Origin: Isoetes taiwanensis
Lineage: Eukaryota; Streptophyta; Lycopodiopsida; Isoetales; Isoetaceae
Direction: 5' to 3'
DNA: 64,000 bases
Assembly (NCBI GenBank): GCA_021234155.1
Contig: JAJEKV010000285.1
Location: 1 to 64,000, forward strand
A model generated the notes under the pieces. The model saw only the letters and a program-made list of their open reading frames with translations. It was not told where the DNA came from and searched no databases. The position numbers and the translations under genes were made by a program. Positions 1-64,000 of the stretch are shown piece by piece. Each line of letters begins with the position of its first letter. Positions within the stretch are counted from its first letter, which is position 1.

Positions 1-1490
1 CTACTATGTCTTGGATAGAAGAGATTGAAATGCTTGTCAATGCAATTGCAGCCCACTTTTCTCAAACAAATGATTGGAAGTTGCAAGAATGGTTCAAGAG
101 TATGCTTAGCGATTTTTGCGATTAGAAGGGATCAAAGCAATAATGTGATGGTTGAGGGGTATAATGCTATTGGTAAATTGTGTGGAGGACTTGCCCGCGA
201 TTTTGGAGTATTCAAAGGTAGAATCATTAGCCATCTTTTCAAAGTTAGCTGATTTCAAAATGATTTACCTGGCATTTTTAAGTGATATCCTTGGAGGGTT
301 AACGATTTTTGAGTAAGATGTTTCAAGCTCGGAAACATTGACATAACCAGCATAAATGACCATGTAAAATCGTAATTTTAGCAATTCGGACTTATTATAT
401 TGATGTACGAAACAGATCAGAATGCTTATCATCTTGATTCAAAGGGTTATCCTATAATCCCGGGACATCTGAACCTCCGGGTCATTTGGTTGGAAGCTTT
501 AAGGTCCTCGATACATGGAAACTAATATAGAAGCTTCAAAATATCAAAGGGAGATGGATGGGGACGATTTGGAAAATGTTATAGCTCGAAAAAGGCTTAT
601 GCCAAGGCCATATGTGATAACTTGAAGTCAGATTTGAAGATACATCCATCTTAAAAGCATTTTGGTGTTCTCTCCCATTGAATATACCTAAAATAGCTAT
701 CAGGTCAAGAAAGTTTGGGGAGGAGAGTTTTAGAGGGAGTTGATTAGGTTTTATGGCATGCCAAAGAAGGTGAAAGGAAGGCAAATAAATGACACCTTTA
801 ATCAATGGAGATGATTTGAGGCGTGAGTATTCGATTACAAGCTTCATGCTTCAAACCTAATTGGCAAGACATAAGAGTTTGGATGAAGTGTGTTCAATAA
901 TTGGTTCAAGTCCAAAGAAATGAAATGCGTTCTGAAATATCTTGACCTTACTTCAAATTAGTTCTGTTTCAATGTGCAAGCAATGCACTTTGTGAGAGTA
1001 TTTTCAGCCATAGAACTAGTATAAAAAGTAGATGGCGACCATTACTTAGGTGATTGCGGTTTAAGTGCATGTCTCTCTATTGTTGTAAATGGGCCTCCTT
1101 GTGCAAGAGACTTTGACTTCTTCACACAAAGCATAGAACTGTGAAAAATAAGGCTGAGAATCGTGGTCGAATTATCTATTCGGACAGCCCAAGTCGCTAT
1201 TTAGCTTAGTGGACTTTTTGGAAGGAAATTTTTGTGGATTGTAATACCTTTGCTATGCCATTTTGTAATACATATTTTTTTCATAAAAATCTTAACTTTT
1301 ATTACTTTGTTCGTATTGTTGTCTACTTTTTTTTTTGGCTCAAGGCATTTTCCGATAGTTTTAACTAGTTATAGGATTTGCCGGTTGGAAAAATTATAAT
1401 CCGGTACCCTTAAATATTAGGAGGATTTTCACTAGTAGAGGGAGTTTCTAATTTCGAACCCTGGTTTTAACATACAACCCAACCAAACGA
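1..1490. other. No recognisable gene; AT-rich spacer
   Basis: Only short open frames without recognisable domains are seen on either strand. Around 963-1040 on the plus strand one frame reads QCASNALCESIF followed by SHRTSIKSRW. This faintly recalls the conserved C-terminal dimerisation core of hAT transposases, but it is too short and too diverged to call. Confidence 0.4.
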
Positions 1491-1499
1491 TGACGTCAT

Positions 1500-2700
1500 T
1501 GGACCTACGGAGTCTGTGGCTAGACATGGAATCTTTAATGCCTCTACGGATTTTGATTTAGACGGAGATGGCCACGGAAGGTAAATCTCAAAAAATGCTG
1601 CAGCGGTAGTGCAAAAATGTCTAAAATGCCTCTTTGTTGCAGCCATACAGCGTCGATTGTAGCTGGAAATCATGGATGTAGTTGTAAACGAAGTTAACTT
1701 CGGCAAGGCCAGCGGCATGGCTCCTCGTGCAAGGTATTCGGTTTTTTACTCTGTTTTAAAGCTTTTGATTACGGCATTTTAAGCTTTGGCTATGGCGGAA
1801 TAGAAGATTTAACATATGTTAAACTGCAGAATCGCCGTATACAAGGCTTTATATCGAAGATTTGGGGGCTTTGTTTCGGATGTGGTAGCAGCGGTGGATC
1901 AGGTTTGTAATTAATCACTTCAAGAATTTTTGCCCTGTTTTTTGCTTAAAAAACTCGGCGCTGAAGCAAATTTGAGTAATCCAGGCTGTGAGAGATGGAG
2001 TAGGCGTGCTGAATCTATCAGTCGGACCCAATACGCCACCCAGCAGCAGAAGTGCGACATTTTTGAACATATTTGATCTGGCTCTTCTTACGGCAGTAAA
2101 GGCAGGGGTTTTTGTAGCTCAGGCAGCGGGAAATGGAGGGCCATATCCTCTTTTGGTCCATGGATTACTTCCGTCATTGCCGGTCTGGATGATCGAAGCT
2201 ACCCCAATTGGGTCGAGCTCGGAAACAGCAAATCACCCGTGAAATCGGTCTTGCACGTAAATTCTCAACCACCCACTAAGAAAATCTCTCGATTTGATGC
2301 CAGAAACGGTTTAAAGCTGATGATTTGAAGCATTTTTTGCAGCTCCGATGGTAGGAAATGGCATGTACAAGCTCATTTTGGCCAGGGATGTGACAGTAAA
2401 TGCTTCAAATTTCTACTTTAGCCCGGATGATTGCCAGGATTCGACCCTTTCGACAGAGCAGCTGTGGAAGGAAATATTTTGGTTTGCACATATTCCTTCA
2501 GCTTCATATTTGGTGGTGCGACCATGAGACAGGTTGCAGCGACGGTTTCAAACCTGAACGCCAAAGGATTTGTTATGGTAGTTGAATCCGATTTGGCGGG
2601 AAGCAAGTTTGATCCAATTCCGACTTCCGTTTCCGGCATTGTGTCGCTTCTCGAAACGAACTCTAGACGATTCTGCATTGATGGGCAGCAAAGAACACTA
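1500..2700 (+). pseudogene. Subtilisin-like serine protease, SBT2-like, degenerate multi-exon remnant
   Basis: This is the middle of a plant subtilase, a secreted serine protease. Exon pieces at about 1522-1580, 1643-1733, 1830-1902 and 1985-2250, and sequence from about 2344, join through GT-AG introns of 62, 96 and 82 bp. Splicing of the first intron restores DGHGSHTASIVAGNHG, which holds the catalytic His. Later exons read ASGMAPRAR, IAVYKALYRRFGGFVSDVV, AVRDGVGVLNLSVGP, VKAGVFVAQAAGNGGP (Asn oxyanion region) and SFGPWITSVIAGLDDRSYPN. The last block matches the PA-domain insert (VEGNILVCTYSFSF, KGFVMVVES). Breaks: one base is lost near 2148, and the frame changes again near 2425-2440 and after about 2670. 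No prodomain, catalytic Asp exon or GTSM Ser block is found. The family call is confident; the SBT2 subgroup rests on remembered family sequence. Confidence 0.82.
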
Positions 2701-3133
2701 ATAAAGGCCCTATAGCAAAAGGATACGAAGAAAGCAAAACATTGTTTGGAGCACCTGCACCATATGGTTTCAGATACGCTCCAGGTTTTAATGCAGCAAA
2801 CGTAGCCATAGACTTCAAGGATTTGATCGACAGCGTATCCAACCTATGAGCATTATTCACTGTAGCAACTTGAATGGAGCCAGAAATATGTGAGCCATTA
2901 TATCAGCATAGAATGTGCGCAACAAGCTCTGACCTATGCTTCAGGGAATACTCAGGGGATTCCTTTTGTAGATCCTCTTCGGAGAGCAATTTATGACTAT
3001 TTCCACTGCCTACTGGGTTTGAATCCTCTGTTTTCTGTAGAAAATCAGAGATCTACAGCAGAAGAATGGATATGAATAGATGGAATGGGTCTGGTTGGAA
3101 CAGCCCCAACCGTAGCACATATATATGCCTCAG

Positions 3134-3206
3134 AGAGGCGTGACTGTGCCAAGAGGCACGACTGTGCCAAGAGGCGTGACTACTGTGCCAAGAGGCACGA
3201 CTGTAC
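3134..3206. repeat. Short minisatellite, about 18-21 bp unit
   Basis: Four imperfect tandem copies of a unit close to AAGAGGCACGACTGTGCC are visible, alternating GGCGTGAC and GGCACGAC versions. In translation they give a misleading Cys-Ala-Lys-Arg repeat. Confidence 0.75.
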
Positions 3207-3344
3207 GTGGACATGCAGAGGCTTAGTTTCAACATTTTCCTTAATACTCCAAGTAAAAGTTACACTACGCAGCAACATTTTTTATATGACTTGGATATGC
3301 TTGAAGGTGGGATCATTACTTAACTAGAGTTTCTGAATTGGACC

Positions 3345-3392
3345 AGGAAGACACTTCTGTTCATCTTGAGGAAGACACTTCTGTTCATCTTG
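3345..3392. repeat. Two tandem copies of a 24-bp unit
   Basis: A 24-bp unit (core GACACTTCTGTTCATCTTGA) is repeated twice in direct tandem with essentially no divergence, suggesting recent slippage. Confidence 0.8.
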
Positions 3393-4289
3393 AGCTTGGT
3401 AAAAATCAAGGTTTTTAACAGGGGAAATTTTTCTGCGCTGCCAAAGCGGAGCACTGATCTGCAGCTGCATCATAGGAGCTGACACAGAGCTTGGAAAAAA
3501 AAAAATTAGGATGAACAACTCAGCAAAAATTTTCAGGATGAACAACTTCGGCAATGCATACTCCGAGATTTGATAAAGCGGAGCATTTTGCTTCCAACCC
3601 GCGAGCTCGAAGCTTGATGGTGTTTTGCCCGGATCTCATAGCTAGATAAATCATATTCAAATCGGGCACACCGGTAACGCCGCTTTTGAGCGATTTAACC
3701 CTCTTCGCCTCCGTTGTGACCTTGAGCAATAATCTCTTCCAGAACGCCGGATGTTGTCTATCTGTGCGGTCATATATTGAGCAGAGCAAATAATCGTATT
3801 GGACAATATTGCATGACGGACCATCTCCATGATGCATATCATAAATTTGTTCTTACCATATGGAAAGCTATTGGGTTAATGGGTCATGTTTTATTCATAT
3901 GCATTTTGAATAACCATTTTGCATAGATATATTGGCAACTATAGAGGTTAGAATTCTCCATGATCAAACACAGTTCAATTTTTGTATGTTTGGAACTTAG
4001 ATTCTTTTTATTTAATACAAAATATCTTTTGTAACGAGTCGTTATGATCAATATTCTTCTATCGTGCGGGCACTGAACACAAGGAAAAAAAATGCAGGTT
4101 CAAATTCTGCATGTTCTAGCATGTATAGACGAGAGTTGGAGAACGTTAGCGGCCAAGGCCGCCAGCGATAAGTTTCTTTGTATATATAAGCTGTGTTCCT
4201 TTTCTATTTGATGTAATATTTTCGGGCCAAAAAATACCCGAAGACAACACGTACTTAAAAAAAAAACAAAAGATTAGAAAAGGAGTGCC

Positions 4290-4526
4290 ACTAGGCACGG
4301 CCACATGTGACATTTTCTTACCCCCATCCATATACGTTTCCCCATACTGGAGAGGAGGGGGCCTCCAAAAAGAGGAAAGGACCTCCAAAAATGTTATGGA
4401 AATGGTAAGGGAAGGGGCTAAAAGAAGGAGTACAAAAATGTGACCTCCACATTAAAGTGGGGGCCTCCACCCCTAAATTTGAAAAAGGGGGAAGAGGGTA
4501 CCTCAAAAAATGTGGCCGTGCCTAGT
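4290..4526. mobile_element. MITE-like element with 17-bp terminal inverted repeats
   Basis: The ends are perfect inverted repeats: ACTAGGCACGGCCACAT at 4290-4306 and its reverse complement at 4510-4526. The 237-bp interior is rich in GGGG and CCTCC tracts and has no coding capacity. AGTGCC lies just left of the element and again 6 bp right of it, so a clean target-site duplication is not certain. The size and ends fit a non-autonomous DNA transposon. The superfamily is unresolved: the left end can be read as starting CACTA, but the right end reads TAGTA. Confidence 0.65.
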
Positions 4527-4529
4527 AAT

Positions 4530-6998
4530 TGAAGTGCCAGTCAACAACATAGCCTACATTAGGTGACACATCCTCTATCGGATCACATCACAAAAGGTAA
4601 AGAATTTATGGAGAATCGCGGATCAGAAGGGAAGTCCCTGGCTATGGTGCCATTTTAGAAGATCCAGAGTCCTTGGAAATCAGGTATCCTTCTTCTTCTG
4701 CTTATGCAGTGTTAGATTTTAGCTCAACAGCTTCTCCAATCTGACAACCTCTTCATGGATTTGGTCACCATGGTTTTCCCAGTTTAGGGTATGCTTTAGC
4801 TGTCTGAAGCGCCACAACTGCCGCACATAAAGGATCCTACTCCAGTTCCTCTGTTTGTACATCTCTGCCGGAGTCTACAAGAAAATAAAATATGCTGCCT
4901 TGAATTGATGGCCATGGCCATCTTGTCAGCTCACATGATTCTAAGATAAACCATTCCTTCTCCCCCTTAAAACCCACTTGTGTGCTCGTATTTTGGAAAT
5001 TCCTATTCCATTAAGCGGCTTTCTAATGTCCCAAAACAAATCTGGTTCATAGGCGCATTTTTCAATTCCTCTATTTTGCTAAACAACAAACCCATTTCTT
5101 CAATTTGTCGGCCTGGAAAAGTCAGAGCATATAAGAGCGATTTACAGTGTGAGCAGAAGGATTCAGGCAAGGCATATGGTAAATTCCCTTTTGGTTGAAG
5201 GAGAAGATTATAGTGATGTAGACTCTAGTTTTTATTTGCAACAAATTATTGATTCAAGAAATCCAAAAATTCTCGGTTTTTTAGTTGTGGAAATTCTGGG
5301 AATGGGCGAGCTTTAAGGGAAATCCGGATCTGCTTTCCAGGTGAAGAAATCCTTTATTCACCAGACCTTCTACTAAGAGTTGTGCTTATGAAGTTTTTCC
5401 TGACAGTCAATTACATCATTGAAATCTACGTACCTATATATAGCGAAGTGAATCAATGCTTGAGAGAGTGGGACATATAATCTTAATGTCTTAATGGTCT
5501 CACCCTCAAGCTTCATCTGGCCTTCAATCTTCATAGGTTCATATCCATGTTTGGACTAACAATACTAACAAAACTGTTTTTTATTACTGTAACATGTCTT
5601 CTATTGGATCAATAGAGAAGCAAATAGAAGAGGCTTTATCGACTAAAACATGGTGTGAATATTTAATCCAACAAGAGCAGGTATCCTGAACATCTACAGC
5701 TTATGTTGCTGGAGCATTAGTAAATAATTTCTTTAACCTAGGGAGCATAATGTTTTGCAGGCTTCAATAATGAGTAAGCACCTATCAAGTAATGAGAATA
5801 CAAGGTGACTAGCATGGCTAAGTTCGTAAGCAATATTATATAACAAATAAACTCTGACATACTTGCAAACATGAGAAAAGTTTTTCGCATGCTTTCACTT
5901 GAAGCCTTTTTCTGATCAAGACAGTTTTGCAACTTCCAGAAGGAATACAAATATTGGATATGCAATGTGAAGCAAGTTGCATTTGAAGGTGACAAATTAT
6001 TCATTAAATGGATGACCTAATGGTGATAGTTGTAATACGATGCTTTATTTGCAGATACTATCATGTTTGTTGTTAGTAGCGAATCATGTTAAAGCATCTA
6101 TCAGGGTTTAAAAGCATGCATAATCAGTTCCTCTGATGGTTCAGATGAGATACTTCAAAACGCTCCATAGCTACCAAAGAATATAAATGTTTTAGCCAAG
6201 TCCGTGTTCAATATCGGACGAAGTTGTAGCATAAAAAGCACTAATGTTTATGCAGCTTCAGAAATAATCAAGCAGTGCTTAGTCATTTAATTCTTTTTGG
6301 CATTTTAGTAAATCTTTGTTATTTCCAAGTATGTGCAATTATAATTCACAAATAGGTTTGGCCTTCAAGATTTGGTAAAAGAACCCATGGTGGTGTTAGT
6401 CTTTTAAGGATAAAGTACCTCAATTGAATTTTTCTCATAGTACATGGTGTTAGGAAACTACCGGAAAATGCGCCCACTAGTGTTGGGCATTTTGTTTCGA
6501 TAAAATTGAATGCCTCTGTTTTCCATATATGAAATTGGATGGCCTTGGTTCCCATATTTCTATATTGAACTATTTAAGAGATTTTCAAGAGGATCTAAAT
6601 GTTTTTCCAACAAAAATTGCTGCAGTTCTTTAGAAAAATGTCTTTCCTATTTATAAATATTTGTAGGGCATTTTGTCATATATTTGCAAAATTGTGAAAA
6701 TGCCCATATTTTAGGGATACATTTTGGTCCGCACTTGGTAAAACTCGCTTGGATGCTGACATCATGACCCCTATGCATTTGGTGAAAACTTCGTTGGATG
6801 CTAACACCAATACTGCAATAATATCATCGAACCAATAAAGGGATTCTTATATACACTTCATAAGGTTTGCTCTGCAATTGTTATAGTATTTTTTATGTTA
6901 AACAACTTGAATCATGTCTTTCATTGTTCAATGACCAAAAAGGTAATAAAAAAGCTTCCCCATTGTAGCTTTGCAATGCCTTACAACTAAGAAAAAAA
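4530..6998. other. No recognisable gene
   Basis: AT-rich sequence with only short open frames and no domain, tRNA or strong repeat structure that I can see. Confidence 0.4.
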
Positions 6999-7050
6999 AT
7001 TGTAACATAGGAATCCTAGACCATATACAACTTAAACAAATATCTATATA

Positions 7051-7504
7051 CAAAATGGAAGTTGGTCGCTGGAATTCGTTTTGATTGTGCCACGTGTCCT
7101 TCATTCCATTGCGGAATGGAAGTTGGGACGAGCTTTCCGCTCATCCGGTACCAAGAAACCGCCAATCCGCAATCCGGTAAGAAGAAATCGCGGTAATCCG
7201 GGCGCCCTCGCGGGCTATGGCTATGGGATGATTCTCGGGCGCCCAATGCTCTACTTAATCCTTTAGAAAGTCCAAGAATCATACAGATTTAATCATTTGC
7301 AGCTTCAAAATCCCCTATTTTTCAACTTGGACGGAACCTTTTGGACGAAAATCTCAAGCCTTTCCACCGTAAATCAAAGCCTTTATCTTCTTTCGATTCT
7401 TGCGTAAACAAGAACCGTAAATCGAAGCCTTTTATTCGCTTCTATTCTTGCGTAAACAAGAACCCAGCCCACCGTAAATTGATGCGCCCTAACTTCCATT
7501 TTGT
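7051..7504. mobile_element. Candidate foldback insertion with short inverted termini
   Basis: CAAAATGGAAGTT at the left end (about 7052) recurs inverted as AACTTCCATTTTG at about 7490-7503, with further partial matching into the flanking GCGCC or GTCGC. The interior is CpG-rich and includes two direct copies of an approximately 48-bp segment (7367-7414 and 7415-7463, each ending TTGCGTAAACAAGAA). There is no coding sequence. The boundaries are approximate. Confidence 0.4.
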
Positions 7505-7606
7505 TGGGGAATGGGGTCGCCCTTCCGGTTTAAAAGGGACCCCCCGGCCGCCGGTCGGTGGCCCCCCTTCCAAACCGGAAAGGGGCTCCCCCCTTCCATT
7601 CCCCAA
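7505..7606. repeat. GC-rich long hairpin
   Basis: The left arm begins TTGGGGAATGG and runs through CCTTCCGGTTT. The right arm carries AAACCGGAAAGG and ends CCATTCCCCAA. The arms can pair over about 30 bp with small bulges, around a very GC-rich loop containing GGCCGCCGG. It directly abuts the 7051-7504 block. Confidence 0.7.
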
Positions 7607-7817
7607 TACAACTCAAACAAATATTTGTAGCATAGAACTCCTAAACCATATACCTCGATCCTCGCAATATCCAGATCACGTATACAACTAAAAGAAATAT
7701 TTGTAGCATAGAACTCTTGGACCATAATCCCGCAACACCCAGATCACCCAACTGATATCAAACCTGACGTAGACTCCATTTTGATTAGGAAAAACTCAAA
7801 CTGTAAAGCGGGTCGAC

Positions 7818-7909
7818 AAAAGAAATGTTCGCGGCAATCCAATAACTTTTAGAACTTACAAGAAATTTATAGCAGCGGCCAAGTTGGCCGCCACGAACAT
7901 TTCTTTGGT
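7818..7909. repeat. Small foldback (about 92 bp) with central palindrome
   Basis: AAAGAAATGTTCGCGGC at about 7819-7835 pairs with GCCGCCACGAACATTTCTTT at about 7887-7906. Inside lies the near-perfect palindrome GCGGCCAAGTTGGCCGC (7873-7889). This could be a miniature element or a hairpin. Confidence 0.55.
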
Positions 7910-8003
7910 TCTAAACTTGCAAGGTTGGACCACTGTTAACGTCCAACATTTGACGATGAGATACTTGCCTAGTAACAGATTTGGTAATTACACCAGTTCC
8001 CAG

Positions 8004-8048
8004 AGAAATGCAGCAATCCACGGGTGAGAGAAATGCAGCAATCCACAG
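8004..8048. repeat. Tandem duplication of about 24 bp
   Basis: GAGAAATGCAGCAATCCAC occurs twice, separated by a few bases. A similar imperfect duplication around GGATACCCC follows at about 8181-8245. Confidence 0.65.
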
Positions 8049-8249
8049 TCCTAGTGCCTGCTCTACAATCTCATCGGTTAATGATGCATGTAAGTATGAT
8101 GATGTTCAGTCATGTAACTCTTTCACTTTCACGTGGGTACCTATTAGCAATAGCTCCTTCGGTCATTACATCAAAATAGAATATGGATACCCCAATAATT
8201 ACTTCTGGCCAAAAAAGAACATGGATACCCCCATAATTACATCTGGCAT

Positions 8250-9430
8250 GCATCCACAACGCATTTCAAAGCTTCACAATGTGGGATTGAGAATATTTGG
8301 ATGATTTTAGCACTTACAGGTGATGGTTCTATTCAACGAGGAAAAATTCCTGAACATAGTTGTTACCATATTTCCTAACACAAATAAAACCCATCAAAGT
8401 CATCACCTTGACACAAATAAACACATTCAAACCTTGTTAGCAAGGTTCCAATATGGGCCTAACCAATTTTTAAGGGCATAATTTATTTATTCTTTCGGTT
8501 TGAAGGGGATGTTGGTAAAATTATGTGTGCCCTCCATTTTAAGTTGCAAAGCAAGTGTCTTGTAAGACTTAAAACTTGATATAAAGATTGATTACATATA
8601 CCTGCATATTTGCTTATAAGAAAGGAACATACACTGGGATTTAAACACCATGGTTGTTTCAACTGCAATTAGACAGAAGAAAGTCTGCTGAAATTCTTTC
8701 CTCTATAAACATACATTTTACATCCACAATATCTGCCAAACCTTTACTACAAATAAGCCGCTCAAAATTTGCCCCAACCAAAAGCCAAAGCCCGGATATT
8801 ATTCAAATACATATAGACATAGAGTGGTGGGCTTTAGAAGCTGCACCACTATAACCAACCTCCATCTAGAATAGTCTCTGTAATTAATGGTCATGAACCT
8901 ACAAGCGTAAAACAAGAAAAAACAACCACCACAAAAACAACTATTAAAAAAAAAATAAGCAAGCACTCGTGATGCATCTCTACTTACAGATGGCCACTTA
9001 AAAAGGCAAGGTACATGTGATGCATCTCAATCCTGTTCTCTTTAGTAGTTGAGGTGCTTTTATTGGTTTCCACTGATGGGTTAAATACCAAGGGCTGTGT
9101 GGCACCTAGATAGAGCTTCTTTCCATTTCTCGCACTAACTTTTTCTTAACTATACACATAGCATCAGATGCTTTGATTGGAAATGAAAAACAGTTTCCAT
9201 TTACTGTCAAGACCGAAATATAGAAGGAGCTGCAAGAAAATTCTAGCCATTTCATCTTTCTTGAATATTCAATCTCTTTGTTATCCTCCAGGTTCAAAAC
9301 CTTTCCATTTCCTTCTAAGTATGAATCTGAATCTAATCCCTTCGGTTCCCTTCTATTATGTTCCTAAACCATATAGAATGGACTCTAAAGAAAGATTCTA
9401 TGATCTTTCTCTCTAAATGATTCTTGCTCG
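8250..9430. other. No recognisable gene
   Basis: AT-rich spacer. The open frames are short and show no family features. Confidence 0.4.
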
Positions 9431-9468
9431 AATGACATTCCCCACGCCAGTACACATTATTAGGGCGA

Positions 9469-10200
9469 GACGCCATGGCATCCAATACCAGATTTAATGT
9501 AGTCACGCTCACAAAAGACGAGATGCTAGTGAAAGCAGCCATCTCGGGCCGTGGTAGGCGCGATTGAAGGAATCGCCTTTGTATGTTGACCGAGACCTGA
9601 TCCCGGCCCAACAAGAAGACCGCAGGCACGAGTTGGCCAAAGTTAAAAGCATTTGAAGACAGGGAGGAGCTGCAGGACTGATTCGGGGCAAGATGCAAAT
9701 TTTCAGGCCGCCAAATGCCGCGAATCACGCTAACCCTCCAAAGAGCCCCCGACCATGCCATCGCTTCGCCATAGCAGCCGAGACGACGCTTCAAGTTGCC
9801 TCATTCACATTGCTCACACATCTCAGCCGCTTCTACTCGCCACCCCTTCGCCGCCGCCATGAATCCCCTAACTCTTTGCCGCTAACGATGGCCTCCGTGA
9901 TGGTCTCCAGGAATTGCCGGGGCTTCCCATGGCGTAAGGGAGATAGTCTCAACTCATTGCCGCAGACATGGATCTCATCTTCCTTATGGAAACATGGGAG
10001 CATGCGGGACCACGGGATACCCGATTTGCCGTGATACCGGCTACTCAATCTTCAATGATTGCACAGGAAAGCGGGGGCATGGAGGGGTTGCCTGCTGCTA
10101 TCGAACGGCCTTGGCACAGTCAATCTCCTTGTTCAAGATAGACAAGCACAACCGGTACTTGTGGATGTGTGTGCAAAACTGCAGTAGCAGACCCCTCTTT
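9469..10200 (+). mobile_element. LINE A copy 1, 5' portion (interrupted by LINE B)
   Basis: This is the 5' part of a non-LTR retrotransposon. It starts with a gag-like head (ATG at 9475, MASNTRFNVVTLTKDEML; later DLIPAQQEDRRHELAKVK in a shifted frame). From about 9907 comes the beginning of an AP-type endonuclease: RNCRGFPWRKGDSLNSL, DLICL-like core, ETWEH-like segment, and CTGKRGHGGVACCYR at about 10054-10098, ending LWMCVQNCSSRPLF. The endonuclease stretch aligns with the minus-strand copy at 38280-38600. Several frameshifts and stops are present. The reading breaks at CCCCTCTTT (10192-10200) and resumes at 17507, because LINE B is inserted here. The 5' boundary is approximate. Confidence 0.8.
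10192..10200. repeat. Left target-site duplication of LINE B
   Basis: CCCCTCTTT occurs here and again at 17498-17506, immediately flanking LINE B. Joining across it restores the LINE A endonuclease reading (…RPLF then VVACYFPHAES). Confidence 0.85.
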
Positions 10201-10783
10201 ATTTTATTTTATTTTTTTTTGAGGGCAAGGGGTTTTTTATATTTCATTAAAGAAAAGTACATAATACAAAAAGAGGCATTCTGCATCAAACCAAGGGGAT
10301 CTCCCTGGTTGAGACCGAATCCTGTACCACAAGTACTGATATACAACATATGAACAGATAATTTAGCTGATCTTATAATGGTCAGTTTTAATCCAAAGCT
10401 TTATGGCCATGGTATACAGAGGCCAATTTACTGTCTGAAAAACAAGAAGGAACAAAGTCAACCTAGGATACATCCACCAAGTCTTGGATAAGTAAGGTTG
10501 TCCACTTTTGAGTTGCCAAAAATCCTGAGCATTTTGTCCGGGCTTCCCTAATCAATTTAGTGTAGTCCATTAGCAAAGATAACATGAGCTTCCCAAGCCA
10601 CGCCATTTGTGGAAGAGGTTAAGGAAGATCTGTTTCAGACTATTAAATCTCCATACCTCATGCTGATTTAATATCTTCCTTATAGCTTTAGCATGAATCA
10701 TTTCCTGCTTCAGTTTAATCAAGTTGTCAGCCAGATCTGATCTTGACATCCTGGAGTCCTCAGAATTATCCTCCTCGAATAGC

Positions 10784-13700
10784 TTAATTGGAGCTCCCAT
10801 CCTGATTAGCCTCCTCTGATGAGCTGTGAAGTATACCATCAAAATCAATTAGCACAGTAGAAAGGAATTGAAAGGAACCATTAAATTTCCCAATCCTATC
10901 CCAGTCCCTGTCATATTTCTTCCCCTTTAGAAGTTTATGGGCCATGGCAGTAATTGCCAAAATGTCCAGAAAAGCCTTTTTGAGGGAAATCAAGTTAGGA
11001 TTTTTTCCATTTATGGCTACCTCATTCCTATGTTTCCAGATAACCCATATACATAAATTCCTCGTGGTTTGGATCAGTTTGTTGTTATGGTTTAGGAAAT
11101 TTTGTAAATTCCCCGGGCATCCTTGATTCAACTGTGATGTCCAAACCCAGAATTCCTCCAACCAAGGGTACAAGAATACATGATTTGAGCTTTCTTTCTG
11201 ACCACATCCAAGAGGGCAGGTATCTCCAACTGATCTGTCATATTTATGTCTAATTGTACGAAGGCTTTGGTGTAGTGCCAGCCATCTAAATATTTTGATC
11301 TTACTAGCAGTATAATTCTTCCAACTACTTTGACAGATTTTAGCTAGTGTTCTTTCCTCACATCCCCATAATTTGCTGGCCTTGGAATCCTGACTGTCCA
11401 ATAAGGCTTTGTAGATATCTTTGACCATATAATTTTCTTTGTTATTAAGAGTCCACTTGCAAGAATTATTGGCCAAGTCCCCAAATTCCTGCACAATACT
11501 TATCACTTTATGATAGATTTTCTTGTCCAATATTGACCCTTTAGTCTTTGACTTCACTATTTCCCATGACATCCATCCATCTTTATCAGTGAGATCTTCT
11601 ATCCTTTGCAGGCTAGCATTAAACCACTGCATATATTTCTGAGGATGAGTAAGGACCAGACAACTGTCTTTGATTGAAACCAAAGGAGGGATGCCAGAAG
11701 AAATTGATGTCTCGACATCGAGCATCCAGCTCAAGAGGCCTAAAGCAAAGTAATGCTTGATTCCATGCCTGACTTATTCTCCTCATGAGGGGAGATGATT
11801 CAAAATTTGGTGTGGTTTGGAAGAATGCAGAGTCAGGGAGAAGGTGTTTGAGAGTGTGACTTCCTACAGGATAGGATTTATCCACCCAATAGTGAACCAG
11901 TTTTAGAGCAGGAGAGGGATTATGACTGTGAATTGCCCTCCATACCATCTTCCCCGCCAAGGCTTGTGCTTGAAGGAAAAGATCTTTACATCCTAGTCCT
12001 CCTTTTGGTTTTGGTTTTATCACATCAGTCCATGCATGTGTGCACCCTGCCAAATAAATCTCCTTATGGCACTCTCAATGCTATTGTATGATGCTTTGTC
12101 TGCAACAATTGCCGAAGAAAAATACACATGAGAGCCAGCAATGATAGAGTTGGCAATTTCCACTCTACCAGCTAGTGAGAGAGATGCTGGGTAAAGCATA
12201 AGTTTCTTCTTAATTCTATTGACCAGAGGCTCCCAAAGTCCATGTAGGGTGCTGTTTAAGGCCAGGGGCAGACCAAAAAGTTTAGTAGCCATGTTTTTCC
12301 CAGCCACCTTTACCCCCAAAATCTCTGTTTGATTTCTTTCACTAACAATAGAACATTTGTCTTTGTTGAGCATGACCCCAGACACCTCCCCAAAAGATTC
12401 TAAAGCCTCCAGAAAGTTTTGTAAACTCTGATCATCCTCTTTCAGAAAAACAAACGTGTCGTTAGCATATTGCATGATGACAAAAGGCTCACCAGAATTA
12501 GGAATACTGAGAGCTTGAATTTTTCCCATACTGTGCAAATGGAAGGCCAGCTTTGTGACCATTTCTATAACAATTAAGAAGAGATAAGGTGCCAGAGGGC
12601 AACCCTGTCTGACACCCCTTCTACATTCAAATATCTTGGTGGGGTGCCATTTATAATTAATGCAGAGGACGCAGTGGCATTCAATCTCCATACCAAATTG
12701 TAAATATCATCAAAGAATCCCAGATGGCTCATGGCTCTCTTTAAAAATTCCTAATTAATTGTGTCATAAGCTCTTTTGAAATCCAGCTTCGACAGCATAC
12801 AATTTTGACCAGATAGTCTATTCCAATGAAGACCTTCACTAGCTCCAATAAAATTATCTAAAATGTTCTTGTTAGGAAGGAAAGCTGACTGGCAGGGACT
12901 TGTTGTCTCCTGGAGAATTGGTTTTAGTCTGTTGGCTAAGATTTTGACCACAATCTTATAAGTAGTATTTGTCAAAGTAATGGGCCTCCAATCTCCAAGA
13001 ACAACAGGGTTGTCTGTCTTGGGAATAAGGGCTATCTGACCTGCATTGATTGCTGGATTCATAAAGTTTGCCTTCCATACCCCTTGAAAAAAGTTTAATA
13101 AGTCCTTTTTTTTTTATGAACGTGGACCTTTATTACTCAAAAGAATACAAAAAGTACATGGGGGACTCAAAACCCAGTGGAGAAGATATCCACTAGAGCA
13201 ACACTACCCACCACATACATAGAAAAGCAGAGAACACAGATCACCACGAGCACAATTGTTTGCTATGAGTAGGTGTGAATCTGAAGATATTGCTCCCAAA
13301 TGACACTTTTGATGTCATCCTTTAAGGAAGAACACTTGTACGCCTTCACAATGCGACTATGGGCATCGCTAAGCACTTGCGTATCTGAAAAGACCTGTCC
13401 CTTGAAGATGAGGAGATTTCGTCTCTTCCAGATGGACCAGATGATCCAAGCAGATGCTAAGTGGAAAGCCCTCTTTGCCAACTTGTCCCAAGAACTAGGA
13501 TAGATTGCTGATTATTAAAGTCACAATGGAAAAGACTCAAAAGCCATTGCCAAGCAAGTCGAACATGGTGACACAAGAAAAAGCAGTGCTCAATTGTCTC
13601 ATCCCTCTGCATGCAAAGAGTGCAGATCACAGAGACTTCTGGACGAAACCGATGAACAACAGTGTTCACCCGCACGCATCTATGAGTGATCTGCCACCAT

Positions 13701-15390
13701 AAAATAGATAGCTTAGCTATGAAGCAATTTATCCCATACCCATCGCCAGACTGCTTTACGATGAGGATCAGGAATAACTAAAGGCCACTTTGGCGATGGA
13801 GGCAACACTTCAGGATGAAGCAGGACCACATACATCGAGTGCACCAGGTGCTCCTCCATAACACTGCCATGAACCACCCAGAGCTGGGGAGCCACGTCTT
13901 GTGGGTGTGGAGGAAGTGTAGCAGCTACTTTAATAAGTCTTCTTTCATAGAATTCCAAAATTCCACATAAAATTCAGGCTGGAAGCCATCTGGACCTGGA
14001 CTTTTCCCAGATTCCATAGATTTAAGAGTATCATGTATCTCCCTTTCTTGTGGGACTTCCATAACCTCCTTCTCATTAACCAGAACTTGTTTCCTGGGAA
14101 TTGCATCAAAAAAATCATCCATCTTCCTGTTGTCCACTTTTTTTTTCAGCAAATAACTTTTCATAAGCTTCTCTAAAATAAGCTTCCAAATCTTCCTGTT
14201 TGTCCAAGGTATTCCCATTAGTAGTCACCTTAACAATCCCATTATTTAACAATCTGTTTTTGGCTGATCTAAAGAAGAATGCAGAGCCACTTTTATCCAT
14301 TTCATTTATGTATTTGCACCTGCTTTTGATTGTTAAGGTTCTGGCCTCATTTTCTTCAATAATCGTGACTTTCCTTTCCAAGTCTTCCTCTTGAATTTGA
14401 AGCTCCCTATTGTCCTTGTTTTTGAATAAGAGCTCCCTAATTTCTCTAATCCTACTATAAACCTCTTGTTTTTCTTTTTTCCTCCTGTTTCATTCCATTT
14501 TTTCCCCAATTCTTAACCCATCCTTTTACAATTCTCATTTTCTCAAGAAAAAGCTGTATGGAAGATGTTCTCTCCACTTTATGTAAGGAGTAAAACTCTT
14601 TAAATTCATTACAAAAGGCCTTATTCTTAAGAAGTTCAGTATTAAATTTGAAGGGAACATAAGCTTCACCCTTCCTTCCCTGTACTGGAGTGGACATAAT
14701 CCGTGGATAGTGGTCTAAAATAGAATTCCCAATGTCATTGTTAATGGTCACATTGTCCAGGCAGTGGATAGTCTGAGTTTTCACATAAAACCTGTCTAGC
14801 AGACAAAAAATCCTGTCATTTCCTTTTCTCTTGTTTGACCAGGAATACAAATTAGAGGAGGACGGGGGGATATAGCATAAATCCAAGGTCAAAGAATCCC
14901 ATATGGATCTTTCACTTCTAGACATGTTTATTTTCTTACCATACTTTTGCTCCCATGCAGGGGTGTTGTTAAAATCCCTAGCCAGTATGATATTGGCATA
15001 ATTTTTCTGAGATAGCCATTTTTGCATGTCTTCCCATTGCTTCTCTCTTTCTGTAGGTTCTATTGATGCATAGACGTTAATTACAGCCAAAGGTTCACCT
15101 TCCACCTCCAGGAAGACCATTGACCATCTCCCACTAGGATGACAATAAGAGTCAAGCTTTTTATATCCCTGCCACATAGTACAGATGCCTCCCTTGGTGC
15201 CATCAACAACAGTCCACACTGCATCCCCATTTGGGAACACCCAGCTTCCCAATCTAGCAGTTTCAAAAGGTGGCAATCTATGCTCCTGGACCAGAATGAT
15301 ATCAGCTTTCAAATCTTTAAGAGCAACTATAGCTCTTTTCCTTTTTAAGGGGCCCTTGATACCCCTCATATTCCAAGTTATGCACTTCAT
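10784..15390 (-). pseudogene. LINE B ORF2: endonuclease, reverse transcriptase and C-terminal zinc region (split by LINE C)
   Basis: The ORF starts MKCITWNMRGIKGPLKRKR at 15390. The AP endonuclease spans about 15390-14700 (ADIILVQEHRL, LAVINVYAS, DFNNTP and DHYPR motifs). The usual GDFN reads ARDFN. RT blocks run about 14380-12000: SGKSPGPDGFQPEFY, WRPITLTNTTYKIVVKILAN, LPNKNILDNF, LDFKRAYDTIN, RRGVRQGCPLAPYLFLIV. The catalytic YxDD reads YANDTF, so one Asp is lost. The C-terminal region (11734-10784) shows WKNYTASKIKIFRWLALHQS and CPLGCGQKESSNHVFL, a zf-RVT pattern missing its last Cys. Frame changes occur near 14455, 14200, 12700 and 11700. LINE C interrupts it between KEDLLK and VWKANFMNP. 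Confidence 0.88.
13106..13928 (-). mobile_element. LINE C: 5'-truncated L1-like insertion inside LINE B
   Basis: A plus-strand T-run (about 13106-13116) marks the 3' A-tail of a minus-strand element. TTTAATAAGTCCT at 13094-13106 and TTTAATAAGTCT at 13929-13940 are its target-site duplication (12 bp, one mismatch). The body encodes the C-terminal end of an ORF2: WPLVIPDPHRKAVWRWVWDK, then the zinc-knuckle pattern ICTLCMQRDETIEHCFFLCHH, then SAWIIWSIWKRRNLLIFKGQ. Stops and frameshifts are present. Sequence and 3' end differ from LINE B, so it is a separate family. Confidence 0.88.
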
Positions 15391-15394
15391 TATG
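15386..15394 (-). promoter_or_regulatory. TAATG stop-start overlap between LINE B ORF1 and ORF2
   Basis: On the minus strand the ORF1 stop TAA and the ORF2 start ATG share one base (TAATG at about 15388-15392). In some LINEs, such as silkworm SART1, this arrangement supports translation of ORF2 by termination and reinitiation. Function here is inferred from position only. Confidence 0.7.
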
Positions 15395-17382
15395 CAGGGT
15401 ATACTTTCCTTGGTTGGCTCAAGTTTAGGGCAGGGCTACTGTCAGAAAAATAAACTTTCTTGCTTCTCTTTTTGGTAGTAGCAGGGGTATAAAAGACTTC
15501 TTTATCCATGTCAGGAGGAGCAGAATTAGGAATACTTTCCTCCTCTAAGTTGAGTTCCTCAGTACCAGCAAAAGTGTCATCAATTCCATCTGAGCATAAC
15601 TCCTCTAGGGGAGACTTAGTGAAGAATTTAGAATCATATTGTTTCTGTTCAAGTCCAATTGTGCAAGGCACAAATTCAGAATCCCGATTTTCTATGGTTT
15701 TTTGGGCTTCCTCCTTTTCTATTAAAACTATAAGTTCCTCATGTAAATCAGGTCCATCTTCCCTTTTATCTAGAGAAGAGAACTCCATTCTATTAGGGGT
15801 TATAGGGGAAGTGTTAGATTTCTCACCCTGGAATAGTACAGTCCCTCCCGTTGACTTATCCGAGTCAGATGGGTCAGGATATTCATTGACTCTTGGATAA
15901 ATGGGGTCCACAATTATTAAAGCATTGCTTCTTTGGAGATGTGCAGGAGTGACCACTAATTTAGGGTCATTTTCAATATCAGCTTTCATTTTCCCTTTTT
16001 TCTGGATAATCCCTTGGCCCATTGGACTTATAAGGCTTACATTTTGACTCTGAGTCAAACCTGTATCTTGGCCAATGGGACTTATAAGCCCATTATCCTT
16101 TGTGCCCTGTTCAACTTCTTGGCCCTTATTGGGACTTACAAGAACCTTGAACTGATTCCCCATATTACTGTTCAGTTCTTTTTTCCTCCATTCCCTATGT
16201 TGTCTTCTATTTTCATTTTGCAACCGTTCAGCCTGTTTATTTTCTTTTCTTTTTTTCCTTTTCTGGATTCTGCGGGCACTCCCATTGAGATTCTTTTTTC
16301 CATTTTTCCTATTGTTCACAGGGATCCAACCACTCTCCATTGTTTTCTTGTCATCCCCTTCTTTGTTTAAGGTATTGGCTAGAGTCAGATTCATAGAGTT
16401 AGCAGACCATGTGCCTTTGCACACCCCGCCCCCGTGCAACCTAAGCCCATAGATATTGCATGGAATGGGCAGCCCAAACCAATTGAGATTGAGTTTCCTT
16501 GGATTATCAAAGAAATCCAAGTACTCAATGAACTTGGGTATGGGTTTCAGGATGTCCAGTTGAACCCATACCTTCGGGGCCCTTTCTGGAATAATTTCAC
16601 AGCCAATGTAATCATCAATCTCCTTGAAGAGTAGCTTAAGTACATCTTCATGCCAATAAATTGGGTTTAACCCTTGAACAGAGACCGAGGCGGGATGAAA
16701 CAATTGGCCCAGGTTCTGTGGGTCAAATTTAGGATTCCATTTCTGAAAGTAGAATTGGGTATTGGCTATGAATATTGTGTCTTGTTTTAGCAGATGGGTT
16801 ATCGTTCTCTCGTTCCCACATTCTACTACAAAAAAAAGGAAAGTCAAGCCAGTAAATCCCGTTAATCTCCAACCCCCTGGCCATTTTGCATATCTCATTT
16901 CTTATGGTCATCAACTTGACTCCTTCGTGCCGGATGCATCCTATCACTGCTTTATGTTCCAGTTCTTTAAGTTTAGCAGGTATCACAGCATGTTTGAGGT
17001 TAGGAATACCTCAAAATTCCGGTATGCCTTTCCTCTTCTGTCCCTGGATCATACACCTCTGTTCTTCGTTAATTTGATCCAGAATAGGTTGAGCTAGTTG
17101 GCTCTGCATCCTTGCAACAGGAACTCCCTTCTGCAATCGCGTCATCGGTCGGTTCTCCCCCATTGTTCCAGTATCAATCAGAAAATCTCCCACTGTAACT
17201 ATTTTTCCTGTGTTTCCTTTCCCCGAATGTAATGATGTCAATGATAGATTGCTGCTGTTGATTTGACAAGCTTCTAAAAGCTTTTTCAAATTCCGTCCAT
17301 GCAACGTCTGTCCCTTTCCTGTAACATTCATGTCCCTATTGTCCCATGGATCAAATCTGTTCCCGATCCAATCCTTTGACAT
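15390..17382 (-). pseudogene. LINE B ORF1: gag-like RNA-binding protein
   Basis: The probable start is MSKDWIGNRFDPWDN at 17382. The reading changes frame near 17000 and again near the homopolymer at about 16827-16836, then stays open from about 16898 to the stop at 15390. The middle matches the DUF4283 type found in plant L1 ORF1 (FQKWNPKFDP, NPIYWHEDVLKLLF, VWVQLDILKPIPKF). A strongly basic stretch follows (NRKNGKKNLNGSARRIQKRK), as expected for binding element RNA. Further on is a low-complexity segment with a repeated LISPxGQ motif, then an acidic Ser/Pro-rich tail ending RKVYPA. Its stop codon overlaps the ORF2 start by one base. Confidence 0.82.
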
Positions 17383-17506
17383 TCCTGCTATGTTCCCTAT
17401 GCATCAGAATGGGCCCATTGGGGCCCATGCACTCACTTCCCATCAGCTATCTATCTGCGTACCTTACTGACTATCAAACCCTAGCGCCATGTCTCCCCCC
17501 CTCTTT

Positions 17507-19969
17507 GTGGTAGCCTGCTACTTTCCACATGCAGAAAGCAACTTCTATCACACCCACTCGGATGTGGATAGGCTGGAACCTCTATGTCGATCTATATGAT
17601 GACATACAGCAGCATAAGCAGTTGGGCAATGTCATACTCCTTGGAGACTTCAATGCGCGCACCGGGGTAGAACAACCCATGAGATTTGATCCCTTGACTG
17701 ATGATATATTGCAGCTGCGTCCTGCAGAAGGAGCTTGGCCACGGACATCAGATGACAATCAGGTCATGCGCTATGGTGGTAGACGATTGCTTTTTGCTCG
17801 TGGTATCTTTGACTCGGTAATTTGCAATGGATCGCACAAATTGGCCGCCCACCCACAAGAGCACTTTGTAGACGGGAAAACCGTGGGGAGGATCTAGTGT
17901 GGTGGATGTCTTTGGTGCCCGAAAGCGGGATATGCATGTCGCCAAGCACTTCCGTGTGGGAACGCCTAATAGGGATGAAGAGATCGACTGCGGACCACTT
18001 GCCACTTTACTTGAAGTTGGCTTGGCGGGTTGTGCGAACCCCTATGCAACAACTCCTCACATGCCTCGGTGCGATTGGATTATGAACATGCAGGGGCTTA
18101 TGCCCGTGATGCTTATAGATGACTGGCGAGAAATTTTGCAATATCCTACACTAGAGCAAATGACAGCCTACCGGTGACCGATGTGCTTAGGGCTGCATGA
18201 CAGAGAGATGCTTTGGGATAAGCCGCCCGCGAACGGACCTCCGGCAACACAACCTTCCCAGGTAATCAATGGTTTGATGCAGAGTGCAATGAACACAAAT
18301 GCTGGCTCTGCCAAGTCACAGACCCTGCTTTACGCCCACATGCAGTCAGACAGTACCGCGTCTTCCTTAAAGCTAAGAAAGCCCGGTACATTAAAATAAG
18401 CATCAAAGGGAAATGTTTTACCTCTTGAAGCGTCACCCGTAACCTTCGGGCGAAGGGTTCTTAGAAAGCCGCGATACAGCCCATTGTGGAACATCACTCC
18501 CGGCGGTGGAGGCAATACTTGCCTTGCTTATATGACCTCGTGGTACACATGCAAAGATTACCCGCAAGAAGGCCCAATCTTTGGAAATCACAGATTCGAA
18601 CGTGGAACAAGGTTTACATCGTCTTGCCAATGGGAAAGCCCCGAACCTGGATGGTATGCAGGCAGAATTGCTTAAGTGGGCAGGGCCGTCCATAATACCA
18701 GTGCTGACCCCCTTGTTCAACAAGGCATTACAGGAAGGCTTCTCGCTGCAGTGGACCAATAGCAGAGTTGTTCCCATCTATAAGGCAGGTGACCCGCATT
18801 GCCCAGCCAATTACCGAACAATCATGGTCATCTCGGTGTTTGCAAAATTGCTTGCTGGGATTCTAGCAGTTGACGGGCTGGGCAGAGGTAGCAGAGATAC
18901 AGGCCCTCACCCAGGCAAAATTCAGACCCCGGCACTCAACCATTGATCACATTTTCACATTGCGAACTCTGGTTGAAGACAGCAGGAACCGCCGTCATGA
19001 TATATATTGTTGCTTCGTGGATTTTGCGAAGGCATTTGACACTGTGCCTCGGGAAAAACTATGGGCAAGATTGTGACAGCTGGGGGTTCCTGTAGATTTG
19101 CAGAATGCAGTGTACAGGCTATATGAAAGATGCTCGGGTCGGTTGCAGCCGACAAGCTAACCGTTTGATAGTAGCATCGGGTTCGTCAGGGATGCCCTCT
19201 CTCCCCAACATTGTTTGGGCTTTACATTGATCAATTGGAGAGTTGGCTTGTTGATAATGGGGGCGACGGGGCTCACCTTCTCTACCAGATCATCAAGCAG
19301 TTAATATATGCTGATTATGTGGACCTCCTAGCTTACACACCAGCAGACATGCAACGACATCTCAATGCCCTGGACACATTTTGCCAAGCGACTGATATGC
19401 GCGTCAACTTGGCCAAGACTAAGGTGGTTTTCATATCATCTTCACGTCAGCCGAGGATCCCCTCCTTCAGTTACCGAGGGCAGAATGTGGAAGTAGCATC
19501 CACATACAAATATTTGAGAGTGGAGTTTCCTTCTATTATGCATTGGGACACATCCATATGGCTACGAGTTACAGCGGGTTGGAAGGCACTATATGCAATG
19601 CAAAACAATAGTCATAGAGCAGAGTTGTATGATTGGGCCCATCAGTCACACCTGTTCAAGGTCTTAGTGGAGCCTGTCCTTTTATACGGGGTTAAAGTAT
19701 GGGGCCCAGTAGTATCCCTCGCTACTTGGAATGACTTGGAGCAGGTGCAGAAACTCTTCTTGGTACGAGCACTAGGGGTGAAGTCCACAGTCCCATATCA
19801 AATTCTACTACAGGAGACAGGATTCTTGCCTCTTCAGAGGGCGGCCCTTGATCGCCACATTGTCTATTTTCATAAGGTGGTCAATATAGACGATGCTCGT
19901 CTCCCTAAACTAGCTTATATCATAGCAATGGGGCCACAATGCCTCAAGGCCTGCTGGAGGGAACATTAG
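17507..19969 (+). mobile_element. LINE A copy 1, central and RT portion
   Basis: This continues the element broken at 10200. It begins VVACYFPHAESNFYHTHSDV and carries the endonuclease motif LLGDFNART (about 17638). RT blocks are LANGKAPNLDGMQAELLKW, RVVPIYKAGDPHCPANYRT, FRPRHSTIDHIFTLRTLVED and CCFVDFAKAFDTVPREKLW. The catalytic box reads YADYVDLLAYTP, so the second Asp is replaced by Tyr. A long open stretch at 19211-19969 holds the thumb and connection region (MRVNLAKTKVVF, VEPVLLYGVKVWGP, FLPLQRAALDRHIVYF). Many frameshifts lie upstream of it. It aligns throughout with the minus-strand copy at 35085-38600. Homology stops at CWREH (19969). Confidence 0.88.
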
Positions 19970-20191
19970 GGCGGATTTGGGGTCTGAAAATGGCCTCCTA
20001 TCAGCCATTCCACGTCATATTTCCGCTCCTTTTTTCCCATGCCACCTAGGATACCAAAATCTCATCATTACAGATTTACTTGGAATATTCTCCCGGAATA
20101 AGGGGGATTGCGCATTCATGGCGCCATATGTATTTAATTCTGTTGGTTGTCAGACAGGCTGATGCAACATGTGGCGCTTCTAAAAAGCCAC
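19970..20191. other. Unassigned sequence between LINE A and the solo LTR
   Basis: Homology to LINE A copy 2 ends at 19969. Nothing recognisable follows until the LTR at 20192. The sequence resumes unchanged after the LTR at 21944. Confidence 0.4.
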
Positions 20192-21943
20192 TGTGACGTT
20201 CCAGGCATTCATACGGTATACGTATGCACGCCGGGACACGTCACTAGGACATAAGGGGGTAATTGGCTAAGTGGGCATCGACCACAATGGTTTTATTTAG
20301 CTATGTTAATAAATCCATTGTGGATAATTATAAAGTATATAGCCTAATTACCCTAATTAAGCTAAATTAGTTAATTAGCACCAACAAGGGGGTGCCACTT
20401 GGCCCAAATCGATTGGGCAAGGCATGGTTTCCATTTTGGACACCCAAATTAGGGCTTTTGTGCCCCAATTCGAATTAGGAGCAGCTGGAGATGGAGGAGA
20501 GGAGCTGCTGGGCGCCCAAGGAGCAGTTGAGCGCCCAAGGAGCAGGTGGCCCAAGGACTCATTCTTTGGCCCAAGGAGAAGCGGCGGGAAATGCCCAAGG
20601 ACTGTTGCTGAGCGCCCAAGGAGCAGCTGAGCGCCCAAGGACTGCTGCTGACCTCACCAAAATCACTAAACAACCCCTAGCTATTGCTGCCACCCTTCGA
20701 CTGACACTATGGAAGCACCTTAACGATAACGGGTCCAAAGCCCAAACACTTTGGTTGGTAGTAGTTTAGTTGTGAATTCTAGGGTAGCGCCCTGTTGGGC
20801 ACTTGTTGTGATGTTCGCATATGGATTTCTCTACGTGTTTTAATGGTAGGAACTAACCCTTGATTGTAAAGGTAAGTTCTCTTTATATTCTGATTCTGGT
20901 TTGGTTCCTAAAAAGGATGGATTGATAGTTCTTTGTATGGTATCACTCTGGAAATGGGGGAAATAAGGGCGGGGTAGAGACCTCTGAACTCATATACGTT
21001 AGTATGTTCCTAGATAAAACCCTGTAATTCCCAATATTGCGGCCTGTGCACAAGAGCCCACCGGGTCCTAGATGCTATGGTCTGGCTTAGCACCAGACAA
21101 GGAACACAGTGGTGACATGAGGGGTGGGGTCTTGCACGAGCATACAAGGCTCCTGAGACTCCTACAGTGGGCTAGGCCTGATAGCCGGTCACGTAGAGGG
21201 CCGGGTATGGGTCTGACACTCCCCGGGTGTAGAGGTGTGATCCGTGATGGAGCACCTTGCACTTTGAGTAGATTTAGGGTGAGTAAGTCTGCACGGATGC
21301 GGGGTCGCTGAGCGCGGCACGTATTCTCTAGCTCACCCATGGAACCACTGTGATTCCGGAAGGGGACGCTTCCCACGCCTCATCGGACCAAAGGCCATGA
21401 ACCCGAGTAGGCTCAAAGGGTGATACCTTGAACTCCGCGTCTCGGGAAGGCTATAGCGGCCATAGCGTGAATTGACCCATCCGCAAAGTGTGCAATGTGA
21501 GGGGCGGATGGAGTGGTCAACCCTAGCCGATGTTCTATGCCGATAACGCCATGCCAAGACTTCGTCTCGCTGATCTCTTGAGGCCCGGCCGTCGATCGAT
21601 CCTCACCGAGTCCGAGCGGGGTAGAACACGGGGTTTGGGTGTTTTCTTAGGTTTAGATGCATATTCTATGCCGTTGGTATTTGGATGGATGCACCACCCT
21701 TCGTGGTGGTTATTTATATATGATTTATGCTGTGTGCTAACCCTTGTATTCATGCTTCCGCGACGTAGGAGTCCCATTGAAGGCGTGGGCCGAATGACCC
21801 CTTCGTGTCCTTCTTTCGGGCATCATTTCATAGATGGCCCGAAATAGACGGAGGGCCCTGCTCATGGCAAGTTGGTTGCCATGGGAGGGGAAAGTCCCTG
21901 TATGTATACGGCTGGGTGTCGTATATATTCAGGGAGCGTCACA
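20192..21943 (+). mobile_element. Solo LTR (1752 bp) with 5-bp target-site duplication
   Basis: It begins TGTGACGTTCCAGG and ends GGGAGCGTCACA, so the tips form the 7-bp inverted repeat TGTGACG/CGTCACA with TG..CA ends. GCCAC at 20187-20191 recurs at 21944-21948 as a perfect duplication. No internal coding region is present, so the element is a recombination remnant. Parts match the region 41480-42963 closely (for example GGCCCAAATCGATTGGGCAA at about 20401-20420), and its first bases match the start at 62256. Confidence 0.85.
20505..20650. repeat. Minisatellite inside the solo LTR
   Basis: About seven imperfect copies of a 15-20 bp unit close to GCGCCCAAGGAGCAGCTGA. The related LTR at 41480-42963 lacks this expansion. 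Confidence 0.75.
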
Positions 21944-22150
21944 GCCACTTGCATTATAGCATACCTGCAACTCATGGCGGTGCCTCTTGGTTTGTCAGAT
22001 ACCAAGCGTGCGTGTCACCGATTCTTGCGCTATTTTCATTTAGAGGCCATGGCCATACAAGCTTCCCGCCTTCCACATTTCAAAATTTGAATGTGTAGGT
22101 TGAAGCTTTGTATCAGACTTTCATTTCGAGGCGCTGCGGCTGCACCTTAT

Positions 22151-22347
22151 GGGTGGTTCACATGGAGAAGTTTAGGCCCTCCGCTGAGTTCTGGCGGAGT
22201 CAGCACTGATTAAATAATTCAGCGCTGCATCAGCTACGCAAGTTGGATCTTGCAAGGGCTGATTTTTCCAAAACGGGCTGAATTTTTGCCTCAGCCCAAG
22301 TTCAGTGGGTTTTAAGCCGCTTATATATTCGTCCATGTGAACCAAAG
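22151..22347. mobile_element. MITE-like foldback with 13-bp inverted ends
   Basis: TGGTTCACATGGA at about 22154-22166 is inverted at 22332-22344 (TCCATGTGAACCA). The interior of about 165 bp is non-coding. The flanks on both sides share CTTCC…AATTTGAAT sequence, suggesting an insertion into, or a duplication of, the surrounding DNA. Confidence 0.55.
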
Positions 22348-23310
22348 ATTAACGGGATCTTTACTTCATCCCAATACAGGCTTTCCGCTTCCCCCTACAA
22401 TTCGAAATTTGAATTTGCTTAATGTATAAAAGCATGGATTGTAGGAGAATGGACTTTTCGATTTCCATATGCACGTTGCAAATTTCAAAAAACGAGGTTA
22501 GTACGGACGTTCGGCTCACACGGTTTAAATGTCGTTGGGGCATACAAATTGTACACCTTCATTTCGGCGACCCGGCGATCCACGCAAATATGGAAGCTCC
22601 AAATGATGTGTGGATAAGGATCCAATCGACTCATTTAATATGCTCCAGTCTTCAATCGCAAAAAGAGGTCTAAAAAAAAATAAGAACTTAGACCTCGACG
22701 TGTTGTGTCTTGCAGGCTCAAAAAGTGTCGACATCTGGGCGGATGGCAGTTTATATCCATTGGATCCGTTGAGTGGCAAGAAACCGCCATTTCGTGACGC
22801 GTTTCAAGTTTAGTCCGATTTTGTGGTGCGGTGAACTCGGCCTCCTAGGATATTGTGAGAGATTGAGAGAGGATGAAGGCATTCGGAATCGAATACAGTT
22901 CCTTGAGATGAGCTGCTTCCGATAAGGAAGGGGAAATGTCCGTGAAGATGCTAATAAATGACATTATACTTTGCAATGTGAAGGGTTTATACATTCTTGA
23001 AGTACAAAGGTTATGGTGTTTGTGTTTAGATACCGCTAATACAAGAAGGCTTTGACTACCTTTAACAATAGATTCCTTTAAAACTCTATTGCTATTTAAA
23101 TTATAGCAAAAATGAGTCTTGAAACTCTTTAAGTAGTAGAAGAACTCTTTGACTAGTTATCCATTTGATGACCATTTTTTAAGAAAATATGATATGTGAC
23201 ATTCTTATATGCAAACATTCATAAAATTTATGAACATTGAAGGTCAAAGCCATCCTTGTTTAAAGAGGATCATATGATGCGAAATCTTCATGCGCATAAG
23301 TAATTGCATA
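22348..23310. other. No recognisable gene
   Basis: An open frame ending near 22813 contains SVDIWADGSLYPLDPLSGKK after an AG that could be a splice acceptor (about 22714). I do not recognise the protein. The rest is AT-rich. Confidence 0.3.
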
Positions 23311-23319
23311 TAAGAAATT

Positions 23320-24180
23320 AGCACCGGTGTGATCCTTGCATAAAAAGTAAATAGAAACACAAATATTCAACTTACAACTTAGCGTAAACAAATAGTATTT
23401 TAATAAACCAACACTTTATATACTAACACTTTACACTTTAAATAAGATATTTCTTTCTTTCCTTTTACTTGAAAGCTATTTTTTTTTTTTTTTTTCAAGA
23501 TGGATCACACCAAGTTTAATAATACATATGCAAAAAAAAAAAGGGACACACTAAATTCGCATGGTGTGATCCACTTTCTTATTTGTTGTCAAATTAAAAT
23601 TAAACACAAGTACTCATTCCTATTTGTATCTAAAATGCTTTACCACTCTTAAGTACATAAGTCATTATCCCTTTTCAAAGAGCATATTATTTTTCAAGAA
23701 GGATCACACCGCTTAATAGTACATATGCAACAAAAATGGAACACACTAAATTCGTGATCGCGGTGATCCACTTTCTTATTTGTTGTCAAATTAAAATTAA
23801 ACACAAGTACCCCTTCTCATTTAATGCTTTACCACCCCAAGTGCATAAAGTTATTAGTCCTTTTCAAAGAGCATATCTTTTTTAAGAAGGATCACATCAA
23901 GCATCCTATTTGCATCTAAAATACTTTACCAACTCTAGTAGTACATAAAGTTATTAGCCCTTTCAAAAAAGCAAACACTTTATCAATAAATGAGCACGTC
24001 ACATATCCACACTTAACTTCAAATAAGACACATATATATTTCTTTTATTAAAATATAATCAAAGTAATTTTACTATAGGAAGTCATGTTTTTCCAAAAAG
24101 ATCACACCAAGCGAATTTTGTATAAGCTAAAAGGTTGGAATATACTAAATTCGCATGGTGTGATCCACTTTCTTGTTTGT
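23320..24180. repeat. Degenerate tandem array with an inverted repeat in each unit
   Basis: Units of about 200 bp recur at about 23500-23700, 23701-23885, 23886-24095 (partial) and from 24095. Most units open with GGATCACACC and, about 70 bp later, close with GGTGTGATCC. The intervening AACACACTAAATTCG-like sequence is followed by CACTTTCTTATTTGTTGTCAA. The two arms can pair. A further GGTGTGATCC at about 23330 marks the left edge. Confidence 0.75.
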
Positions 24181-24474
24181 TGTCAATAGATAATAACACC
24201 AAGTCCCTCATCAATAGTCTCTCATTTGCATATAAAATATGTATCATTCCAAGTTATATTATGTTTTATGAACTAAACTTTTTCAAAGAGGGTCCCAAAG
24301 CAAAATACAAACACATAATCAATAAGCCAACACTTTACCAACAACCAAAGCTTTATTAAATAAGATTTTTATGTTATTTTATCAAACCTAACAATGTTTC
24401 CATATGTGACATTTTGAGTTAACTGATCCAAAGGCTCATGAAAGTGACATTTTATACAATATGTCTTTGGAGCT

Positions 24475-24930
24475 TTTGTGTAGGCAGATGGATTGGTGAG
24501 TCACGTCAGGACAGGCTCTGTCAATGCTGCCAAATGAGAGTCATTGAGGATGAATCTCATACCCTTCAAAGTTGCCCAGCATATGATCAAATCCGGACGC
24601 GCTATGCTGAGTTGGTCAGGCCTGGCCAGCTGCTACATGTTACATTGAGCACGGCATCCGTACGGGTGCTAGGATCATACCTTCAGGAGGTTATGGACAT
24701 GCGAGATCAGCTATATCCTCAGGCACGCGCTTGACATGTATATATACATTTATTTCATGATGATGTATACTTGTACAGTTTGACAGCATTCTTATTACTT
24801 CCACAGTTTTTCCCTCGAAAACCCTTGGGGAGTTTTGACCGGACAGTAATAAGTTTGTTGCGCTCCTTCTGGATCCCATAGGCCAATTGGTCTCAGTGGA
24901 CGATAAAAAACCATTCTTATTCTTATTCTT
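24475..24930 (+). mobile_element. LINE A 3' end: C-terminal zinc motif plus 3' UTR
   Basis: The coding part reads GRWIGESRQDRLCQCCQMRV then EDESHTLQSCPAY, a CxxC…H…C zinc-knuckle at the ORF2 C-terminus, stopping at 24732. It matches the minus-strand copy at 35310-35500. The 3' UTR ends with the block CCCATAGGCCAATTGGTCTC then GTGGACGATAAAA, followed by a (TTCTTA)n tail rather than poly(A). Roughly 120 codons present in copy 2 are missing between 19969 and here. This is either the rearranged end of copy 1 or a separate truncated insertion. Confidence 0.82.
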
Positions 24931-24931
24931 A

Positions 24932-24960
24932 CTAGTTATGGTGCCCGGCATTGCCGGGCT
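24932..24960 (-). mobile_element. Probable Helitron 3' terminus
   Basis: Read on the minus strand, the hairpin GCCCGGCAATGCCGGGC (24943-24959) is followed 7 bases later by CTAG and then T. This is the standard 3' end of plant Helitrons: a GC-rich hairpin just before CTRR, inserted next to a T. The terminus abuts the LINE A tail exactly. The 5' TC end, which should lie to the right on this map, was not located. Confidence 0.55.
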
Positions 24961-25627
24961 TTAGCAAATGTGGATTGTAGAATGGTTTTGCATTAGTAGG
25001 CTTTAGAATAGTGCCATAAGGATGTCATGAGTGAATTGGCGTTTGTAGACTTTAAGCTCCACAACAACATAGGTATGCAAGGATTTGGCTGTCGATGGAA
25101 TTCCAATCTCGAATCTCGCAAGGATCTACTCCTTCATTTGAGATATGAACTTGCTATAGCAGAATTAAATAGGGGAAGGAAGGATAGGATTGCGTAAAAT
25201 GAATGAACTACCTAAATTTAGCAACATTTTAACACCATTTAACTAAAGAAAATTAAAAGTGATGACATGGTTAAAAGCTTATAATATGGTCATGGTAGTT
25301 TCTATATATGTAGATAAATTTGATTTGTACGCCTTGGAAATGAGATTGTGTAGGATGTTGTCGATTTATAAGTATTTTGTGTATTATAAAGAATGGCTTA
25401 ATCAATCAAGTAGTTTTGGGCCATAATTCAATTAGAAGTTGAAGTTTGAACATAAGGCATGTTTTTATTGAAAGGGACGATGATGTACTTGATGTTGTTT
25501 GTGTAGAGTTTTCATAGTATGGGAAGTTATTGGATTGTAGATTGGATTAGTTATATTGGTTAAGTTGCATTGTCCTTTTATGAGAGACCACATAATCCAA
25601 TCGAATTTTATAGGTGGGCAATTGCAT
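24961..25627. other. AT-rich sequence, possibly Helitron interior
   Basis: No coding sequence is recognised. If the terminus at 24932 is real, this stretch would be the 3' part of a non-autonomous Helitron. Confidence 0.3.
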
Positions 25628-25686
25628 GGGTCCCATAGGCCAGTTGGTCTCCGTGGACGATAAAATAATATTCTATTCTATTATTC
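25628..25686 (+). mobile_element. Very short LINE A 3' end
   Basis: GGGTCCCATAGGCCAGTTGG, then TCTCCGTGGACGATAAAA, then TTCTATTCTATT. This is the family A terminal block and its tail with almost no body, so an extreme 5' truncation or a mobilised tail fragment. Confidence 0.7.
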
Positions 25687-25989
25687 AATATTAGATAAAT
25701 TTATAATTTTATCAGCGCTTGTATTACCTATTTTGGGTTTGCATATGGAGAAATCATATTTGAGCTATGTTGCACTTGAAGATGTGGATCCGGTTCTGAA
25801 TAATGTAACGTGCGAATGGATTAAGTATTATATAGGTGGATATTAAAGACAAAGGCAGTTTCTAAAATACTTATTGTTGGACTTTAGAAGAACAAATAAT
25901 TTCAATGAAGCGCATAATGGATTGAAGTGGATTGAAATGATTGAAGACTTTAGTGGCACACGAACAATCTGAGCAGCATATGTGGAGGC

Positions 25990-26135
25990 CCAGCAAATTG
26001 TCAAATGTCACTTTGCTAGCATCTAGATAGAGTTGAGAATCAAGTTGTGGTGGCAGAAGTGTTGCTGGTGTACAAATGAAGCCACGACATTCTGGGGTAG
26101 GGTCTGCTAATTGACACGAACCTGCTAGAATTAAA
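25990..26135 (-). other. Exon-like open stretch of unknown family
   Basis: The minus strand reads ADPTPECRGFICTPATLLPP and continues through QLYLDASKVTFDNLLGLHIC and CSDCSC. It is Cys-rich, open in only this frame, and looks coding. I do not recognise the family. Confidence 0.3.
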
Positions 26136-26139
26136 AAAC

Positions 26140-28200
26140 AAATATTCAGCTGAAACGTTTTGGAAAGAAAGAAGCTTATGTGGACAATATATCCATGTGT
26201 ATAACCCTGCACTAAAAGTCATAATGTTAAAATACAATCTCAATTAAGAACTAAGTCGAATCGTGCAGTAAAGACTGACCATGGGTGGTGAGCAGGAGAA
26301 TGTCAGTGGTAGGGATATGCTAGGAAGGGATAGATGGAGCTGGCTGTGAGAAGGGCAAACTGAAGAAAGAGATATTCCTGTTGAGATAAAAAAGAGCAAG
26401 CATTTCATGCTTCTGCATGTTCTTCCTATAAGAAATGTTAACAAAATGAATACTAACCTTTGGTTGCACTCATAAAAGGAGAAAGATAGAGGTGTAGGTA
26501 ATTCGCTGGATCAACAATGTACATAATGAAGTCAAACAGAGATATAAGAACAGTGTGTTATCATATGTAGTGGGATCATGGATAGAGGCATTGTCTCCAA
26601 GGATATGACAGGGTTCAGAACCCTGTACAAATAGCCCTCAGCCCAATATCTTTTCAGTACGGAACCGAGCATGCAAAATAACAGAGATAAAGTTTTCATT
26701 GACAATGCTATTTATTCGCAGCCCTTCTCAGAAAAAAGGCGTAATTAGTAGAATATTATCGTTTTTCCAAGGCCTTGCCCGTGCAAAAATAGATTTGTAA
26801 AAGGCGAAAGATATCAAGAACAGAACTTTTGTCTAATGGATCTGCATAGTGCTAGAAAGTACTTCTAGGTCTATAGTACAAAAATGACTATCCTCTATTA
26901 CACTTATTTAGGCAAATGGGCAACATAGGCAGAAACAATTGTAATAGCCAGAAACTTCTATAGCCTTGTCTAAATAATCAAGTCAAATCAAATATGTAGG
27001 ATAATCGGATATGAAAATCATATGGAGATGCATCTCAGATTTTTGATTGATATGTCAAGAACATCTAAGGCATGCATGCTTTCTATATGCCAAAATGTGA
27101 TAAATACGTACCATATGTTGGTTGGAGCTGGGCGCTGTGATGCTTTCCATTCCGTAGAAAATGTTAAAGAATATTTCTCATGGCAAACCATATCAGCAAT
27201 TCGAAGCTTCATGTATCTGGAATGGGTGCTTCAAACTTATTGTTCAAGCTCAGCTTTAACGTTCTTCAAACCTAGATAATAGAAAACAATAGTATCATCT
27301 TTAATCATGGAGATCCAAGGGAAAGAATAGGAGGAATAGAGAAATTGTTTTCAAGAAATGTGTAGATTTATTCATGTTACCTCCATCAGAAGTTATGATC
27401 GTTAGAAAACAAAATTTTCAATCTCTTTAGTTAGAGCACAGCTACCTTTTTTGGAGCGGTGTTAAAAGCAGAAACAGAGCAGAAAGGCAATGGGAATTTA
27501 AACAGAGATATCATAAACTTTTGCATCATCCAAGGTAATTGTATCCTAAGAAATGTTGAACCCATTTCTGTCTAGAAATAATGACATAGGTGTGAGAATC
27601 TAGGCTGCCAATGATGTCATAAAAACAATGGCTTGAAGAGGCTGTGGGTTAGACACTCAACAGGAGACCAAAGAAGTGTAATTCTTGGCCTTGAAAATCT
27701 GCAAATGCAAGGAAGCAATTGTCAGCTATCAGAGACAATGGTTAGAGCCAATAGTTGAGTTGACAATTCTGGGGCGAAATTGTGCTCAACTCTCTAGTCC
27801 CTTCATCAAATATAGTGTCAGGATAAATAATGTGAATATTCCTTGTGCTACAGATCAAATTTTTAGAAGTTTAAAGGCCACCATCTCTAAAGTCACTAAC
27901 GCTTTATGTATTGCTACCAACTGCCAAAATGCATAGCTGATAACATAGCTAAAATTGCATCATATTCCTCAACTGTCTCAAATAATTCAAGCTGTAGAAG
28001 AAAACCTCATTGCCAAAATCATCATATAATGTGGCCTTCTCAAAAACAAACAAATTCTCAAGAATCTCATAGTAGCTCAAAGAAAAAGCCTGATAAACTT
28101 TTTTGCATAACATGTACATTGCAGGAAATCTTTATTTTATGCAAGGCAGAAAGGTCTTTCATTTATTGCATTAGTTGTAAAGAAATAATGTTCGCCATGC
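26140..28200. other. No recognisable gene
   Basis: AT-rich sequence. It may include introns or exons of an unidentified minus-strand gene, but nothing here can be supported. Confidence 0.3.
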
Positions 28201-28212
28201 TCAGGATGTTAC

Positions 28213-28459
28213 CTTAGATGTTGTGCGAGAAGATCAGTTACCTCGTTGTACTTTTTGTCCAGATTTGGATCTAAAAAGATAGACAGTAAAAGGTCCTCAA
28301 ATTAACTTCGTAGGAACTCAAACTGAAGAGATTGGATAGCTTCAACAGTCATCATTGGAGTTACACACAATATAATATACACTCAAATGCTTAGAAACCA
28401 TTACCTGGGTGACCATGATGACAGTGGTAAGATGTTGTAGAGAGCCTCCTAAGTAAAGC
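28213..28459 (-). other. Two candidate small exons, unknown gene
   Basis: On the minus strand, 28405-28459 lies between a TTATTTCAG acceptor and a GTAATG donor and reads LYLGGSLQHLTTVIMVTQ. The segment 28213-28260 lies between an AG and a GTAACA donor and reads PNLDKKYNEVTDLLAQHLR. Between them TVEAIQSLQFEFLRS is open near 28310-28356. Together they suggest a multi-exon minus-strand gene or remnant whose family I cannot name. Confidence 0.35.
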
Positions 28460-31400
28460 CTGAAATAAAGCAAAGATGAAAACCCATGTCAACTCTTTCA
28501 TGATTGATGGAAATTACGAAGGTCAAAAGTCTAGAAATATATGCAACCTACAATTCTACACAGCCTATATTCTGCGAATCAGCCTGCAGCATGCCCATGA
28601 AAGAGTGTTACATGGCGTATCCCCATGCAGAAAATACGTGCCCTACCTCAATTTAAATTTACCTATCAAGCATGGTGTACATAAATGTTTTGAAGACCAA
28701 CCTTAATAAAATAATAGCTCAAAGTAGAGGAAGAGTAGTGAAATAGTGCTCGATTCTACTTTTACATATCAAACACAAATGTAGTGAATTTTCAGTGTCT
28801 CATTCATAAATTATTGCCCACCCTTGTATACAAAGGCTTTTAATTCTAGTTTTGCAAAGAGAAAAGTTCGAACTCAAATAAAAATGAATTTGAAGTATAA
28901 CCTGATATACCTGAAGCAAATCTCTTCCATACTTTGCAAAAAAATGCGGCAAACACAAAGCTGGGAGATGTCTAGAGGAAAGAAACGTCAGTGCATGATG
29001 AAGAAACATACCGTTCCATTTCTCGGCTGGTACTTTGGTTATCCTATTGTTTAAATATAACTAAATTTCCTACTGTTTATCTATTTGTATCACTCTTCTT
29101 ATTTTCAGGGCAGAAGCTAATAATATCCAGATATTGCTTCTCGGTTTTAGAGGGAGAAGTATCTAAACCTAACAACAACGATATGTGTCTTTCAATTTTC
29201 AGGGAAAGACAAATCTAACAAAATGATTAAACAATGTTTAAGAAGTTAAATTAAAAAGAGAAAACAAAGGAAATAACACGGTCTGAGGGCACTCAAACAT
29301 ACCTCATAGATTACAAATGGCAAAGAAAGATCCCTTAATTATAAGTGCCGCTGGCTTTCAGAAAAATGCAGAATACAACTATTTTGTGTCACCTGGAAAA
29401 TGCTCGACTAGTTCAGTGCAGTCACAACCTTGCATCCACGACACACCTGAATAGAAACCTGAATACCTGCCCTAACCAATCGGATCCTGAAGATGAAGAT
29501 GCTCTGCCTCTAGAAGACGGCAAGAACGGCGAGACTAAAACAAAACAACTGTGGCAATCGTGGCATGCATACCTAACGCCAGCTACAATCGGATAAGGAG
29601 AGTCAGAGAGGAGGAAGCGATTGGAAAATAGGAGGCCCAATTCATGTCGGATTAGAAGCGTCGAAATCAGAAAGGGGCAAAATTGTAAACCCCAAATCAA
29701 GGCCAACGAAATTTCCCGATTTTTGGCAAATCGGAATTATTTTCCGGCCGCCAAAATCCTCAAAACCATAGGAAATCAAATTAAACAAAAATTCCAAAAA
29801 GTTTTCGGAACCCCAGAAAAACCAAATTTAAACAATAGGATTCTAAACCTTAACATACAAAACGACATTACATTTGTAGGGCTTTGATTGGTACTGCAAC
29901 GCTCTTTCTCTTGCAATTGCTACTAGCTATCAAAGAGGGAAGTCTTGTGTTTCTGACCATTCTTTTTCCTCATCTAGTCTACTGCTCTCATATTCTTACC
30001 CTATCGAAGACAGAGTGGCAAGGAAGAATCTCCCAGAGCTATTACTCCTATAAAGCTCAAACTCGGCACCAAAAATCTAACCCCATAAGCAAGGCAAATC
30101 ATAGCTGGGTTTTTCGAAGCTCCATCGATGAACTCAATTGATTTTTTACTCTAATTTTAAACCTGCACTAAGGCTAAAAAAGGAGCGATAAATGGCAGTA
30201 TCGCTGCATCACGCTACAATACGGAATGAAGCAAAGTGGGCAGGCTTAAAATTTTTGCCACAACAATGCATTGGAGAAGGCTTCACACAAAATTTGATTT
30301 GAAGGCCATTCTTCCACAGCGATGATGTTATAACTTCTCATAGTAACAACTCCAACAAGGCACTATATACTTGCTTATATAAAAGAGAAAGGAACACATA
30401 AATTCCTAAGAAGAAAATGTTCAAAGAATACAAAAAAATCCCTCACAAAGATTCTGAATATACATATGTTACTTTTCACAAACAAAGTCTTATGCAAAAA
30501 TTGATCAATGCTCTATGACTCCCCTATCCATGACCATGCATGCATAAAGAAATTTGTCATTCAAATGATGAAACAAAACTACATACCTATTAATGTAATG
30601 ACACCTGACATCTGCCTCCAATACTTTCCAAAATCGTGGATCTACACCACTCAAAGCCTACAAGACCAGAGCAATAAAGCTGCAAAGAAGATGAAGACAA
30701 CACATAAATTAAAAGAATATAGAGAACAACATGCATTTTAAAGTGTTATCCAGCTAAAAAAACCACATAACTTCCTCCTTATATAGAATCCATTACCTTT
30801 TGTATATAAAAGAAATGGTCAAGAGCCTAATGCTGATTAAAGGTTCTATTCTGGGATCGTTCTTGACAGATCCGGCATCAACTGCATCCACAAAATAAAA
30901 AAAATTCGGTCAAAAAGTAACCATCAAAGCTCATGAGCACAGAAAACAGACCGAACATCACCAAATTTTCCCCTTCTTACCGTTTTTTAGATGGGCTGCA
31001 ATAAATCGTCTATCATGGGTTTTCAGTGCTACAAAACCTCATAACCTTTAGTTTTGCAGCAAAAGAACATCAGAAAGACCCCATGCCAAACAGAAGCCTT
31101 ACCAGAATGACGCCATAGCCAGAGAGATGCAGCACAAGAACACAAAAAAAAAAAATTAAAAAAAAAAATTACAACCTGGGTTATGGCGGCGGTGCGCGAG
31201 AGCAGAGCTCGCCAGAATGGAGCAGATGAACTGGAGAAAGCGGAATGCGAGGGAGAGCATTTGACGGAGCGGAGTCCTCAGAAGCCGATAGATCAACAAC
31301 ATGGCATCCCTTCAAAATTTTCTCCCAATTTTTACCACACTCAGGAATCTAAGGTATCGAATCTTCGCAATCTGGTGAGAATAAATTATATAAGTGTAGA

Positions 31401-32900
31401 TAAGGCTATTTTTGTAGTTTTTCCAATAATAAATTATTGCATAGTATACATGTTTGTATAGTTTTTGGGTTGCCTGACCCTTATGTTGCCAAATCAAGGT
31501 TCACACATGAATATTACATATGATTTGGAATGGTTAGTAGGGGAATTTTTATGAAAATATGTATAAAGCATGTGGAATGTTGGGTCTGACCAGTTGAGGG
31601 TCTCGGGTTTTTTATTTCTTTTTTATTTATTTATTTATTTTTTAGCACGCCAGCCCAACCAAGCCCATAACCTTTCTAACTATTCTAGGCTACTAAGCAA
31701 AATTTGACGTGGCATAAGACTACACCGTTAGATCCCATATTTTGCAAATCAATGGGTAAGGAAATTACAAAAATGGCAAAGAAAATGACATGGGGATACT
31801 AGGCGATGCATGTATACTTCTTTCGATTGTCGGGTACCTCCTAAACTTTACCCGTTCCCTTTCCTACCTTGCAGTTAAGACACAGAAAGATTTGATTTGT
31901 AGATTGGTGTACTGATTGCCGAAACTGGGGTTTCTTAAGAATCCTAATTGCAAAAAAATCTTCTCCTTTTTCAGGTCAGAAATGGAAATTGAAGAATCGC
32001 ATTGAGATCTTTCCTTCTTTTACCTTCCCAATTTTTTGTTCGAACAAGGTTCTGATTTTAAGCATATTCATTTCCCGTATACACTCAATTCAAGCTTCTT
32101 TAGGGTTTTCATCGTTGTATTCACAGACAAGTAAATGAGACTCCTGACAAAGATCAACATCCTAAGGCAACCATTTCTAATGCCGACATAGCATAGTCTT
32201 TTTGGCCCGCTAGAATTAGTTAATCGAAAATTTCTGGGTAGAACTGATTCTAGAAATATAAGAACGGAGTTGGAGAAGAGCTTCTCGTACTCGCATTATC
32301 CCGCTTTACAAAGTTCTTGCTCTTAGAGGTAATCAGATATATGGTCTCTGATTCTTCTCTCTTCAAGATTTGGCTATGGAATTTGCATGGCTTCTTGTAA
32401 TGAGCGGATCAAATGGGCACTTAAAACTTACTATAAATTCAACAAGGTAACTAGTAGGCTAGAATAGATCTGATCTCATTGATACTATATTTCCTAAATG
32501 TGTTTTGTAGGTTAACTTCGTTAGCAAGATATGTGGTAGGGCCTTTGGTAGGCATTCCTCCTTCTTTGAAGCCTTGATCAAACGTTGCTTTATTTCTATT
32601 GGATTCTTGAAACTAAAAGCCATTATTTATTCGATGATGTCTTCAACTATAACCTGCAAAATGAGTTTTATGTTCAACACCTGGCTTAAAGGTTGACATA
32701 AAATCCTCCTATATTATAAAACCGTGGCGTCTGTCCCTCCACCCCATCGACAACCCACGTTGTGCCATGTGCCTAGACTCTGATCTAATTTACGAACCAG
32801 ATCTTGCCACATGGCGTGATCTGAGCCATATAAAATACAAAATGTCACTATAAAAATATTTCACCCATTCAAAGGGTGCGAAGAAAAGACCAAAGGGTGA
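28460..32900. other. No recognisable gene
   Basis: Long AT-rich spacer. Open frames at 29884-30141 and 31183-31461 start with ATG and are moderately long but show no family signature. The 31183 frame begins in a GC-richer patch (MAAVRESRARQNGADELEKA) that could equally be the 5' end of something on either strand. Confidence 0.35.
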
Positions 32901-32956
32901 AAAAAATAGAGAGGATTGAAGCAGGGTAATTAGGGCTTCGAAGAAAGCAAACATAC

Positions 32957-33154
32957 ATGGCGACCAGTCGAAGCAAATATACGTGGCGACCAGAACAGGT
33001 TATGGCTATGCAGATTTGGCTCGATTTGGCTATGAAAGAAAGGTGGGCCCTCAGTGCTCTGCGCCCATTCACGGCTGCCCATGATTCCGCTTTGAATGTC
33101 ATCATAATTCCATTCGAAAATGCACATCAGGTTTCTTCTACATCCTTCATTTAA
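32957..33154 (+). other. Unassigned 65-codon open frame
   Basis: It starts MATSRSKYTWRPEQVMAMQI and includes LDLAMKERWALSALRP. The N-terminus contains a 26-bp direct duplication (CATGGCGACCAGTCGAAGCA-like). I see no domain I can defend. It could be the first exon of a gene or chance. Confidence 0.2.
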
Positions 33155-33199
33155 GTACGCCCTGGTTTGCATGCTTGTTTAGATTGTATTTATGCTTCC

Positions 33200-35075
33200 G
33201 ATACCTTCTTAAGATGTTCGATAAAAGAGGACACATTGACATTTGTAGCCACGTAAAATTTTAGGCAAAATGTAGTTGTAAAATTTCAGGCAAAACGTAG
33301 TTATATAGATTGAAAAGAGCAGACAACTAAAGGTTTTTTTGTTTGCTACATTGAAAACATTCTGGATCACCACATTGATATTGCTTCGAAAGACCTTTAC
33401 TTGGAACCAATGCCCAATTCATACAATTGTTGTCAATGCTACACAGTGCTAATTACCAGGTTAATTTTTTAGAGTGAGTACTTTTCTGCATCATTTTCAA
33501 AAGTTCCCTATCTTCCTTTTGCTAGGTCAGACAAAGGCTCAGGGATCAGCACAAAGACAACTTGCACTTATTGGAGGGATTGCCAGAAAGGCTTTGGGGC
33601 ATAAGAAATGCTACGACATACTGGAATTCACATGCAACCTCCAGCTGCAAGAGACCAAGTATAAAAGAAGACACGTAAGAAACATTAAGAGCACAAAACT
33701 ACAAGTATAATACCACTTGAATAAGAGCAGCAAAGCTCCAAACTTCACATGGTCTAAGACTACGAAGCTTCAGAAGAACATAGCACCAAAGTAGAAACTA
33801 GATCAGTGCAACTTAAAGCATATTCAAAACAACACGCAGATCAAAATCTACAAAACTGAGCTATCATCCACAAGGAAGAAGTTTGAGAGGGCAAACCAAA
33901 GCAAAATGCTGAAGTCGAAAGCTTAAACAAGCACACATTCTAAAACCCCCCAACAATTTATGCACAATCTAAAGCATGCAAAGGCTAGTAAAAACGAAGG
34001 GAAGTAGAGGTCAAGGAACGAGAGAATGAAACGATACACCCCCGTAAAATACCCAACACATACTCAATCCCAAGGAAAGAACAAGGTTAGTACGCACCAT
34101 AAAATGAATGACGTGTACACAACACTACAAAAGGATGAAGGCACGTGATTAATATAAGGGCAAAAGCAAGGCTTGAAAGACAACTAGTTTGAACGATCTT
34201 TATAACCACCGCAAGACTGGCACAAGGGTCAACCAAGGTCAACTAGCCTTCAAAGCCCCCATGAGAGCATGCAGACACAACTCAAAATTGACAGGTACAA
34301 AATTGCAAGATCTATAGCATGCTAACTAAATGAACCTAGACCATAGAAACCATTAGCAAACTTGGGAAACAACTAACTATAGTGCCAAAATAGACAAAGC
34401 TTCAACTCATGTAAGAGACCCTCCAAAGATGCACTACAAAATGCAATTCCCTCCCCAATGTTCGACAAACTAACACCAACTGAAGATGCCTCGTATACTT
34501 ATACCAAGCATGTAATGATCGACTACAAAAAAAAAAATAGGGAGAGTCAGTTGAAAAGACTAATAAGAAGTGCACTAACAAATTAAAAACTCAACAATAA
34601 TATGAGAATCAACTATATGAGAAAGAAACAAATTGCTCAACCTCAAGAGGGCATAACCATAGGTAGTCACATCCGGTTTCAAAAGCGAGTACCATTGCAA
34701 AATTTGAAGCCCATTATACTATGAGCAACGGAAGGGACAAGAGATCAAAGTGAATCTCTAAACCAAAGAAGAAATAAAGCAAGGGCCAATCTCCACTAGA
34801 CAAGCGTCATCTCCACCTCTTGACAAAGTAAATCTCTAACCAATAAAAGATAAAATCCAAGGATCAACAACGAACAGGTAACAAGCCTAAGCAAAGGATC
34901 AACAAAGGAACAAGTAACAAACCTAAGGCATGATTGAACGTCCATACCACTAACCAAACATACCCATGTCCATTAAATAATAATGCCTAAAAATGAGCTC
35001 CAAAGACCATGTCAGGTCTCAAAAATTAAACTAGCATGTAAACACAAATGCAAGATTGATAGAAGCTCTAATGGA
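33200..35075. other. No recognisable gene; A-rich spacer with short tandem repeats
   Basis: The plus strand is strongly A-rich. At about 34856-34932 an approximately 37-bp unit containing GGATCAACAA and AAGTAACAAACCTAAG is repeated about twice. Confidence 0.45.
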
Positions 35076-35078
35076 ACA

Positions 35079-38000
35079 ATAGAATAGAATAGAATAGATT
35101 TTTAGCGTCCACAGAGACCAATTGGCCTATGGGACCCAAACAAAAAAGAGAGCAGCAAGCGTATTACTGATAGGATTAAAAAACCCCCGCCCCGAAGGGT
35201 TTTCGAGGGAAAAACCTTAGTAATAAGTATGCTGGCATGCTGTACAATTGTATAGGACAGTTCAATACCGTTCCGTGGGACACAAATGAGTCTGTGCATC
35301 CATAACCTCCTATATGTATGACCCCAACAAACCCACTGACGCCGTAGTCAATAACTGATGCAACGACTGGCCAGGCACTAGCAATCGAACATATCGCTCT
35401 CGGATATGGGCAAATGCTGGGCAGATCTGGAGGGAATGACATTTATCCTCAATGGCGCCCTGGTGGCAACACTGGCAAAGCCTTTGCTCTCGTGCTTCCC
35501 GAGCCCAACGCCCTGTTTCAATGCGGAGGCGATGTGCACCCGTGTGAATGGAAGCTATAAGTTTGCGCTTCTTCATGGGCAGCTGGGTGTACAAGTACTG
35601 GTGTGGGCCTCTTGTGAGCCTAGGATTAACTGCTGGCGATAGTGTGCCCGCCTTAACGCGGCGTCGAAAGCACCGCAGATCCCGAGCTTGCGAAGGAAAG
35701 TAGCATCTAGGTACGGCTTTAAGTGCCTTGCGATCTTTCTTTGTCGACACGGACGACTGTTTTCCGCGACACCCCCCGCGGAGAACCACCGAGCTTGCTT
35801 GTCTTTCCAGCAGGATTTCAGGCATTGGGGACCCATCACCGTGGCCAAAGGAAGGTGGGGCAAGCGTGTATCAGCCATAGCGACCACCTTTTGGAAGTAA
35901 ACGATATGGCGTTCCAATGCAGCCCGTTGAAGGGGTAGAAAGCCTATCTCCTGGAGTAGGATCTGGTATGGAACTGTGGACTTCATCCCCAGGGCCAGTG
36001 CCAAGAAGGCCTTCTGCACCTGCTCGAGGTCATTCCAGGTATTGAGGGATATCACCGGACCCCACACTTCTGCCCCATACAAAAGGACCGGCTCGACCAA
36101 GGCCTGAAACAAGTGTGACTGGTGGCCCCAGGCATACAACTCTGCCTTGTGGCTATTGTTCTGCATGGCATATAGTGCTTTCCAACCCGCCGCGACCCGC
36201 AACCTGATGGCATCATCCCAATGGGTGGTAGTTGAGAACTCGATCCCCAAGTACTTGTAGGTCGGAGCCACCTCTACCTCTTGTCCCTGGTAAGTGAATG
36301 AGGGAAGCCTTGGCTGACGGGATGATGCAACTAGCAGCACCCTAGTTTTGGCCAAGTTAACTCGCATGCCAGTGAATTGGCAAAAAGTATCAAGAGCATC
36401 CGGTGGACGTTGCATGTCCTCCGGAGTATAGGCGGGAGGTTGACATCGTCGCAAGATATATGAGTTGCCGGATTGTGTGATGCATGAGATGTGTGCCCGC
36501 ACCTCCATGCTCAGAGAGCCAATCTTTCAGTTGATCAATGTATAGGCCAAAGAGTGTGGGGGAGAGGGGGCAACCCTGACGCGACTCCAATGCTACAGAC
36601 ACCGGCCGTGGCCGACGATGTGATCTGGCCCGAAAGCATGCCTCGATAGCCTATATAATCGTGATTCGCAAGTCAAGGGGGGTCCCCAGCTGCCGCAATC
36701 TGTCCCATAGCTTGTCACGGGGCACTGTGTCAAAAGCTTTTGCAAAATCCACAAAACAACAGTACAGGTTCTGCCGGCGATTCCTGCTATCCTCAATCAA
36801 TGTGCGCAGAGTGAAGATATGATCAATGGTGGAGGGTCGGGCCGAAACCCCGAAATGTAAGAGCTTGCACATCCGTTTCCTCTGCCCATATTGTCAGCCG
36901 CTGCTCAAGGATGCCGGCTAACAATTTTGCAAAGAGAGAGCTGACCATAATAGTACGGTAGTTGGCCGGGCATTGAGGGTCTCCTGCTTTGTATATGGGC
37001 ACAACTCTACTAGTGGTCCATTGTGGAGGGAAGCCTTCTCGCAATGCTTTATTGAACAATGCCGTGAGGACAGAGTCCATTTCAAAAGTTCTGCCTGCAT
37101 GCCATCTAAACCTGCTGCCTTCCCATTAGCTAGACGTTGTAGGCCCATGATCACATCCCCCTCTGTGATAACCAGAGCCATGCCTATCTGCGGAGGGACT
37201 GGTGTCCGGCCCCCAAGCGGGTCGTAAAGCTGTTGCAAGTATTGTACCCATTGCTCTGAGGTGATGTTCCCTGTGGGTCGTAAGTGTGCTTGCTCAAGAC
37301 CCTTCTCCGCATCGTCCAGGGGTGCCGATCTAGGAGACCAAACATCTGTTGCTGATGCTCTGCGAGGTATCTGGCCTTCTTGTTCTTGAGAAAGGAGCGG
37401 TATTGACTGATGGCATGTGGGCGGGAGGTGGGATCAGTGACTTGCCAGAGTGTGCGTTTGAGCTCCCGACACTCATCATCAAACCATCTGTTGCGGGGGA
37501 AGGTGGTAGTGCCCGAGGTTCGCCGTGAGCGGCCTCTCCCAAAAGCATCTTTATTATTTGCCGGGTGGGTGAGTCACCGAAGCGCATTGCTCTTGAAGTG
37601 TGGGGAGTTGCAGCAATCCCGCCAGATCATGCTCAAGCAGCTGGGCATAGGTCCCACTGCGACGGGTCGTAGTCCAGGCTTGTTGGGGCACCCGATGTGG
37701 TGAGGCAGTGGATGCACGGGGAGCCTCCCAATGGAGATGCATGAACAGGGGCCGGTGGTCCGAGTCCACTTCCTCGTCCCGAGTGTCTGTTCCGATGGAA
37801 AAATGAGTAACCAGGTGCAGATCCCGTTCCTCAACCAGCAGATAATCCACCACACGGAGTCGCCCCTTGGTTCTCCCCGTCTACAAGTGCAGAAATTTGG
37901 AAGACGACCATTGTGCCAACCCATTACAAATAACCAGGTCAAAGATACTACCCAGCAATAACAACAACTGCCTGCCATAGCACGAAATATGGCTGTCATC

Positions 38001-38600
38001 TGACATCCTTGACCAAGCCACCTCTGCAGGGTCCAACTGCAAGATGTCCTCTGCCAGGGGCTCAAATTTGGGGAACCTCGGCTCATTCCCTGCCAGGCGC
38101 GTGCATTAAAGTCGCCAAGCAACATAACCCCCGCCTGTTTGTCTTTGGCCGGGCCGTATGTCATCATATAGATCGACATAGGGCTCCAATCGATCCACAT
38201 ACGAATGAGTGTTATAGAAGTTGCTCTCGGCATGTGGAAAGTAGCATGCTGCTATGAGGAGAGTGCCGCCACTGTCATGCTACACGCACACCCACAAGTA
38301 GCGATTGTACCTGTCTGTTTTGTGCAACGAGACTGAGTGCCTCAAGGTTGCACGGTAGTAGCAGGCAACCCCGCCATGCCCTCGCTTGCCTGTGCACTCA
38401 TTGAATACCGAGAAATGCAGATAGCCTGGGAGGTCCGGCAGTCTGTGCCCTGCATGCTCCCATGTTTCCATGAGGAAGTTGAGGTCCATATCTAGTGCAA
38501 TAGAGTTGAGACTCTCCCCTTTCTGCCAGGGGAAGCCCCGAGTTCCAAGACACTGTCCGGAGACAATAAGGACACTAAACACAAACTTACCAAACCCCAA
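35079..38600 (-). mobile_element. LINE A copy 2, 5'-truncated, degenerate
   Basis: On the minus strand the order is endonuclease (38600-37550), RT (37240-36390), thumb/connection (36508-35573) and C-terminal zinc knuckle (35500-35310). Endonuclease motifs are DLNFLMETWEH, CTGKRGHGGVACYYR, HAESNFYNTHSYVDRLEPYV, LLGDFNAR and the catalytic DSDHRPLFMHL. RT motifs are LANGKAAGLDGMQAELLKW, VVPIYKAGDPQCPANYRTIM, CCFVDFAKAFDTVPRDKLW and GCPLSPTLFGLYIDQL. A small insertion or frameshift disrupts the YADD box near 36455. The C-terminus carries LCQCCHQGAIEDKCHSLQIC. The 3' end has the family block (35100-35137) and a (TTCTA)n tail at 35079-35098. At least ten frame changes make it a pseudogene. Confidence 0.9.
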
Positions 38601-38619
38601 ACCAACTAAAATATGAAGA

Positions 38620-39540
38620 TGAGTGAGATAATTTACTACAAAATGTAAGAGAGTTACATCTTAATAAACTAACAAAAAAAAACAAAGGCAAATATTATGA
38701 GTGCATTCTGGCAAATATGATAAGACACTCGTGATAATCAAACTATAGATGGGTTAAACATTTGAAACAGTACCTACTCCTTACCAATTTGGCTAGAACC
38801 AACCACTTGTATTTGCAAGTACTTAACTGCAAGACTACTAATCAACAAAATAAAAAAGGACTATAAAGGCCAACTGGAATATCAAGGCCTTGAAAATGCA
38901 AGGAATGGCAACTAAGGTTACTGTTCAAGGGAAATGCAAAGTTGTGTATGGGTATACTATCAGCCAGTGCAAATGGTACAAGGACAGCATTGTGTTGATT
39001 CTTGCGCTAGACACCTAGTTATAAATGGGAGTATGCACGAAATGTTAAATGGGTGGGAGTATTACATGAAATGTTAACTGGAAATAAATAACACCAACGA
39101 TTCAAAGGATCAAACTGGTCAAGGGTATTTATTTGGAACAATTTGACAAGCTTGCACACCCTAAAATCCTTAAAATGCGCTGATAAAAAGGCCTACGTAG
39201 TTCCATAAACTACAACCATTACTTACAGCTTAGACGGACAGCCCGAACATTGTCAAATTGAACATGGGTTGTCCGCACAAAGTAGATTTCCTTGTACAGC
39301 TTTATATACATGCAATGGGGAGCTATTGGCGTTTAATGAAATGCATTGGGAAAATGCTTAAACTTGCTTCCATAGGATTGAATTTTGCCATTGCAGATTC
39401 TCATCTAAATAAAAGTCTCAACATAAGAGTCATACTGCAAAAAACATCCTAAATGAGCCCACATATAGTCTAAGGTGGAAAACATCTTCTCAAAACTTCC
39501 AAAGAGAGATCTAAAAGCTCTTGGATCTGCAATCCTGCGC
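38620..39540. other. No recognisable gene
   Basis: AT-rich spacer with nothing supported. Confidence 0.4.
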
Positions 39541-39559
39541 AACACCAAAACACTGCAAA

Positions 39560-39800
39560 CCCGTACAACATCAAAATACTGCAAATACAAATGATTATAA
39601 TCCAAAAGAAGCTTAAAATGACTGCTAAGACACTGCAAATTACAATTGATTATAATCCCAAGAAAGCATAAAATGACCAAAATACTGCAAATACAATTAA
39701 TATAATCCAAGGAAGCTTAAAGTGACAGTTAAGGCACTGCAAGTACAATTGATTATGATCCCAAAAAATCTTAAAGTGACAACTAAAAAGCTTCTGCAAA
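39560..39800. repeat. Tandem repeat, about 60-bp unit, four copies
   Basis: The unit is close to ACTGCAAATACAATTGATTA followed by TAATCCCAAGAAGCTTAAA and ATGACAGCTAAG. Four imperfect copies differ by small indels. Confidence 0.75.
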
Positions 39801-40142
39801 GACAAGGATAGCAAGAGAATTTATGAAAGTCTTCTCTATGTTGAACAAGAGAATTATGAAAGGCTGCAATAGCGATTCCTTCAACTATTAAGCTGATTAA
39901 CCTTTGTGAGAAATCTTGGCTCTATTCAATTCTAAAAAATCTTGATAGAACAAACAATCTATCTTCTCTATGTTGCCAACGACCAAAGAAAATCATGCAA
40001 GCAAAAAACTTATAAACGTCAAGAAAACTGAATAACCTTCTTCAAGCTCTAGGGATTTAGAACATATGAGAAAAACTAAAGCGAGAACAAGTCAAAAGCT
40101 AAAGTATATGCAATGACAATTTAAACTAGAAAAGTTCTATGG

Positions 40143-40390
40143 GAAGGTCTAAGAGCTCCCATATTTGTAAACATGTGTAGCACCAAAACGAGTCAGAAGC
40201 TTTGATATGTTTCAACAACATGTCATACTTCCTTAGAAAGGCCTAGGAGCTCCTACATTTGCAAATATATGCAGCACCAAAATGAGCCAAAAGCTTAGGT
40301 ATGCTTCGGCAACAAAGCTTCTGAAGGAAGGTCTAAAAGATCCCAAATTTGCAAATATGAGCAGCAACAAAATACTTCAAACTACAACTC
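40143..40390. repeat. Tandem repeat, about 93-bp unit, three copies
   Basis: Each copy opens near GAAGGTCTAAGAGCTCCCAT and continues TTTGCAAATATGAGCAGCA, then CCAAAA. The last copy is partial. Confidence 0.75.
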
Positions 40391-41470
40391 ATGCAAATAT
40401 AGGGAAGCTAGCATAAATAAGCTATGATGAATCTATAGAACAAGATAACAAAGACGTAGAAGAAATCATGCAAAGAAAAATGAGAGACTGGACAAGCTAC
40501 CACCTCAAGCCAAAAAAAGAAAATTGAGATAAAAATTAATGTACTTCAGACAACAACAAACGCATATCTTACCAATGCTATAATAACATCAGCTGATGGT
40601 GGCAACATCGGTAATCCTAACTGCAAAAGTGTTCACAGTGGCCTCAACCAAATCAGGAACCGTAGAACTCATCTCAAATTAGAAGACTTCTATTCTCTTT
40701 TCTTCTAATAGCCCATTACAAACTTGTGCATGACAAGGGCAATTGGGTGGTATTTTTTCGAAGCACACAAGATTGTTGCAAACATGCAATGTGGCAGAGG
40801 AAAACGGTGGGTTGAGTAGGCAAACTTAGGCTAAGCATCAAAGTTTAAATTGCACACTGGCTGGTGGCAGGTTCTGCTAACTTATCACCACCTGAAGACC
40901 TTATAGCAAAGCATTACCAAAATGGGTATGGCTTAGAGTTAATGCACCATCATAAAAAGTCTGCTCATAACCCTGCAAGAGAATCCAACAATATTATACG
41001 TACCTTTACTCGTCAAAAATCTTAAATGATGTACAACATAGGAACAAACTATGATCTTCCTGATATTGGGATTGCTATCTCCAAAGAAACAAATAGAGGC
41101 TCATAGACAATGAGGCAATCTGCAAAGTATAAAGGATCTAATTGTTGCTGAGGGTGTTTTTTTCCCCATCTACTTCTTTGTCAAGACAGTAAAGGAAAAT
41201 TATGATGATCCCCAATCAACTAGCGGTCAGTTGCAACCAACGAAAGCACGATTTTGATCCTTCCTTGTTTCTGAAAAGTAAAACTACACATGCCTTTGGA
41301 AAAAAAAACACAAACTCTATGCATGCATGCAGTCACAGAATCCAAGATTAAACTGACAGCAAGCGATGGACTTGGAAGAAGAAAATCTAACCTAAGCACT
41401 TACAATAAATGGATGTTAGACTTGATCACAAACAAGAAAATAGAGCTCCTCAGTTAATATCAATCCTCCA
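40391..41470. other. No recognisable gene
   Basis: AT-rich spacer with nothing supported. Confidence 0.4.
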
Positions 41471-41479
41471 CAAACGAGT

Positions 41480-42963
41480 AATTATTAATGTGGAAACCTA
41501 ACTCTAAACCCTAATTCAAATTTAGGGCTTAACTTAATATTAAAAGGGGTTAAAATATTAAATTAGTTTATATTAGCCAACCCAGACTGCCACCTGGCCC
41601 AAATCGATTGGGCAAGGCAGACCTGCTACCTTGGGACACCCAAATTGGGGTTTTACACCCCCATTTGCCCCAATTGGAATTGGGAGAGGTTGGTGGAGGA
41701 GGAGCTGCTGTTCAACCCGGTTCCAGCCAGAAGGATGGAGAACCAGAGAGATAGTGGATCTAGCTATGATCCCGGTGAGTACATAGATAGCTTGGATTCC
41801 TAGATAGCCATAGGATTAACCCTTGTATGCTCAGAAGATAGCTAGGATTAACCCTTGTATGAATAGATGTAAAGTTAAACTCTATTTTATGTTCTATTCG
41901 AAGCTATGGATGGATGGATGTATAATGATAGTTCTATTTCTGTTCCTCCTGTGTTGTATGGGTAAAAGGGGGATAGAGTCCTAAAGGCCATCTAGAAGTA
42001 GAGATTTTCCTAGTTAGAACCCTTAAAACCCAGTAATTGCGGCCTGTGCACAAGAGCCCACCTGGCTGTGGAGGCTATCTCGTGGTTCAGCACCAGACAA
42101 CGAGCACAATGGTAAAATGGGGGTTGAGTCTTGCCTAGCGTGGCTACAAGACTCCTATAGTATGCTAGGCTTATAGCCGGTCCTCGCGGTGGGGCCGAGT
42201 ATGGGTCCGACACCTCTTGGATCGCGGGAGCGTGCCTACATGGACGTCCTGGGCTCGATGGGCGCGCCTAGCAGTCCATGGATTTTGGGGGGTTCTAGTC
42301 GTGTACGGCTGCGTGTGAACCTAGTGGCACATAGTCTCTAGCACACCAAGGGATCCATTATGTTCGGGGAGGGGGACACTTCTCTGACCTGCCTCATCAG
42401 ACCGGAGAGATGTAACCTGCAGTAGTCTCATAGGGTGATTCCATGAGATTGCATCTCCGGAGGGCTACAATCACGCTATAGCATGTTTCAGCCTATCTGC
42501 AAAGTGTGCACAGGAGGGACGGATGGAGTGGACTACCCTAGCCATTTTTCTATGCCAACCAACTCCATGTTATACCTATGTCTGCTGTTATCTTGAGGCC
42601 TGACCGTCAGTCGACTCCATGGAGTCTGAACTCGGGGTAGAGCCCTTATTTATGGTGCATTTCCTTAGTTATGTTGGTATTCTGTCGTTAGTTGTATTGC
42701 TGATGATGGGCCACCCTTCGTGGTGGTATATTATTTATTAGTATTGTTGTCAGGTGCTAACATGTATGTACGCTTCCGCTATATAGGATTCCCATAGAAG
42801 GCGCGGGACGAATGACACCTCCGTGTCCTTCACCCGGACACTTGGCCATCACAAGTGGTCCGAGTCAGACGGAGGGCCTTTCCGTGATGATGGATTCGTC
42901 ATGGGAGGGGAATTTCCTATATTTATATGATGGGAGCATCGTATGGATTCGGGGAGCATCACA
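41480..42963 (+). mobile_element. Second LTR copy, probably 5'-truncated
   Basis: It shares with the solo LTR at 20192-21943 the segment GGCCCAAATCGATTGGGCAA, the TTGCGGCCTGTGCACAAGAG stretch, ACCCTTCGTGGTGGT, and the ending GGGAGCATCACA at 42952-42963. The TGTGACGTTCC start is not found, so the left boundary is uncertain and no target-site duplication can be assigned. Substantial divergence from the first copy suggests an older insertion. Confidence 0.75.
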
Positions 42964-42974
42964 GGTTCTACTAC

Positions 42975-43248
42975 AGGCCTTTCATTTTTGCTCAGCAATT
43001 AGAATCCGACATGGAGGTTCCAGATAATGCACTAGATTCGAGCAACTGCAAGATTTGGAATGCCTGGTGAAGGTTCCACATTTTCTTCTGCAGGCAGCCA
43101 CGGGCAAATTACCCCCAACAACAGGTTTAGGCCGGTCACAAAGAATATCTAGGCATACACCAACATATACTTGAAATATGCCTTTTAGAGGTTTGCCCTT
43201 TAGAGGCAACCCAAAAATCCCAAATAAGCAAGCTCTAGACAACCATTT
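42975..43248. repeat. Direct repeat R, copy 1
   Basis: Matches 44231-44516 over most of its length. Shared words include GATTCGAGCAACTGCAAGAT, GGAATGCCTGGTG, AACAACAGGTTTAGGC and ATCCCAAATAAGCAAG. Part of it (about 43118-43215, minus) belongs to the GGGTTGCC…GGGCAAACC repeat family. Confidence 0.75.
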
Positions 43249-43274
43249 TTTGTTTTCACATTATAGGTTTCTGT

Positions 43275-43690
43275 TTAGTTTGCTTATGCAAAAAATGTTT
43301 CAAATGTGTTTTCCTTATCAGGTACATATAATATGCTTCATTTGTGCTCGTAGAAGAGAATATGCATAACGTTATCTAAATGGCGTATAAATATATTCAA
43401 GTATCCTTTCCAGATGAGGAAGAATCTTCTTCATTGCAGGGTGGTCCATTACAACTTCCATCCAACTTGCTAAATGAGGATATTTATCTTCCTCTGGCAA
43501 CAGCTTGAGCCCATCTATGTCCTTAGAAGCATGTAACCAATTGATATATGATGCAAATGTCATATCTACCAGACTAAACTTCATCTCCTCCAAAATATGT
43601 CTTTCCATTAAGGGCACTTTCAAGATGTAAGCAAGCATCATGGAGAAGATAATTTACCCTTCTTCTTTTCTTCTTCTTAGCCGTTTAGCC
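43275..43690 (-). pseudogene. Partial tau-class GST copy (exon 2 and 3' flank)
   Basis: The minus strand encodes the C-terminal half of a tau glutathione S-transferase ([53 protein letters not shown]), nearly identical to exon 2 of the gene at 45698-46432. The downstream flank is shared as well (TTTAGTTTGCTTATGCAAAA). There is no exon 1, and the exon's 5' part is rearranged. It is a truncated DNA-level duplicate. Confidence 0.85.
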
Positions 43691-44230
43691 TTCACAACTT
43701 CACCAGATGCTTCTAATTAGAACCTGCTTTCTTGATATAGGATTCCAACAGATGTTCAATTCAGTCACCATAGGAAAATCTCCATCCTGCCAAGCATCAC
43801 CAGACATTCCGACCTCAGGGCGCATGCTGATGCAATTTTTTCAAGATTATATATTAAATTTTGAGTTTGCTTCATGTTTTACAGTTAAGTTCACCATTGA
43901 TGGAGCCTTCACCTTAGTCATTCATAGGATATGTCAGCTCACTAGCTTGACAAGCACATGTGATGGATTCAAGTCCCAAAATCGGTCCATTATCTGATTG
44001 TAGAGATCTTGAGGTGTTTTAAAGGCTCTAAAACTATGACACAACCGCCATCCACATGGGTGAAATTTTTATACGACACATTTGCTTATATAAGATGCCC
44101 ACCAAGGCTAAAAATACAAGACTCCACGATGAGCTCTAATGTTGCAACTCCTCCTGCCCTTGGCTTTCTTCGATAGCCAAATATATGATTTTAAGAAGGG
44201 ATGAACCAAAGAGACCTTGTTTTGGATTCT
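43690..44230. other. No recognisable gene
   Basis: Spacer between the GST remnant and the second R repeat. Nothing is supported. Confidence 0.4.
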
Positions 44231-44516
44231 ACTGTCAGCCTTCTATTTTTGCTCACCATTTAGAATCTGGCTGCGGGGGGAAGGGGGGCTCCAGTTATTG
44301 CATTGGATTCGAGCAACTGCAAGATGTGGAATGCCTGGTGCATTTTCTTTCGCAAGTAGCCACGGGCAAATTACCCGCAACAACAGGTTTAGGCTAATCA
44401 CAAAGAATGTCCGGGTATATACTGACATGTACTCGAAATATGCCCTTTACCCACGTGAACGAAAATTTGAACTTCAGATGCAACTCAAAAATCCCAAATA
44501 AGCAAGTTCTGGACAA
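44231..44516. repeat. Direct repeat R, copy 2
   Basis: Second copy of the sequence at 42975-43248, with small indels. The two lie about 1.25 kb apart on either side of the GST remnant. Confidence 0.75.
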
Positions 44517-44539
44517 ATATGTATTTCCACCTTAGGGAA

Positions 44540-45320
44540 TCTGAGACTGCCATTTTTGTTTTTCAGATTATAGGTTTTTAACCACAGGCCCTCGTGAGTT
44601 AATTGAACGTGACCGTCCCCCACCGTTGGATGCTGAGTGGGTTATATCCAAGAATTTTTGGAATATTTGCATTTTGAAGAATATTCTACGATTTATCACA
44701 GTAGAATATTCTATTTTAAAGAATATTCCACGCATTATTACGATAATCTTCCAAGCCTTCCTTTTCTGAGAATATTTCTTGCAACAGATACTCTGTTACG
44801 GCATCAGATCGGAATATCTCTGTAATGCCAGCCTCTATCTATAATGCCTTGTAGGCTCTTCCCTGCTTAAAATCTATTCGATTGAACATATGAATTTACT
44901 CTGTTTTTCCTCTTTGATCGCCGACGTTAAATCTACCTTCCTTCCTTTTTTCATGGCCTCTTTTAGAACCCCATATAGCATCATATCCTCTGAATAATAA
45001 TGATTGCATGGAGTATGGCGATGATCCGGAAGTTCCTGCATCATTTCGGCAGCTCCTACCATGTTCATGCATCATCCTGGCAGCTCAAGAACTGCAAAAA
45101 TGGAAAAGCTCCTACCCTGTTCTTGGAAAATGCTTCTACCCTGTTCTTGTATTTAGAAATGGTAAAAGATGAAGCAAAATAGAAATGAAATGGAGAACCA
45201 ACTACATGCTCGACCTTGAAACAAAGCAGGCAACATGCTAGCTGCCATAGATTCTTCTCCCGCTCACATCTCCTTCCTGTGTTTTCTCATAACAAAAAAT
45301 AGCTCTCTCGGGTCTGTGGT
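44540..45320. other. No recognisable gene
   Basis: Contains a small cluster of AGAATATTC-type repeats at about 44660-44730 and a short duplicated TCCTACCCTGTTCTTG motif near 45100-45145. Confidence 0.4.
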
Positions 45321-45324
45321 TAAG

Positions 45325-45408
45325 GGAGGTCAACCTCTCCCTCACGTGAGTTATGAAAAATAAGAGGGTTATTTTCCATAACCCACTTGAGGGGTGAGGT
45401 TAACCTCC
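45325..45408. repeat. Foldback hairpin with arms of about 38 bp
   Basis: GGAGGTCAACCTCTCCCTCA and onward to TTATGAAAAATAA pairs with TTATTTTCCATAACCCACTT through GAGGTTAACCTCC. It has almost no loop, as in a compact foldback MITE. It lies in the 3' flank of the GST gene. Confidence 0.7.
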
Positions 45409-45520
45409 TCCTCTTTAGTTTGCTTATGCAAAAGACAAATTAAAAAATGTTCCACTTGAGGGGTGAGGTTAACCTCCTCCTCTTTAGTTTGCTTATGCAA
45501 AAGACAAATTAAAAAATGTT
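45383..45520. repeat. Two tandem copies of a 69-bp unit
   Basis: CCACTTGAGGGGTGAGGTTA through AAATTAAAAAATGTT is repeated almost perfectly at 45383-45451 and 45452-45520. The first copy overlaps the right arm of the foldback, so the duplication came after the foldback. Confidence 0.85.
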
Positions 45521-45697
45521 CCACCGTGTTTCCTTATCAGGTACATATAGTATGTTTCACTTGTGCTCCTAGAAGATAATATGCATAGCCTTTTCTAATT
45601 TGCATATAACTATAATAGGTTTGAAATTGGGCATCTAGGGTATTTTTGCAAAGTCTATTGAATATTGTTTGGACGTGCAATATGAACACAAAAACTA

Positions 45698-46432
45698 TCA
45701 GAGATTAGTTGAGCTTCTAGCATATTCAAGTATCCTTTCCAGATGAGGAAGAATCTTCTTCATTGCAGGGTGGTCCATTACAACTTCCACCCAACTTGCT
45801 AGATGAGGATATTTATCTTCCTCCGGCAATAGCTTGAGCCCATCTATGTCCTTGGAAGCACATAACCAATTGATATAGGGTGCAAATGCCATATCTACCA
45901 GACCAATCTCATCTCCTCCAAAATATGTCTTTCCATTAAGGGCACTTTCAAGATGTAAGTAAGCATCATGGAGAAGTTCAATACCCTTTTTCTTTTTTTC
46001 TTCAACAGTTGATATCACAGTTTTAAGCGCAGTAAGAACCTGGGATACGATACACATATGAGAATTCTATTTATAGATCTACATTGAACTTTTGAACAAA
46101 CGTTTGCTAACCTTGTTGTCAATGACATCCACCCAAAATCGAGCAAGTGCCCTTTCATAGGGATCTTGGGGTAGGAGGGCAACACCATTGTTGGGCCATG
46201 TTTCTTCAATGTATTGAAATATAACAAGAGATTCACATATTGATTTACCATTATGAATGAGGACTGGAACTTTTTTGTGCACAGGATTTGAGTCCAAAAG
46301 AAGTTGGCTTTTACCATGGTGAATATCCTCTTCCAAATACTCGTATTGCAGACCTTTGAGCTCCAGAGCAAGTCGAATCCTTTGTACAAATGGGCTTCGC
46401 CAAAAGCCCAGAAGCTTGATTTCATCTGCCAT
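45698..46432 (-). CDS. Tau-class glutathione S-transferase, two exons, apparently intact
   Basis: A cytosolic GST that conjugates glutathione to electrophiles (xenobiotics, lipid peroxides). Exon 1 (46432-46112, 107 codons) begins [20 protein letters not shown], with the catalytic Ser in WRSPF, followed by the thioredoxin-fold glutathione-site motifs [17 protein letters not shown]. Exon 2 (46039-45698) carries the helical C-terminal domain ([40 protein letters not shown]). A 72-bp phase-0 GT-AG intron at 46111-46040 sits after FWVDVIDNK, the usual tau-class position. The product is 220 residues, normal for the class, with no frameshift or internal stop. A truncated relative lies at 43275-43690. 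This is the only gene in the window I would call functional. Confidence 0.92.
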
Positions 46433-46639
46433 TCTGGGTAAACAGAACTACAAACAAATACAAACGCCTCTTGTCTTTTAAACCCCAAAAGAGAAGGTTC
46501 GAGCACTTTATCGTAACGGGAACTGGGGATGCTTCGACAGATGCTGCTTGTATATGTCGGGTCAAACACATTCTTTTCCTCATTGATATTTTGCACTGGG
46601 GCAGGGTTAATTACCTTGCCTTTCACAACAAGCAACTAG

Positions 46640-47200
46640 AATGCAGAACTTGCTTCCCATGATTTTTACCTGTTTTGACAAGTGGTCAGGAATCTTCTTT
46701 TCATTGACAGTCATGCCCCATCCAAGTCAAAAATTGGAAGCTCTAAATGTCTTCTGATATATTTATGCTTGAAAAAAGTCTCTTTTCCATACATGAGACA
46801 ATATTCTTAGGTCAATATCTCGGACACATCAGTTTTAACAAAATCATAGGAAGGTGAACGGAAATTGCAAAGCGCTAACATTTCTTGACTAGGCTTTCAC
46901 TTCATCATACAAAATGCTATCTTGATGTTTGAATGGATATGTCAACTACATTTGTCATCTCTCCATCATAAGTTTATCCAATTGGACGTCTCCTTCCAAT
47001 TTTGAATACCCTTAGTTAAAGGAAACATAGTAATCAAGAACAATTGAACAACCATTTGCCTCAATATAAGCCAAGTTCTATTCTCAACTCAAGGTCCTGA
47101 CCTTCTGCTGAGCATTCAGAACAGAATTATAAGTAAGGGCAGAAATCGTCAACTAATACATTTCCACAACTCTAGCAGTCTAGTTGATAACTTTGGCTAA
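46640..47200. other. No recognisable gene
   Basis: Spacer between the GST and the PPR remnant. It would contain the GST promoter on the minus strand, but no element is clear. Confidence 0.4.
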
Positions 47201-47344
47201 ACTTAACTCAAGTTACAGTAGGGAGATGATTCTTGACCACAAATTATCAAATGCTTGGCTGCCCCAACTTTCACAGCATTCTCCATCACACTAATGCCAG
47301 CATAGGCATCCAGCATAAGCACATGATTCAAATTGACAACTTTA

Positions 47345-48640
47345 TCAAAGCATTCCATTACCGAACTGATATAATTTGGCAGGAAAGTACTCAAAAAACA
47401 TATTCTGGAACTCATTCCAACATGTTGCACGACCAAGAAGATCAATCATACAGTTATAATGTTGAATGCATGGTAACAAGCCATGGTTTCTCCTCATGGA
47501 GATGAAATGGTGACAACCTTCATTCACTAAGCCACACGGCTACACGCAGCGAGACAAAGCTTAATACCTTCCTTTTGCATGTTGTTGAAACACTGTTCAG
47601 CTAGAGTTGCATTTCCATTATTGGCGTATCCAGCAAGCGTAGCATCCCATACCACACAATATCGATCCCATAAAACTAAATTTTGATTTGATAACTGATT
47701 TAAAACGTTTTGTACCTCCTCCAGGTCTCCACACTTAGCATAAACATCAACAAAAGTACGAAACAATATTGGACAAATGTTGACTCTTAATAATCTGTTC
47801 ATGGATAACTCTGCCTTCATGTATGTCTTCTGCAGTTGCACATGCCCGTAAAACACTTGCCAAATGTGTCTTCATCTGGTTTCAGCTCTTCATGCCGCAT
47901 CTCATTAAAAAGTTTAAAAACAGATACCCATTCCCCAATTTGAGCAAAAGCAGAAACCATTGCATTCCATGACACTACACTTCGATTCAACAAATTTCTG
48001 AACACTTTACATGCTTCCTCCAAGCTCCCACATTTTGCATACATGTCTATAAGGGTATTCCCCAAGACAGGATCCAACATAATCCCTTTTTCATTCATCT
48101 GTTCATGCAGGGCTCGCCAAGCCTTAGGCATGCCTTCAAGACAGCCAGGTAAATTGCGTTGTTAGGCATAATACCTTCATTTTGCATTTATTCAAAATTT
48201 CTTAAAGCAAAAAATGCATCACTGTGCTGTACACACCCTGAAATTTTAGCACCCCATGATACAACGTTTCGGTTTGGGAATTGGTCTAGAACGCCCAGAG
48301 CCTCTTCCAGGCTCACACATTTCACATACATATCAATGAGAGTACTTCCTACAAAGACATCGTAATGTTACCCATTTCTGATAATCTGATCATGGCCAAA
48401 CCTTCCCTGCTGCAAAATCATCATATTAGCCTTAAGAGCGGCAATATATGTGTATTTTCCGATCTTCACACCCAATTTCCTTACCGCATGGTACAATTCA
48501 AATGGTATAATGCCCTGCCCCAAGTTTAGCATTTACAGACATGAGAGCGTTCCATGTATTCAAACTGGAGATTGCAACCCTATTAAATGCTTGATGAGAC
48601 TCAGGAAAATATTTACAAGAAACGAACGACAGATCCATTA
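47345..48640 (-). pseudogene. Pentatricopeptide repeat (PPR) protein, PLS type, degenerate
   Basis: PPR proteins bind organellar RNA. Reading the minus strand from about 48600 downward: SLNTWNALMSVNAKLG, VKIGKYTYIAALKA, VGSTLIDMYVKCVSLEEALG, RNVVSWGAKISGCVQHSDAF, VLGNTLIDMYAKCGSLEEAC, RSVVSWNAMVSAFAQIG, KLFNEMRHEELKPDEDTFGK, FVDVYAKCGDLEE, ATLAGYANNGNATLAEQCFN and finally HYNCMIDLLGR. That is at least four to five P, L and S motif cycles. The frame changes at about 48130, 47840 and 47527, and stops interrupt it upstream of 48131. The tail reached (DLLGR) resembles the region before the E motifs. No targeting peptide is identified. Confidence 0.85.
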
Positions 48641-48860
48641 TGTTCGAGATTCACACGAATTTTTTCCTACACTTCCAAAAGAAACTCAGCCTGCTATACA
48701 GATAAAGCAACCATGTTCATTAACACCTCGAAAGGTGTCCTCCTACACGATGTTTTGGGAAATTTCTTTTTCAAACCTTCATAGAAAATCCCTGTCGTCT
48801 CTACCTCATCTTACTTCAACAGTATTCGATGCATCATGATCCCCATTGTTTGGTATGGCA

Positions 48861-49186
48861 TCAGAGGATTCCATTCACCATCAGAGGGACAGAAGATTGC
48901 ACTTCGCCATTAGGGGTATCCTCAGTGCTGGATATGGCCTCATAGGATTCCATTTCACCATCAGGCTTGTCCTCCTTATCTGAAGGATGCGCAGGCAAAG
49001 AAGTGGCAACCAAATTCGTTTCACTGCTGGTTTTGATCTCAGGAAATGTAGCATGAAACTCCATAATAATAATTCATAAGAAGATCCAGCATCAGCTTCC
49101 ACCTGCGACGGCGACGGGGAAATTACCTCCAATAGCGGGTTTAGGGTTTGCCCATTTAGGGACAACCCAAAAACAACCCCGTACAC
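48861..49186 (-). other. Open frame with an internal acidic repeat
   Basis: The minus strand reads MEFHATFPEIKTSSETNLVA then DKPDGEMESYEAISSTEDTP, then a diverged DNA-level repeat of the same segment (TGATGGTGAATGGAATCC). It lies upstream of the PPR remnant in the same orientation. It may be an unrelated first exon or chance. Its 5' part overlaps a copy of the GGGTTGCC…GGGCAAACC repeat. Confidence 0.25.
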
Positions 49187-49493
49187 CGTACACCAGGGTG
49201 CCCTTAGTTAGGGACGCCTCACATGTCACCGGCAAAAACTTGCCGGACGTCAAGCCGTTGAGCCCCTCAGGTGCAAACTGCTCCAGCAGTTCGGGACGAG
49301 CGGCTCGGACGTCAAACCGGCCGTCTCAGTTTTAGCTCATGTGAATACCTACAAATTTACATGTGAGGCGTCTCTTACCCTGGTTATAGGTCGTGGCACG
49401 ATCATGATCGTGGGTTATTCTACGGGATGGAATCACCAACCGTTGGGATTGCGCCATATCAGCATAACCAGGGTAACTTTATTTTCACCTTAC

Positions 49494-49640
49494 TTTTTTG
49501 GGGTTGCCCTAGGGAGCAAACCCTTGCTCATGTGGGGTTTCTGGCATATTCTAAGTAGATCCTAAAATATACCTAAGATATGTCGAAAACTGCTTCAAAC
49601 CTACTGTTCCTTGTAAACTGGCGGTCACCTGCGTTGTGGG
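49494..49640 (+). repeat. Dispersed repeat X, plus-strand copy
   Basis: TTTTTTGGGGTTGCCCTAGG then GCAAACCC, then TGGGGTTTCTGGCATAT, ending GTAAACTGGCGGTCA. It aligns over about 140 bp with 53463-53600 and, in part, with minus-strand copies at about 43118-43215, 44360-44500 and 49130-49180. Confidence 0.7.
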
Positions 49641-50231
49641 TCGCTAATGTTTGGATTGGCTAACTGGCAAGACAGGCAGAGCATCGGGCTATGGCCTGCT
49701 CCCGCTATGTAATGCTTCTGAGCAAATATTCTGAAGTGCATGATTGGAAGGAGGGCTTGCAAGCAGGGCGTATAAAGCTATTCTTCTGCTTCTGTTCGTC
49801 TCTGTTCTTGCTTATGTACAGAGATGTTACCTAAAAAACTATGTTTTCATCCCATATTTTAAACTTATTGATTTTTTTACAGAGATAATGCAATTACAAG
49901 ATCAGAACTAGCACCTCATGCCAGGAAAATTCACGTATTTTTGGTGGCATTACAAATCTTTGTGAGTATATTGCTTCCAATTAGAGGAACAGATCTGTTT
50001 AGTCACTCTATGCTTCTTGACCTTGTGGAATGAAAAGAATATATAAACAGACTGGGCCCTAAATTCATCACTTCTTCCTGCTTGAGAATGTTTCTTCATA
50101 TTCATGGTGAAGAGCAATATGCATTTTGTAGAAATGCGGAAATAACAAGTTGTAATTTGATATTTACTTGAATGCCTCATGCAATCAGTTGTGAAATCCT
50201 AACAAACAATCATGTCATGTTCCCATTGTAG
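49641..50231. other. No recognisable gene
   Basis: AT-rich spacer. No upstream choline kinase exon could be found. Confidence 0.4.
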
Positions 50232-50509
50232 GCAATACCACATCTTTCGGATGTTGGGTTTGGTCCCAAGCTTCTAGGTGTTTTTGCAAATGGCATGATT
50301 CAATCATTTATCCAAGCCCGGACTCTTGATCCAGTAGGTATGATTCATTCAACGTATTTTAAGAAGTTCTAGATTTGAAGTTCAAACTACATGAATATCA
50401 GCATGAATTTGGCAGACATGGCAAAACATGAAATTGTTCCTCTGATTGCAAGGGAAACGCGCAGGCTACATGAATTGAATATTCCAAGTTCAAAGGAGCC
50501 TCAGTTATA
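50232..50509 (+). pseudogene. Choline/ethanolamine kinase fragment, two exons
   Basis: Choline kinase phosphorylates choline in phosphatidylcholine synthesis. Exon 50232-50337 reads DVGFGPKLLGVFANGMIQSF then IQARTLDPV. A 78-bp GT-AG intron (50338-50415) follows, then the exon 50416-50509, DMAKHEIVPLIARETRRLHE then LNIPSSKEPQL and a stop. These match the N-lobe segment GxGPKLLGxFxNGxxxxFIxARTL…M…IAxExxxxH of plant enzymes. Earlier N-lobe exons and the whole catalytic C-lobe (Brenner HxDxxxxN motif) are absent, so it cannot be active. Confidence 0.85.
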
Positions 50510-50670
50510 GCAAACCATTTCGAAGTATTTTAATATATGTAAGAGTTAAGAGCAAATATGTATGTGGCTGATTCAAGTACTGTGCCTACTGTGTATGTGC
50601 ACAAGATGGGGAACGTGACAACCTACAATGTATTGGGAGGGGGGAGAAGGAGGGGGAGGGACATCGGGGA

Positions 50671-51119
50671 TTGTCTAAAGACATTAATTATGCTGATTGG
50701 GGTGCAAACATTAGCTTCAATGTTGGGGATTCAATGAGTAAGTTTTTCTTGCTTCACATTATTAAAATGTTTTCGTGCTTGATGGATGCCTACTTAAACC
50801 TTTTTGCTTCCACTCTGCCACAGGATTCGGCTTTGATAAATTGTACATATGACCTGGTAGAAGTGAACTTGGATGGATACAAAAACTGTTATACCACTGA
50901 TGTCACATACCTCAATGGCAATATGACCTTCATACTTACAAAAGCGAAGACATATTACTATATCTGCACGAAAGAACATTATGCTCAGCATCTGGTATGA
51001 AGATAGCAGTCACTTCTGGGACTTCCCCTCCAATACGAGTTCTAAATGGCTTATTATCATCCTCACAGTAGTAGGTGCAGTGATTACCTTACTTGTAGCT
51101 TCAATTATTAGGTCCTGAT
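50671..51119 (+). pseudogene. Phytocyanin (plastocyanin-like, membrane-anchored) pseudogene
   Basis: Phytocyanins are secreted, usually GPI-anchored, blue-copper-fold proteins. Exon 1 ends DINYADWGANISFNVGDSM. An 86-bp GT-AG intron (50738-50823) follows, then RFGFDKLY, a frameshift to YDLVEVNLDGYKNCYTTDV, and ITLTKAxTYYFIC-like FILTKAKTYYYIC. A second frameshift leads to MKIAVTSGTSPP, and a third to a hydrophobic tail IIILTVVGAVITLLVASIIR before the stop at 51117-51119. The first copper-ligand His is replaced by Tyr (YDLVEV for HDVVEV), while the Cys in YKNC and a His near the end are kept. The signal peptide exon is missing. Confidence 0.85.
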
Positions 51120-52290
51120 GCACATGTAAATGTTACATTTTATAATCGTCTTGGGCAGTTGGTTCTTTTCGAAAATGTTAATAATTGAATGTTGAAGACA
51201 GTAGTAATGGGAACGTAGCCTTTTATGGTTAAATAAGTTTCAGTATTAAGATTGGGAAAAAATGCAAATGATGCATGTATATGCAATATCTAGCATTATA
51301 ACAGGGGGTTTTGTTTATGTTTTTGTACTGTTTTCTCTAAGGTTTTCATATGATTTGGTGGCCGTATTCATCCAGGTGTACTAAAGAGTATTTCTAGAGT
51401 GCAACCTTTTGTTAGACATTGATTTTAGAAAAGGGGCAAATCTTGGGGTGGGGGCTTTTTTTGTCTTTGGTTGTGAATATCCTCCCATTATTTTTTTTTT
51501 TAGGGTTCTTTTAGGGTTTAATATCGAGGGCTAGCATGCATGAGCTTATTGTTGCGTGGAATGCCTTGGTGATTTTCAAAGGAATCTGGAGGAGGCTGCC
51601 GGAATGCATCACTCGATCACGGCTAATACCGCGGGATGCATCGGCTTCAGATTCACTCATTATGGGATGATTCAAATTTCATTTTGGTGGCTTTCTAACT
51701 CATTGCGTATCTCAAAGTGAAGCATTACAAGCACATAGACCATAAGAGCCTTTATTTGAGCCCTTATTTGATTATAGAATTGAAGGTTTAATGTAGGGAA
51801 ATGGTATCGGGGCCTCGTGAAATTGGAGTGAAAGAAAGAGAGTTGTGAAGAAATGCCCAAGGCAAGGGCGTTGATTAAAATTGTGCACAAGGTACTCTCG
51901 GGGGATACGAGACGTTAGGAAGGAGTTGATTTGTGAGAGCACAAAGATATCTTTGGAGGCGTTCAAACTCGCTCTAGTTCTCTATCTTATTTACAAGTCG
52001 GTCAGAGGCGTAGTGCGAAACGACCGATAGTCGAGAATATGTAGTAGCAGACTTCTTTATGGCTTGTAAGAAGCATCCGGCGGGGGTTTTAGCGGGAGTT
52101 TCTTTGCCTTTATGGCCGCAAAGCGGATCTCGGGAACAAATGCCAATGATCTTCGAAAACAAATGCCGAGATCCTCAAAAATGCATCTGCATGCGGCTCC
52201 CTGTTCTGCATTTTCCTTTTTGGTTGCCCTAGAATCAACCTAAAATGGCAAGCATCGAGATAGTGTGAGAATTTCTTAATTTGTTATAGA
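51120..52290. other. No recognisable gene
   Basis: AT-rich to mixed sequence. Nothing is supported. Confidence 0.4.
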
Positions 52291-52295
52291 AACCT

Positions 52296-52565
52296 TTGTG
52301 GATGAAAACGGGCTGTTTGTTAGCAGAGTCTAGGAAGAGCATGTCACAGCGATTCGGTTCTTCAAAACGCAAGCTTTTTCAGATTGTGCAAACATTTTGG
52401 TCATATGCAAATGCAATAAGCAGAGCAGAGAATTTTGGGGATGCTCCGAAATATGTCTTATTTAATACGACCATCTTCTCAGTTCAACAAAGAGATTCTC
52501 CGCCTTATACGATTGTTGCATTGCCAGATTTTGAGAAGACCCTCTGCATAGATATTGTTTCCTAG
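52296..52565 (+). other. Unassigned 89-codon open frame
   Basis: Reads MWMKTGCLLAESRKSMSQRF through KLFQIVQTFWSYANAISRAE and ALPDFEKTLCIDIVS. Composition looks protein-like, but I recognise no family. It lies between the phytocyanin and transferrin-like remnants, and might be another fragment of one of the degraded genes or chance. Confidence 0.25.
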
Positions 52566-53460
52566 ATCGCCCAACAGAGCAGGTCTTTTTTTAGATTCCT
52601 TGGCCCCTGTAAAAGCAGCAGAGTTACCTGTGGCTCAACTTTAGCAAAGAAGATAATTACCATGCTCTGCATTCCTTATGGCAATGGATCTAACCAGCCA
52701 TCATCTTGTAGGTTTGATCTCTAGCTTTGGTGCCATATTTATAACATGTCAACACCTATCAAAAACATTTGTTCCTTGCCCTATTTCCGGCCCTCCTTAT
52801 CTGCTTTTGGAACAGATGTATTTCAAAATGATTCGCTGCCTCAACCAGCCTCAACCGGACTTCACGGAGCTCGCTTTTAAACCTGTAAGTCATTTTTTTT
52901 GCTTTATTTCAGATTTGCAATGCTCTGCAATAGATTGAGAAGATCTTCTTTGCTTGTTCTAGTCCATTTACAGGCCTGAATTCGTATCTTCCATACACTA
53001 GAGGCCGCTGATTCCAAATTGTAAGTGATTGGAACTTCATTTATTTCCTGCAAAAATTGGGTGTGAAGCTGATTAATTGTTATGATTATCCATATTATGT
53101 TGTATCTTGGGTCTTCTGGGCATGGCCCAAATCTGTAACTGTTCATACCATCTGAGGCATTAGGGAATCAAAGGCTCTATTTTCTCCATTAGACAGAATC
53201 AAAGGCTCATAGGACCTATGGCGAGTAAGGCTCATCCTGGTAACTACGACTACACAGGTAAGAAAGAAATTGTTAGAATACCTTATACTTCAATCCATTT
53301 GCAGGTTCATTGGGATGAAGTTATTGCTGCACAAAGGCAAATATGGGCATCTATTTCTGGCGCGCATGCAAATAAGCAACACATCAAAAAAGCATCATTT
53401 TTACTCTTCTATTACTCTTAGAAGAAGACATGACGCTTATGTTCACATTTGACATTAGTT
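52566..53460. other. No recognisable gene
   Basis: Short open frames only, including one at 53218-53421, with no family features. Confidence 0.35.
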
Positions 53461-53462
53461 CT

Positions 53463-53605
53463 TTTTTGGGTTGCCCCTAGGGGGGCAAACCCTCGTTTAG
53501 GTGGGTTTATGGGCATATCCAGGTATATGCCGGTATATACTTGAGATATGCTGGTGACTGCTAAAAACTGGCTGCTGCAAGTAAACTGGCGGTCAGCCCT
53601 TAGAT
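53463..53605 (+). repeat. Dispersed repeat X, second plus-strand copy
   Basis: TTTTTTGGGTTGCCCCTAGG then GGGGCAAACCC, GGGCATATCC, and GTAAACTGGCGGTCA. Same family as 49494-49640. The GGGTTGCCCC…GGGGCAAACCC core is an imperfect palindrome. Confidence 0.7.
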
Positions 53606-53839
53606 GGCTATGCCCAACAGGGGCATTTTCTTCTGAAAGCAGTAGAAGCTTTAGATGTAAGCTTTGGTATCGTGATCAACCCATCTGGTGTGCGAAGTTT
53701 TGATCCACGATTCTCGAATCTCGATCATCCTAGAATCATCACGGTTTTGCCACCAATCATCACGGATCATCTCTTTTTGAAATATGTCTGGCAGAGTACT
53801 TCGGCCCAGAAATTCTGTTATCTAAAACGTATACTGGAA

Positions 53840-55535
53840 ATGCTAGCTCATTTTTTTTCCCTTGTATATTTTTTCTTCATAGAACGCCGGAGGCTTGTCT
53901 TCCTTCTAAGCTTTCTTTCTTTTACATTTTGTTCCTCCTCTGTACCAGCTCCAGCTCCAGCTCCGGCAATCGATGAAAATGTAAAGCCTGAAGATGAAGG
54001 TGCCTTCTTCTTTTCTTTCTTCCAAGAATCTGTCCTTCAATCCGCTCTGCTTTTGCAGCTTTCTCTCCAGGGATCATTAAACAATCACTTTTTTTTTCTC
54101 TTATTCTTATGCTTACGATTCTGATCTTTGGATTTACACAGTGTGGACATGGTGTGTCGAGGATGAAGACGACATGGAACTCTGCAATAAATTGCAGGAA
54201 ATACTCGACCAGATTAATGATGACACAGAGCGTACTCATAATTGGTATCAAATTTCTTTCTTTTTGACAAATTCCGGCGCAGTCCCCTGTTTTGAACTTC
54301 AATTTCTTGTCATGTAGCACAACTGGAGGAGGGGAGGCCAAAGGATGTATGGCTAAAATCATGAATGGGACGGCTAAATTTGGTATTTTTGATGGCGGAG
54401 AGGTCTTAGAGGCTGCAGATGACTCTTATTTAATCCCCATTCGAAGGCAGATTGATCAGGGTGGAGCAAATAGTTCATACTATGGAGTTGGAGTAGTAAA
54501 GTCCGACAGTTGCCCTGGTAAGCTTCAAGATTTGAAAGGAAAAAAATCCTGCCACACTGGCTATGGAAGATCCGCAGGCTGGGTCTTGCCTGTCACGTAC
54601 TTGATCGATAACAAAATCATGCCTATTGTGGAGAATTGAATCGATTTTGGTTTAACTTAGCTTCTACGAAGAGACCATAGTTTTAGGGCTAAAACAGAGT
54701 TTCTTTTTACTTTTCTTGGTTTTAGATTCTACAAAAAGACCATAGTTTTAGGGCTAAAACAGAGTTTTTTTGTTGGAAACTTTTGGTTCTTACTTAATAG
54801 CTTACAAGTTTGAGTTGAAATGTGCAGAAAACCAGAGGTAAAGAACGATATTGAATCGGTGACGGCATTTTTCAGCAAATCTTGTGCAAAGAAATGATGA
54901 TCCTAGTGCGTAAATTTGCACAAAGATGCATGAATACAACCGGTTGCACGAGGAAGATCCATACTACGACTATGCAGGGCATTCGGATGCCCGGTAGAAG
55001 GAAGCGGAGATGTGGCATTTACAAAGCATTCAATTCCATCCCTATATGCAAAAATGGAGATCCGGAGGAACCAGTGGAAAAATCTTGAGGATTCATCATC
55101 CTACAACATAATCTGTCCAAATCTATACCAAGGAAAGCCGCAAATGGCGAGCTGCAATTTTGGGGCAGCGCCAGGAGCCACACAATTATGGTATCAAAAA
55201 TTTCGACAAACACGAAATCCGTGAATTTAACGATGTGATGGACAAGGCAAATAACAACGAGACCTTCAAGGCTCGTTTAGTGGGAAGAATTTAGAAAGCG
55301 GCGAATTTGTTTGCGGGGTTTCTTCCACAGTTCCATATAATGGCACAAGATAGATGATTTCTTTGGGCTCGTTAAAGGCCAAGATCAAAGAGATGCAGAC
55401 TCGAATGCAAACGAAAATAACCAATGCAGCAAAGCAAGCCTTGCATTTTCCATATCTACCACTGTTAAAGAGCCCGATCCCGGATATGGCAGCTCTGTTT
55501 CTGGTCTTTGCAGTCTTCTTTACTTGACCTCAGGC
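53840..55535 (+). pseudogene. Transferrin-like protein, degenerate multi-exon remnant
   Basis: Transferrins bind Fe3+ with carbonate outside the cell. Exon 1 (from ATG 53840) encodes a hydrophobic start (VFLLSFLSFTFCSS) and a PAPAPA linker to 53999. Intron 54000-54141 follows, then VWTWCVEDEDDMELCNKLQ, the usual WCV…E..KC lobe start. Intron 54245-54317 restores HNCTTGGGEAKGCMAKIMNG. Next come KFGIFDGGEVLEA (Asp ligand position), SSYYGVGVVKSDSCPG (first Tyr), and CHTGYGRSAGWVLPV (carbonate Thr and Arg). After a probable third intron: VKNDIESVTAFFSKSCA, frameshift, HEEDPYYDYAG (second Tyr), frameshift, GSGDVAFTKHSIPSLYAK and SSYNIICPN. The last part ends with the hydrophobic stretch MAALFLVFAVFF. 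At least three frameshifts and an in-frame stop make it non-functional. Only one lobe is seen, and the His ligand is not identified. Confidence 0.82.
54665..54775. repeat. Tandem duplication of about 60 bp within the transferrin-like gene
   Basis: The segment GACCATAGTTTTAGGGCTAA followed by AACAGAGTTT occurs twice with its flanks, in what would be the third intron. Confidence 0.7.
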
Positions 55536-55539
55536 AGCC

Positions 55540-56125
55540 TTTTAACTCAAGATTTTGTAAATGAAAAGAACTGAGATGTGTATGTACAATATTGTTTAGT
55601 CATTTTACAGTCTGGATATAGTAGATTTTAAAAATTTACAATATAGTAGATTTCACTTTTAAACCAGATCGAGAAATTTTCTATTCAAGTTCTCAACCAG
55701 AAATTTGCATTGTCCTTCTAGAAATATGCACAATAATCTACTCCAGATCAACCAAATTTTTTAATTTCAACTCGAACACAAACCTTTACCCTGGAATTTG
55801 CCTAATAGTGGTAGATTTGGGCATGTTTCCAATTGTAGATGTGCATCACGCTTTTAGAGGTTTATTGAAGATAAAAGTGTGATACAAATTTTAAAGGTAA
55901 GAATTGAATTGAATTGAATTGAATTTGTAGCCAATTTTTTCTTTTACTTTGCCATCTACTTTCCTAAAGTATGGAAGATAAATTTAGGTGGATTTCAAAC
56001 TAGACCGGCTGCATTGAAAAATCTTAATTATTGGTCATGATGATGTTCTATCATATTTCTATAGCAAAACTTTCGGCATGTTTTGCCCATCAATCCTCCT
56101 GCCTCGCCGTCCTAGCAAAGCAGAC
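55540..56125. other. No recognisable gene
   Basis: AT-rich spacer between the transferrin-like and DDT-domain remnants. It includes a short (GAATT)n run near 55907-55925. Confidence 0.45.
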
Positions 56126-56130
56126 ATAAG

Positions 56131-57400
56131 CTGAGAAGCATGTGGGAGTTGGCATCTGTTTTAGGTTTCATCAATCAGATTTACAATTCTTTCTTTCAGC
56201 TATTTTGTAAGACATTAGCAACTCAAAGAGTTTGTAGTTGATTGCAGAACTTGATCGACCAATTTCCCCTGAGGATTTGGAGGATGCAATACTGGAGCCA
56301 AATACCAAGCTAGATGATCTGCATGTTGCACTGCTCAAGGTATTCGTATTTGATGGAGCTTTACAAGCAACGAACATTTATTCATTGGAAGGTATGCTTA
56401 TCCATTTCATGTAAGGCCTTGATCAACAATGGTATTCATGCAGGAGATTCCTTGGAAGAGTGAAGTTGGAGGGTAGTTATGTGGCCCAATAAACAAGCAC
56501 TAGACGATGTATCAATATATATTTTTGTTGTTGTAAACCATGTTCTTTTTCATTTTTACACGTTCTATGACAGCAAGACAACTTAGGACATTTGTATATA
56601 AGTCACTAAAAGACCCTAATCAAATAACCATATTTCGAAAAGAGTGCTTTGCGGCAAGCATATGCGGTGCCAATTACTGGTAAGTTTTGGTGCAATGTTC
56701 TATTGATGCTTTTCTAAAACCATATCTTACTAGGTTACTTCAACAGGTGTGAAGAGGATCATCATTCTGGATATAGATTGTACAGGGAGCTGTCAAATAA
56801 ACAAGCTGGCTGTAAAGGACAGTTAATGCCAACTATGCCTAGAAAGTGGGAGACGATCCTAAGCTCCAATTTGAGTTCCATGAGGTGATGGTATGTAAGT
56901 TTGTCATTCTGTAAGATGAGTTTAGTTCTGTACAAAATGGAAAATATAGGTTGTCTCTTTTCTGAAACATGCCTCAATATTAATTACTTACACTAGCCAG
57001 AAACTCATTTACAATCATTTTAATCAAATATTGTCTTTGGGCTTGGCTTAAAACGTGGCTATCCTTTTCTGCCCTTGTAGAATAGGTTATTGTTTTGCCT
57101 CTGTTTATCTGATATTGCCAAAAACTATCTGGTACAAGAACATCCTTTCAGCAAGTAGGAGTTCTGCAGAAGTTGATTTAGCAAAGGAGATTACTTCAAG
57201 AATTACTCCACAGGTGGCAGCGCTTGAGAAGGTACTATGTATACTTGATTTGTCTGGTAGCACTTCTTTACTAAGCTGTATATAATACAGAAAAGAGAGA
57301 ATTTCCTCAAGCGACAACGTAAGCTAGAATGTTTTCTGGATCAGGGGATTGCTAGTGGCTGTTCTCTTAGAGATCGAAAACCAGTGGTATATAATTATGG
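56131..57400 (+). pseudogene. DDT-domain (DDR4/ISWI-associated type) protein, exon remnants
   Basis: DDT-domain proteins partner ISWI-type chromatin remodellers in the nucleus. In order: LRSMWELASVLGFIN (about 56131-56175, DDT start); the exon 56248-56339 reading ELDRPISPEDLEDAILEPNT then KLDDLHVALLK; EIPWKSEVG (from 56444); SGYRLYREL (about 56772, WHIM-like GxRLYRE); RKWETILSSNL; LSASRSSAEVDLAKEITSRI then TPQVAALEK (57147-57230); and KRENFLKRQRKLECF with GCSLRDRKPV (57290-57385). These match the order in plant single-DDT proteins. Several inter-exon joins lack clean splice sites, and the central exons are incomplete or carry stops (for example TAG near 56474), so I treat it as broken. Confidence 0.72.
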
Positions 57401-59233
57401 TGCGCCTAATCGGCATGATATCCTTCCTTATCCTTCCTTCGTAACAGCTCAACAGAATGGAAGATATAGTGTCACAGGAAATGAATTCCGTGACTTCTTT
57501 CTGGGTATAGCACTTGAGACAGAGCCCCTGTTCATCCTCCAGGTTTCAGCTTTGCAACTTATTGGAGAAGTTCATGGGCATGTTATTGACTACCATGCAT
57601 CTGTGTCTCTTAAGCTGTCAATGTTGGCATCACTGATATCTGCAGGCTACAATGGTAGCATGTCAATTCAGTTTGCAGCAAACAATGCATGATCAAGACA
57701 TGATGAAGACAATGAAAGCAGCATTGTTTAGCCATAAAACAATTTTCACTCCATGTTTAATTGTGAATATTATTTCGAGTTCTGTAATAGTATTTTGCAC
57801 TAACCTTAAAAACTATACAAGAAAACAATTGTCACATATCATGTTCCCAACATGCTTAATGATGTCCATATTTATTTTATTTATAGTTTGCCTTGATTTG
57901 GCATGTCTTTCCTTGGTAAATTTCCACGGGGCCATTCAAAAGAAGCTTATCTATTCTAAATTGTTACTGCCATTTAAATAGAGCATTCTAGACTGGCAAG
58001 GATAAAAGAAGAGGCAATGTTTATGGAGGTTAGAACTTCCTCCTTCTAGAGGAGGATTACGCGCTGACAATGTATGGTGGGTGTCTTTAAACTCATCGGC
58101 TCTCAGATAGGTTGTGGCATTGAAGATTGTGATGCTTAAACCTTCTCCACAAGCCAAGTATTTCCTTGAACTAGGGCTTGAATATGGAGAGATGCAAATG
58201 CTATTGTGCCAAGCCGTGTAATCTCTCATGATTCATAATCCCCTTGATTGAATTGGAGTTTTAGGTGACCATCTTGTCAGATTGTTTGCCAATTATTCAA
58301 GCTTGGATGCAGCAAACCAGGCATATAAGAAAAATTACAAGACCTACAATATATACATGCACTGTCGTCATTCCGCAAATAACAATTTGAAATAGGGGGA
58401 ATGCATCCAATGAATTGTACAATAGAATGCAAAAGCGTATGCCTAAAGCTTTTTATCCTGATCTGCTTAATATTTTACAAGTGAAGATGCTCCAGAAGAC
58501 CCAGCCAAACAATGAGATATTCGATGTGTTTACAGCTCCACAGGCTTCGATTTATGTGAGATACTTTCTGCTTGCCTAATAGCAAAGCTTTATTTCGTAT
58601 CATTGTATTCAGTTCTGAAATTCGTGTGTTCTTTATTTTATAAGTTGCCAAAGCCAAACTCTTTGGCTGCATTTTGGAAGATAAAGATATAGAGAATTCT
58701 GTTTCCAAATGTTCAGGGTTATGGTTTTGAATTGATTGCCAAAACATGACTTTGAACTATGATTTAAGCCACTTCACCCTCCGGCCATGGAGGGCAACCC
58801 TCCGTGCGCAGCACCTTGTTCTTGTTGGTATTTAAATTAGTTTAACGTTGTTGTTTATTGCTACTTAAATTAATGTAATAAATTAACATTGTTGTTTATT
58901 GCTACTGTATCAAACAAGCTACTTGTTCAATATGACTTAAACTCCGTTCTTATATGTTTCTTATGTTTAGAAATATGCTTGTCCTTGCATTAGGGTTATT
59001 TGGCTGGCACTGATAGTAGCACATGTTATCATATGCACTAGCATATGCATGACAATGTGCAGTTTACAATAGTTTACATGATTCTTGTATTGCAATATTC
59101 AAATTACAGATAATGAATACAATGATTACACAAAATGTACTCATAGTTGTTTGCAATGGAAATAATTTGTCTGTCTTGATGTTATTATGCTTTTTAATAA
59201 TTAATATTTAGGTCAATAAAGTTTACCTATATT
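57401..59233. other. Unassigned; possible further exons of unknown genes
   Basis: Open frames include RHDILPYPSFVTAQQNG and FRDFFLGIALETEPLFILQ (57400-57692), and NELYNRMQKRMPKAFYPDLL then NILQ with NEIFDVFTAPQASIYV (about 58405-58560). These look like real but diverged coding sequence and I cannot name their families. A short direct repeat, GTTGTTTATTGCTACT, occurs twice at 58850-58910. Confidence 0.3.
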
Positions 59234-59773
59234 TGCTTTAGTTAGGGCCGAAGGGCCAAAAATTTTTTAATATAACAATCAACACACAACTACCATTAAC
59301 ATTATTAATACAAACCATTGCATTTAACACATTTAAATTAAAATCCCCCTTAAACCCCCTTTGGTTTGGGTGCATATTCACACGGGGGGTTACGTAGGGC
59401 AGCGAGAGCCCCAAAAATATATTTATATAATACATGTACAACATTAACACCATTAAGTACATTCTCTCAAATCTTATAGTATTTTGCAAACCTTAATATA
59501 CAGGATACAAAAACTTGTACATGCATACCCCACAAACGAGGATCGCTATGTACGGTCCAGATCTTGGAATAAAGGGCAAATATGCCCATCCAACAGCTCT
59601 CGTTGCCCGGAGTAACCCCCCGTGTGAATATGCACCCAAACCAAAGGGGGTTTAAGGGGGATTTTAATTTAAATGTGTTAAATGCAATGGTTTGTATTAA
59701 TAATGTTAATGGTAGTTGTGTGTTGATTGTTATATTAAAAAAAATTTTGGGCCCTTCGGGCCCTAACTAAAGC
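59234..59773. mobile_element. Foldback element with inverted arms of about 175 bp
   Basis: 59234-59409 and 59596-59773 are near-identical inverted copies. The outer ends read GCTTTAGTTAGGGCC and its complement, followed by GC palindromes (GGGCCCTTCGGGCCC on the right). The inner ends read GCTCTCGTTGCCC. Both arms translate to the same peptide (VNMHPNQRGFKGDFNLNVLN), which only reflects the symmetry. The 186-bp centre is unique. It is probably a non-autonomous DNA transposon, and a transcript through it would fold into a long hairpin. Confidence 0.85.
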
Positions 59774-59779
59774 ACACAT

Positions 59780-60600
59780 ACACAAGGTGTCTCAAGTGTC
59801 TCCAGGTTGGGTTTGAAGGGCAAAAAAGTATCAATTGCTTAATTGGTCTTTAGGGAATACATGTTATATGTTGTTGACCATGCAAAAGAGGAAGACCCAT
59901 CTAGACATTGAATAGTCCAGCAAACACAGGAAATTCGACCTTTTAAATTCAAGGAACACAGAAAGAACAAGAGGTGATGGAAGAAGTGCTTGGGAACAGA
60001 AAGAGGACATTTAGATGCCAATGCTATGCTGTTGTTTTAATACCTTCTTGCATGTTGGCAAACTTGAATGTTGGGTCACAGACCTTTCCCAAAAGCAAGA
60101 TATACTGGGTTGATTCTAAATAGTTTAGTTCCCCTTTTTTGCTCATTTTCTTCCTACTAACTGCTTTTCAACCGTACACAAGAAAGGAGGACAGGGACAC
60201 ATGTAGCTTTTCTGGCGTGGAAAATGTTTTGATAGGAGGCTAATGCCTCAGCAAGAAGTTGGAAGGCCAAATAAGTTGAGCAATCTAGATATGCCTACGA
60301 AGAGAGCCAGAGGAGCTATATAACATGAGTCTTTTCTCTTGTTTTATATTAATGTGGTAATTGTGCAACCTAGTGTAGACATGCAACAGAACTTGCTTAT
60401 AATAAAATGTCTAGCGATGGGATCTCATATTTTTTATTAGACAAGACATCTTGGATTTAAAACAAGTTTTAGTTTTACTTAGCACTACGTAGAGCATATG
60501 TAATGCTTAGAGACGCTATAGCATTTTGACTAAGTCGGTAATTGTATTGTTATAAGACAAGATGCATAAAATGATACGATTTTAAACTTCTCTCATGGAC
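59780..60600. other. No recognisable gene
   Basis: Spacer with nothing supported. Confidence 0.4.
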
Positions 60601-60612
60601 AAAATTGTGCAG

Positions 60613-61001
60613 CTCGAGTTTCCTCAGCGAGATGTTGGCCCCATTCAGGATATTCATTACGTCATTGCTATGGAGCCTTAAAACCAATATATTCCAGGGA
60701 TATTTTTATTTACTAGAAACCATGCAAAGACAGAAAGAGATGGCAGTTTTAAGGTATACTAGCATGGACCTTTTTGTATTAGAATCAAGTATGTCATTGT
60801 GCCTTCTCAAAGCCCTCACAATATAATAATGGCTGTACTGGGCAGATTGATGATGTCATACGTGTGCATAGTGCTTTCTACTCTCAACATGGCAGCTTCG
60901 ATGACATGAACAAGTACAAAGCTGTTGTAATTACACGCACCTTTGGAGATGGAGATGATCTATATCAATCTATTGGATGGAACAATGCATCTCTTTCAAA
61001 G
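60613..61001 (+). other. Two exon-like segments of an unidentified protein
   Basis: 60613-60682 after a TGTGCAG acceptor reads LEFPQRDVGPIQDIHYVIAM then EP before a stop. 60846-61001 (52 codons, fully open, between GGGCAG and a GTGACC donor) reads IDDVIRVHSAFYSQHGSFDD, then MNKYKAVVITRTFGDGDDLY, then QSIGW. Splice-like borders and composition suggest genuine exons. I cannot assign the family. Confidence 0.4.
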
Positions 61002-61009
61002 GTGACCTT

Positions 61010-62255
61010 TGATTGTATGAATGAACACTTTTTATTAGCTTTTATGCACATCTCTGACTTTGATTTTCTTATACAGATATGTTTTATAACGTTTTGCGAT
61101 GAAACATGATTTATATCAAAAGCTTTGAAGTTGGGAACAGGACTATTGGCATTTGGCAAATTGTGATTGTTGATAACCTTCCCTTCTCTGAGCAAAGACA
61201 GAATGGAAAGATTCTAACGGTAGCCTTCTTTTAGAGGATATCTAATTGCCAATGCCATGCTATTTTGCTAATACTTTCTTGCACGTCGGCAAACTTGTAT
61301 TGGGTCACAAACCTGAATGAAAGGCTTTTCTGCTGAAATAATATAATACTAGCATGATTTATGCAGGAACAATAACATGCTATATCAAGAATTTTAAGCT
61401 CCGGGTTACTCCATCTAAATGAAAACCATACATTAATTTATGTGTATCTGCATTCCAGTGCAAGCTAGTGTTTGGCATATTTTTCCTTCAGCACCCTTGC
61501 CGAGTTAGGTGCAGATAGGGATGTGTGTGTGCTAAGTTTTAGCGTCCAATGGGATATGAGGGACCACGTTACTCCTTCTGAAGTTGTTAATTTGACCCTA
61601 ATTCAGCATATGCACATTAAACTAGAGGATCTAATGGTAAACAACATGTTTGCTATATACAATGCACAACATCTCAAGACAGTCACTCATACCTGCATTA
61701 CAGAAATAAAGGCTCTGCAAATCTTTGATAGCAGAGGGAGTTGACCCTTGAATATAGAAGGGCACGTTCAGATCTGTTCTTCCAAGTGGTGCTTCCACTG
61801 GAATGTAAGTTGTATTGTTGCTATAAAAATGGTTTAATGTGCCAATCAAGGCATTTCTTTTCTTTAATCTCTCTTTACTTAAATCAAGCATGCTGGATTC
61901 TTTCAGTAAATTATAGTTTGTGAACCTTCTACATTCCACTACGTACACACCTGGCCTAATATAGCCAGAATCAAATGCGCTTTCCATCCAATTAGTTATT
62001 TACAGAAGCAATCCTAAAATGATTCAAAAGAAGATTAGATAGAGCAAAGAAGGATAACTAACATTGTCTGCGATGTTTAGGAAAGCTGAAGTCGCATGTA
62101 ATTAAGTTGTGTTCCCAAGAATGGTGTGTAATATTTATTGAAAAGCTATTCCACAAATTCTATTGCTGAACTTCTAAGGAATTTGAATGTAGATCAACCT
62201 GATAGAACTTCTAATCTGATTCGATCACTATCAGTACGTTTGCTTAGTAGGTTTG
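61010..62255. other. Mostly unassigned, with possible exon traces
   Basis: Plus-strand frames near 61488-61810 include AELGADRDVCVLSFSVQWDM and LEYRRARSDLFFQVVLPLE, and 62164-62245 reads IAELLRNLNVDQPDRTSNLI. They may belong with the exons at 60613-61001. No family is recognised. Confidence 0.3.
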
Positions 62256-62720
62256 TGTGACGTTCCAGGGAAATATATGCCATAAATACGTATATTTCCA
62301 GGTCCATCACTATACAAGTCTACCTTCATAGCCTTGTATACCATAGATTAATGGCATAAGGTGCATGACTAAGTTAATTATATAACTTAGCCAACCTTAG
62401 GTTAAGACCATTTTCCACGTGGCCTTAACCTATTGGGCACCCGCCACATGGGACTACCCTATCGGAGTCACGTGGCATAACATGTGAACCCTAACCTATA
62501 AAGGCCTAAACCCTAACCCTAGGCCTCTTTCCTGGCTCCAACAGTCTGTGAACCTTCTTCGCACTCGAAATTCCGTTTCGAGAACCGTTTGTTGCTGACA
62601 CGTTGGAGTGAAAATTATGCATGAGCATCAATTTCACCTAAAATGGATCGAAGAATCACCCCAATCCGAGACCCAGGTGAAAAATGGCACAAATCCATAA
62701 TTGGCACTTCAAACCATAAG
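62256..62720 (+). mobile_element. LTR-like 5' end related to the solo LTR
   Basis: It starts TGTGACGTTCCAGG, as the solo LTR at 20192 does, and shares a following ATACGTAT…TCACTA pattern before diverging. GGAAATATA…TATATTTCC near the start can form a hairpin. The 3' limit of this LTR is not visible, and no primer-binding site was recognised. Confidence 0.55.
62487..62522 (+). promoter_or_regulatory. Candidate LTR promoter: TATA box with telo-box motifs
   Basis: TATAAAG at 62497-62503 is flanked by AACCCTAA (62487-62494) and AAACCCTAACCCT (62508-62520). Telo-boxes near TATA elements are common in plant promoters. The position about 240 bp into the LTR-like start fits a U3/R junction, but use is inferred. 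Confidence 0.35.
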
Positions 62721-62909
62721 GAAAATTCGAATTTTAAAGTATAGTACAGCAGTAATCATATATTAATAAGTATGTATATCGGGGTAATTAATAAGGAGGA
62801 GCTAATTAATAGGGCTATTAATAGCAGCAGAATATTCCTTAGAGCATCTTTCCTTTTTAAATACCATTTTGCCACCCAATTTCCCCTATCTTTCCCTAAA
62901 CCTCTTTCC

Positions 62910-63097
62910 ACTCGTCGTGTTGGTCGTGTGGTTAATCCACTCGTCTAGCACATTGAGGTCTCGTGTTCGAACCTCACTAGGATCTTGGCATCCTAGGACC
63001 TTTGGCCGCTGGTATCCTTGTAGGGGGTGGTGCTCCTTGAAGAGGGAGCGTCGTATGTTCTAAAAGGATGCTGGCTTGTGCTACGACGTAAAAAATA

Positions 63098-63100
<3 letters not shown>
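62910..63100 (+). mobile_element. Possible tRNA-derived SINE
   Basis: TGGTCGTGTGGTTAATCC resembles a Pol III A box with one mismatch. GTGTTCGAACCTC, about 40 bp further on, matches the B box (GTTCGAACC). A non-tRNA body of about 100 bp follows, ending GTAAAAAATACAT next to a (CT)n run. It does not fold as a complete tRNA gene. Confidence 0.4.

Positions 63101-63137
<37 letters not shown>
63099..63137. repeat. (CT)n microsatellite
   Basis: About 19 uninterrupted CT dinucleotides. Confidence 0.95.
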
Positions 63138-63139
<2 letters not shown>

Positions 63140-63177
63140 TTAATCTTCAGCTTAACCTAATCAGTTTGCTTAACCAT

Positions 63178-64000
63178 ATGACGTGGCACGCACCAAAATG
63201 CACAGCCAGGAAGTATAGCCCCAGGCGCACCCCTTTGATGGTGGCAGCAGCAGGAGGTACCGAAAAGAAGATCCCCGAGCATCTCAAGCCCAGGAGGAAG
63301 GAGGAGGAGTCTAGATCAACAGACGACACCTTCCACGCCTCCCAAGAGAGGGAACAGAGTGGCTCCTCGGTGGAAACGCAAAGGACGGATGAAACCGTCA
63401 ACATTAGCTGGCCATCGGAGCAAGAAGAGCAGCAGCAGGGGGACGAGCAGGAGCAAGAGCAGTGGCAGCACAAGCAGGAGCAGCAGCAGCAGCAGCAACG
63501 GCAGGAGGAGGAAGTCGGCACCTCCAAGAAGAAGAAGGGCAAGGAGAAAGTGGCCGAATGGCCGGAGGAGAGAGCCCAGAGGAAAAAGAGGGAGAGGGAG
63601 AAGGAGGCACGGAGGAGAGAGAAGCGGTCCAAGAGGGACCAGGACCGGCAAAGGCACCATGCACATCCAAGAACCTCGTCGGGAGGCTACCGACGAGGAG
63701 GAGGAGGCTGAAGAAGCCGGGCAGGAGGAGGAGCCCGAGCAGGACGCCGGGGAACCATCTAACCTCGATGCCAGCCCACCTTACCCTAAGTGGCCCAAGC
63801 CACCTAAGGTAATAAAGAAGCAGAAGGTGGGCGAACGGAAATTCATGCTCAAACAGGATCGTGAATTCTAGCGGTGTAAGAAGGCATACCAGAAGTACCT
63901 CCATAGATGGAAGAGGTACAATGATAGGTACTGCAAGCAGAACGTACAAAAGTACGTTAAAGGTGGGAGGCCCAAGAAACAGCCAAAGCCGCCGCCGCCA
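63178..64000 (+). pseudogene. Gag-like charged ORF, partial, with frame change and stop
   Basis: It opens MTWHAPKCTARKYSPRRTPL. A highly charged Gln/Glu/Lys/Arg-rich centre follows (EEEVGTSKKKKGKEKVAEWP), and the frame shifts near 63660 to TDEEEEAEEAGQEEEPEQDA. After PKWPKPPKVIKKQKVGERK and a TAG at 63869-63871 the same frame stays open to the window edge (CKKAYQKYLHRWKRYNDRYC). Together with the LTR-like start at 62256 this could be the gag of an LTR retrotransposon. No zinc knuckle or protease is in view, so a low-complexity host protein remains possible. Confidence 0.4.

Follow-up and report, generated by a model that had tools for sequence, protein, structure and literature searches.

Intact single-lobe transferrin genes and a captured, non-functional transferrin fragment in the genome of the lycophyte Isoetes taiwanensis

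The transferrin fragment and the element that carries it

The window analysed here, a 64,000-nucleotide stretch of the Isoetes taiwanensis genome, contains a broken, intron-containing copy of a gene of the transferrin family (PF00405), whose iron carriers are most familiar from the blood of animals, in a fragment of 2.25 kb, which itself lies inside a repeated element (Table 1). The family assignment, proposed from motifs in a preliminary description of this DNA, was upheld by a profile search in which the exon-3 ORF (54268-54639) matched PF00405 with 60.5 bits (E=2.1e-16), the curated cut-off being 20.3 bits. The exon-4 fragment at 54934-55224 fell under this cut-off when taken alone (14.2 bits, E=0.025) because its reading frame is broken, and the profile gave no match to two further ORFs of the window. 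The motifs listed in the preliminary description are indeed present, in the order given, within approximately 54150-55125, and its account of the residues at the Asp, Tyr, Thr/Arg and second Tyr positions is correct; the His ligand, absent from its list, is thrown out of frame in the window copy by a 2-bp insertion and was found in the intact paralogues (PGHTIMV). The captured fragment begins approximately 34 bp 5' of the ATG position and ends approximately 0.57 kb beyond the position of the stop codon. Its exon 1 has ATA where the paralogues have ATG, with an in-frame ATG upstream; its exon 3 has lost the splice donor by deletion and has an in-frame TGA at 54637-54639; and its exon 4 is broken by a 14-bp deletion together with indels found in the window only.

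Table 1. Positions of the features discussed in the text (window coordinates unless a contig is named)
Feature	Position	Strand	Basis or remarks
Repeated element copy with transferrin fragment	53462..58823	+	Near-identity to the copy on C1030, unrelated flanks
Captured transferrin fragment	53845..56093	+	Common to C445 and C1025, in pieces (DNA-search query 146-2395)
Exon 1 equivalent, signal-like start and PAPAPAPA linker	53879..53999	+	
Exon 2 equivalent (VWTWCVEDEDDMELCNK...)	54142..54244	+	
Exon 3 equivalent, FDGGE (Asp), YYGVG (Tyr), CHTGYGRSAGW (Thr/Arg)	54318..54635	+	PF00405 and alignment
Exon 4 equivalent (YYDYAG, GDVAFTKHS, IICPN, tail)	54828..55527	+	
48 differing alignment columns relative to the C1030 twin	54888..55481	+	27 substitutions, 21 indel columns
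Intact gene	C445:558721-560401	+	Four exons, GT-AG introns
Intact gene	C1025:2556143-2557836	-	Four exons, GT-AG introns

Over 53463-58823 the window copy is 99% identical, apart from short gaps, to a twin on contig C1030, with unrelated DNA on either side. The left end of the element reads TTTTTTGGGTTGCCCC..., and its right end lies near ...GCAGCACCTTGTT (approximately 58820-58828). When up to three mismatches were allowed, the left-end motif GGGTTGCCCCTAGGGGGGCAAACCCT (53462-53495) was found in 6202 copies in the genome (3044 forward and 3158 reverse matches), and the reversed control gave none; the mobile-element family with this end motif is very abundant. On four other contigs (C1045, C658, C996 and C409) the left part of the element and the part from 56094 onward adjoin without the transferrin fragment, the gap between them being 41-49 bp as opposed to approximately 2.25 kb in the window, and the intact genes on C445 and C1025 match only the stretch between these flanking parts. 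On this comparison of sequences the window copy is a dead fragment captured within a repeated element, and the earlier view of it as a resident gene that had simply decayed fails, since the fragment sits inside that element. Inspection by eye found motifs shared by the junctions and the unfilled site (GCCCATC on the 3' side and AAATGCTA on the 5' side), and the fragment was taken into the abundant element perhaps through repair at such short common motifs; the captured, non-functional fragment is present in at least one further copy, that on C1030. Helitrons have TC at the 5' end, CTRR with a hairpin at the 3' end and no target duplication. The 3' end of the element has a short hairpin (CCCTCC..GGAGGG) and its ends show no obvious target duplication by eye, features suggestive of a Helitron-like element, although no clear TC or CTRR was seen.

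Further gene-like pieces lie in the same element at 56238-57692, one of them with a DDT match under the cut-off (E=0.0028), so that captured gene fragments besides that of transferrin may be present in it. Of five neighbouring ORFs of the window scanned with Pfam, three were without any match. The ORF at 50572-51118 is plastocyanin-like (PF02298, E=6.7e-5, over the cut-off), a frame that overlaps it contains a hydrophobic stretch, and a diverged copy of the left end of the element lies near it, at 49493.

The window copy had been described as decayed, and this holds for some of its lesions and probably not for others. The lost exon-3 splice donor with its TGA, the 14-bp deletion in exon 4 and the ATA in place of ATG are common to the window and C1030 copies, so their ancestor copy was already broken; because the twin has the same lost donor and the same deletion, the window copy is still to be read as a real pseudogene. 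The remaining differences between the two are distributed very unevenly, 48 differing columns being crowded into 594 bp, with none in the 1.1 kb before (53749-54887) or the 2.3 kb after (55482-57786); elsewhere in the element the two copies differ at a single position (53748), by a gap of 81 columns at 57787 and in nine columns within 58104-58395, and the 80 bp preceding 53745 also differ. Since the stretches on both sides are identical to C1030, the apparent decay at 54888-55481 looks like assembly error. Such crowding is unlike decay, C1030 generally agrees at these positions with C445 and C1025 against the window, and we regard uncorrected errors in the assembly consensus as the probable explanation. 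The available text of the genome paper describes an assembly built from Nanopore reads and then polished (PMC8566536), which makes uncorrected consensus error a likely cause of the crowded differences. That every break is a sequencing error and the copy a working gene is nevertheless very improbable: the concentration of 48 columns in one short stretch with none around it speaks for such an explanation, but the lost donor with its TGA, the 14-bp deletion and the change of ATG to ATA recur in the C1030 copy, which was assembled separately, and upstream of the window copy the DNA is unlike that of the intact genes.

Intact and broken paralogues

The genome (1,658,258,908 bases in 1110 contigs) was searched with PF00405, giving at least 14 matches at no fewer than eight loci (15 candidates were scored), a number far beyond chance, and a DNA search added a ninth locus, C1018:6.58 Mb, at which a partial copy with broken frames is found. 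The preliminary description had anticipated an intact paralogue elsewhere in the genome, and two were recovered, on C445 and C1025. Each encodes 418 amino acids, the two proteins being 99% identical, and their introns measure 140/134, 92/92 and 192/211 bp; the WCV exon is also found in both. The C445 protein matches PF00405 with E=5.3e-43 (147.9 bits) over residues 44-319, corresponding to profile positions 3-264 of 328. The gene models have one lobe each, rather than the two tandem lobes of the bilobal serum type. A PDB search returned 94 distinct sequences at E<=0.01, the best being melanotransferrin, at 3.7e-63 across its two lobes and 1.2e-31 for the better lobe.

In the alignment both intact copies have the Fe-ligand residues Asp100, Tyr129, Tyr229 and His304, and the carbonate-site residues Thr155 and Arg159 lie within CHTGYGRSAGW. 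Positions D100, Y129, T155, R159, Y229 and H304 align with D63, Y95, T120, R124, Y188 and H249 of the human N-lobe, which we take to be its metal and anion ligands, and K206 of that lobe is also matched. Eight Cys columns of the lobe are invariant in all seven alignment rows, the human C-lobe row being partial. The proline/alanine-rich linker and the possible C-terminal anchor suggested by the window copy both have counterparts in the intact proteins, where PAPAPAPA (PAPAPTPA in C1025) follows a hydrophobic, signal-like N-terminus, identified by hydropathy and reading by eye, and where an anchor-like hydrophobic tail (residues 398-418, by hydropathy) ends the protein. From hydropathy and such reading, a signal peptide is probably present and a GPI anchor is probable. 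A plant host for the gene, also part of the preliminary description, is supported by the position of the intact copies within contigs of 20.9 Mb and 1.26 Mb.

Between C445 and C1025 the coding sequences differ by 14 synonymous and 6 nonsynonymous base changes, two of the 14 being in the stop codon. Exclusion of this codon leaves 12 changes at 272 synonymous sites and 6 at 982 nonsynonymous sites (Fisher p=4.6e-5), a pN/pS of approximately 0.14, or 0.119 when the stop codon changes are counted. Across the introns 16 of 417 aligned bases are different (7/133, 2/92 and 7/192), which is near the synonymous rate. This pattern, obtained from one pair of very similar copies, is that of a working gene and indicates that the intact pair is under purifying selection. 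Longer flanking blocks of the two genes are approximately 89-91% identical, and C445 may represent an allele or homeologue of C1025 that has diverged.

A second set of paralogues, set B (the intact genes being of set A), comprises the four copies found at C1018:28.44 Mb, at C985 (two copies, C985a and C985b) and at C963, none of which is unbroken. Residues were read in the C1018 and both C985 copies, that at C963 being too disrupted for every position to be assigned; these three keep the Asp (LDAG) and the first Tyr, and in them Thr is replaced by Ala, Arg by Thr, the second Tyr by His and His by Asn. With the greater part of the metal site gone from set B, the family includes members that have lost iron binding. 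At its start the C1018 copy has a signal-like sequence of its own; it also has a longer proline/alanine-rich stretch and ends in a hydrophobic tail, and its exon 3 is broken by a 22-bp deletion relative to C985a that is also present in C985b; C985a has a 2-bp deletion in its place. The other three copies match C1018 only over approximately 1.02-1.06 kb, from the end of exon 2 on. The C963 copy (L011, C963:11866000-11873000) has many small indels like those of the window, perhaps reflecting the same uncorrected assembly error.

Relatives and origin of the plant genes

A search of prokaryote genomes yielded 64 stretches that fitted a pattern, of which 24 loci were confirmed; among viral relatives 12 stretches fitted a pattern and none was confirmed. 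Archaea account for 23 of the 24 loci, under the names Euryarchaeota, Poseidoniales, Poseidoniaceae, Thalassarchaeum or marine group II, and we infer that all 23 belong to marine group II; the other is assigned to a 'Deltaproteobacteria bacterium' (L020). These loci (L015-L038, for example L015:1003-3156 and L034:1012-3228) encode transferrin-like, lipoprotein-like proteins of one or two lobes. Compared by eye with the plant protein, those of the Poseidoniales-type Euryarchaeota have similar transferrin-like lobes with Asp, Tyr, Thr, Tyr and His motifs, but differ in having Lys at the position of the anion-binding Arg (CHTGWLKSAG) and a lipobox-like N-terminus.

A tree was built from 18 rows, namely one plant A and one plant B sequence, six animal lobes and ten prokaryote lobes, the last from 8 of the 24 loci, including L020 (labelled MGII). 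It separated plant and animal lobes from prokaryote lobes in 100/100, a split that carries a long-branch warning of false joins, and the only join among the plant and animal rows was that of the ovotransferrin and human C-lobes, the placement of the plant rows being unsupported. Both plant rows have a branch length of 3.1, and because branches of such length may join falsely, the tree is compatible with descent and with transfer alike.

Searches naming transferrin, which covered the literature in part, gave no paper on a vascular-plant transferrin among the matches listed and no land-plant transferrin among the titles of those matches, and the word transferrin is absent from the main texts, as far as these were available, of two Isoetes genome papers (PMC8566536, PMC10541799). 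The lack of any report from vascular plants in the literature so covered, together with the aquatic habit of I. taiwanensis given in the accessible part of its genome paper (PMC8566536), would be in keeping with horizontal gain of the gene from a donor such as an alga or an aquatic animal, as opposed to green-algal descent. We give this some weight but think it doubtful, as the lobe is only 29-34% identical to vertebrate lobes and lies on a very long branch, and as sets A and B have in common a phase-2 intron just before the third cysteine of the lobe and otherwise differ in their introns, A having one that is absent from B and B at least two that are absent from A, a pattern suggestive of a long history within a eukaryote. 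Foreign DNA, present as contamination or through misassembly, is a still weaker explanation. The plants were grown non-axenically under water and a contaminant filter was needed, according to the same portion of that paper (PMC8566536), but one intact copy lies inside the 20.9-Mb contig, other copies lie inside contigs of 18.7-44.6 Mb, and the fragment of the window sits inside an element whose end has thousands of copies in the same genome; given these large host contigs and the 6202-copy element, contamination is extremely improbable and was set aside.

Proposed function and comparison with known systems

The reading that we consider probable is that I. taiwanensis has two intact single-lobe, surface-held, iron-binding transferrins, and that the window copy is a captured, non-functional fragment. 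Our working model of the intact proteins, inferred from their sequences, is that they are probably secreted by means of the signal peptide and that the probable GPI anchor would hold them at the outer face of the plasma membrane, with the short proline/alanine-rich linker acting as a spacer of the lobe. The lobe should then close around a single Fe(III) and a single carbonate, held by Asp100, Tyr129, Tyr229 and His304 together with Thr155 and Arg159, and the closed lobe would concentrate ferric iron at the surface of the cell, where it could be taken up. The intact genes might instead be real and expressed and yet have a surface role other than iron uptake, as do saxiphilin and the inhibitor of carbonic anhydrase, animal transferrins with other functions, and as set B might lead one to suspect, since it keeps the lobe yet has lost the Thr, Arg, second Tyr and His. 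We consider this unlikely for the set A proteins, which retain six of six site residues and are under purifying selection. A wider proposal, which we make tentatively and would rate as possible but short of likely, is that a transferrin route for surface ferric iron, in a one-lobe, GPI-anchored form, was retained or won back in working order by a line of vascular plants, beside the reductive or chelator routes assumed for land plants, and that the paralogue without the metal site acquired a different role before it was broken.

Land plants take up iron by reduction and IRT1 or by phytosiderophores, and to our knowledge this uptake is taught as one without transferrin. Intact, selected transferrin genes in a lycophyte would mean that the ferric-iron handling of animals and algae reached vascular plants, a proposition that can be tested in a living species, and their one-lobe, apparently membrane-tethered design bears on what an ancestral transferrin may have looked like. 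In the green lineage, plasma-membrane transferrins of Dunaliella salina were reportedly described by Fisher in 1997 and 1998 and by Paz in 2007. Like the plant proteins they are green-lineage transferrins, and they lie at the cell surface, the location predicted for the plant proteins; compared by description rather than by sequence, they have triplicated lobes and belong to a unicellular alga, whereas the plant protein has one lobe. The available part of one account ties the plasma-membrane transferrins of Dunaliella to iron uptake and describes binding of ferric iron at the surface of photosynthetic cells, in diatoms, by the phytotransferrin ISIP2a/Fea1 (PMC7676907). The latter (PF07692) is of a different Pfam family from the plant protein, and a search with PF07692 gave no match in this genome or in any of its control genomes, so that the result says little about absence of that family here. 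The animal protein melanotransferrin (PDB 6xr0), the best solved relative, has the transferrin lobe in common with the plant protein but has two lobes, which are 30 and 29% identical to it. Melanotransferrin is GPI-anchored, and we know of no proline/alanine-rich linker in it. With the intact plant genes a known protein family gains a new member in a host where it was not expected, and the layout of this member, one-lobe and probably GPI-anchored, is unusual.
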